From the NCBI GenBank assembly GCA_022565265.1, contig JAIUNA010000003.1, positions 1 through 34,494 on the forward strand: a stretch of DNA of 34,494 bases. Reading direction: 5' to 3'. Numbering within the stretch: position 1 is the first letter of the stretch; each line of letters begins with the position of its first letter. Under the pieces are notes generated by a model. That model saw only the letters and a list, made by a program, of their open reading frames with translations, was not told the origin of the DNA and did no database searches. This stretch comes from Roseinatronobacter sp. GTDB lineage: Bacteria > Pseudomonadota > Alphaproteobacteria > Rhodobacterales > Rhodobacteraceae. Shown in pieces: positions 1-34,494 of this stretch. A program made the position numbers and the translations under genes.

Positions 1-118
1 GGCCTTTGGCCCAATTCACCCCCTGAGGATATTTGAGCCAAGATGAATGGGTGGCCGTTTCTCTGAAGTGATCAGGGCGCGGCAATGCTGGCGCGTATGG
101 TGCGCGGGCGAGCGATGC

Positions 119-147
119 AAAACGGGGCGCAAATTGCGCCCCGTTTC
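119..147 (-). terminator. Rho-independent terminator downstream of the DEAD-box helicase
   Basis: aaacggggcgcaa/ttgcgccccgttt inverted repeat just 3' of the minus-strand helicase stop, with T run on the minus strand. Confidence 0.8.
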
Positions 148-164
148 AAGAGTGTTTCGCAAGA

Positions 165-1472
165 TTATGCGGAATGGCGCACGCGCTCCTTGCCGCCGGG
201 CTTGCCCGGCCCGCGCCGGTTGCCACCGGGTTTTGCACCGGTTTTGGCGCGCGCGGGGCGTTGGCCGTCTGCAGTGCCGGCAGGCCGGGGCGCGCCGCCG
301 CGACTTCCACCCCCACCACGCTTGCGCGCGGCCATGCGTGCGGCACCTGCCATGTCATCGGCCCAAGGCGTGCCGCCTGCGATGGAGAGATCGCGCTTCA
401 TCAGCCGTTCGATGGCACGCAGATCGCCCATTTCTGCCGGGGCACAAAAGGCAATCGCATGGCCAGAGGCGCCTGCACGCGCTGTGCGCCCGATGCGGTG
501 GACGTAGTTTTCCGGCACTTCGGGCAGTTCGAAATTATAGACATGGCGCATATCGGGAATGTCGATCCCGCGCGCGGCCACATCTGTTGCCACCAGAACC
601 TTGATCTTGCCATCGCGGAAGCCCTGCAAGGTGCGCTCGCGTTGGGCCTGACTTTTGTTGCCATGGATGGAGCCTGCTTCGATCCCCCAGCCATTAAGGA
701 GTTTCATCAGCTTTTCTGCGCCATGTTTGGTGCGCGAAAAGACCAGCGCCAGATCTTCGGGATGGCCTTTGAGATAGGTTTCCAGCAAGCGCGCCTTGTC
801 ACCCTGGCTGACAAAATGCACCGATTGGTCGATCTTGTCGGCGGGTTTGCCGGGTGCGTCCACCTGCACCCGTTCGGGGCGATCCAGATAGGCGCTGGCA
901 ATCTCGTTCATCTGTTTGTTCATCGTGGCCGAGAACATCAATGTCTGGCGATCCTTTGGCAGCAGGCCTGCAATCTTGCGCAGCGCGTGGATGAAGCCCA
1001 GATCCAGCATTTGGTCTGCCTCATCCAGCACCAGCATTTGTGTGGCCGACAGGGTAAGGGCGCGGCGTTCCAGCAGATCCAGCAGGCGGCCGGGGGTGGC
1101 CACCAGAATATCACAGCCTTTGGCCAGTTTCTGGATTTGCGGCATCATGCCCGCCCCACCGACAACGCGTTGCACCTTCAGCGGTGTTTTGCGGGCGAAA
1201 CCTTCCAGCGTTTCGGCGATCTGTGTCACCAATTCGCGGGTGGGGGCAAGGATGAGGGCTTGGGTTGTTTTAGGGGCAGGCCGGCCCGCGCCGAGCAGCG
1301 CATGCATGACCGGCAGGCCAAAGGCCAGCGTCTTGCCGGTGCCGGTTTGGGCGAGGCCCAGAATATCGCGGCCCTGCATGATCAGCGGGATTGCACGGGC
1401 CTGAATCGGGGTGGGGGTGCCAAAGCCTTGAGCTTCAAGGGTGGTCATCAGCACCGGGCGCAGCCCGAACAT
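165..1472 (-). CDS. DEAD/DEAH-box ATP-dependent RNA helicase (RhlE-like)
   Basis: Q motif (GFGTPTPIQARAIP), AQTGTGKT, PTRELV, DEAD, SAT, HRIGRTARAG; basic Gly/Arg-rich tail. Start set at MFGLRPVL; the longer ORF to 1787 has no recognisable N-terminal domain. Confidence 0.93.
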   Translation of the reverse strand: MFGLRPVLMTTLEAQGFGTPTPIQARAIPLIMQGRDILGLAQTGTGKTLAFGLPVMHALLGAGRPAPKTTQALILAPTRELVTQIAETLEGFARKTPLKVQRVVGGAGMMPQIQKLAKGCDILVATPGRLLDLLERRALTLSATQMLVLDEADQMLDLGFIHALRKIAGLLPKDRQTLMFSATMNKQMNEIASAYLDRPERVQVDAPGKPADKIDQSVHFVSQGDKARLLETYLKGHPEDLALVFSRTKHGAEKLMKLLNGWGIEAGSIHGNKSQAQRERTLQGFRDGKIKVLVATDVAARGIDIPDMRHVYNFELPEVPENYVHRIGRTARAGASGHAIAFCAPAEMGDLRAIERLMKRDLSIAGGTPWADDMAGAARMAARKRGGGGSRGGAPRPAGTADGQRPARAKTGAKPGGNRRGPGKPGGKERVRHSA

Positions 1473-2057
1473 GGTAAAATCAGTCAAAATCAGTCCTCTC
1501 ACGGCCTGTCGCAACAGGCGATAGGCCCTTGGAATGCCAAGGGCGGGTTTGGGGGCGCAGGTTATGCGCCGCCCCCCACGCGTGATGTCGGGAAGCATGT
1601 TTCGGGCGGTTCGCCCTGCCCACACGGATATAATCTGCTCACGCGGCAAAGTGTGGATTTCTGCCAGATGGGGCCGATTGGCGCATAAGTCAAGCTTAAT
1701 CGCGATTTTGCGCCAAAGGGAGGGGCTGAGCCATCTGGCGATACTATTGCGCGAATCAGGGCCAGATACAGATCTGGCCCTGTGCATCGGGCTGCATGGG
1801 GCAAGGCCTGCATCTTTTGGGAGAGATCACTGTATTTGCAAGACTTTCCAACATCCCCCAAAAACATGCCGGAAATTTCTGCGCTGCGGCAGAGATGGAA
1901 ACCAAAACTCTTGCGTTTTACCCCGGCTGTGGCAAAATTCGGTATGGGATGACAGACTTTCTAAGACCGCCTCTGTTCTCGCAGCCGGCAAGGAAGACCT
2001 GGCTGAACGGCCCCAAGGCAATTCCGCCGCGGGCAGCGATAACGAGGAGACGGATCG

Positions 2058-2264
2058 ATGCCGACAGGCACCGTGAAATGGTTTAACACAACCAAAGGAT
2101 ATGGCTTTATTGCGCCTTCTGATGGTGGCAAAGATGTATTCGTGCATATCTCGGCGGTCGAGCGCGCGGGGCTAACCGGGCTCGCAGATGATCAGAAGAT
2201 TGCCTATGAATTGCGCGCTGGCCGTGATGGCCGGGAATCCGCAAGCGATCTGAAACTGTTGTGA
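2058..2264 (+). CDS. Cold shock protein (CSD family)
   Basis: MPTGTVKWFNTTKGYGFIAPSDGGKDVFVHISAVERAG; GAGGAG RBS upstream. Confidence 0.95.
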   Translation: MPTGTVKWFNTTKGYGFIAPSDGGKDVFVHISAVERAGLTGLADDQKIAYELRAGRDGRESASDLKLL

Positions 2265-2271
2265 CAGGCTG

Positions 2272-2307
2272 GCCCCTGCGCGGCAGAGCCGTGCAGGGGC
2301 TTTGGTT
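2272..2307 (+). terminator. Terminator after cold shock gene (convergent with ArsC-family gene)
   Basis: gcccctgc...gcaggggc stem with nested cggc/gccg, followed by tttggttt. Confidence 0.7.
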
Positions 2308-2630
2308 TATCGCGCAGCCAGCGCGCTTTGCACATCTGCCTTCCAGCCCAGATAAAACTTTGCGCCAGCCTGAATGACCGGGCGTTTCATGAGGGTCGGA
2401 TGCGCGGCAAGCAAGGTCTGGGCCTCTTGACCGCGGGTCTCTTCGGGCAAGCCGCGCCATGTGGTTGAGGCTCGGTTAATCAGCGCATCGCCAAATTCCA
2501 ACAGCAAATTTGCCAGCTCTGTTTCTGTAAGCGGGTTTGTTCGGATATCGCGAAAGCTGGCTTCCGGCAGCGCCTTGGCCGCTTTGCGGCAGGTATCGCA
2601 GGTTTTGATGCCATAGATCGTGATGGGCAT
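2307..2630 (-). CDS. ArsC/Spx/YffB-family (arsenate reductase-like, thioredoxin fold) protein
   Basis: MPITIYGIKTCDTCRKAAKAL... with CxxC near N-terminus and TLMKRPVI motif. Confidence 0.9.
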   Translation of the reverse strand: MPITIYGIKTCDTCRKAAKALPEASFRDIRTNPLTETELANLLLEFGDALINRASTTWRGLPEETRGQEAQTLLAAHPTLMKRPVIQAGAKFYLGWKADVQSALAAR

Positions 2631-2741
2631 GGGCGTCTCCTTTTGGGCTAAGGGTAGCGAAGCTGGCGGGCGTATTCCAGCCTGTTGAACGCATGTTTTC
2701 ACCCTTTTCCGCACGCGCATTTGGCGCTAAGGCACGGCGCC

Positions 2742-3335
2742 ATGGCAAAGCTCTATTTCCATTATTCCACCATGAATGCCGGCAAATCCACGGTGCTGTT
2801 GCAGGCGGCGCATAATTACCGTGAACGCGGCATGGTTCCGTTTTTGCTGACAGCGGCCTTTGACAGCCGGGCAGGGGCGGGGCGCATTGCCTCGCGCATC
2901 GGAATCAGTGCCGAGGCGCAGACATTCGCGCCAGAGACTGATCTGTTCGATCTGTTGCGCCTGCGCCAGGCGGCGGGCGCGCTGGATTGTGTATTCATTG
3001 ACGAGGCGCAATTTCTGACAGCGGCGCAGGTGTGGCAGCTGGCGCGCGCAGTGGATGATCTGAACCTGCCTGTCATGTGCTACGGATTGCGGGTGGATTT
3101 TCGCGGCCAGCTATTCCCCGGCTCTGCCGCGCTTTTGGCGCTGGCGGATGAAATGCGCGAAGTGCGCACGATCTGCCATTGCGGCAAGAAAGCGACAATG
3201 GTTGTCCGGCTTGGCCCGGATGGCCGGGCGCTGCGCGATGGTGCGCAGGTGCAGATTGGGGGGAATGAAACTTATTCGTCACTCTGCCGCAAGCATTGGC
3301 GCGCGGCGGTGGGGGATGCCCTTGATCAGGGGTGA
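2742..3335 (+). CDS. tdk: Thymidine kinase
   Basis: MAKLYFHYSTMNAGKSTVLLQ, FIDEAQFL, YGLRVDFRGQLFPGS, zinc-site CHCGKKA. Confidence 0.95.
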   Translation: MAKLYFHYSTMNAGKSTVLLQAAHNYRERGMVPFLLTAAFDSRAGAGRIASRIGISAEAQTFAPETDLFDLLRLRQAAGALDCVFIDEAQFLTAAQVWQLARAVDDLNLPVMCYGLRVDFRGQLFPGSAALLALADEMREVRTICHCGKKATMVVRLGPDGRALRDGAQVQIGGNETYSSLCRKHWRAAVGDALDQG

Positions 3336-4261
3336 TGGGCGTCAAACAGCGTCAGAGTATCATGCACGAAAGGGGTGCGGATCGCGCCGCGCTCCATCAG
3401 CAATTCATGCAAGGCACCTTCAAAGATGCGCAACCGGCCCTCTGGCCATTGTGCCATGCGCGCAGAAATCGCATCGGGCGAGACCAGCATCTCGCGCGTG
3501 CCAAGCCCGCAATAGGCGGGCAGGTTTGGCGCAGGCAGGCTTTGCAATGCGGTGGTTTCTGTTGAGGCCGCCACAAGCCAGCGCAGGCTGGGTGCGCCAA
3601 GGCGCAATTCAGGATGGGCCTGCACTTGCGACTGCATCCAGGAATATGTCTCAAGATCGCCCGACAATTCGTTATCATCAAACGGGTTTTCCCAGAGTCT
3701 GAACTCTATCCCCGCGCCGGGTACTTCGCGCAGATCCATCTTCACCAGCCGCAGCGCCTTTGTCATCGCATGCACTGCGCGACGCATTTTTGCCGAGAGC
3801 GGCAAGCCCCACATGGGCGCACTGAAACTGACCGCACGCGCTGCAAAGCCTTGGGTCAGCGCGCGCAGGGCGATGCATCCGCCCATCGAATGGGCCAGAA
3901 CAAAGCGCGGGGCGGTGGGGGCGAATTCATCCAGCGCGGTGCGATAGGCGGCCACATCTTGCTGATAGAGCGCAAAATCTTCCACATCCCCCAGCAAAGG
4001 CTGCCCATGCAGGCGCTGTGACATCCCTTGCCCGCGCCAGTCAATCGCTGCTGCGCCATAGCCAGCCTGAATCAGTTCACTGATCACGCGGCCATATTTT
4101 TCAATTACCTCGGTACGACCGGGAAAGATGACAACCATGCCTTTCGGCCCGGCGGGCCACAGCCCGATCCGTACCCGTGTTCCGTCTTCCGTAAGAACCC
4201 AGAGCACCTGCGCCGGGGCAGGGGCTTGTGCGACATCCGCGAAAAACGGCGCTTGCATCAA
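3326..4261 (-). CDS. Alpha/beta hydrolase (lysophospholipase/monoacylglycerol lipase-like)
   Basis: IDWRGQGMSQR, LAHSMGGCIALRAL nucleophile elbow, C-terminal His region. Confidence 0.88.
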   Translation of the reverse strand: MMQAPFFADVAQAPAPAQVLWVLTEDGTRVRIGLWPAGPKGMVVIFPGRTEVIEKYGRVISELIQAGYGAAAIDWRGQGMSQRLHGQPLLGDVEDFALYQQDVAAYRTALDEFAPTAPRFVLAHSMGGCIALRALTQGFAARAVSFSAPMWGLPLSAKMRRAVHAMTKALRLVKMDLREVPGAGIEFRLWENPFDDNELSGDLETYSWMQSQVQAHPELRLGAPSLRWLVAASTETTALQSLPAPNLPAYCGLGTREMLVSPDAISARMAQWPEGRLRIFEGALHELLMERGAIRTPFVHDTLTLFDAHHP

Positions 4262-4545
4262 CTGAGCGCCGAACCAAGTTTCATGGCCATTCCCATATCG
4301 CCTTCAATCTTCAGCTTTCCCGACATGAAGGCCATAGTTGGGTTAACATCCCCTTCCATTATGCCCTGAAACGTCTCTGCGGTGGCTATCATCGTCACAT
4401 CTGCCGCTTCATTGCCCGCGCGCACGCCGTTTCCATCCACCATGATAGACCCTTCGCCCGCAATCTCGAATCGCGCTGTGCCGTCAAAGCCGCTTTTCAG
4501 CCGCGCGCTGAGAGCCGCGATGGCATGGGTCAGGATGTCGCTCAT
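4258..4545 (-). CDS. SCP2 sterol-binding domain protein
   Basis: 95 aa with ...GDVNPTMAFMSGKLKIEGDMGMAMKL typical of SCP2; 4-nt overlap with downstream hydrolase. Confidence 0.88.
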   Translation of the reverse strand: MSDILTHAIAALSARLKSGFDGTARFEIAGEGSIMVDGNGVRAGNEAADVTMIATAETFQGIMEGDVNPTMAFMSGKLKIEGDMGMAMKLGSALS

Positions 4546-4610
4546 GATTTGCTCCGTTTTGTGATATTGCGCATATGGATTCGTGCATCAAATACGCTAC
4601 ATTAACTTCT

Positions 4611-5180
4611 ATGAGAGTTCATCGCGCCTTTCTCAATCCTTTGATTGCGGCCTTGGCCGTTTTTTTTGCCTATGTCCCTGCAAATGCGCAGGAAAACAGA
4701 GCTGAGGATGAGGTTGCGCAACTTCTGGGCGAATTGCGCGCGCCCGATCAGCAAGGCTGGCAGCGGATCGAACGCCAGATACAGCGGCTGTGGTCGCGTT
4801 CCGGGTCGGCGAGCGCCGATCTGTTGCTTCAGCGCGGGCGCGATGCAATCCGCCGGGGCGATACCACGCGCGCTGTCGAACATTTCAGCGCCGTGATAGA
4901 CCACGCGCCAGATTTCGCCGAGGCTTATCATGCACGCGCAATGGCGTGGTTCATGGCCGGGCGTCTGGGGTTGGCGCTTGATGATCTGCAACACGCATTG
5001 TCGCTTAATCCGCAGCATTTCACTGCTCTTATCGGGCTTGGGCGGATATTCGAGGAATTGAACGCCCATGAGCGTGCACGCAAAGCCTATGATGCGGCCC
5101 ATGCTATACATCCCCATCGTGATGACGTAAAAGCCGCGCGAGAGCGGCTGGAGCGGCGGTTATCCGGCACTGAAATTTAA
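4611..5180 (+). CDS. TPR-repeat protein with N-terminal signal/TM segment
   Basis: Hydrophobic N-terminus ending in ANAQ; TPR-like repeats (AVEHFSAVIDHAPDFAEAYHARAMAWF; ALDDLQHALSLNPQHFTALIGLGRI). Confidence 0.85.
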   Translation: MRVHRAFLNPLIAALAVFFAYVPANAQENRAEDEVAQLLGELRAPDQQGWQRIERQIQRLWSRSGSASADLLLQRGRDAIRRGDTTRAVEHFSAVIDHAPDFAEAYHARAMAWFMAGRLGLALDDLQHALSLNPQHFTALIGLGRIFEELNAHERARKAYDAAHAIHPHRDDVKAARERLERRLSGTEI

Positions 5181-5214
5181 GCAGGCCGCTGGCAGGCTTT
5201 TGGGGGTAGGGCAA

Positions 5215-8004
5215 ATGAATATGCGCGCGCAGTCACGCGCTGTTGCGGTTCTGGGGCCTACCAATACCGGCAAAACCCATTACGCGATTGAACGAATGCT
5301 GGCCCATCGCACAGGCGTTATCGGGCTGCCGCTGCGGTTGCTGGCACGTGAAGTCTATGACCGCATTCGCGTGCTGCGCGGCCCCGATTGCGTGGCGCTG
5401 GTAACGGGCGAAGAGCGCATTGTGCCCGACCGCACGCAATATTGGGTTTGCACGGTTGAGGCAATGCCGCTGGAAATTGGCGCCGATTTTGTGGCGATAG
5501 ATGAAATCCAGCTGTGTAATGATCCCGATCGTGGCCATGTGTTCACAGATCGCCTTCTGTCGGCGCGCGGCTTGCATGAAACGCTGTTTATGGGGTCTGA
5601 TACCATGCGCCCCGCAATTGCCGCACTTGTGCCGGGGGTGCAGTTTCAGCGCCGCGAACGCATGTCGCAGCTTAGCTATACAGGCTCTAAGAAACTCAGC
5701 CGCATGCCTGCGCGTGCTGCGATTGTGGGGTTCAGCGTTGAAAATGTCTATGCCATTGCCGAATTGATCCGCCGCCAGAAGGGCGGCTGCGCCGTGGTGA
5801 TGGGCGCGCTTAGCCCGCGCACGCGCAATGCGCAGGTGGAACTTTATCAAAATGGCGATGTGGATTATCTGGTGGCGACAGATGCCATCGGGATGGGCTT
5901 GAATCTGGATATCAAGCATGTGGCGTTTTCGGCCACGCGCAAATTCGATGGCCGCCGCATGCGCCCGCTTGGCCCGGATGAATTGGCGCAGATCGCAGGC
6001 CGGGCCGGACGCTATCAGAATGATGGCAGTTTCGGGGTGACAGGCGAAGCCAGCCCCCTGCCAGATGAGGTGGTGGAGGCGATTGAAAACCACACATTCC
6101 AGCCCGTGCGCAAACTGCAATGGCGCAATTCCAAGCTGGAATTTGGCACGCCAGAGCGGCTTGTTGCGTCGCTTGAATTGCAAACCCATAACGATTGGCT
6201 AAGCCGTGCGCGCGATGCCGATGATCTTGTCGCGCTGAAAACGCTGCTGGCCTTGCCAGAAACCCGCGACAGGCTGCGCGATGTGCGCGATTTGCGGCTG
6301 TTATGGGATATCTGCCGCGTGCCGGATTTTCGCAGCATCTCTGCGGCCGAACATGCGGGGCTGTTGGGGCGGGTGTTTGACTTCCTGCAAGGGCAGGGCC
6401 GGATAGACCCCGATTGGCTGGCGCGCAACATCCAGCGCATAGATCGCACCGATGGCGATATTGACGCGCTGTCAAAGCGCTTGGCTTATATTCGCACTTG
6501 GACGTATATTGCGCAGCGAAAAGGGTGGGTCGATGACGAAAAGCATTGGCGCGAGGCGACGCGCGCTGTAGAAGACCGCCTGTCAGACGCCTTGCACGCG
6601 CGGCTGACGCAAAGATTTGTTGACCGGCGCACAAGCGTGCTGCTGCGCCGGTTAAAGCAGAAGGAGAGCCTTGTGGCTGAGGTGAACGACAAGGGTGAGG
6701 TTACTGTCGAGGGCGAGCTGATTGGCCGTCTGGAAGGGTTTCGCTTCCGGCAGGACAAGACCGCCAGTGCCGATGAGGCAAAGACATTGCGTCAGGCCTC
6801 TCTGGCCGCGTTGACGCCTTTGTTCCATCTGCGGGCCGATAAATTCTACAATGCTGCCGATACAGAGTTCGATTTTACCGAACAGGGCGGGCTGATGTGG
6901 GGGGATTCGGCCATTGGCAAGCTGGTGAAAGGCGACGACCCCTTGCGCCCGCAGGTGCATGCTTTTGTCGATGACGAGGCCGGGCCGGATGTGGCCGACA
7001 ATGTGAGCCGCCGATTGCAGCATTTCATAGATCGCAAAATTGCCGCGCTGTTCGAGCCGCTTTTGAACATGTCGCGCGATGAAACCCTCAGCGGCATGGC
7101 GCGCGGCGTGGCCTTTCAGATGGTCGAGGCTATGGGCGTGATCGCGCGCGAACAAATCGCCACTGATATCAAGGCGCTGGATCAGGAAGCGCGCGGCATG
7201 TTGCGCAAACATGGCGTACGCTTTGGCCAATATACAATCTTCCTGCCGCTGCTTTTAAAGCCCGCGCCCACGCGGTTGCGGCTGGTGCTGCGCTCTTTGG
7301 CCGATGGGCTGGACGAATTCCCCGAAAGCCCGCCCCCCGGTCTTGTGACTATCCCTTATATCCGCGAAGTGCCCGCCGCGCATTACCTGATGGCGGGCTA
7401 CCGCCCCGCTGGCGCGCGCGCAATCCGCATTGATATGTTGGAGCGTCTGGCAGATTTGCTGCGCGCAACCGATAGCCGTGTGGGGTTTGAAGCGACGCCC
7501 GATATGCTGTCCATCACCGGCACCACGCTGGAGCAATTTGCCGATTTGATGGAGGGGCTGGGCTACAAGGCAGAGAAGGCCACGCGCGCAAAGGCCAAGC
7601 CAGAAGCGCCGCTTGTTGCAGACCTCGCAGTTTCCGCGGATGAAACTGATACTGTCGCGGCAGAACCGTCGGAAGCTGATTCTCCAGCGCCAGAGGCCCC
7701 GGCAGAAGAAGCGCTTGAAGTGTTTTTTACCTTCACATGGGCACCCCGCCCGCGCCGCGATGTGCGCCCAGAGCGCAAGCCCCAAGAGGCCCGCAGCACA
7801 GATGCACGCCCGCAGGAAGGCCGCCGCAGTGGCAAGCCCAAGGGCGGGAAGCCGAATGCAGGCAAGCCCAATGGGGGCAAAGGCAAGGATCGCAAGCCAG
7901 AGCAGACGCGCGATTTCACGGCCAACCCGCCCCGCAAGCCCGAACGCATTGACCCAGACAACCCCTTCGCCGCCGCGCTGAAGGGGTTGAAGCTGAAAGG
8001 CTGA
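5215..8004 (+). CDS. SUV3-like RNA helicase (superfamily 2)
   Basis: LGPTNTGKTHYAIERM Walker A, AIDEIQ, IGMGLNLDIKHVAFS, QIAGRAGR; Lys/Gly/Pro-rich C-terminal tail. Confidence 0.92.
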   Translation: MNMRAQSRAVAVLGPTNTGKTHYAIERMLAHRTGVIGLPLRLLAREVYDRIRVLRGPDCVALVTGEERIVPDRTQYWVCTVEAMPLEIGADFVAIDEIQLCNDPDRGHVFTDRLLSARGLHETLFMGSDTMRPAIAALVPGVQFQRRERMSQLSYTGSKKLSRMPARAAIVGFSVENVYAIAELIRRQKGGCAVVMGALSPRTRNAQVELYQNGDVDYLVATDAIGMGLNLDIKHVAFSATRKFDGRRMRPLGPDELAQIAGRAGRYQNDGSFGVTGEASPLPDEVVEAIENHTFQPVRKLQWRNSKLEFGTPERLVASLELQTHNDWLSRARDADDLVALKTLLALPETRDRLRDVRDLRLLWDICRVPDFRSISAAEHAGLLGRVFDFLQGQGRIDPDWLARNIQRIDRTDGDIDALSKRLAYIRTWTYIAQRKGWVDDEKHWREATRAVEDRLSDALHARLTQRFVDRRTSVLLRRLKQKESLVAEVNDKGEVTVEGELIGRLEGFRFRQDKTASADEAKTLRQASLAALTPLFHLRADKFYNAADTEFDFTEQGGLMWGDSAIGKLVKGDDPLRPQVHAFVDDEAGPDVADNVSRRLQHFIDRKIAALFEPLLNMSRDETLSGMARGVAFQMVEAMGVIAREQIATDIKALDQEARGMLRKHGVRFGQYTIFLPLLLKPAPTRLRLVLRSLADGLDEFPESPPPGLVTIPYIREVPAAHYLMAGYRPAGARAIRIDMLERLADLLRATDSRVGFEATPDMLSITGTTLEQFADLMEGLGYKAEKATRAKAKPEAPLVADLAVSADETDTVAAEPSEADSPAPEAPAEEALEVFFTFTWAPRPRRDVRPERKPQEARSTDARPQEGRRSGKPKGGKPNAGKPNGGKGKDRKPEQTRDFTANPPRKPERIDPDNPFAAALKGLKLKG

Positions 8005-8008
8005 CAGG

Positions 8009-8386
8009 TTGAGTGAAAAGCGCGCCACGCTTCGGCTGGACAAATGGCTTTGGCAGGCGCGCTTTGTCAAATCCCGCAGCCTTGCGGTTGCCTTGATCGA
8101 AGGCCCCGGTGTCAGGGTGAATGCCAGCCGTATTGCCAAGCCCGGCTATGGCGTTGGTGAGGGCGAGGGGCTGACATTCGCACTTGGCGAACGGGTGGTT
8201 ATTGTGCGTATTTTAGCCCTCGGTACGCGCCGCGGCCCTGCGCCAGAGGCGCGCGCGCTGTATGACGATCTCTCGCCCCCGCCGCCCCCGCCCGATTTAT
8301 CACGCCCCAAGCGCGAAGCGGGCGGGCGCCCCGACAAACAGGCCAGACGCCGATTTGATGCCGTACACTCGCAGACGCTTGATTGA
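8009..8386 (+). CDS. S4-domain RNA-binding protein (Hsp15-like)
   Basis: [42 protein letters not shown]. Confidence 0.92.
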
Positions 8387-8457
8387 TCGGCAGGGCTGGA
8401 TTATGTCCCCTCCGACCCAAGCGCAACCGCGCAGACCAAAAGACTAAGGATGCTTTC

Positions 8458-8796
8458 ATGACTTATGTGGTGATCGACAATTGCATTGCCTGCAAATACA
8501 CTGATTGTGTCGAGGTCTGCCCAGTTGAGTGTTTCTATGAGGGGGAGAACATGTTGGTGATCCACCCCGATGAATGTATCGATTGCGGTGTGTGCGAGCC
8601 GGAATGCCCTGCAGATGCCATCCGCCCCGATACCGAGCCGGAAATGGAAGAATGGGTTGAATTCAACCGCAAGTATTCCTTGAAGTGGCCGGTCATCATC
8701 ACCAAGAAAGACCCGCTTCCAGAAGCGGCAGACCGCGATGGCGAAACAGGCAAACGCGAGAAATATTTCTCCGAAGCGCCCGGCGAAGGCGGCTGA
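8458..8796 (+). CDS. fdxA: FdxA-type 7Fe ferredoxin
   Basis: [55 protein letters not shown]. Confidence 0.97.
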
Positions 8797-8847
8797 ACCG
8801 CGCGCGACTCTCGCGCAGGTGTGTCGTGATTCTGTCACCAACGCGCT

Positions 8848-8875
8848 TTGATTCGTGGCTTTTTTGTGTTATAGA
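8848..8875 (+). promoter_or_regulatory. Candidate sigma70-like promoter
   Basis: TTGATT-N16-TATAGA in an AT-rich patch; inference only. Confidence 0.35.
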
Positions 8876-8904
8876 ATCATCTGTCATAGAAAACAGCCCC
8901 AACC

Positions 8905-8932
8905 CGGCAGTGCTGCCAGCTGCCGTTTTTTT
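8905..8932 (+). terminator. Rho-independent terminator between fdxA and carD
   Basis: cggcag-tgctgccag-ctgccg followed by TTTTTTT. Confidence 0.85.
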
Positions 8933-9019
8933 GTCGAAAAGCGATCGGGTCTTGCAGGAAATCCAATTTCCTGAGGAAATTCTTTTGCTTTGATAACGGG
9001 GCCAAAGGGGAAGATGTGA

Positions 9020-9529
9020 ATGTCGAAGACCAAGAAATCCGAGTTTCGTCCCAATGAGTATGTTGTCTATCCTGCCCATGGTGTCGGGCAGATCATCTCT
9101 ATCGAAGAGCAGGAAATTGCCGGGCTGAAGCTGGAACTTTTCGTCATTTCCTTCGAGAAAGAAAAAATGACCCTGCGCGTGCCGACCAACAAGGCAGCGA
9201 CTGTGGGGATGCGCTCGCTCTCCTCGCCTGAACTGGTGAACAAGGCGCTTGCCACGCTAAAGGGCAAAGCGCGTGTGAAGCGTGCCATGTGGTCGCGCCG
9301 GGCGCAGGAATATGAGCAGAAAATCAATTCCGGCGATTTGCTGGCGATTGCCGAAGTGGTGCGCGATCTGCACCGCAACGACGATCAGCGCGAGCAATCG
9401 TATTCCGAACGCCAGCTATATGAAGCCGCGCTGGAGCGTCTGACCCGCGAAGTGGCCGCAGTGGCAGGCGGGGATGAAGCGGTGGCGCAAAAGCAGGTCA
9501 ATGACATGCTGGTTTCTCGCGCGGCTTGA
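9020..9529 (+). CDS. carD: CarD-family transcriptional regulator
   Basis: FRPNEYVVYPAHGVGQIISIEEQEIAG...LRVPTNKAATVGMRSLSSPE. Confidence 0.95.
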   Translation: MSKTKKSEFRPNEYVVYPAHGVGQIISIEEQEIAGLKLELFVISFEKEKMTLRVPTNKAATVGMRSLSSPELVNKALATLKGKARVKRAMWSRRAQEYEQKINSGDLLAIAEVVRDLHRNDDQREQSYSERQLYEAALERLTREVAAVAGGDEAVAQKQVNDMLVSRAA

Positions 9530-9549
9530 GCCGGTGACGAAACCATGAC

Positions 9550-9575
9550 AAAAGCCCGCGCAAGCGGGCTTTTTT
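9550..9575 (+). terminator. Rho-independent terminator of carD
   Basis: aaaagcccgc-gcaa-gcgggctttt followed by T run. Confidence 0.93.
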
Positions 9576-9667
9576 CGTGGCGCAAAGGCCGATCAAGGGC
9601 TTGCCCAAGGGCTTTGGGCTGGTCTAAACACGCGGCCACAGCGCTTTCAGCACGCTAGGGGGATATC

Positions 9668-10408
9668 ATGGCAGGCCACTCCAAATGGGCCAATATTCAG
9701 CATCGCAAAGGCCGTCAGGACAAGTTGCGTGCGAAATTGTTTTCAAAGCTTTCCAAGGAGATCACGGTTGCCGCCAAGATGGGCGATCCAGACCCGGATA
9801 AAAATCCGCGTCTGCGGCTGGCGGTGAAAGAAGCCAAGGCCGTGTCCATGCCCAAGGAAAATATTGAACGCGCGATCAAGAAATCACAGGGCGGCGATGC
9901 CGAAAGCTATGATGAAATTCGCTATGAGGGCTATGGCCCCAGCGGCGTGGCTGTGATTGTCGAGGCAATGACAGATAACCGCAATCGCACTGCCTCCAAT
10001 GTGCGTTCGACCTTTGCCAAAAATGGCGGCAATCTGGGCGAGACAGGCTCTGTTGCCTTCATGTTCGATCGTAAGGGGCAGGTGATTTATCCGGCCTCTG
10101 CGGGCGATGCCGATACGATCATGCTGGCCGCGATAGATGCAGGCGCTGAAGATGTGGAAACTTCGCAAGACGGGCATGTGATCTGGTGTGCCGATACCGA
10201 TCTGGGCGCCGTTGCCGCTGCATTGGAAGCGGCGCTTGGCGATGCTGACAGCACCAAACTTGTCTGGAAACCCCAAACCACCACAGAGCTTGATCTGGAT
10301 GCTGCGCGCGCCCTGATGAAGCTGATTGACGCTTTGGAAGATGACGATGATGTGCAGAATGTCACTGCGAATTTCGAAGTCTCTGATGCAGTGATGGCCG
10401 AGTTGTAA
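9668..10408 (+). CDS. yebC: YebC/PmpR-family (TACO1-like) protein
   Basis: [57 protein letters not shown]. Confidence 0.97.
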
Positions 10409-10418
10409 GGCGGAAACC

Positions 10419-10441
10419 GCCTGCCGTGGCTTGCGGCAGGC
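10419..10441. terminator. Hairpin between convergent yebC and DMT transporter genes
   Basis: gcctgccg-tggcttg-cggcaggc, 8-bp stem between the two stop codons. Confidence 0.55.
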
Positions 10442-10444
10442 GAT

Positions 10445-11341
10445 TTACACCACTGGCAGGGTTGCGCGGGTCTGTTTGCGCAAGACTGCCTCGCGCCATG
10501 TGATGAACACGACTGATCCCATGATCACCGCCCCCCCCAGAATGACAAAGGCATCCGCTGGCTCTCCAAACGCGACCGTGCCCAAGATAACGGCCCAGAC
10601 AAGCTGCAAAAAGGTGACAGGCTGCGTGACTGTGACAGGAGCAGCCGCGAAAGCCAGTGTCATGGTGTAATGTCCGGCTGTGGCAAATGCCGCGACCAGA
10701 AATAGCCAGAAAATCTGTATGGGTGTAGGGGGAACCCAGACCATCCATGCAAATGGCGCAAGACAAAGCGTAACCGTGATAGACAGCATTGCCACCACCA
10801 GCGATGGTGCCATCTGGCCTGACATGATTTTGGCAATCAGATAAGATGCCGCAAAGAAAATTGCCGTCCCGATCATGGCAACATGGCCCGGAGAGATTTC
10901 GCGCAGGCCGGGCCGCAAGATGATCAGCGCCCCAAGAAAGGCAATCAGCACGGCAATCACGCGGCGCGCCGTCAGTCTTTCGCCCAGAAACAGGGCCGCC
11001 CCCAGCGTGATGTATATGGGCGAAAGATAATTCATCGCCGTGACCTCTGACATCGGGATCTGGGTCATCGCATAAAACCACAAGATCACCCCCAGCGCAT
11101 GGATCAGCCCGCGCAGGCCCAGAAGGGCAAGTGTGGGGCGGCTGAATCTCGCGCGCCGCAAGGCCGATAGCAGCGGCAGCAGAAACACCACCCCAAGCAA
11201 ATAGCGCAAAAATGCCGATTGTGCGGCGGGCATGTCATCGCCCAGATATTTGACAAGGGCCGTAACCGCAACAAAGCAAAAGCCTGTCACAGCCATCCAG
11301 AAAATACCAACAAGCGGGCGGTGGGGCGATTTGCTTATCAT
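10445..11341 (-). CDS. EamA/DMT-family transporter
   Basis: Multiple TM helices; duplicated EamA-like halves (PMSEVTAMNYLSPIYITLGAALFLGERL; AAPVTVTQPVTFLQLVWAVILGTVAFGEP). Confidence 0.92.
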   Translation of the reverse strand: MISKSPHRPLVGIFWMAVTGFCFVAVTALVKYLGDDMPAAQSAFLRYLLGVVFLLPLLSALRRARFSRPTLALLGLRGLIHALGVILWFYAMTQIPMSEVTAMNYLSPIYITLGAALFLGERLTARRVIAVLIAFLGALIILRPGLREISPGHVAMIGTAIFFAASYLIAKIMSGQMAPSLVVAMLSITVTLCLAPFAWMVWVPPTPIQIFWLFLVAAFATAGHYTMTLAFAAAPVTVTQPVTFLQLVWAVILGTVAFGEPADAFVILGGAVIMGSVVFITWREAVLRKQTRATLPVV

Positions 11342-11401
11342 GTGCAGTACGTCGCATGTCTTGCGCGTTACGGCAAGCCTGTGCCTCCGGCGCTGTCGGG
11401 C

Positions 11402-13735
11402 TTAGGCGGCCTCGTGGCGTTTGCGCAGTTGCGCATTTACGGCATCGGTGAATTCCACCAGCGAGAAGGGCTTGCCCAGAAAGGCCGCATTCCCGATTCG
11501 TGCTTGCGCGGCAAGGTGGCTGTCCTCCGCATATCCCGACATGAACAGTACCGGCGTATCGACAAAGCGGTCGCGGATCTCCATGATCCAGCCGGGGCCA
11601 TCCAGCCCCGGCATGATCACATCTGTGACAAAGCAATCAGGCCGGATTTTCGGATCTTGCAGAATTTGCAGCGCGGCCTCGCCACTTTCTGCAGCCAGCA
11701 CCCTGTGGCCTTGCAATTCCAGCGCGCGGGCCGCGAAAGAGCGTACAGGCGCTTCATCTTCCACCAGCAGGATCAGCGCTTGGGGCGTGCCAAGCACAGA
11801 TTTTTGCAAAATGGCCGGGGTTGGGCTGTCAACGGATTTCGCATCGCGCGGTTGCGCCACAAAATACAAGGTAAAGGTCGTGCCCACCCCTTCTTCTCTA
11901 TCGAAAAAGATATAGCCGCCAGATTGCTTTACGATACCGTACACGGTGGACAGCCCCAACCCCGTGCCTTCGCCTTGCCGTTTGGTGGTAAAGAAGGGAT
12001 CGAATATTTTGGATAAAAGCGCCTGCGGAATGCCTGTTCCATCGTCACTGATTTTGATCTGGGTGTAGTCGCCGGGTGGCAGTTCCACCCGATCACGCTC
12101 CAACCCTTTGGGCAGGGGACAGGCGCGTGTCTCGATTCGGATTTCGCCGCCCATGGGCAGGGCGTCACGCGCATTGACAACCAAATTCATCATCACTTGT
12201 TCAAATTGGCGCTTGTCAGAACGGATGGGCGCCACGCCCGTGCCATGGCGCAGGCTGAGGGTGATCTTCTCGCCCACCAGCCGGTTGAGAAGGTGGATGA
12301 CATCCTCCATCGTTTCTTGCAAATCCAGTGTGACAAATTGCAGGCTTTGCTTGCGCGACAGCGCCAGCAACTGCCGCACAAGGGCTGCGGCGCGATTGCA
12401 GTTTTGCTGTATTTGCGTCAGGTCTGGATAATCCGGGTCATGGCGGTCATGGCGCAGCATCAGCAGATCGCAATGCCCGGCGATGGCGGTCAGAAGATTG
12501 TTGAAATCATGCGCCACGCCGCCGGCAAGCTGGCCGATGGCCTGCATTTTCTGGCTTTGTGTGAATTTCGCTTCCAGTGATTTGAACTCGGTCACATCCG
12601 ACAGGACAGCGACCAGCCCCTTGCTTGCATCCTGTTCTGTCAGGCACAGGCTGACTTTCAGATATGTCTCGCTTGCGCTGCGGCTGAGGCGGAGGATTTC
12701 GGTTGCGCGGGCAAGACGGCGGGTCGAGATGTCGCCAATCCATTCTGTCACAGGCCTGCCCAACCCTTCCAGAATATCACTGAGCAGTGGCAATTCCTCT
12801 GGCCGCAAATGCAGCAGTCGCCGCGCCTCGTCATTGAGGGTTAGCAACTGCCCTTGAGTATCCAGATGCGCAATGCCGATGGGCAGGTTTTGGGGCTGTA
12901 TCGTGGTCACGGGCGCGATGTCTTGCGCAGCGGGGATGGGCAGGAACAAGATGATTTCTGCATCGCCCGTGGGCGCGTGCAGGCGGATCACATGCTGTGG
13001 CCCGTGCAGATGGGGTGTGTCTATCCATGTGGCACGCCCGGTTTCGGGCAATTTGCGCGGAAACAGCATATCGATGCGAAAAGGCAAATCGCCAAGCTGT
13101 GCGCGCAAATCCGGGCTGGCATAGCTTAGCCGCCCCTCTGGCGTGAAATACATCATCTGAAAAGGCAGGGAATCACGCCAATCCGTCATTGGGGGCAGGG
13201 TGATGCGCCATAACAGCTGATCCCTGCCAAATTCTTCCACCTGATAGGCGCGCTCATGTCCGGGAAGATCGTGGCGATGATGGGCAATGCCTTCTTCCTG
13301 CGTGCGGGCCTGCATGTTGGTGATGAATGTCTCTGGTTCGGCATGCCAGACGGAAAGGGACGTGTGCATCGTCTCGCCCGGCTGCAGGCCAGCGCGGGCA
13401 CTGGCGGTGGCATTGCTCCACAAGATCATTGCATCGCAGCTTCGTACCAGTGCGCAGGCTTGTGCGCTTTGGCCCAAAAGCTGTTCCAGAAGCGCCATGT
13501 CGCGCGCGTTCATCCAGCGCCTGTGCCGCCCCAGCATACTGGCCATTGCGGCCAGAAGCACCAGCGCGCTGCCAGCCAAAAGCGCAGTCATGGTTATGAC
13601 GGGCGCAACCGGAAGTGTGGCGATGGCGCAGAATGCCAGGCCCACAAGGGCCATTGCCCGAAGGCTTGATATGCTCATGCGGCCAAGATATGTGTCAGTT
13701 TCCTGCAAAAAGGCCGTAAAATTCTGAAATGCCAC
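11402..13735 (-). CDS. cckA: Hybrid sensor histidine kinase, CckA
   Basis: Two N-terminal TM segments, PAS-like regions, QLAGGVAHDFNNLLTAIAGHCDLLMLRH (HisKA), HATPase with FDPFFTTKRQGEGTGLGLSTVYGIVKQSGGYI, C-terminal REC (FVTDVIMPGLDGPGWI...LFMSGYAED). Confidence 0.92.
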   Translation of the reverse strand: MAFQNFTAFLQETDTYLGRMSISSLRAMALVGLAFCAIATLPVAPVITMTALLAGSALVLLAAMASMLGRHRRWMNARDMALLEQLLGQSAQACALVRSCDAMILWSNATASARAGLQPGETMHTSLSVWHAEPETFITNMQARTQEEGIAHHRHDLPGHERAYQVEEFGRDQLLWRITLPPMTDWRDSLPFQMMYFTPEGRLSYASPDLRAQLGDLPFRIDMLFPRKLPETGRATWIDTPHLHGPQHVIRLHAPTGDAEIILFLPIPAAQDIAPVTTIQPQNLPIGIAHLDTQGQLLTLNDEARRLLHLRPEELPLLSDILEGLGRPVTEWIGDISTRRLARATEILRLSRSASETYLKVSLCLTEQDASKGLVAVLSDVTEFKSLEAKFTQSQKMQAIGQLAGGVAHDFNNLLTAIAGHCDLLMLRHDRHDPDYPDLTQIQQNCNRAAALVRQLLALSRKQSLQFVTLDLQETMEDVIHLLNRLVGEKITLSLRHGTGVAPIRSDKRQFEQVMMNLVVNARDALPMGGEIRIETRACPLPKGLERDRVELPPGDYTQIKISDDGTGIPQALLSKIFDPFFTTKRQGEGTGLGLSTVYGIVKQSGGYIFFDREEGVGTTFTLYFVAQPRDAKSVDSPTPAILQKSVLGTPQALILLVEDEAPVRSFAARALELQGHRVLAAESGEAALQILQDPKIRPDCFVTDVIMPGLDGPGWIMEIRDRFVDTPVLFMSGYAEDSHLAAQARIGNAAFLGKPFSLVEFTDAVNAQLRKRHEAA

Positions 13736-13833
13736 CTATGCACCCTGTGAAAACATGCGCTGAAAATATCAAACACTGCTTAAATTAAGGTGAAGATACA
13801 GAGGGTCGGGCTGGATGGCAATCTGGCTGTCTG

Positions 13834-14997
13834 TCAGCCCTGGGCCGATATGTTGCGCAATACGGCAAGGTAAAACCCATCACCGCCATCTTGCGGTGTC
13901 AGGCGTTTTTCCGTTTCCAGCGTGAAATCTGGCGCGCTGCGCAGGAATCCTGCGATCTGGGTGCCATTCTCGCATGCCAGAAGCGAACAGGTAACATAGG
14001 CCAGCGCGCCGCCGGGTGTTACATGCGGCCGGGCTTTTTGCAGGATATCTGCCTGACACTGTGTCAGCTCTTGCAGCCGCGCGGGCGTGAGCCGCCATTT
14101 GGCATCCGGGCTGCGCCGCCAACTGCCAGAGCCGGAGCAGGGCACATCTGTCAGCACCAGATCAAACCTGCCGCACGCAGCCTCTGTCAGGGCAATGCGC
14201 GCTTGCGCGCGCGCCGCGCGGGCAGGCAGATCGCGCATGCGCGCTGGCGCGGCATCATGTGCTGTAACAACTGCCCCAAGCGCCGCCAGCGCCAGCGATT
14301 TGCCGCCGCCGCCTGCACAGTAATCCAGCACGCGCGCTCCGCGTAAGGGTGGCAAGGCCAGGATCACGGCTTGCGAAGCCACATCCTGCAAATCGATCAG
14401 CCCATCCAGATAGGCCGCGCTTGACAGCACGGCGCGCGCATTTTCGGTAACTTCCAGCGCGGAAGTTGCAAGCAGGTGGGGCCGGGTTATGATCCCTTCG
14501 GCGGCAAGTGACGCTTGCGCCGCGTCCGTTGTGATGCGCGAGGTATTGACACGCAAAAAGACTGGGGCGCGCTGGCGCAGCGCGCCCATGACAGGCGCGA
14601 AATCAGCGCCAAGGCTGGCGCGCAGTTCTGGTTCCAGCCAGTCGGGGCAATCCAGCGCGACGGTGGCGGGCATGGGGGGCGGGAGATGTGCCGCTTCCGT
14701 CGCCGAGAGAGGGGCAGGGGCATGGCCTATTCCGGTGAATATCTCATCCGGGGCATGGCCTGCGGCGTGTACTCCCCCAAGGATAAGCCCGCGCCCGCTT
14801 TCCGCGCCGCCCAGATGCGCGAAGGAGCGCTTGCAACGCAAGGCATCAAACACAAGATCGCGGATGGCTGCGCGATCCTTGGAGCCTGCAAAGCGGCTGG
14901 CGCGCGCCCATGTTGTGAGCGCCTGTTCGGCGGGGCTGCCTGAGAGAATGCGATCGAGAATTTCGATAGCGGCCTGATGGCGGGCGGCGGGGGTCAT
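13834..14997 (-). CDS. RsmB/NOP-family class I SAM-dependent RNA (C5-cytosine) methyltransferase
   Basis: VLDYCAGGGGKSLAL, VLTDVPCSGSGSWRRSPDAKWRLTP, YVTCSLL. Confidence 0.92.
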   Translation of the reverse strand: MTPAARHQAAIEILDRILSGSPAEQALTTWARASRFAGSKDRAAIRDLVFDALRCKRSFAHLGGAESGRGLILGGVHAAGHAPDEIFTGIGHAPAPLSATEAAHLPPPMPATVALDCPDWLEPELRASLGADFAPVMGALRQRAPVFLRVNTSRITTDAAQASLAAEGIITRPHLLATSALEVTENARAVLSSAAYLDGLIDLQDVASQAVILALPPLRGARVLDYCAGGGGKSLALAALGAVVTAHDAAPARMRDLPARAARAQARIALTEAACGRFDLVLTDVPCSGSGSWRRSPDAKWRLTPARLQELTQCQADILQKARPHVTPGGALAYVTCSLLACENGTQIAGFLRSAPDFTLETEKRLTPQDGGDGFYLAVLRNISAQG

Positions 14998-15059
14998 GTG
15001 GTGTCTTTCGGGTATGGGTTTGGCGATGTCCTAGCAGGTTGGGCGTGCCGGGGGAAGCC

Positions 15060-15243
15060 GGGGCCGCCTGCAGGGGCGCCCGCCCACCCACCCTGTCGGG
15101 CGGCGCATGCGCGCAGCCCTCGCGCCCCTGCAGGCGGCCCCTTGCGCGGCGGAGCGGGTGCATTCCGGCCCTTCACATGATGAGGCGCGCCTGATCCGGG
15201 CCAAGAAGTGCAGAGGGGCAGGCCGCATGATCGGGCCTTTTTT
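15060..15243 (+). ncRNA. Candidate structured non-coding element (20-bp inverted repeat followed by terminator-like hairpin and T run)
   Basis: ggggccgcctgcaggggcgc (15060-15079) / gcgcccctgcaggcggcccc (15122-15141); aggcc-N9-ggcct + TTTTTT at 15220-15243; no credible CDS. Confidence 0.3.
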
Positions 15244-15342
15244 CGTGCATTGGCGCAAGCGTGTCGGCGCAGCCTGGGGGCTTTGCCGCGCATGTGCGCT
15301 GCGCGAAAATTGTTCGGTAGTATTCCGCCTGCGCCTTCAGCT

Positions 15343-15448
15343 TAGAGCGTGACGCGTTCCTTCGCAGTTACGCGACCCACTTTAACCTTACGTGGTCGCA
15401 TGTCTCTTTGCGCAAAACCGGTTCCCGGTTTTGCACGACATTTTCTAG
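15343..15448. repeat. RIME-like alphaproteobacterial intergenic palindromic repeat
   Basis: tagagcgtgacgcgttccttcgcagttacgcgac...gcatgtctctttgcgcaaaaccggttcccggttttgcacgacattttctag; internal stem gcaaaaccgg-ttc-ccggttttgc. Confidence 0.7.
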
Positions 15449-15654
15449 CCAGAGACGATCAGGATCAGCATCACCACCATGAAAAACGCGGCCCCCACCA
15501 TGACTGTGACAAGGCCCGGCAGGCCCCAGACCATAACTGCTATGACAAGTGCGTTCAAAAATACCATCAATGCGGCCCAGATTGGCCAGGGTTCATCTTC
15601 CCTGCGCCAGTCATTGGGTTTGGATTGCGCGGGTTTGGTGTGGGACAAGGCCAT
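15445..15654 (-). CDS. Small (69 aa) membrane protein, paralogue of the next gene
   Basis: Hydrophobic segments, GGAG SD 8 nt from ATG, ungapped similarity to the adjacent 69-aa ORF. Confidence 0.72.
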   Translation of the reverse strand: MALSHTKPAQSKPNDWRREDEPWPIWAALMVFLNALVIAVMVWGLPGLVTVMVGAAFFMVVMLILIVSG

Positions 15655-15739
15655 CTGATACGCTCCGATAAAGATTTATCGGTTACATATGTTTTATGGC
15701 CTGTCCCGTCAGCACGGCACAATGACGCGCGACCAAACC

Positions 15740-15760
15740 GCGCAGGCCACGGGCCTGCGC
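15740..15760. terminator. GC-rich hairpin 3' of the upstream small membrane protein gene
   Basis: gcgcaggcc-acg-ggcctgcgc perfect 9-bp stem; no clear T run, so terminator role is tentative. Confidence 0.4.
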
Positions 15761-15767
15761 CGCCTGC

Positions 15768-15977
15768 TTAGCCAAATACGATGAAGCTGAGCAAAATAAG
15801 CATGCCAATCGCAGCAGGAACCATCACCGCAACCAGCCCGGCCACACCCAGCGTGGCCACAGAGACACCCAGCACCGCGACAACGCCCAAGATTGCCGCC
15901 CAGATGCCCCAAGGCTCTGGCGCGCGGCCTTTGGCAGATGCTGCGGGCGTATGGGGGGGAGTGGCGGCATGGGTCAT
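15768..15977 (-). CDS. Small (69 aa) membrane protein, paralogue of the previous gene
   Basis: MTHAATPPHTPAAS...EPWGIWAAILGVVAVLGVSVATLGVAGLVAVMVPAAIGMLILLSFIVFG; GGAGG RBS. Confidence 0.75.
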   Translation of the reverse strand: MTHAATPPHTPAASAKGRAPEPWGIWAAILGVVAVLGVSVATLGVAGLVAVMVPAAIGMLILLSFIVFG

Positions 15978-16057
15978 GATGGTTTCCTCCGATATGATGC
16001 GTGCCGCATACGCAAATTCATGCTGCAATGCAGCATGACACAATGCCGCAGCGTGGG

Positions 16058-16705
16058 TTAAACGCCCAGTCGGGCCAGAAATCCGGCCAGATCGTCGGTA
16101 TGGTGGTGGATATGGGGGGCATCAATGCGCTCTGGCGCGACATGGACAGTGCGCATGCCCAAATCATGGGGCGCGGCCAGGTTGCGCGGGTCATCTTCAA
16201 ACATGGCCGCGCACGCTGTGTCCAGCCCATCGCGGGCAAAGACGCGGTCAAAGGCCGCGCGCTCTGGCTTGGGGCGATAGCCCGCATCCTCGACCCCGTA
16301 GACCGCATGGAACAGCCCGCTCAGGCCCCGCGCCTCCAACACCCGTCCGGCATATTCGGCAGAGCCATTGGTATAGACAATCCGCCGCCCCGGAAGCGCC
16401 GCGATCTGCGCGCGCAAATCGGCATCCGGGCGCCGAACCGAGAAATCAATATCATGCACGGCCTTCATATATGGCTCTGGCGCAAGCCCGTGGCATTCCA
16501 TCAACCCCGCAAGCGTTGTGCCGTAGCGCGCCCAATACTCTCGGCGCAACTGATTGGCCGCGTCATAGGATACGCCAAGCTTGTCCATCACATAGGCTGT
16601 CATGCGGCGCTCAATCTGGTCGAACAGCCGCATTTCGGGCGGGTAGAGCGTGTTGTCCAGATCAAAGACCCAGCCACGCACATGAGTAAAAAATTCTGCT
16701 GCCAT
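16058..16705 (-). CDS. HAD-superfamily pyrimidine 5'-nucleotidase
   Basis: WVFDLDNTLYPPEMRLFDQIERRMTAYV; IVYTNGSAEYAGRVLEARGL; FEDDPRNLAAPHDLGMRTVHV. Confidence 0.92.
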   Translation of the reverse strand: MAAEFFTHVRGWVFDLDNTLYPPEMRLFDQIERRMTAYVMDKLGVSYDAANQLRREYWARYGTTLAGLMECHGLAPEPYMKAVHDIDFSVRRPDADLRAQIAALPGRRIVYTNGSAEYAGRVLEARGLSGLFHAVYGVEDAGYRPKPERAAFDRVFARDGLDTACAAMFEDDPRNLAAPHDLGMRTVHVAPERIDAPHIHHHTDDLAGFLARLGV

Positions 16706-16805
16706 GGCGCGCACCTTAGCGCGCAAACCGATGGGCGCAAGCCAACAGGGGTTGTCATTCCCGCCGATCCCGGCTTTTCTTGGAAAAAACCGCATCGAGA
16801 CGAAA

Positions 16806-17462
16806 ATGACCACCGAGACCAAACCACTGAAAGACGCCTATACGCTGATTCTGGAAGCCATCGACATTGGCATTTACAAGCCAGGCGACAGGCTGGTGGA
16901 ATCTGAACTGGCGGAGCGCTTTGGGGTGTCGCGCACGCCTGTGCGCGAAGCATTGCAGCGCCTGGAGACGCAATCCCTGCTGACGCGCGATGGGCGCTCG
17001 CTGATCGTCTCTTCGCTGGATCATAACCAGCTGGCCGAATTATATGTCGTGCGCTCGGAGTTGGAAGGGCTGGCCGCGCGGCTGGCGGCCCGCCACGCCA
17101 CGCAAGAGGAAATCCGCCTGCTGCGCAGCATGGTGGAAGATGACCGCGCGCTTATAAATGATCCTCAGGCGCTAAGCCGCGCGAACAAGCGCTTTCACAA
17201 GCAAATACATCTTGCCTCGCATAACCGCTATCTGGTGCAACAGCTTGATCTGGTGCATCGCTCTATGGCGCTGCTGGCCACAACCTCGCTTTCCTTCGAG
17301 GGGCGCGGCCAGCAAACACTGGATGAGCATTCAAAGATTGTCGAGGCGATTGCCGCAGGCGATGGCGAGCGCGCCTATGAGGCGCTTAAACAGCATATCT
17401 CTCTGGCCTTTGAAACGCGCCTGCGCCAGGATTCGATGGCAGAGGCGCGTTACTCTGTCTGA
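16806..17462 (+). CDS. GntR-family transcriptional regulator (FCD/FadR subfamily)
   Basis: KPGDRLVESELAERFGVSRTPVREALQRLETQSLL winged HTH plus FCD-type helical C-terminal domain. Confidence 0.93.
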   Translation: MTTETKPLKDAYTLILEAIDIGIYKPGDRLVESELAERFGVSRTPVREALQRLETQSLLTRDGRSLIVSSLDHNQLAELYVVRSELEGLAARLAARHATQEEIRLLRSMVEDDRALINDPQALSRANKRFHKQIHLASHNRYLVQQLDLVHRSMALLATTSLSFEGRGQQTLDEHSKIVEAIAAGDGERAYEALKQHISLAFETRLRQDSMAEARYSV

Positions 17463-17464
17463 TT

Positions 17465-18205
17465 TCAGAACACGTCTGACAGGAAATCCAGCAAGGCTGC
17501 TTCTGCGCCCGCATTGGCGGCGGGATCCCAATCATTGGAGGTTTCGACAGTGAAGGAATGACGCGCGCCCCCGAAGATGCGGGCGTGATGGGGCACACTG
17601 GCCGCTTGCAATTGATCCATCAGGCTGGCCAGATCGGCCATGCCTGAGACTGGATCGGCAGAGCCATGAAGAACCAGAACCGGGGCAGAGGTGGCGGAAT
17701 AATCCTGCCCCTCTGGCGTGCCAAGCCCGCCATGGAAGCTGACAAACCCCGCCAGATCAAACCCCGCGCGCGCGCCCTCAAGGGCCGCAGCCCCACCAAA
17801 GCAATAGCCTGTCAGAACCATTGACGCAGGCACATTCTCCAGCGCGGCGGCAGCCTCTAGCCCTGCCTGCATCCGAGCGCGGAATTCGGCGCGATCAGCA
17901 TAAAGGGCGCCTGTCTCGCGGCGGAAATCCTCAAACCCGTCCAGCACCGCATCGCGGCCAAACAGATCAAGCGCTATGCCCACATAGCCCTCGGCCGCCA
18001 TGGCTTGCGCGCGTGCGATTTCATGGTCGTTCAAGCCATCCCAGTCATGAATGATCAAAACTGTGCCGCGCGCTTCGCCATCGGGCATCGCAACAAAGCC
18101 TTGAAAAACCGTGTCGCCGTGGGTGTATTCAAAGTTCTCTGCCCAAGCGGGTGTCAGGGCGAATGTGGCGCATGTGCTGGCAAGTGCCAAAAGACGTAAT
18201 TTCAT
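17465..18205 (-). CDS. Dienelactone hydrolase-family protein with signal peptide
   Basis: N-terminal MKLRLLALASTCATFALTPAWA; GYCFGGAA (Cys nucleophile), HGSADPVSG, ARHSFT. Confidence 0.9.
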   Translation of the reverse strand: MKLRLLALASTCATFALTPAWAENFEYTHGDTVFQGFVAMPDGEARGTVLIIHDWDGLNDHEIARAQAMAAEGYVGIALDLFGRDAVLDGFEDFRRETGALYADRAEFRARMQAGLEAAAALENVPASMVLTGYCFGGAAALEGARAGFDLAGFVSFHGGLGTPEGQDYSATSAPVLVLHGSADPVSGMADLASLMDQLQAASVPHHARIFGGARHSFTVETSNDWDPAANAGAEAALLDFLSDVF

Positions 18206-18263
18206 GGCTGACCTCCTTTTCCTGCGCCAAACTTAGCGCGCAAACCGGAAACCCCACGAAAAT

Positions 18264-18722
18264 TCAGGCCAGTTTCTGCTTCACAATCGCGCCAGCTTTG
18301 CCGAAATCCATCTGACCAGCATATTGAGCTTTCAGCGCGGCCATGACCGCGCCAATATCGCGCACCGAGGCAGCGCCGCTTTGCGCTATAATCTGCGAAA
18401 TGGCTTCTGCCATTTCGGCCTCTGTCAATTGGCGCGGCAAGTACCCCTCTATCACCGTGATCTCGGCCAATTCCTTTTCGGCCAGATCCAGCCGCGCGGC
18501 TTCTTCATAGGCGCGCGCCGAATCACGGCGCTGCTTGACCATGCGCGTAAGCACCGCTGTGAGGTCGGCATCGGTCAATTCTGTTACGCCCTCATCCCCG
18601 CGCGCGGCAATCTCGCGGTCTTTTATCGCGGCATTTATCAGGCGCAGCGTGGCCAGCCGCGTCACATCCTTGGCCTTCATCGCGGCTTTCAGATCGCTGG
18701 AAATCTTGTCACGCAAGGACAT
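18264..18722 (-). CDS. GatB/YqeY domain-containing protein
   Basis: MSLRDKISSDLKAAMKAKDVTRLATLRLINAAIKDREI...VEGYLPRQL. Confidence 0.94.
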   Translation of the reverse strand: MSLRDKISSDLKAAMKAKDVTRLATLRLINAAIKDREIAARGDEGVTELTDADLTAVLTRMVKQRRDSARAYEEAARLDLAEKELAEITVIEGYLPRQLTEAEMAEAISQIIAQSGAASVRDIGAVMAALKAQYAGQMDFGKAGAIVKQKLA

Positions 18723-18898
18723 TGGCGGCTCCTTTGGTCAGTGGCTTGGCGGAAGTGGCCACATTACCCAAGCGATGGCGTGGCGGCAAGGGCGGGTGAA
18801 GTGATCGCTGCGGCGCGGGTTCGGCTTGATATTTCCCCATGCCCGCCGTAGAGACGCGCAAATCCGATCCGAAATCCGATCCGAACGGAGACGCGCCC

Positions 18899-20074
18899 AT
18901 GTCTGCCCAAACCTCTAAACCCACTGCCTGCCTTGCGCTTGCCGATGGGACGATCTTTTATGGCCGCGGCTTTGGGGCCACGGGGGAAACGGTGGCAGAG
19001 TTGTGCTTCAACACCGCCATGACCGGCTATCAGGAAATCATGACCGACCCGTCCTATGCGGGCCAGATTGTGACATTCACCTTTCCCCATATCGGCAATG
19101 TCGGGGTGAATGCCGATGATGATGAAACCGCACAGCCGGTTGCGGCCGGGATGGTGGTGAAATGGGATCCCACCGTGCCCTCGAATTGGCGCGCACCCGA
19201 GGATCTGCTCACCTGGCTGCAAAAGCGCGGGCGCATTTGCATTGGCGGGCTGGATACGCGCCGCCTGACCCGCGCCATACGCCAGCAGGGCGCGCCGCAT
19301 GTGGCGCTTGCCCATAACCCGGATGGGAAATTTGATATCGAGGCGATGGTTGCCAAGGCGCGTGCATGGTCGGGGCTGGTGGGGCTGGATCTGGCGCGCG
19401 ATGTCACCTGCGCGCAAAGCTACCGCTGGGACGAAATGCGCTGGGCATGGCCAGAAGGGTATACGCGCCAGAATGCGCCCGTGCATAAAGTGGTGGCGAT
19501 TGATTACGGCGCAAAGCGCAATATCCTGCGCTGCCTTGCATCGGCTGGCTGTGATGTGACTGTGCTACCCGCTTCGGCCACAGCCGAGGATGTGCTGGCG
19601 CTCAACCCCGACGGGGTGTTTTTGTCCAATGGCCCCGGCGATCCGGCAGCAACAGGCCAGTATGCGGTGCCCATGATCCGCGAGGTGTTGCAGGCCGATT
19701 TGCCCGTTTTCGGCATCTGCCTTGGGCATCAGATGCTGGCGCTGGCTTTGGGGGCGCAAACGATCAAGATGAATCACGGCCATCATGGCGCGAATCACCC
19801 TGTCAAAGATCATGAAACAGGCAAGGTTGAGATCACGGCCATGAACCACGGCTTTGCCGTGGACAGCCAGACCCTGCCCGCAGGGGTGATAGAGACGCAT
19901 AGCTCGCTTTTTGATGGGTCGAATTGCGGCATCCGTATGCAGGATCGTCCTGTTTTCTCGGTGCAACACCACCCCGAAGCCAGCCCCGGCCCGCAAGACA
20001 GTTTCTATCTGTTCGAGCGTTTTGCAGCCTCCATGGCCGCACGCAAAACGGCCTGCTCCGCGCTGACCCTTTAA
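18899..20074 (+). CDS. carA: Carbamoyl-phosphate synthase small subunit
   Basis: CLALADGTIFYGRGFGATGETVAELCFNTAMTGYQEIMTDPSYAGQIV; GICLGHQMLALALGA; HHPEASPGPQDS. Start MSAQ chosen for its GGAG RBS. Confidence 0.95.
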   Translation: MSAQTSKPTACLALADGTIFYGRGFGATGETVAELCFNTAMTGYQEIMTDPSYAGQIVTFTFPHIGNVGVNADDDETAQPVAAGMVVKWDPTVPSNWRAPEDLLTWLQKRGRICIGGLDTRRLTRAIRQQGAPHVALAHNPDGKFDIEAMVAKARAWSGLVGLDLARDVTCAQSYRWDEMRWAWPEGYTRQNAPVHKVVAIDYGAKRNILRCLASAGCDVTVLPASATAEDVLALNPDGVFLSNGPGDPAATGQYAVPMIREVLQADLPVFGICLGHQMLALALGAQTIKMNHGHHGANHPVKDHETGKVEITAMNHGFAVDSQTLPAGVIETHSSLFDGSNCGIRMQDRPVFSVQHHPEASPGPQDSFYLFERFAASMAARKTACSALTL

Positions 20075-20085
20075 CCGTTTCTTAA
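20071..20085. promoter_or_regulatory. Candidate CtrA-type binding site
   Basis: TTAA-CCGTTTC-TTAA followed by C, i.e. TTAA-N7-TTAAC, about 50 bp upstream of the GT2 start codon. Confidence 0.4.
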
Positions 20086-20093
20086 CGGCTTTT
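20075..20093 (+). terminator. Weak terminator-like hairpin after carA
   Basis: ccgtt-tctt-aacgg followed by cTTTT; overlaps the CtrA-like box. Confidence 0.4.
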
Positions 20094-20135
20094 CGGTCTA
20101 GTGGCAGCACTGGGGCGAAAGGGCAGGGGGCTTGC

Positions 20136-22043
20136 GTGGGGTTTGCGGCATCGCTTGCATATGCGCAATTGGCGCCGGGTAGCGATCAATCTGCGCCACG
20201 GCAAAGGCCTCTGGGCCAGATATTGCTGGATATGGGCGTGCTGCGCGAGGATGATTTGTTGCGCGCGCTTCAGGTTCAGGCGCAGCAGGCGGGGTTTCTG
20301 GGCGATATATTGGTTGCGCATGGCCTGATCACTCAGTTGCAACTGACAGAAGCGCTGGCGCTGCAATTTGGTACAACGGCACTGACATTGGCGCAGGGCG
20401 AGTTGCCAGACCCTGCGCTGATTGATCGGCTGGGCCTGAATACCTGCCTGCGCCTGTCATGCCTGCCATGGCGGCAGGCGGGCGGGGTAACTGTTATTGC
20501 CACTGCGCGCCCTGCCGAGTTTCTGAACGCCCGCGCGCAGTTGGAAGGGTGTTTCGGCCCGGTAGCGCTGGCATTGCTAAGCGAGCAGGATTTGCACGCC
20601 GCAATTTTGAAAACGCGCCGCAACCGGTTGAAGCTCTGGGCAGAAACCTGCGTGGCCGAGAATGAGAGCTGTCGGCGCATGCAATCGCGCGGCTTTGGCA
20701 ATCTGCTGGCATTGGCCTGTGTCATATTGGCATTTCTGGCCTTGATCGCGCCAGTGGCAACCTTGTTGGCACTTACCGGCAGTGCTGTGTTTTTCCTCTG
20801 CCTGTCCACCATGCTGAAAACCGCCGCCGCAATTGCCGCCCATCGGCATAGGCCAGCCGCGCGCCCAAGCCCGACTTTGGTGCAGCGCGCGCAGAAACAG
20901 CCCATCGTTTCGGTGCTTGTGCCACTCTATAAAGAGCCGCGAGTTGTTCCCCGACTGATCAATCGGCTTGCGCGCCTGACATGGCCGCCCGAATTGCTGG
21001 ATATCCTGCTGGTGGTGGAGGAACATGACCACGCCACCCGCGCCGCACTTGAGGTACATGATATGCCGCGCTGGATGCGGGTGATCGTGGTGCCTGATGC
21101 TCCGCTGAAAACCAAACCGCGCGCACTGAATTACGCCATGCTGTTCGCACGCGGCACGATCATTGGCGTGTATGATGCCGAAGATGCCCCCGATCCCGAT
21201 CAGTTGCACCGGGTTGTGCGCTGTTTTCACGAGGGGCCGGAAACTCTGGCCTGTGTGCAAGGGGTGCTGGATTTCTACAATGCGCGCACAAATTGGCTCT
21301 CGCGCTGTTTTGCCATCGAATATGCGACATGGTTTCGCATTATCCTTCCGGGGATGCAGCGTTTGGGCTTGGCCGTGCCTTTGGGCGGCACAACGCTATT
21401 TTTCCGGCGCGAGATATTGGAAGCGCTGGGGGGCTGGGATGCCCATAATGTGACCGAAGATGCCGATCTGGGCATTCGCCTTGCGCGCCATGGCTATTAC
21501 ACCCAGCTACTGGATACCGTGACGCAGGAAGAAGCGAATTGCCGCGCGCTTCCCTGGGTCAAGCAACGGTCGCGCTGGTTGAAGGGCTATGCGGTGACAT
21601 GGCTGGTGCATATGCGCAATCCGCTGCATTTGTGGCGGCAACTGGGGACATGGCGGTTTTTCGGGGTGCAGGTGCTGTTTCTGGGTACATTGGTGCAATT
21701 CATGCTGGCGCCATTGCTCTGGACATTCTGGCTTATGCTGCTGGGCTTTGGCCATCCTTTGCAAGACAGTCTGGGGGGCGGGGTGCTACTGGGCTTTATG
21801 GGGGTATTTGTGCTGTCAGAGGCAGTGACGCTGACAGTGGGCTATCTGGCGCTGCGCGCGCCAGAGCATCGCTTCTTGCGCCTGTGGCTGCCAAGCCTGC
21901 ATGGCTATTTCCCTCTTGCTGTGCTGGCGGTGTATAAGGCCCTGTGGGAATTGATCCGCGCGCCGTTTTATTGGGACAAGACCGCGCATGGTGATCATGG
22001 GGCGGCCTGTGATGCGTTGCAGGTCGCGCGCCCGGTTTTATGA
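20136..22043 (+). CDS. Family 2 glycosyltransferase (membrane, QxxRW type) with N-terminal MshEN/GspE_N-like domain
   Basis: GTG start with AGGGGG RBS; tandem LGQILLDMGVLREDDLLRALQVQ / LGDILVAHGLITQLQLTEALALQ; GT2 motifs VYDAEDAPD, VTEDADLG, QRSRWLKG; TM helices. Confidence 0.9.
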   Translation: MGFAASLAYAQLAPGSDQSAPRQRPLGQILLDMGVLREDDLLRALQVQAQQAGFLGDILVAHGLITQLQLTEALALQFGTTALTLAQGELPDPALIDRLGLNTCLRLSCLPWRQAGGVTVIATARPAEFLNARAQLEGCFGPVALALLSEQDLHAAILKTRRNRLKLWAETCVAENESCRRMQSRGFGNLLALACVILAFLALIAPVATLLALTGSAVFFLCLSTMLKTAAAIAAHRHRPAARPSPTLVQRAQKQPIVSVLVPLYKEPRVVPRLINRLARLTWPPELLDILLVVEEHDHATRAALEVHDMPRWMRVIVVPDAPLKTKPRALNYAMLFARGTIIGVYDAEDAPDPDQLHRVVRCFHEGPETLACVQGVLDFYNARTNWLSRCFAIEYATWFRIILPGMQRLGLAVPLGGTTLFFRREILEALGGWDAHNVTEDADLGIRLARHGYYTQLLDTVTQEEANCRALPWVKQRSRWLKGYAVTWLVHMRNPLHLWRQLGTWRFFGVQVLFLGTLVQFMLAPLLWTFWLMLLGFGHPLQDSLGGGVLLGFMGVFVLSEAVTLTVGYLALRAPEHRFLRLWLPSLHGYFPLAVLAVYKALWELIRAPFYWDKTAHGDHGAACDALQVARPVL

Positions 22044-22108
22044 CGCCACTGGATCGCCGCGCGCAATCGCGCTAGCAAGGCAGCAGGATTTCAGAAGGCC
22101 AATTTCAG

Positions 22109-22699
22109 ATGCTCTATTTTCACAAGCGGGGGCTTGTTTTTCTGGCTACACCCAAAGCGGGCAGCAGCGCCATTGAAAAAGCCTTGTCTGCACAGGCCGA
22201 TATTGTTTTTCAGGGCGATCCCAACCTGAAACATTGCACCTTTCAGCGCTATAAATGGCGGGTTGAAAAGGCGATACTGATGTTCACCGATACCCCGCCG
22301 CAGACAATGGCCCTTATCCGCCAACCCGAAGACTGGTTGGGAAGCTGGTTTCGCTTCCGCCACGGCGCATGGCTTAATGGCACGGCCCGCAGCACGCGCG
22401 GGCTAAGCTTTGATCAATTTGTGGAAGGCTATCTCGCCAATCCTCAACCCGCCTTTGCCGCTGTGGGGCGCCAAGGGCGATTCTTGATAAACCCGGCCAC
22501 GGATACAACCGTGGACAGGCTGTTCCAGTATGAGGCCATGCCCGCAGTAACTGCTTGGCTCTCTGCGCGGCTGGGCCAGCCGGTGGCGCTGGGGCTGCAC
22601 AATGTTTCACCCGATTGGCCCATCACCCTATCTGCAGAGTTGCGTCGCCGCCTGGAGCAGCAACTGGCCGAAGATTACGCTCTTCATGCGCGCGCCTAG
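22109..22699 (+). CDS. Sulfotransferase-like (P-loop PAPS-binding fold) protein
   Basis: N-terminal FLATPKAGSSAIEKAL resembles a 5'-PSB loop; about 196 aa. Confidence 0.6.
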   Translation: MLYFHKRGLVFLATPKAGSSAIEKALSAQADIVFQGDPNLKHCTFQRYKWRVEKAILMFTDTPPQTMALIRQPEDWLGSWFRFRHGAWLNGTARSTRGLSFDQFVEGYLANPQPAFAAVGRQGRFLINPATDTTVDRLFQYEAMPAVTAWLSARLGQPVALGLHNVSPDWPITLSAELRRRLEQQLAEDYALHARA

Positions 22700-22789
22700 A
22701 CCATCGCGCCTGCGGAATAGGCGCAGCCCTCTTGCCTGCGGGTTGCGCGCGCGGCACAGTATGGCTTGGCCAATCGTGAAGGAATATCC

Positions 22790-24478
22790 ATGAGCCTTGA
22801 GACTCGCATTGCCGCCGCGCGCGGCGAAATCCCCGCAGATCTGGTGCTGCGCGGGGCAGAAGTGCTGTGCACAGTGACAGGGGCGCGCATTGCTGGCGAT
22901 GTGGCGATCATGGAGGGTGTCATCATCGGCATTGGCGCAGAGTATGAGGGGCGCGCGGTGATTGATCTGCCCGGCCAGACGCTGGGTCCGGGGTTTATTG
23001 ATACGCATCTGCATATCGAATCGTCCCTTGTCACCCCGTTTGAATTTGATCGCTGTGTCGCCCCGCGCGGGGTTACAACCGCGATTTGCGACCCCCATGA
23101 GATTGCCAATGTCGCGGGCGCTGCGGGCATACGCTATTTTCTGGATGCCGCCACGCACACGGTGATGGATATTCGCGTCAATCTGTCGTCCTGCGTGCCC
23201 TCGACCCATATGGAAACGGCGGGTGCGGCGTTGGATGCGGCGGCGCTGGTGGCCTTGGCCGATCATCCCAAGGTGATCGGCTTGGCGGAATTCATGAATT
23301 TCCCCGGTGTCATTCACCGTGATCCCGGCTGCATGGAAAAGCTGCATGCCTTTGCGGGCCGTCATATTGATGGGCATGCGCCGCTGTTGTCGGGGCGTGA
23401 TCTGAATGCCTATGCTACGGCAGGCATTCGCACCGAACACGAATCCACCTCTGCCGCCGAGGCGCGGGAGAAGATGCAAAAAGGGCTGCGCTGCCTGATC
23501 CGCGAAGGCTCTGTCAGTAAGGATATGCACGCGTTGGCCCCGCTGCTGACGCCGCTGACTGCGCCCTATATGTGCCTGTGCACAGATGATCGCAATCCGC
23601 TGGATATTGCTGAACATGGCCATCTGGATCACATGATACGCACGCTGATTGCGCTGGGCTGTGATCCGCTGGCGGTGTATCGCGCCGCCACCCTGTCTGC
23701 GGCCGAAGCCTTTGGCCTGAAGGATCGCGGCCAGATCGCACCGGGCAAGCGCGCCGATATCGTGGCGCTGCCTGATCTGGCACAGTGTCGCGCCAGCCTT
23801 GTGCTCTGCGGGGGGCAGGTGGTGGGCGATGCGGCCTTTGCCGCGCGCCAGACCATCCCGCCTGTAGCGCGCAATTCTGTGCGCGCGCCCAAAGTGGCCG
23901 CGCAGGATTTCCGCTGCACCCGCGCGGGGCTGGAGACGCCCGTTATCGGCATTCTGGAAGGCAAGATCATAACCGAGCATTTGCGCGTGGAGATTGCACA
24001 GACAGAGGGCGACAAACTGCCCGATCCCGCGCGTGATCTGGCGCGTGTGGCAGTGGTGGAACGCCATGGCAAAAACGGCAATATCGCCACAGGCTTTGTG
24101 CGCGGCTTTGGGCTGCAACGCGGGGCGATTGCGGCCACTGTGGCGCATGATCATCATAACATTGTCGCGGTGGGCGTGGGCTATGAGGATCTGGCGCTGG
24201 CCGTCAATCGCCTGTCAGAGATTGAGGGTGGTTTTGTGGTGGCTCATGCGGGGCAGGTGCTTGCGGAATTGCCCTTGCCGGTGGCAGGCCTGATGTCATT
24301 GGCCAGCTATGAAGAGGTGCAGGCCGGGCTTGTCGATCTGCGCGCGGCGGCCCGCGCGTTAGGCGTGACGCTGGAAGAGCCGTTTTTGCAACTGGCCTTT
24401 ATCGCACTGCCGGTGATCCCGCATTTGAAGATCACCGATCAGGGCATGGTGGATGTGGATCGTTTTCAGATCATCTGA
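22790..24478 (+). CDS. ade: Adenine deaminase
   Basis: [62 protein letters not shown]. Confidence 0.95.
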
Positions 24479-24487
24479 AAACGATCC
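24457..24487. terminator. 15-bp-arm palindrome overlapping the ade stop codon
   Basis: ggatcgttttcagat-c-atctgaaaacgatcc between convergent ade and polA. Confidence 0.5.
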
Positions 24488-24508
24488 CCCGTTTGCGGGG
24501 CTGCCCGT

Positions 24509-27328
24509 TCAATGCGCCTCTGCCCAGCTATCGCCCACGCCTGCATCCACAACCAAAGGCACGCTTAGGTGCACAACCGGGTCTGCCGCCGCTTCCATCA
24601 CCGCGCGCACCTGCGCGATAACAGTCTCTACCGCGTCTTCCTCCACCTCGAACACCAGTTCGTCATGCACTTGCAGCAGCATTTTTGCAGGCAGATCGGC
24701 AATCACATCAGGCAGGCGGATCATGGCGCGGCGGATGATATCGGCGGCTGTGCCCTGAATGGGCGCATTGATTGCCGCGCGCTTGGCAAAGCCCGCACCG
24801 GGGCCTTTGGTATTGATCTCTGGCGTATGAATGCGCCGCCCGAATAGCGTTTCCACCCGCCCATGCTTTTGCGCGAATTCTACAGTTGCATCCATATAGG
24901 CGCGAATGCCGGGGAAGCGCTGGAAGTAAGTGTCAATGAAGGCCTGTGCCTCGGCGCGCGGAATGCGCAGATTGCGCGCCAGCCCAAAGCCTGAAATCCC
25001 GTAAATCACCCCGAAATTAATGGCTTTGGCGCGGCGGCGGATTTCCGGTGTCATCTCCTCCAGCGGCACGCCAAACATTTCCGAGGCTGTCATGGCGTGG
25101 ATGTCATGGCCCGCGCGGAAGGCCGCTTTCAGGCTGTCAATATCGGCAATATGGGCAAGAATGCGCAATTCAATCTGGCTGTAATCCAGCGCCACCAGCT
25201 TCTTGCCCTGCTCTGCCACAAAGGCCGTGCGAATGCGCCGCCCCTCTTCGCTGCGGATGGGGATATTCTGCAAATTGGGATCGGTGGAAGATAACCGCCC
25301 CGTAACCGCGCCTGTAATCACATAAGAGGTATGCACCCGCCCCGTGACTGGGTGGATATGTTCTTGCAGGGCATCGGTATAGGTGGATTTCAACTTTGCA
25401 AGCTGGCGCCAATCCAGCACGCGGGCGGGCAGATCATGCCCTTCACTGGCCAGATCTTCCAGAATATCCGCCCCGGTGGCATAGGCCCCGGTTTTTCCGG
25501 TCTTGCCACCGGGCAGGCTTAGCTTGTCAAACAGGATTTCTCCCAATTGCTTGGGGCTGCCCACATTGAACCGCTCGCCTGCAAGGGTATGTATCTCATC
25601 CTCCAGCCCGGCCATTTTTTGCGAAAAGGCGTTAGACATGCGCGACAGCGCGTCGCGATCCACCTTGATCCCGTGCCGCTCCATTTGCGCAAGAACAGGC
25701 ACAAGCGGGCGCTCCAACGTCTCATAAACGCGGGCAACCTGCTCTGTATGCAGGCGCGGTTTGAACATCTGCCAGAGCCGCAATGTGATATCTGCATCTT
25801 CGGCGGCATAGCGCGTGGCCTCGTCAATCGGCACGCGGTCGAATGTGATGGCGGATTTGCCCGCGCCCAGCAGGGTCTTGATGGCAATGGGCTGGTGGTT
25901 CAGATAGCGGTCTGACAGCGCATCCATTCCATGCCCATGCAAGCCCCCATGCAGCGCATAAGACATCAGCATCGTGTCATCTATGGGGGTAACATTCAGC
26001 CCCAGATTGGCAAAAATCTTGGCATCATATTTCATATTCTGCCCGATTTTCAGGATGCCGCCATCTTCCAGCACAGGCCGCAGCCGCGCCAAGACATCGG
26101 CCAGCGGCAATTGCCCTTCCACCAGATCGACACTGCCGAACAGATCGCCGCCACCCGCGCGGTGTTGCAGCGGGATATAGGCGGCATGGCCGGGGGTTAT
26201 GCACAGCGAAATCCCCACCAACTCGGCGCGCATTTCATCAAGGGCGGTGGTTTCGGTATCAATCGCCACATAGCCGCGCTCTTCGATCTGGGAAATCCAG
26301 CTTTCCAGCGTGTCCATATCGCGGATGCAGACATATTGGGCTTGGGCAAAATCGGGCTGTTCGGTGGCAGGGGGCGGCACGCTTGCCGCCTCTGGCGCGT
26401 TGCCAGTTGCAGGGGGCGCAGGAATGGCCGGGGTTGGCGCGCCAAAATGTTCGGCCACGCGGCGGGTGAGTGTGCGAAATTCCATCTCATTGAGGAAATT
26501 CATCAGCGCCTCTGGCTCTGGCGCGCGTACTTCCAGATCATCCAACCCGAAATCCAGCGGTGTATTCTCATCCAGCAAGACCAGCCGTTTGGAAATGCGG
26601 ATCAGCTCTGCATTGTCTTCCAACGCGGCGCGGCGCTTGGGTTGTTTGATTTCACCCGTCCGCGCCAGCAGTGTTTCCAGATCGCCAAATTCATTGATCA
26701 GAAGTGCGGCAGTCTTGATCCCGATTCCCGGCGCGCCCGGCACGTTATCGACCGAGTCGCCCGCCAGGGCCTGCACATCTGCCACGCGCTCTGGCCCGAC
26801 GCCGAATTTCTCGATCACTTCTTCCACGCCGATGCGCTTGTTTTTCATCGCGTCCAGCATCTCGACGCCATTGCCCACAAGCTGCATCAAATCCTTGTCA
26901 GAGGAGATGATTGTCACCCGCCCGCCTGCTTGCCGCGCCTCGCGTGCAAGGGTGGCGATAATGTCATCGGCCTCGTAATCGGCAATCTCTATGCAGGGCA
27001 GGTTGAAGGCGCGCGTGGCCTCGCGGGTGAGCGGGAATTGGGGGCGCAAATCTTCGGGCGGCTCTGGCCGGTTGGCCTTGTAGAGGTCATAAATCTCGTT
27101 GCGAAAGGTTTTCGAGGAGTGATCGAAAATCACCGCCGCATGGGTGGGCGCATCAGTGCTTGCGCCATTCTCGCCCAAGTAGCGCCACAGCATGTTGCAA
27201 AACCCCGCCACAGCGCCCCCGGGCAGGCCATCGGATTTGCGCGATAGCGGCGGCAGCGCGTGATAGGCGCGGAAAATATAGGCCGAGCCGTCAATCAGAT
27301 GCAGATGGCTGCCTTTGCCGAATGTCAT
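24509..27328 (-). CDS. polA: DNA polymerase I
   Basis: 5' nuclease (LHLIDGSAYIFRAYHALPPLSRKSDGLP), 3'-5' exo (VAIDTETTALDEM), polymerase (LVALDYSQIELRILAHI, RRAKAINFGVIYGISGFGLA, LQVHDELVFEV). Confidence 0.97.
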   Translation of the reverse strand: MTFGKGSHLHLIDGSAYIFRAYHALPPLSRKSDGLPGGAVAGFCNMLWRYLGENGASTDAPTHAAVIFDHSSKTFRNEIYDLYKANRPEPPEDLRPQFPLTREATRAFNLPCIEIADYEADDIIATLAREARQAGGRVTIISSDKDLMQLVGNGVEMLDAMKNKRIGVEEVIEKFGVGPERVADVQALAGDSVDNVPGAPGIGIKTAALLINEFGDLETLLARTGEIKQPKRRAALEDNAELIRISKRLVLLDENTPLDFGLDDLEVRAPEPEALMNFLNEMEFRTLTRRVAEHFGAPTPAIPAPPATGNAPEAASVPPPATEQPDFAQAQYVCIRDMDTLESWISQIEERGYVAIDTETTALDEMRAELVGISLCITPGHAAYIPLQHRAGGGDLFGSVDLVEGQLPLADVLARLRPVLEDGGILKIGQNMKYDAKIFANLGLNVTPIDDTMLMSYALHGGLHGHGMDALSDRYLNHQPIAIKTLLGAGKSAITFDRVPIDEATRYAAEDADITLRLWQMFKPRLHTEQVARVYETLERPLVPVLAQMERHGIKVDRDALSRMSNAFSQKMAGLEDEIHTLAGERFNVGSPKQLGEILFDKLSLPGGKTGKTGAYATGADILEDLASEGHDLPARVLDWRQLAKLKSTYTDALQEHIHPVTGRVHTSYVITGAVTGRLSSTDPNLQNIPIRSEEGRRIRTAFVAEQGKKLVALDYSQIELRILAHIADIDSLKAAFRAGHDIHAMTASEMFGVPLEEMTPEIRRRAKAINFGVIYGISGFGLARNLRIPRAEAQAFIDTYFQRFPGIRAYMDATVEFAQKHGRVETLFGRRIHTPEINTKGPGAGFAKRAAINAPIQGTAADIIRRAMIRLPDVIADLPAKMLLQVHDELVFEVEEDAVETVIAQVRAVMEAAADPVVHLSVPLVVDAGVGDSWAEAH

Positions 27329-27383
27329 ATCCGCCCCTTTCGAGAGTGGTTTTATCTGGGCCTGTTCCCGAATCATGGAATGG

Positions 27384-27417
27384 GAAAAACCCCAATGCGC
27401 TGGCGGCGCCTTGGGGT
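27384..27417 (-). terminator. Rho-independent terminator 3' of the zinc-finger protein gene
   Basis: accccaa...ttggggt with inner gcgc/gcgc; T run on the minus strand. Confidence 0.75.
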
Positions 27418-27448
27418 GTTCCGCGCGCTGGCTATGATTTGCGCGCTC

Positions 27449-27646
27449 TCAGGCGGCCTTGTCGTCGGTGTAATCGCGGTGGATGAAGCGTTTGTCGCAA
27501 TAGGGGCAATCCACTGTGCCTGTCTCTTGGCTAAGGGATAGCCAGACGCGCGGATGCCCCAGCGCCCCTTCGCCACCATCGCAGCATACGCGCATGGCAG
27601 AGACGATCTCGGTTTCCGGGGCGGGGAAGGCGGTATCGGGGGTCAT
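27449..27646 (-). CDS. Small zinc-finger domain protein (CHCC/NDUFS6-like)
   Basis: CCDGGEGALGHPRVWLSLSQETGTVDCPYCDKRFIH. Confidence 0.9.
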   Translation of the reverse strand: MTPDTAFPAPETEIVSAMRVCCDGGEGALGHPRVWLSLSQETGTVDCPYCDKRFIHRDYTDDKAA

Positions 27647-27777
27647 TTCAGGTGATGTCCTTGTCGGCAAAGGCAAGCTGCATTAGGTCTGGCCTCAACA
27701 TACCCGGTTTGGCGCGCAGGACAAGGCTGCTAAGCCCGCCGCCCCCCGGAAATGCCATGCGAAAAGGGATATCGCCC

Positions 27778-28725
27778 ATGCAAAATGCCATAGAGATTAC
27801 GGGCCTGCGCAAGACATACGGTGCGCAGAAGGGCACCGGGCCGAAAGAGGCACTCAAGGGTGTTGATCTTGCTATCCCGGCGGGCAGCATCTTTGGCCTG
27901 CTGGGGCCAAATGGTGCGGGCAAATCCACGCTTATCAACATCCTTGCGGGGCTGGTGACAAAAACCGCAGGGCAAGTGCGTATCTGGGGCTTTGATCAGG
28001 ATATCAACCCCCGCCAATCACGCGCCGCCATTGGCGTTATGCCGCAAGAGCTGAATATGGATCCCTTCTTCACCCCGCGCGGCGCTTTGGAGGTGCAGGC
28101 GGGGCTATATGGTGTGCCCAAAAGCCAGCGCCGCACGGATGAAATTTTGGCCCTTATCGGCCTGTCGGACAAGGCCGAAGCTTATGCGCGTACGCTGTCG
28201 GGGGGCATGCGCCGGCGGCTATTGCTGGGCAAGGCGCTGGTGCACCGCCCGCAAGTGCTGGTGCTGGATGAACCCACGGCAGGTGTGGATATCGAATTGC
28301 GCCAGATGCTATGGGCCAATGTGCGCAAGCTGAATGATCAGGGCATGACAATCATCCTGACCACACATTATCTCGAAGAAGCACAGGAAATGTGTGACGA
28401 AATCGCCATCCTCAACCATGGTGCTGTGGTGGTGCAGTATAAAACCTCGGTGCTTCTGGCGCGGCTGGATGCCAAAACACTGCTCTTGCGGCTGGAGGGG
28501 CCAGTACCGGATTTGGCCCTGCCCGATGGGGTACAACGGGAAATGCGCGCGGATGGCATGCTGGCGCTGACATATCGGCGCTCTCAGGTGCGTGCAGGCC
28601 AGCTTTTGGCGGCTGTGGCAGAGGCAGGCGGGCAGATCAGTGATGTTTCCAGCGAAGACCCCAATCTGGAAGATGTGTTTCTGGCCCTCACTACAGGCGA
28701 GGCGCCCGCCCCTATATCCGCTTGA
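27778..28725 (+). CDS. ABC transporter ATP-binding protein (ABC-2/DrrA type)
   Basis: LLGPNGAGKSTLINILAG Walker A, LSGGMRRRLLLGKALVHRPQVLVLDEPTAGVD. Confidence 0.95.
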   Translation: MQNAIEITGLRKTYGAQKGTGPKEALKGVDLAIPAGSIFGLLGPNGAGKSTLINILAGLVTKTAGQVRIWGFDQDINPRQSRAAIGVMPQELNMDPFFTPRGALEVQAGLYGVPKSQRRTDEILALIGLSDKAEAYARTLSGGMRRRLLLGKALVHRPQVLVLDEPTAGVDIELRQMLWANVRKLNDQGMTIILTTHYLEEAQEMCDEIAILNHGAVVVQYKTSVLLARLDAKTLLLRLEGPVPDLALPDGVQREMRADGMLALTYRRSQVRAGQLLAAVAEAGGQISDVSSEDPNLEDVFLALTTGEAPAPISA

Positions 28726-30049
28726 GGCTGAGCCGCGTAATACGGTTGCCATCGCGCGAAAGAATCTTGAAGCGGCAACCGTGGAAAGAAAAGACCTGCC
28801 CCTGTTCGGGAATGGATTGCGCTTCATGTATAACCAATCCGGCAATCGTCACGGCCTCATCATCTGGCAATGACCATTCCAGCGTGCGGTTAAGATCGCG
28901 GATTGTCATTGCGCCATCGACCACGGCTTCGCCAGCATCATTGATCTCGACCTCTGGCGCAAGGGTGGTGTCATATTCATCTTCAATCTCGCCCACGATT
29001 TCCTCAAGGATATCTTCCAGCGTGATCAATCCATGCAATGCGCCATATTCATCGACAACCAGCGCAAAATGCCGCCGCAGGCGCAGAAACTCTTTCATCT
29101 GCTCATCCAGCGGCGTTGTTTCGGGCACGAAATAGGGCGGGCGGGCCAGTGCATTAAGATCCAGCGCGCTGACGGCGCCATAGTCTCCGCTTGCGGCACT
29201 GACCAGCCTGTGCATCTCGCGCACCAGATCGCGGGCATAAAGAATGCCGACGATGTTTTCAGGGTCTTCGCGATACATAGGCAGGCGCGAATGCGGCGAG
29301 TTGATACATTGCGCGATGATATCCTCGATCGGATCATCGGCATTGACCGTATCAATCTGGCTGCGGTGGCGCATGATTTCTTCCACTGTCCGTTCGGACA
29401 GATCAAGTGCGCCCAAAAGGCGGTCACGGTGTTCTTTCTCAACCGAACCGCTGGAATGCCCCAATGCCAATGTGCCCGCAATCTCTTCATGCACAGACAT
29501 GATGTGACTGTCAGGATCAATCGTTACCCCAAACAGTGCCAGCACACGGCGCACCACAAAACGCACCACCGCGACAATTGGCGAAAACACCGCCACCACC
29601 CAGCGCAAGGCGGGTGCAACACGGATGGCCGCTGTTTCCGGGGCGGAAATGGCATAGGTTTTGGGCATTACCTCTGCAAAGCCCAGCACCAGAATTGTCA
29701 TTACCAGTGTGGCCAGCGCCACGCCGCTATCGCCAAAAATCCGCGTGAACAGTGCTGTCGCAATCGAGGCGGCCAGAATATTGACCATATTATTGCCCAG
29801 CAGGATCGCGCCGATCAACCGCTCGCTATCCTCTGTCAGGGCAAGGGCGGTTTGTGCCCCGCGCCCGCCCTTGTCGGCCTGTGCTTTCAGCTTGCCCAGG
29901 CTAGACGCCGTGAGCGCAGTTTCAGAGCCAGAGAAAAACCCTGAAATGATCAGCAATATCAGGATCGCGCCAACGCTGACCCAGAAAGCAGTATCAAGAT
30001 ACGCGGCGAAATCGCCCATGTGGCCCTTTGTCCCGATCGTGTCGCTCAT
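28712..30049 (-). CDS. Hemolysin-family CNNM/CBS/CorC_HlyC domain membrane protein
   Basis: SGFFSGSETALTASS, VMPKTYA, CBS domains, LVVDEYGALHGLITLEDILEEIVGEIEDEYD. Confidence 0.94.
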   Translation of the reverse strand: MSDTIGTKGHMGDFAAYLDTAFWVSVGAILILLIISGFFSGSETALTASSLGKLKAQADKGGRGAQTALALTEDSERLIGAILLGNNMVNILAASIATALFTRIFGDSGVALATLVMTILVLGFAEVMPKTYAISAPETAAIRVAPALRWVVAVFSPIVAVVRFVVRRVLALFGVTIDPDSHIMSVHEEIAGTLALGHSSGSVEKEHRDRLLGALDLSERTVEEIMRHRSQIDTVNADDPIEDIIAQCINSPHSRLPMYREDPENIVGILYARDLVREMHRLVSAASGDYGAVSALDLNALARPPYFVPETTPLDEQMKEFLRLRRHFALVVDEYGALHGLITLEDILEEIVGEIEDEYDTTLAPEVEINDAGEAVVDGAMTIRDLNRTLEWSLPDDEAVTIAGLVIHEAQSIPEQGQVFSFHGCRFKILSRDGNRITRLSLKRI

Positions 30050-30159
30050 CTGCGCATGGATGTCTTTTAAATCCTTGTGGCTGTCGCGTCCAGCACTAGC
30101 GGCCTTACTGTGCCAAGATGGCTTGACCGGGGGGGCGAGTTTGGCCACAAGTCGCGCTC

Positions 30160-31215
30160 ATGTTCGCAACCGAAACACTCGATCAGATTACCCGCCGTTT
30201 TGGCTATCTGGAAGCGCGCCTTATGGAAGGTGTCGCGCCGGAAGAGATTGGCGCGGTGACGCGCGAATATTCCGAGTTGAAACCCGTTGTCGCCCAGATT
30301 GCCGCGTATCAGCAGGCTATCGCCGCGCGCCGCGAGGCCGAGGCACTGCGCCACGATCCCGAAATGCGCGATCTGGCCTTGGAAGAACTGGCCATGCTGG
30401 AACGCAGCCTTCCAGAACTGGAACAAGCGCTGCGCCTTGCGTTGCTGCCGCGTGATGCGGCCGATGCCCGGCCTGCGTTGATCGAATTGCGCCCCGGCAC
30501 AGGCGGGGAAGAAGCCAGCCTCTTTGCGGCTGATCTGTTGCGCATGTATCAGCGTTATGCCGAGGCGCGGGGCTGGCAGGTGCAGATGGTCAGCCAGTCC
30601 GAAACCGAATTGGGCGGGCTGCGTGAGGCTGTGATGCGGATTGTGGGCGAGGGGGTTTTCGCGCGGTTGAAGTTTGAATCCGGGGTGCACCGGGTGCAGC
30701 GCGTGCCTGTTACCGAATCGGGGGGGCGGATACATACCTCTGCGGCCACAGTTGCGGTGCTGCCCGAAGCGGAAGAGGTGGATATCGACATTCCCGCACA
30801 AGATATCCGCATTGATACGATGCGCGCCTCCGGGGCAGGGGGGCAGCATGTGAACACGACCGATTCGGCTGTGCGGATCACCCATATCCCCGGCGGAATT
30901 GTTGTCACATCCTCCGAGAAATCCCAGCACCAGAATCGGGCGATTGCGATGCAGGTCTTGCGCGCGAAACTTTATGATATGGAGCGCCAGCGCGCGGCGG
31001 ATGCCCGCGCTGATGCGCGCAAGGCGCAAGTCGGCTCTGGGGATCGCTCAGAGCGTATCCGAACCTATAACTTCCCGCAGGGGCGCATGACGGATCATCG
31101 GATCAACCTGACGCTGTACAAGCTGGATGCCATCTTGCAAGGCGATCTGGATGAGGTGTTTGACGCACTGACCACCGCCGATCAGGCCGCACGGTTGGCC
31201 GAGATGGAAGCGTGA
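30160..31215 (+). CDS. prfA: Peptide chain release factor 1
   Basis: [45 protein letters not shown] (GGQ). Confidence 0.97.
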
Positions 31216-32078
31216 TGCAAACCGCCGCCCAAACGGCCCAAGCCCTTCTGGCGGCAGGTGTTGCGCGTTTGCGCGCAGCCGGGATAGACGGGGCCGCGCG
31301 CGATGCGCGCTGGCTTCTGGCCTATGCGCTGGGCATTGCGCCAGAGCGTGTGACGCTGGTTTTGCCCGATCCTGTATCCGCCGCTCAGGCCGCAGGCTTT
31401 GAGCGCGCGATTGGCGCGCGTGCGCAGCACCAGCCTGTGGCACAGATTATGGGGCAGCGCCTGTTCTGGGGGCGCGCGTTTCAGATAACGCCCGATGTGC
31501 TGGATCCCCGGCCAGAAACGGAAACTCTGATTGCCGCCGCGCTGGAGCGTGACTTCGGCACGATCCTTGATCTGGGCACAGGCAGCGGTGCGATTGTGTG
31601 GACGCTGCTGGCCGAGCGGTCAGGCGCATGCGGGCTGGCGGTTGATCTGTCGCCCAAGGCGCTGGATGTCGCGCGCACCAATGCGGCTGCGCTGGGGCTG
31701 GCTGGGCGGGTGGACTTTCGCCTTTCCAACTGGTGGGAGGCTGTGACCGGCAGTTTTGATCTGATTGTGTCGAACCCCCCTTATATTGCCGCGCCCGATT
31801 ACAGTGCATTGCCGCCCGATCTGCGCCTGTGGGAGCCGCGCATGGCCCTTGTGCCCGATGCCTGCGATGGAACTGGCCTTGCCGCCTACCGTGCAATCAT
31901 CGCGCAGGCCCCGGCCTTTTTGCGCCCCTCTGGCTGGCTGATGGTGGAAATCGGGCTGGGGCAGGGGCCAGAGGTGCAAGCGCTTATGGAACAGGCCGGG
32001 CTGAACGGCGCCCATATCCTGCCTGATCTGACAGGGCGCGGGCGGGTTGTGGCGGCACAGGCCCGCGCGCGGGCATGA
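31212..32078 (+). CDS. prmC: Release factor glutamine N5-methyltransferase
   Basis: [44 protein letters not shown] overlap with prfA. Confidence 0.96.
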
Positions 32079-32291
32079 CCTATGGCAAATCTGCCAAATC
32101 CCGCCCGAATTTGAGTTTTTCGGGCACAGGGGCTTGCCATGCGCGCTCAGGCATGCCATCTGAATATCAAGGCACCGGCGCATTCAATGCGCTGTGTCTG
32201 ACGCTCCCATATCTGCAGTCCGGTGACGCGCGCGGCGCAATCTTCCGAACAGGCTGCACGGCATGCCATTGCAGGCAGGATATAGTTACGC

Positions 32292-33098
32292 ATGAGATCC
32301 ACCAACAAACGCTCGCGTTCGAAGTCGAACCGCCCCAAGACTCTTGGGAATATCGTAAATCGCGTGTTTGACAGCTCTGGCCCAGAGGGCAAGGTGCGCG
32401 GAACACCCCAGCAGATTATTGAAAAATATCAGGTTTTGGCGCGTGATGCGCAATTGTCCAATGATCGCGTGGCGGCAGAAAATTTTCAGCAGCACGCAGA
32501 GCATTACACCCGCATGCTGGCTCAGGCCACGCGCGAGATGCAGGCCGAGCAGGACGCCCGCCGCCAGTCTCAGGATGATCGCAACCGGCATTTTCAGGAT
32601 GATCGTCGGCAGAATCACGATGAGCGCGGGCCAAATCAACAGCGCCACCAGCCGCAGCGCGCGCAGCACGAAGATGAGGCAGGCCAGCGCGCCAAGCCTC
32701 AATTCGCGGAAAATAGCCGCCATGATCTGGATAAGAGCGCTTTTTCGGTTCAGGATTTCGATGATACCGGCGCAGATGACGCCGTGCTTGTGGAAACCCC
32801 TGAAAGCCTGTCCACAGCCGAGAGTGTGACAGCCGAAGCGCCGCCCGCAGAGCCTGCACGGGTGCAAAAGCCCATGGTGCAGGAGAGCGACGCACCCGCC
32901 CCGCGGCAAGACAAGCCTGTAAACCGTCGCAAGCCGCGAGCGCCCAAACCCGCAGAGAGCGCTGCGCCGGAGCAGGCCGCCACCGAGGCGCAGGCAGAGC
33001 AGGGCACAAAACCAAAGCGCGTGCAACGCAAGCCTCGCAAAGCCCCGGCAGAGACGACAGAAGGCACAGGGCAGCAAACCCCGTCAGCAGCAGAATAA
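32292..33098 (+). CDS. DUF4167 domain-containing protein
   Basis: N-terminal KRSRSKSNRPKTLGNIVNRVFDSSGPEGKVRGTPQQIIEKYQVLARDAQLSNDRVAAENFQQHAEHYTRML; low-complexity C-terminus. Confidence 0.92.
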   Translation: MRSTNKRSRSKSNRPKTLGNIVNRVFDSSGPEGKVRGTPQQIIEKYQVLARDAQLSNDRVAAENFQQHAEHYTRMLAQATREMQAEQDARRQSQDDRNRHFQDDRRQNHDERGPNQQRHQPQRAQHEDEAGQRAKPQFAENSRHDLDKSAFSVQDFDDTGADDAVLVETPESLSTAESVTAEAPPAEPARVQKPMVQESDAPAPRQDKPVNRRKPRAPKPAESAAPEQAATEAQAEQGTKPKRVQRKPRKAPAETTEGTGQQTPSAAE

Positions 33099-33113
33099 TC
33101 TGCCATGCAGATG

Positions 33114-33145
33114 CAACAGGCTCTCGCTTTGGCCAGAGCCTGTTG
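33114..33145. terminator. Bidirectional terminator-like hairpin
   Basis: caacaggctct-N10-agagcctgttg between convergent DUF4167 and flavin reductase genes. Confidence 0.75.
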
Positions 33146-33150
33146 TGCTG

Positions 33151-33756
33151 TTACGCGCCGGGCCGCTTCAGGCTGAACACCTCGTCAACCACAGTGTAAT
33201 CCTGATAGCCGCAGCGCGCGAGCGGGTGGTAGCGCGTGATGTCGAATATGCCATCGACAAGGCAATCGTCGCGCAGATATACGCCCACCACTTCGCCCAA
33301 AACGAGAAAATTGGCCTCTCCTTCCAGTCGGATGATTTGTGTCATCCGGCATTCCAGCGCTGCCGGTGCGCTTGCCACGCGTGACGCGGCTATCATGCGG
33401 CACTCTGCGCGTTCTAGGCGCGCATGGGTGAATTCATCCACCTCACGCGGCCACGGCCCAGAGCTGGCATTCATCGCGTCGCGCGCGGATTGTTCCACCA
33501 CATTCACACAAAACACGCCCGTTTCGCGGATATTGGCGACTGTGTCCTTTGTATCCGTTCTGTCGGGCTTGGTGCTGGTAGAGGCAAACATCACCTGCGG
33601 CGGCACATAGGCCACAGCATTGAAAAACGAATAGGGGGCCAGATTATCCTGTCCATCGGCCCCACGTGTGGAAATCCAGCCAATCGGGCGGGGGGTGACA
33701 ATGGCATTGAACGGGTTATGAGGCAGGCCGTGGCCTGTACGGGGTTCGTAGAACAT
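33151..33756 (-). CDS. Flavin reductase-family protein
   Basis: MFYEPRTGHGLPHNPFNAIVTPRPIGWISTRGADGQDNLAPYSFFNAVAYVPPQVMFAS. Confidence 0.92.
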   Translation of the reverse strand: MFYEPRTGHGLPHNPFNAIVTPRPIGWISTRGADGQDNLAPYSFFNAVAYVPPQVMFASTSTKPDRTDTKDTVANIRETGVFCVNVVEQSARDAMNASSGPWPREVDEFTHARLERAECRMIAASRVASAPAALECRMTQIIRLEGEANFLVLGEVVGVYLRDDCLVDGIFDITRYHPLARCGYQDYTVVDEVFSLKRPGA

Positions 33757-33840
33757 GCGCGCCTTCCTGTGATCTGTTTGCGCGCAACCTAGTGCCATGC
33801 TACTGGCGCGGCCAGCGCCGAATGCGGCGGGGGGCAAGCC

Positions 33841-34326
33841 ATGCAGCTTTTTCAGGAAACACCTGCCGATTGGTGGGAGGTCGAGGCACTTTACGACCTG
33901 TGCTTTGCGCCGGGGCGTGAGGCGCTGTCATCTTACCGCTTGCGCGAGGGCGTAGCCCCTGTGGCTGATCTGTGTTTGGTGCTGCGCGATGAAAATGGTC
34001 TGGCCGCTGCCATCCGCTATTGGCCTGTCCAGATTGGCGGGGCCGAGGTGCTGCTTTTGGGGCCGATTGCGGTACACCCCACCCATCAGGGCGAGGGCTT
34101 GGGCGGCTGGCTGATGCGCGAAAGCCTTGGGCGCGCGGCGCGGCTGGGCTATGGCCGCGTGCTTCTGGTGGGGGATGAACCCTATTACCGCCGCTTCGGG
34201 TTTGCCCGTCTGGAGGGGGTGGTCATGCCTCCCCCCACCAACCCTGCCCGCGTTCTGGGGCTGGAGCTGGAGGCCGGCGCATGGCAGGGGGTGCGCGGCG
34301 AGGTGGCGAAGCATCTGGCCGCCTGA
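33841..34326 (+). CDS. GNAT-family N-acetyltransferase
   Basis: LGPIAVHPTHQGEGLGGWLMRESLGRAARLGYGRVLLVGDEPYYRRFGF. Confidence 0.93.
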   Translation: MQLFQETPADWWEVEALYDLCFAPGREALSSYRLREGVAPVADLCLVLRDENGLAAAIRYWPVQIGGAEVLLLGPIAVHPTHQGEGLGGWLMRESLGRAARLGYGRVLLVGDEPYYRRFGFARLEGVVMPPPTNPARVLGLELEAGAWQGVRGEVAKHLAA

Positions 34327-34335
34327 GCGCGCAGT

Positions 34336-34494
34336 TCAATCCACCAGTGTGCTGACATAATCCATGAGGGCGGGCCGCGCGCTTTCAAGGCCGCGCACCT
34401 GAACCCGTGCGATCAGTTCCGAGACCTCGTTGAGGTTGGCCCGCCGGATAAGCGATTTGACCGGCCCGATAGAGGCCGGGCGCATGGAGAGTGA
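34336..34494 (-). CDS. ptsP: PtsP (PEP-protein phosphotransferase) C-terminus, truncated by window edge
   Basis: Manual minus-strand translation: SLSMRPASIGPVKSLIRRANLNEVSELIARVQVRGLESARPALMDYVSTLVD*. Confidence 0.8.
   Translation of the reverse strand, partial: SLSMRPASIGPVKSLIRRANLNEVSELIARVQVRGLESARPALMDYVSTLVD

Follow-up and report, generated by a model that had tools for sequence, protein, structure and literature searches.

A carA-linked membrane glycosyltransferase of Rhodobacteraceae with an N-terminal MshEN domain and a probable arginine-free c-di-GMP site

The window analyzed herein is a 34,494-nucleotide stretch of DNA from Roseinatronobacter sp. (Rhodobacteraceae; assembly GCA_022565265.1, contig JAIUNA010000003.1, positions 1 to 34,494, forward strand). 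The gene under study is located at 20136..22043 on the + strand. It is a real open reading frame with a GTG start and encodes a 635-aa protein, in which an MshEN domain is followed by two transmembrane (TM) helices, a GT2 domain, and a C-terminal TM region. The neighbors of the gene in the window are carA (18839..20074, +; assigned by Pfam), which is the conserved upstream neighbor, and a small sulfotransferase-like ORF (22109..22699, +), which is the downstream neighbor in the window's genus. Both are described as context, and carA is not regarded as a part of the system. The leader before the MshEN domain (20136-20207) varies within the genus. The window protein and that of G007 start at GTG and lack a PLLELVV-RK-type segment; most genus orthologs start at an upstream ATG and carry such a segment in the N-terminal leader.

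The N-terminal part was matched by curated MshEN models. MshEN_N (residues 25-77; 20208..20366, +), a predicted c-di-GMP module of 53 residues, was matched by the NCBIfam model NF053729 (MshE-related c-di-GMP motif) with 45.1 bits (cutoff 38; 6.2e-12). The MshEN_C subdomain (residues 88-158; 20397..20609, +) was matched by the Pfam model PF05157 (MshEN) with 33.9 bits (cutoff 23.1; 3.2e-8), and AF2 gives it an alpha/beta fold. When the N-terminal part alone was compared with PilF via phmmer, the value was 2.5e-25. A profile search of the window's genome returned a single PF05157 match. The same genome encodes 3 GGDEF proteins.

Two 23-residue units had been noticed in the preliminary description of this DNA, and both are confirmed, the first at residues 26-48 and the second at 55-77; their starts lie 29 residues apart. 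With one preceding residue each, they become motif I (PLGQILLDMGVLREDDLLRALQVQ, residues 25-48; 20208..20279, +) and motif II (FLGDILVAHGLITQLQLTEALALQ, residues 54-77; 20295..20366, +), and the resulting register of 24 + 5 + 24 is exactly that of MshE (PMC5013675). The two units share 9 of 23 residues, whereas the best repeat after shuffling of the protein has on average 8.9 identities, about as many. The repeat was therefore dropped as stand-alone evidence; it is significant because of the profile matches and the fold, not because of raw identity. Between the window protein and its nearest ortholog, the one pair compared, dN/dS was 0.11 in MshEN_N versus 0.70 in the leader before it. In this pair, MshEN_N is thus under purifying selection.

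A full-length AF2 model was built on 66 Rhodobacterales sequences, with a pLDDT of 89.3 and a pTM of 0.89. MshEN_N is predicted as a four-helix bundle (residues 26-32, 38-50, 55-61, and 67-77), followed by the alpha/beta subdomain to residue 147, a helix at 150-171, membrane helices at 184-237, the GT domain, and membrane helices at 505-608. The N-terminal domain modelled by itself reached a pLDDT of 93.7. When this model was compared with known structures by Foldseek, the best match was MshE bound to c-di-GMP (5htl_B; 1.7e-9, TM 0.77/0.83, rmsd 2.3 A). The next match was PilF GSPII-B with c-di-GMP, and the non-binding XpsE ranked below. Similarly, the whole model matched E. coli BcsA (9b8v; 3.6e-13), R. 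sphaeroides BcsA with c-di-GMP (4p00; 1.0e-12), and hyaluronan synthases, and the archaeal mannosyltransferase PcManGT (6yv7) was also among the structural matches. The identity of the protein as MshEN plus GT2 is thus borne out by curated profiles and by structure.

The membrane-flanked GT2 domain and its motifs are positioned as described earlier, with two TM helices before the domain (residues 184-204 and 206-237; 20685..20846, +; hydropathy and AF2 helices) and about three after it (residues ~505-608; 21648..21959, +; AF2 and hydropathy). Pfam places GT2 at residues 256-536 (PF13641, 5.5e-26; PF13632, 6.8e-26), and the catalytic domain is annotated at residues 256-483 (20901..21584, +), with both BcsA and hyaluronan synthase as Foldseek matches. 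Among the 66 Rhodobacterales sequences, the DxD-type motif DAED (residues 347-350; 21174..21185, +) is found in 65, the remaining one reading DVED, and both TED (residues 440-442; 21453..21461, +) and the QxxRW motif QRSRW (residues 477-481; 21564..21578, +) are found in 66/66. These motifs, together with the synthase fold and the flanking helices, are features of processive GT2 polysaccharide synthases. None of the named synthase models of NCBIfam reached its cutoff: CelA TIGR03030, the model for BcsA, scored 53.8 bits versus 699.1, and TIGR03937, for PgaC/IcaA, scored 60.8 bits versus 422.3. PgaC and CelA ranked above the NfrB-type GT models for the GT domain. The Pfam model PF13506 (GT21) gave a weak score on the window protein.

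The strict MshEN consensus, with an Arg at the first position of both motifs, is not found in the window protein. Pro25, with Arg24 just before it, and Phe54 stand at these positions instead. The window protein keeps each of the ten other contact positions (L26, G27, L41, L45, Q48, L55, G56, L70, L74, and Q77). The full set of ten is retained in 20 of the 22 genus sequences, and both Gln residues in 22/22. An MshEN domain that combines Pro and Phe at the two first positions has, to our knowledge, no exact precedent. In MshE, an Arg is located at the start of each motif (PMC5013675). E. coli NfrB binds c-di-GMP with a Kd of 1.0 uM (PMC8669469); it has the string RPLGQILL at motif I, eight residues identical to those of the window protein, and an Arg where the motif-I Gln stands. 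Since NfrB is a binder with the same RPLG, a Pro at the first position is compatible with binding. PilF GSPII-B binds with a KD of 6 nM and has Lys and Leu at its two first positions, with no arginines, the Leu (Leu196) being the equivalent of Phe54 in motif II. The authors of that work proposed that very high affinity is to be expected where the first residue is large and hydrophobic. In PilF GSPII-C, one motif begins with Pro, and the domain binds c-di-GMP about as well as MshE (PMC11731258). These three examples indicate that binding does not depend on an Arg at the first position of both motifs. The earlier caution about the arginines is therefore upheld in part: the Arg is indeed displaced in one motif and absent in the other, but the worry about binding is mostly answered by the RPLG of NfrB and by GSPII-B. 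Judged from the amino acid sequence, an arginine-free c-di-GMP site in the window protein is probable.

Distribution of the gene was determined within the genus and the family. A full-length ortholog was found in 21 of 23 same-genus genomes, and the gene was matched in 182 of 199 family genomes (~198 genera; a few hits are weak and could be to other GT2s). Of 80 loci taken from other genomes, most of them named Rhodobacterales, 73 have carA beside the gene and 71 have yqeY in the neighborhood, the usual order being yqeY(-), carA(+), GT(+), gntR(-), HAD(+). The window's genus departs from this order: its gntR and HAD genes are located elsewhere, and the small sulfotransferase-like ORF comes next. 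The near-universal presence in the family and the conserved carA linkage indicate a vertically inherited core gene of Rhodobacteraceae that comes immediately after carA and does not belong to an EPS island. The Rhodobacterales loci showed no export partner next to it. The R. capsulatus GTA-receptor gene rcc01081 was considered as an ortholog and dropped, since it is placed in a strain-variable capsule cluster (PMC10218006).

Several single records deserve mention. The synthase frame has an early stop in the Aliiruegeria lutimaris and Acidimangrovimonas sediminis records (L050, L078), from either a pseudogene or a sequencing error. Two loci from MAGs titled Anaerolineae and Sphingomonadales (L102, L048) show the typical Rhodobacterales yqeY-carA-GT-gntR order and are probably misbinned or mislabelled contigs. 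The ORF at 22109-22699 carries an N-terminal PKAGSSA motif typical of sulfotransferases; no family of Pfam or NCBIfam scored above its cutoff. Nearly all same-genus loci, as well as L032-L034, have this ORF after the synthase gene, and an ORF of this type was not seen adjoining the synthase gene in other Rhodobacterales loci. Modification of the synthase product by this ORF is possible.

Co-occurrence with c-di-GMP synthesis was also compared. The gene was absent in 11/11 family genomes without GGDEF and in 6 of 188 GGDEF-positive genomes. Large Rhodobacteraceae genomes with no detectable GGDEF domain, such as G053, G068, G142, and G149, lack the gene too, and in the polA tree the GGDEF-less genomes are scattered over several places. 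A neighboring HAD-hydrolase gene, used as the control, was missing (E > 1e-20) from at least 7 of the 11 GGDEF-less genomes and probably from 9, the latter figure counting G204 and G207, which are in neither the present nor the missing list. Because this HAD gene is unrelated to c-di-GMP and is likewise missing, the association is not specific, and it was dropped as support.

The sensor is more variable than the enzyme across Rhodobacterales. Among 66 sequences, all ten c-di-GMP contacts are intact in 15, nine of ten in 27, and fewer in 24. The commonest contact change is motif-I Gln to Arg, which is also the state of NfrB. No recognizable MshEN motif was found in the Octadecabacter (L094) and Marivivens (L105) orthologs, where the GT domain is kept; these two are natural sensor-less variants. 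Since the sensor is often imperfect while the catalytic motifs are invariant, the enzyme is evidently able to work without it. This pattern indicates that c-di-GMP control is not universal, and it may have been lost in some lineages.

Homologs outside the family were compared similarly. Of 26 homologs examined in other families of the class, 15 have the same order, an N-terminal MshEN and then GT2. A related GT2 clade without an MshEN-like N-terminus, which the preliminary description had named as evidence against its reading, does exist elsewhere in the class, but not in the window's own lineage. A GT tree for which NfrB served as outgroup, and whose root is unsure, needs at least three changes of MshEN presence or absence. 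Rooting of this tree with NfrB was given up, as the NfrB branch is too long (9.8). The changes fit an old fusion lost several times and, with the root unsure, are no proof of it.

The neighbors of these distant homologs are informative. A BcsB-like gene precedes the GT gene in 3 of 10 other-family loci, with a membrane protein after it, and PF03170 is over cutoff in two. An outer-membrane-barrel-like gene adjoins the GT gene or lies within its cluster in 3 of the 10 loci, and in a fourth (G027) by profile. These neighbors tie the family to polysaccharide synthesis and export. In L179, L180, and L183, from three families, the MshEN-GT2 gene is located between a gene for a BcsB-like secreted protein and one for a conserved multi-TM protein that matches no Pfam family, apparently an uncharacterized synthase operon. 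The barrel-like protein, of about 270 aa, is encoded near MshEN-GT2 homologs in L181 (weak PF13557), L183, L186, and G027 (C7:1895-2659; L190), and is a candidate export channel. Profile searches of the window-genus genomes covered found no BcsB-like homolog, with a profile of three sequences and no positive control, and no outer-membrane-barrel-like homolog. The synthase fold and the BcsB-like and barrel-like neighbors of distant homologs support the reading of an exopolysaccharide synthase. The membrane enzyme probably builds a cell-surface sugar polymer, and we infer from sequence and model that this exopolysaccharide may be under c-di-GMP control.

Taken together, the protein is likely an inner-membrane processive GT2 synthase of the BcsA/hyaluronan-synthase fold with a predicted cytoplasmic N-terminal MshEN c-di-GMP receptor. 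The observation in the preliminary description is confirmed, and its interpretation is largely right. In the proposed mechanism, one c-di-GMP would bind across both 24-residue motifs, with its bases stacking against two leucine clusters, Leu26/70/74 and Leu41/45/55. Pro25 (with Arg24) and Phe54 would cap the site in place of arginine, and Gln48 and Gln77 would hold the ligand. Binding would then reorient the MshEN subdomains, a ligand-induced shift of the kind observed in PilF (PMC11731258). The helix at 150-171 and the adjacent TM pair would pass this change on and release (gate) the GT domain, so that a conserved envelope polysaccharide or exopolysaccharide would be made when c-di-GMP is high.

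Other explanations were weighed against this proposed synthase with a c-di-GMP receptor. The MshEN fold could be a structural or protein-protein module whose c-di-GMP binding was lost in this lineage, leaving the GT constitutive or otherwise regulated. Both arginines are replaced, motif residues degrade in many Rhodobacterales orthologs while the GT is retained, and XpsE and PilF GSPII-A are precedents for non-binding MshEN folds (PMC5013675, PMC12002112). However, both Gln residues are replaced in GSPII-A, where changing them was part of restored binding (PMC12002112), and the Gln, Gly, and Leu contacts are nearly invariant in the window's genus. The low dN/dS of MshEN_N and the binding by NfrB and GSPII-B despite comparable first-position substitutions further argue against a lost site, which is considered unlikely. 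It is about equally improbable that the GT2 is a c-di-GMP-controlled enzyme of a different kind, namely a non-processive, lipid-directed or capping GT for a conserved envelope glycolipid. A polymer synthase is favored by the cellulose and hyaluronan synthases at the top of the structural matches, by the strict invariance of TED and QRSRW, and by the BcsB-like and barrel-like neighbors of distant homologs. On the side of the glycolipid enzyme are the near-universal, carA-linked single gene outside EPS clusters in Rhodobacterales, the GT21 and PcManGT matches, and the QxxRW motif, which is not exclusive to processive enzymes and is found in ceramide-glucosyltransferase-type GTs too.

The protein could also be an NfrB ortholog with rearranged order that makes the same ManNAc-based N4-receptor-type glycan. 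GT2 and MshEN are fused in both proteins, and the MshEN segment is close to that of NfrB (NCBIfam NfrB model 1e-14; RPLGQILL). The resemblance does not extend to the GT domain, which has 24% identity to that of NfrB and, as a family profile, barely scores NfrB (13 bits versus 55 for the MshEN profile). The reversed domain order, the higher NCBIfam rank of PgaC and CelA, and the neighborhood, in which nfrA/ybcH/wecB linkage was not seen when neighbors were compared by homology to window genes alone, make this origin very improbable. A broader and more tentative proposal is a carA-linked, c-di-GMP-gated synthase of an undescribed conserved surface glycan, near-universal in Rhodobacteraceae, whose receptor in this genus would be arginine-free, with Pro and a large hydrophobic residue replacing the arginines, and may bind unusually tightly.

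MshEN-glycosyltransferase fusions were noted already in 2016 (PMC5013675), and NfrB was described in 2021 (PMC8669469, PMC8669472). In the open-access literature searched, no paper specific to the N-terminal MshEN-GT2 family was found, and no description of the N-terminal order, the near-universal carA-linked Rhodobacteraceae gene, or the BcsB-like link. Known c-di-GMP-controlled synthases have PilZ (BcsA), C-terminal MshEN (NfrB), or BgsA-type domains. The N-terminal MshEN of this family is a further arrangement, widespread among Alphaproteobacteria and nearly universal in Rhodobacteraceae. If the proposal is true, the order gains a shared c-di-GMP output that can be tested in tractable strains (Rhodobacter, Paracoccus, Ruegeria). 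The range of sensors from intact to degenerate, with constant catalytic motifs, is a natural series for finding which MshEN residues matter.

Among the known systems, NfrB is the N4 glycan receptor synthase, and control of glycan synthesis by its MshEN is backed by genetics (PMC8669469, PMC8669472). Like the window protein, it is a membrane GT2 with DxD/TED/QxxRW motifs fused to MshEN, with an identical RPLGQILL in motif I. In NfrB, however, MshEN is C-terminal and is followed by a further motif-like repeat; here the order is MshEN and then GT2, which confirms the N-terminal placement claimed earlier. The NfrB equivalog NF008411 scored 53.9 bits versus a cutoff of 1170. Because of this failed score, the 24% GT identity, and the reversed order, the parallel to NfrB is one of working principle and not of membership.

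V. cholerae MshE (PMC5013675, 5htl), the best structural match, shares the 24+5+24 register and the four-helix bundle with an alpha/beta subdomain, but it is a pilus ATPase, and the window protein has Pro and Phe where MshE has the arginines of motifs I and II. T. thermophilus PilF GSPII-B (PMC11731258, 8pdk) has a similar fold and binds c-di-GMP without arginine; it differs as a traffic ATPase domain whose motif I starts with Lys and whose motif II is one residue shorter. BcsA (4p00, 9b8v), a synthase controlled by c-di-GMP, shares the processive GT2 fold, the N- and C-terminal TM helices, and, with some distant relatives of the window protein, the BcsB-like partner. No bcs-type gene was recognized beside the window gene, and the c-di-GMP sensor of BcsA is a C-terminal PilZ, whereas the window protein has an N-terminal MshEN. 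Similarly, S. meliloti BgsA is an alphaproteobacterial GT activated by c-di-GMP, but it is related to cellulose synthases and is described as having its own novel c-di-GMP-binding domain, not MshEN (PMC5567048).
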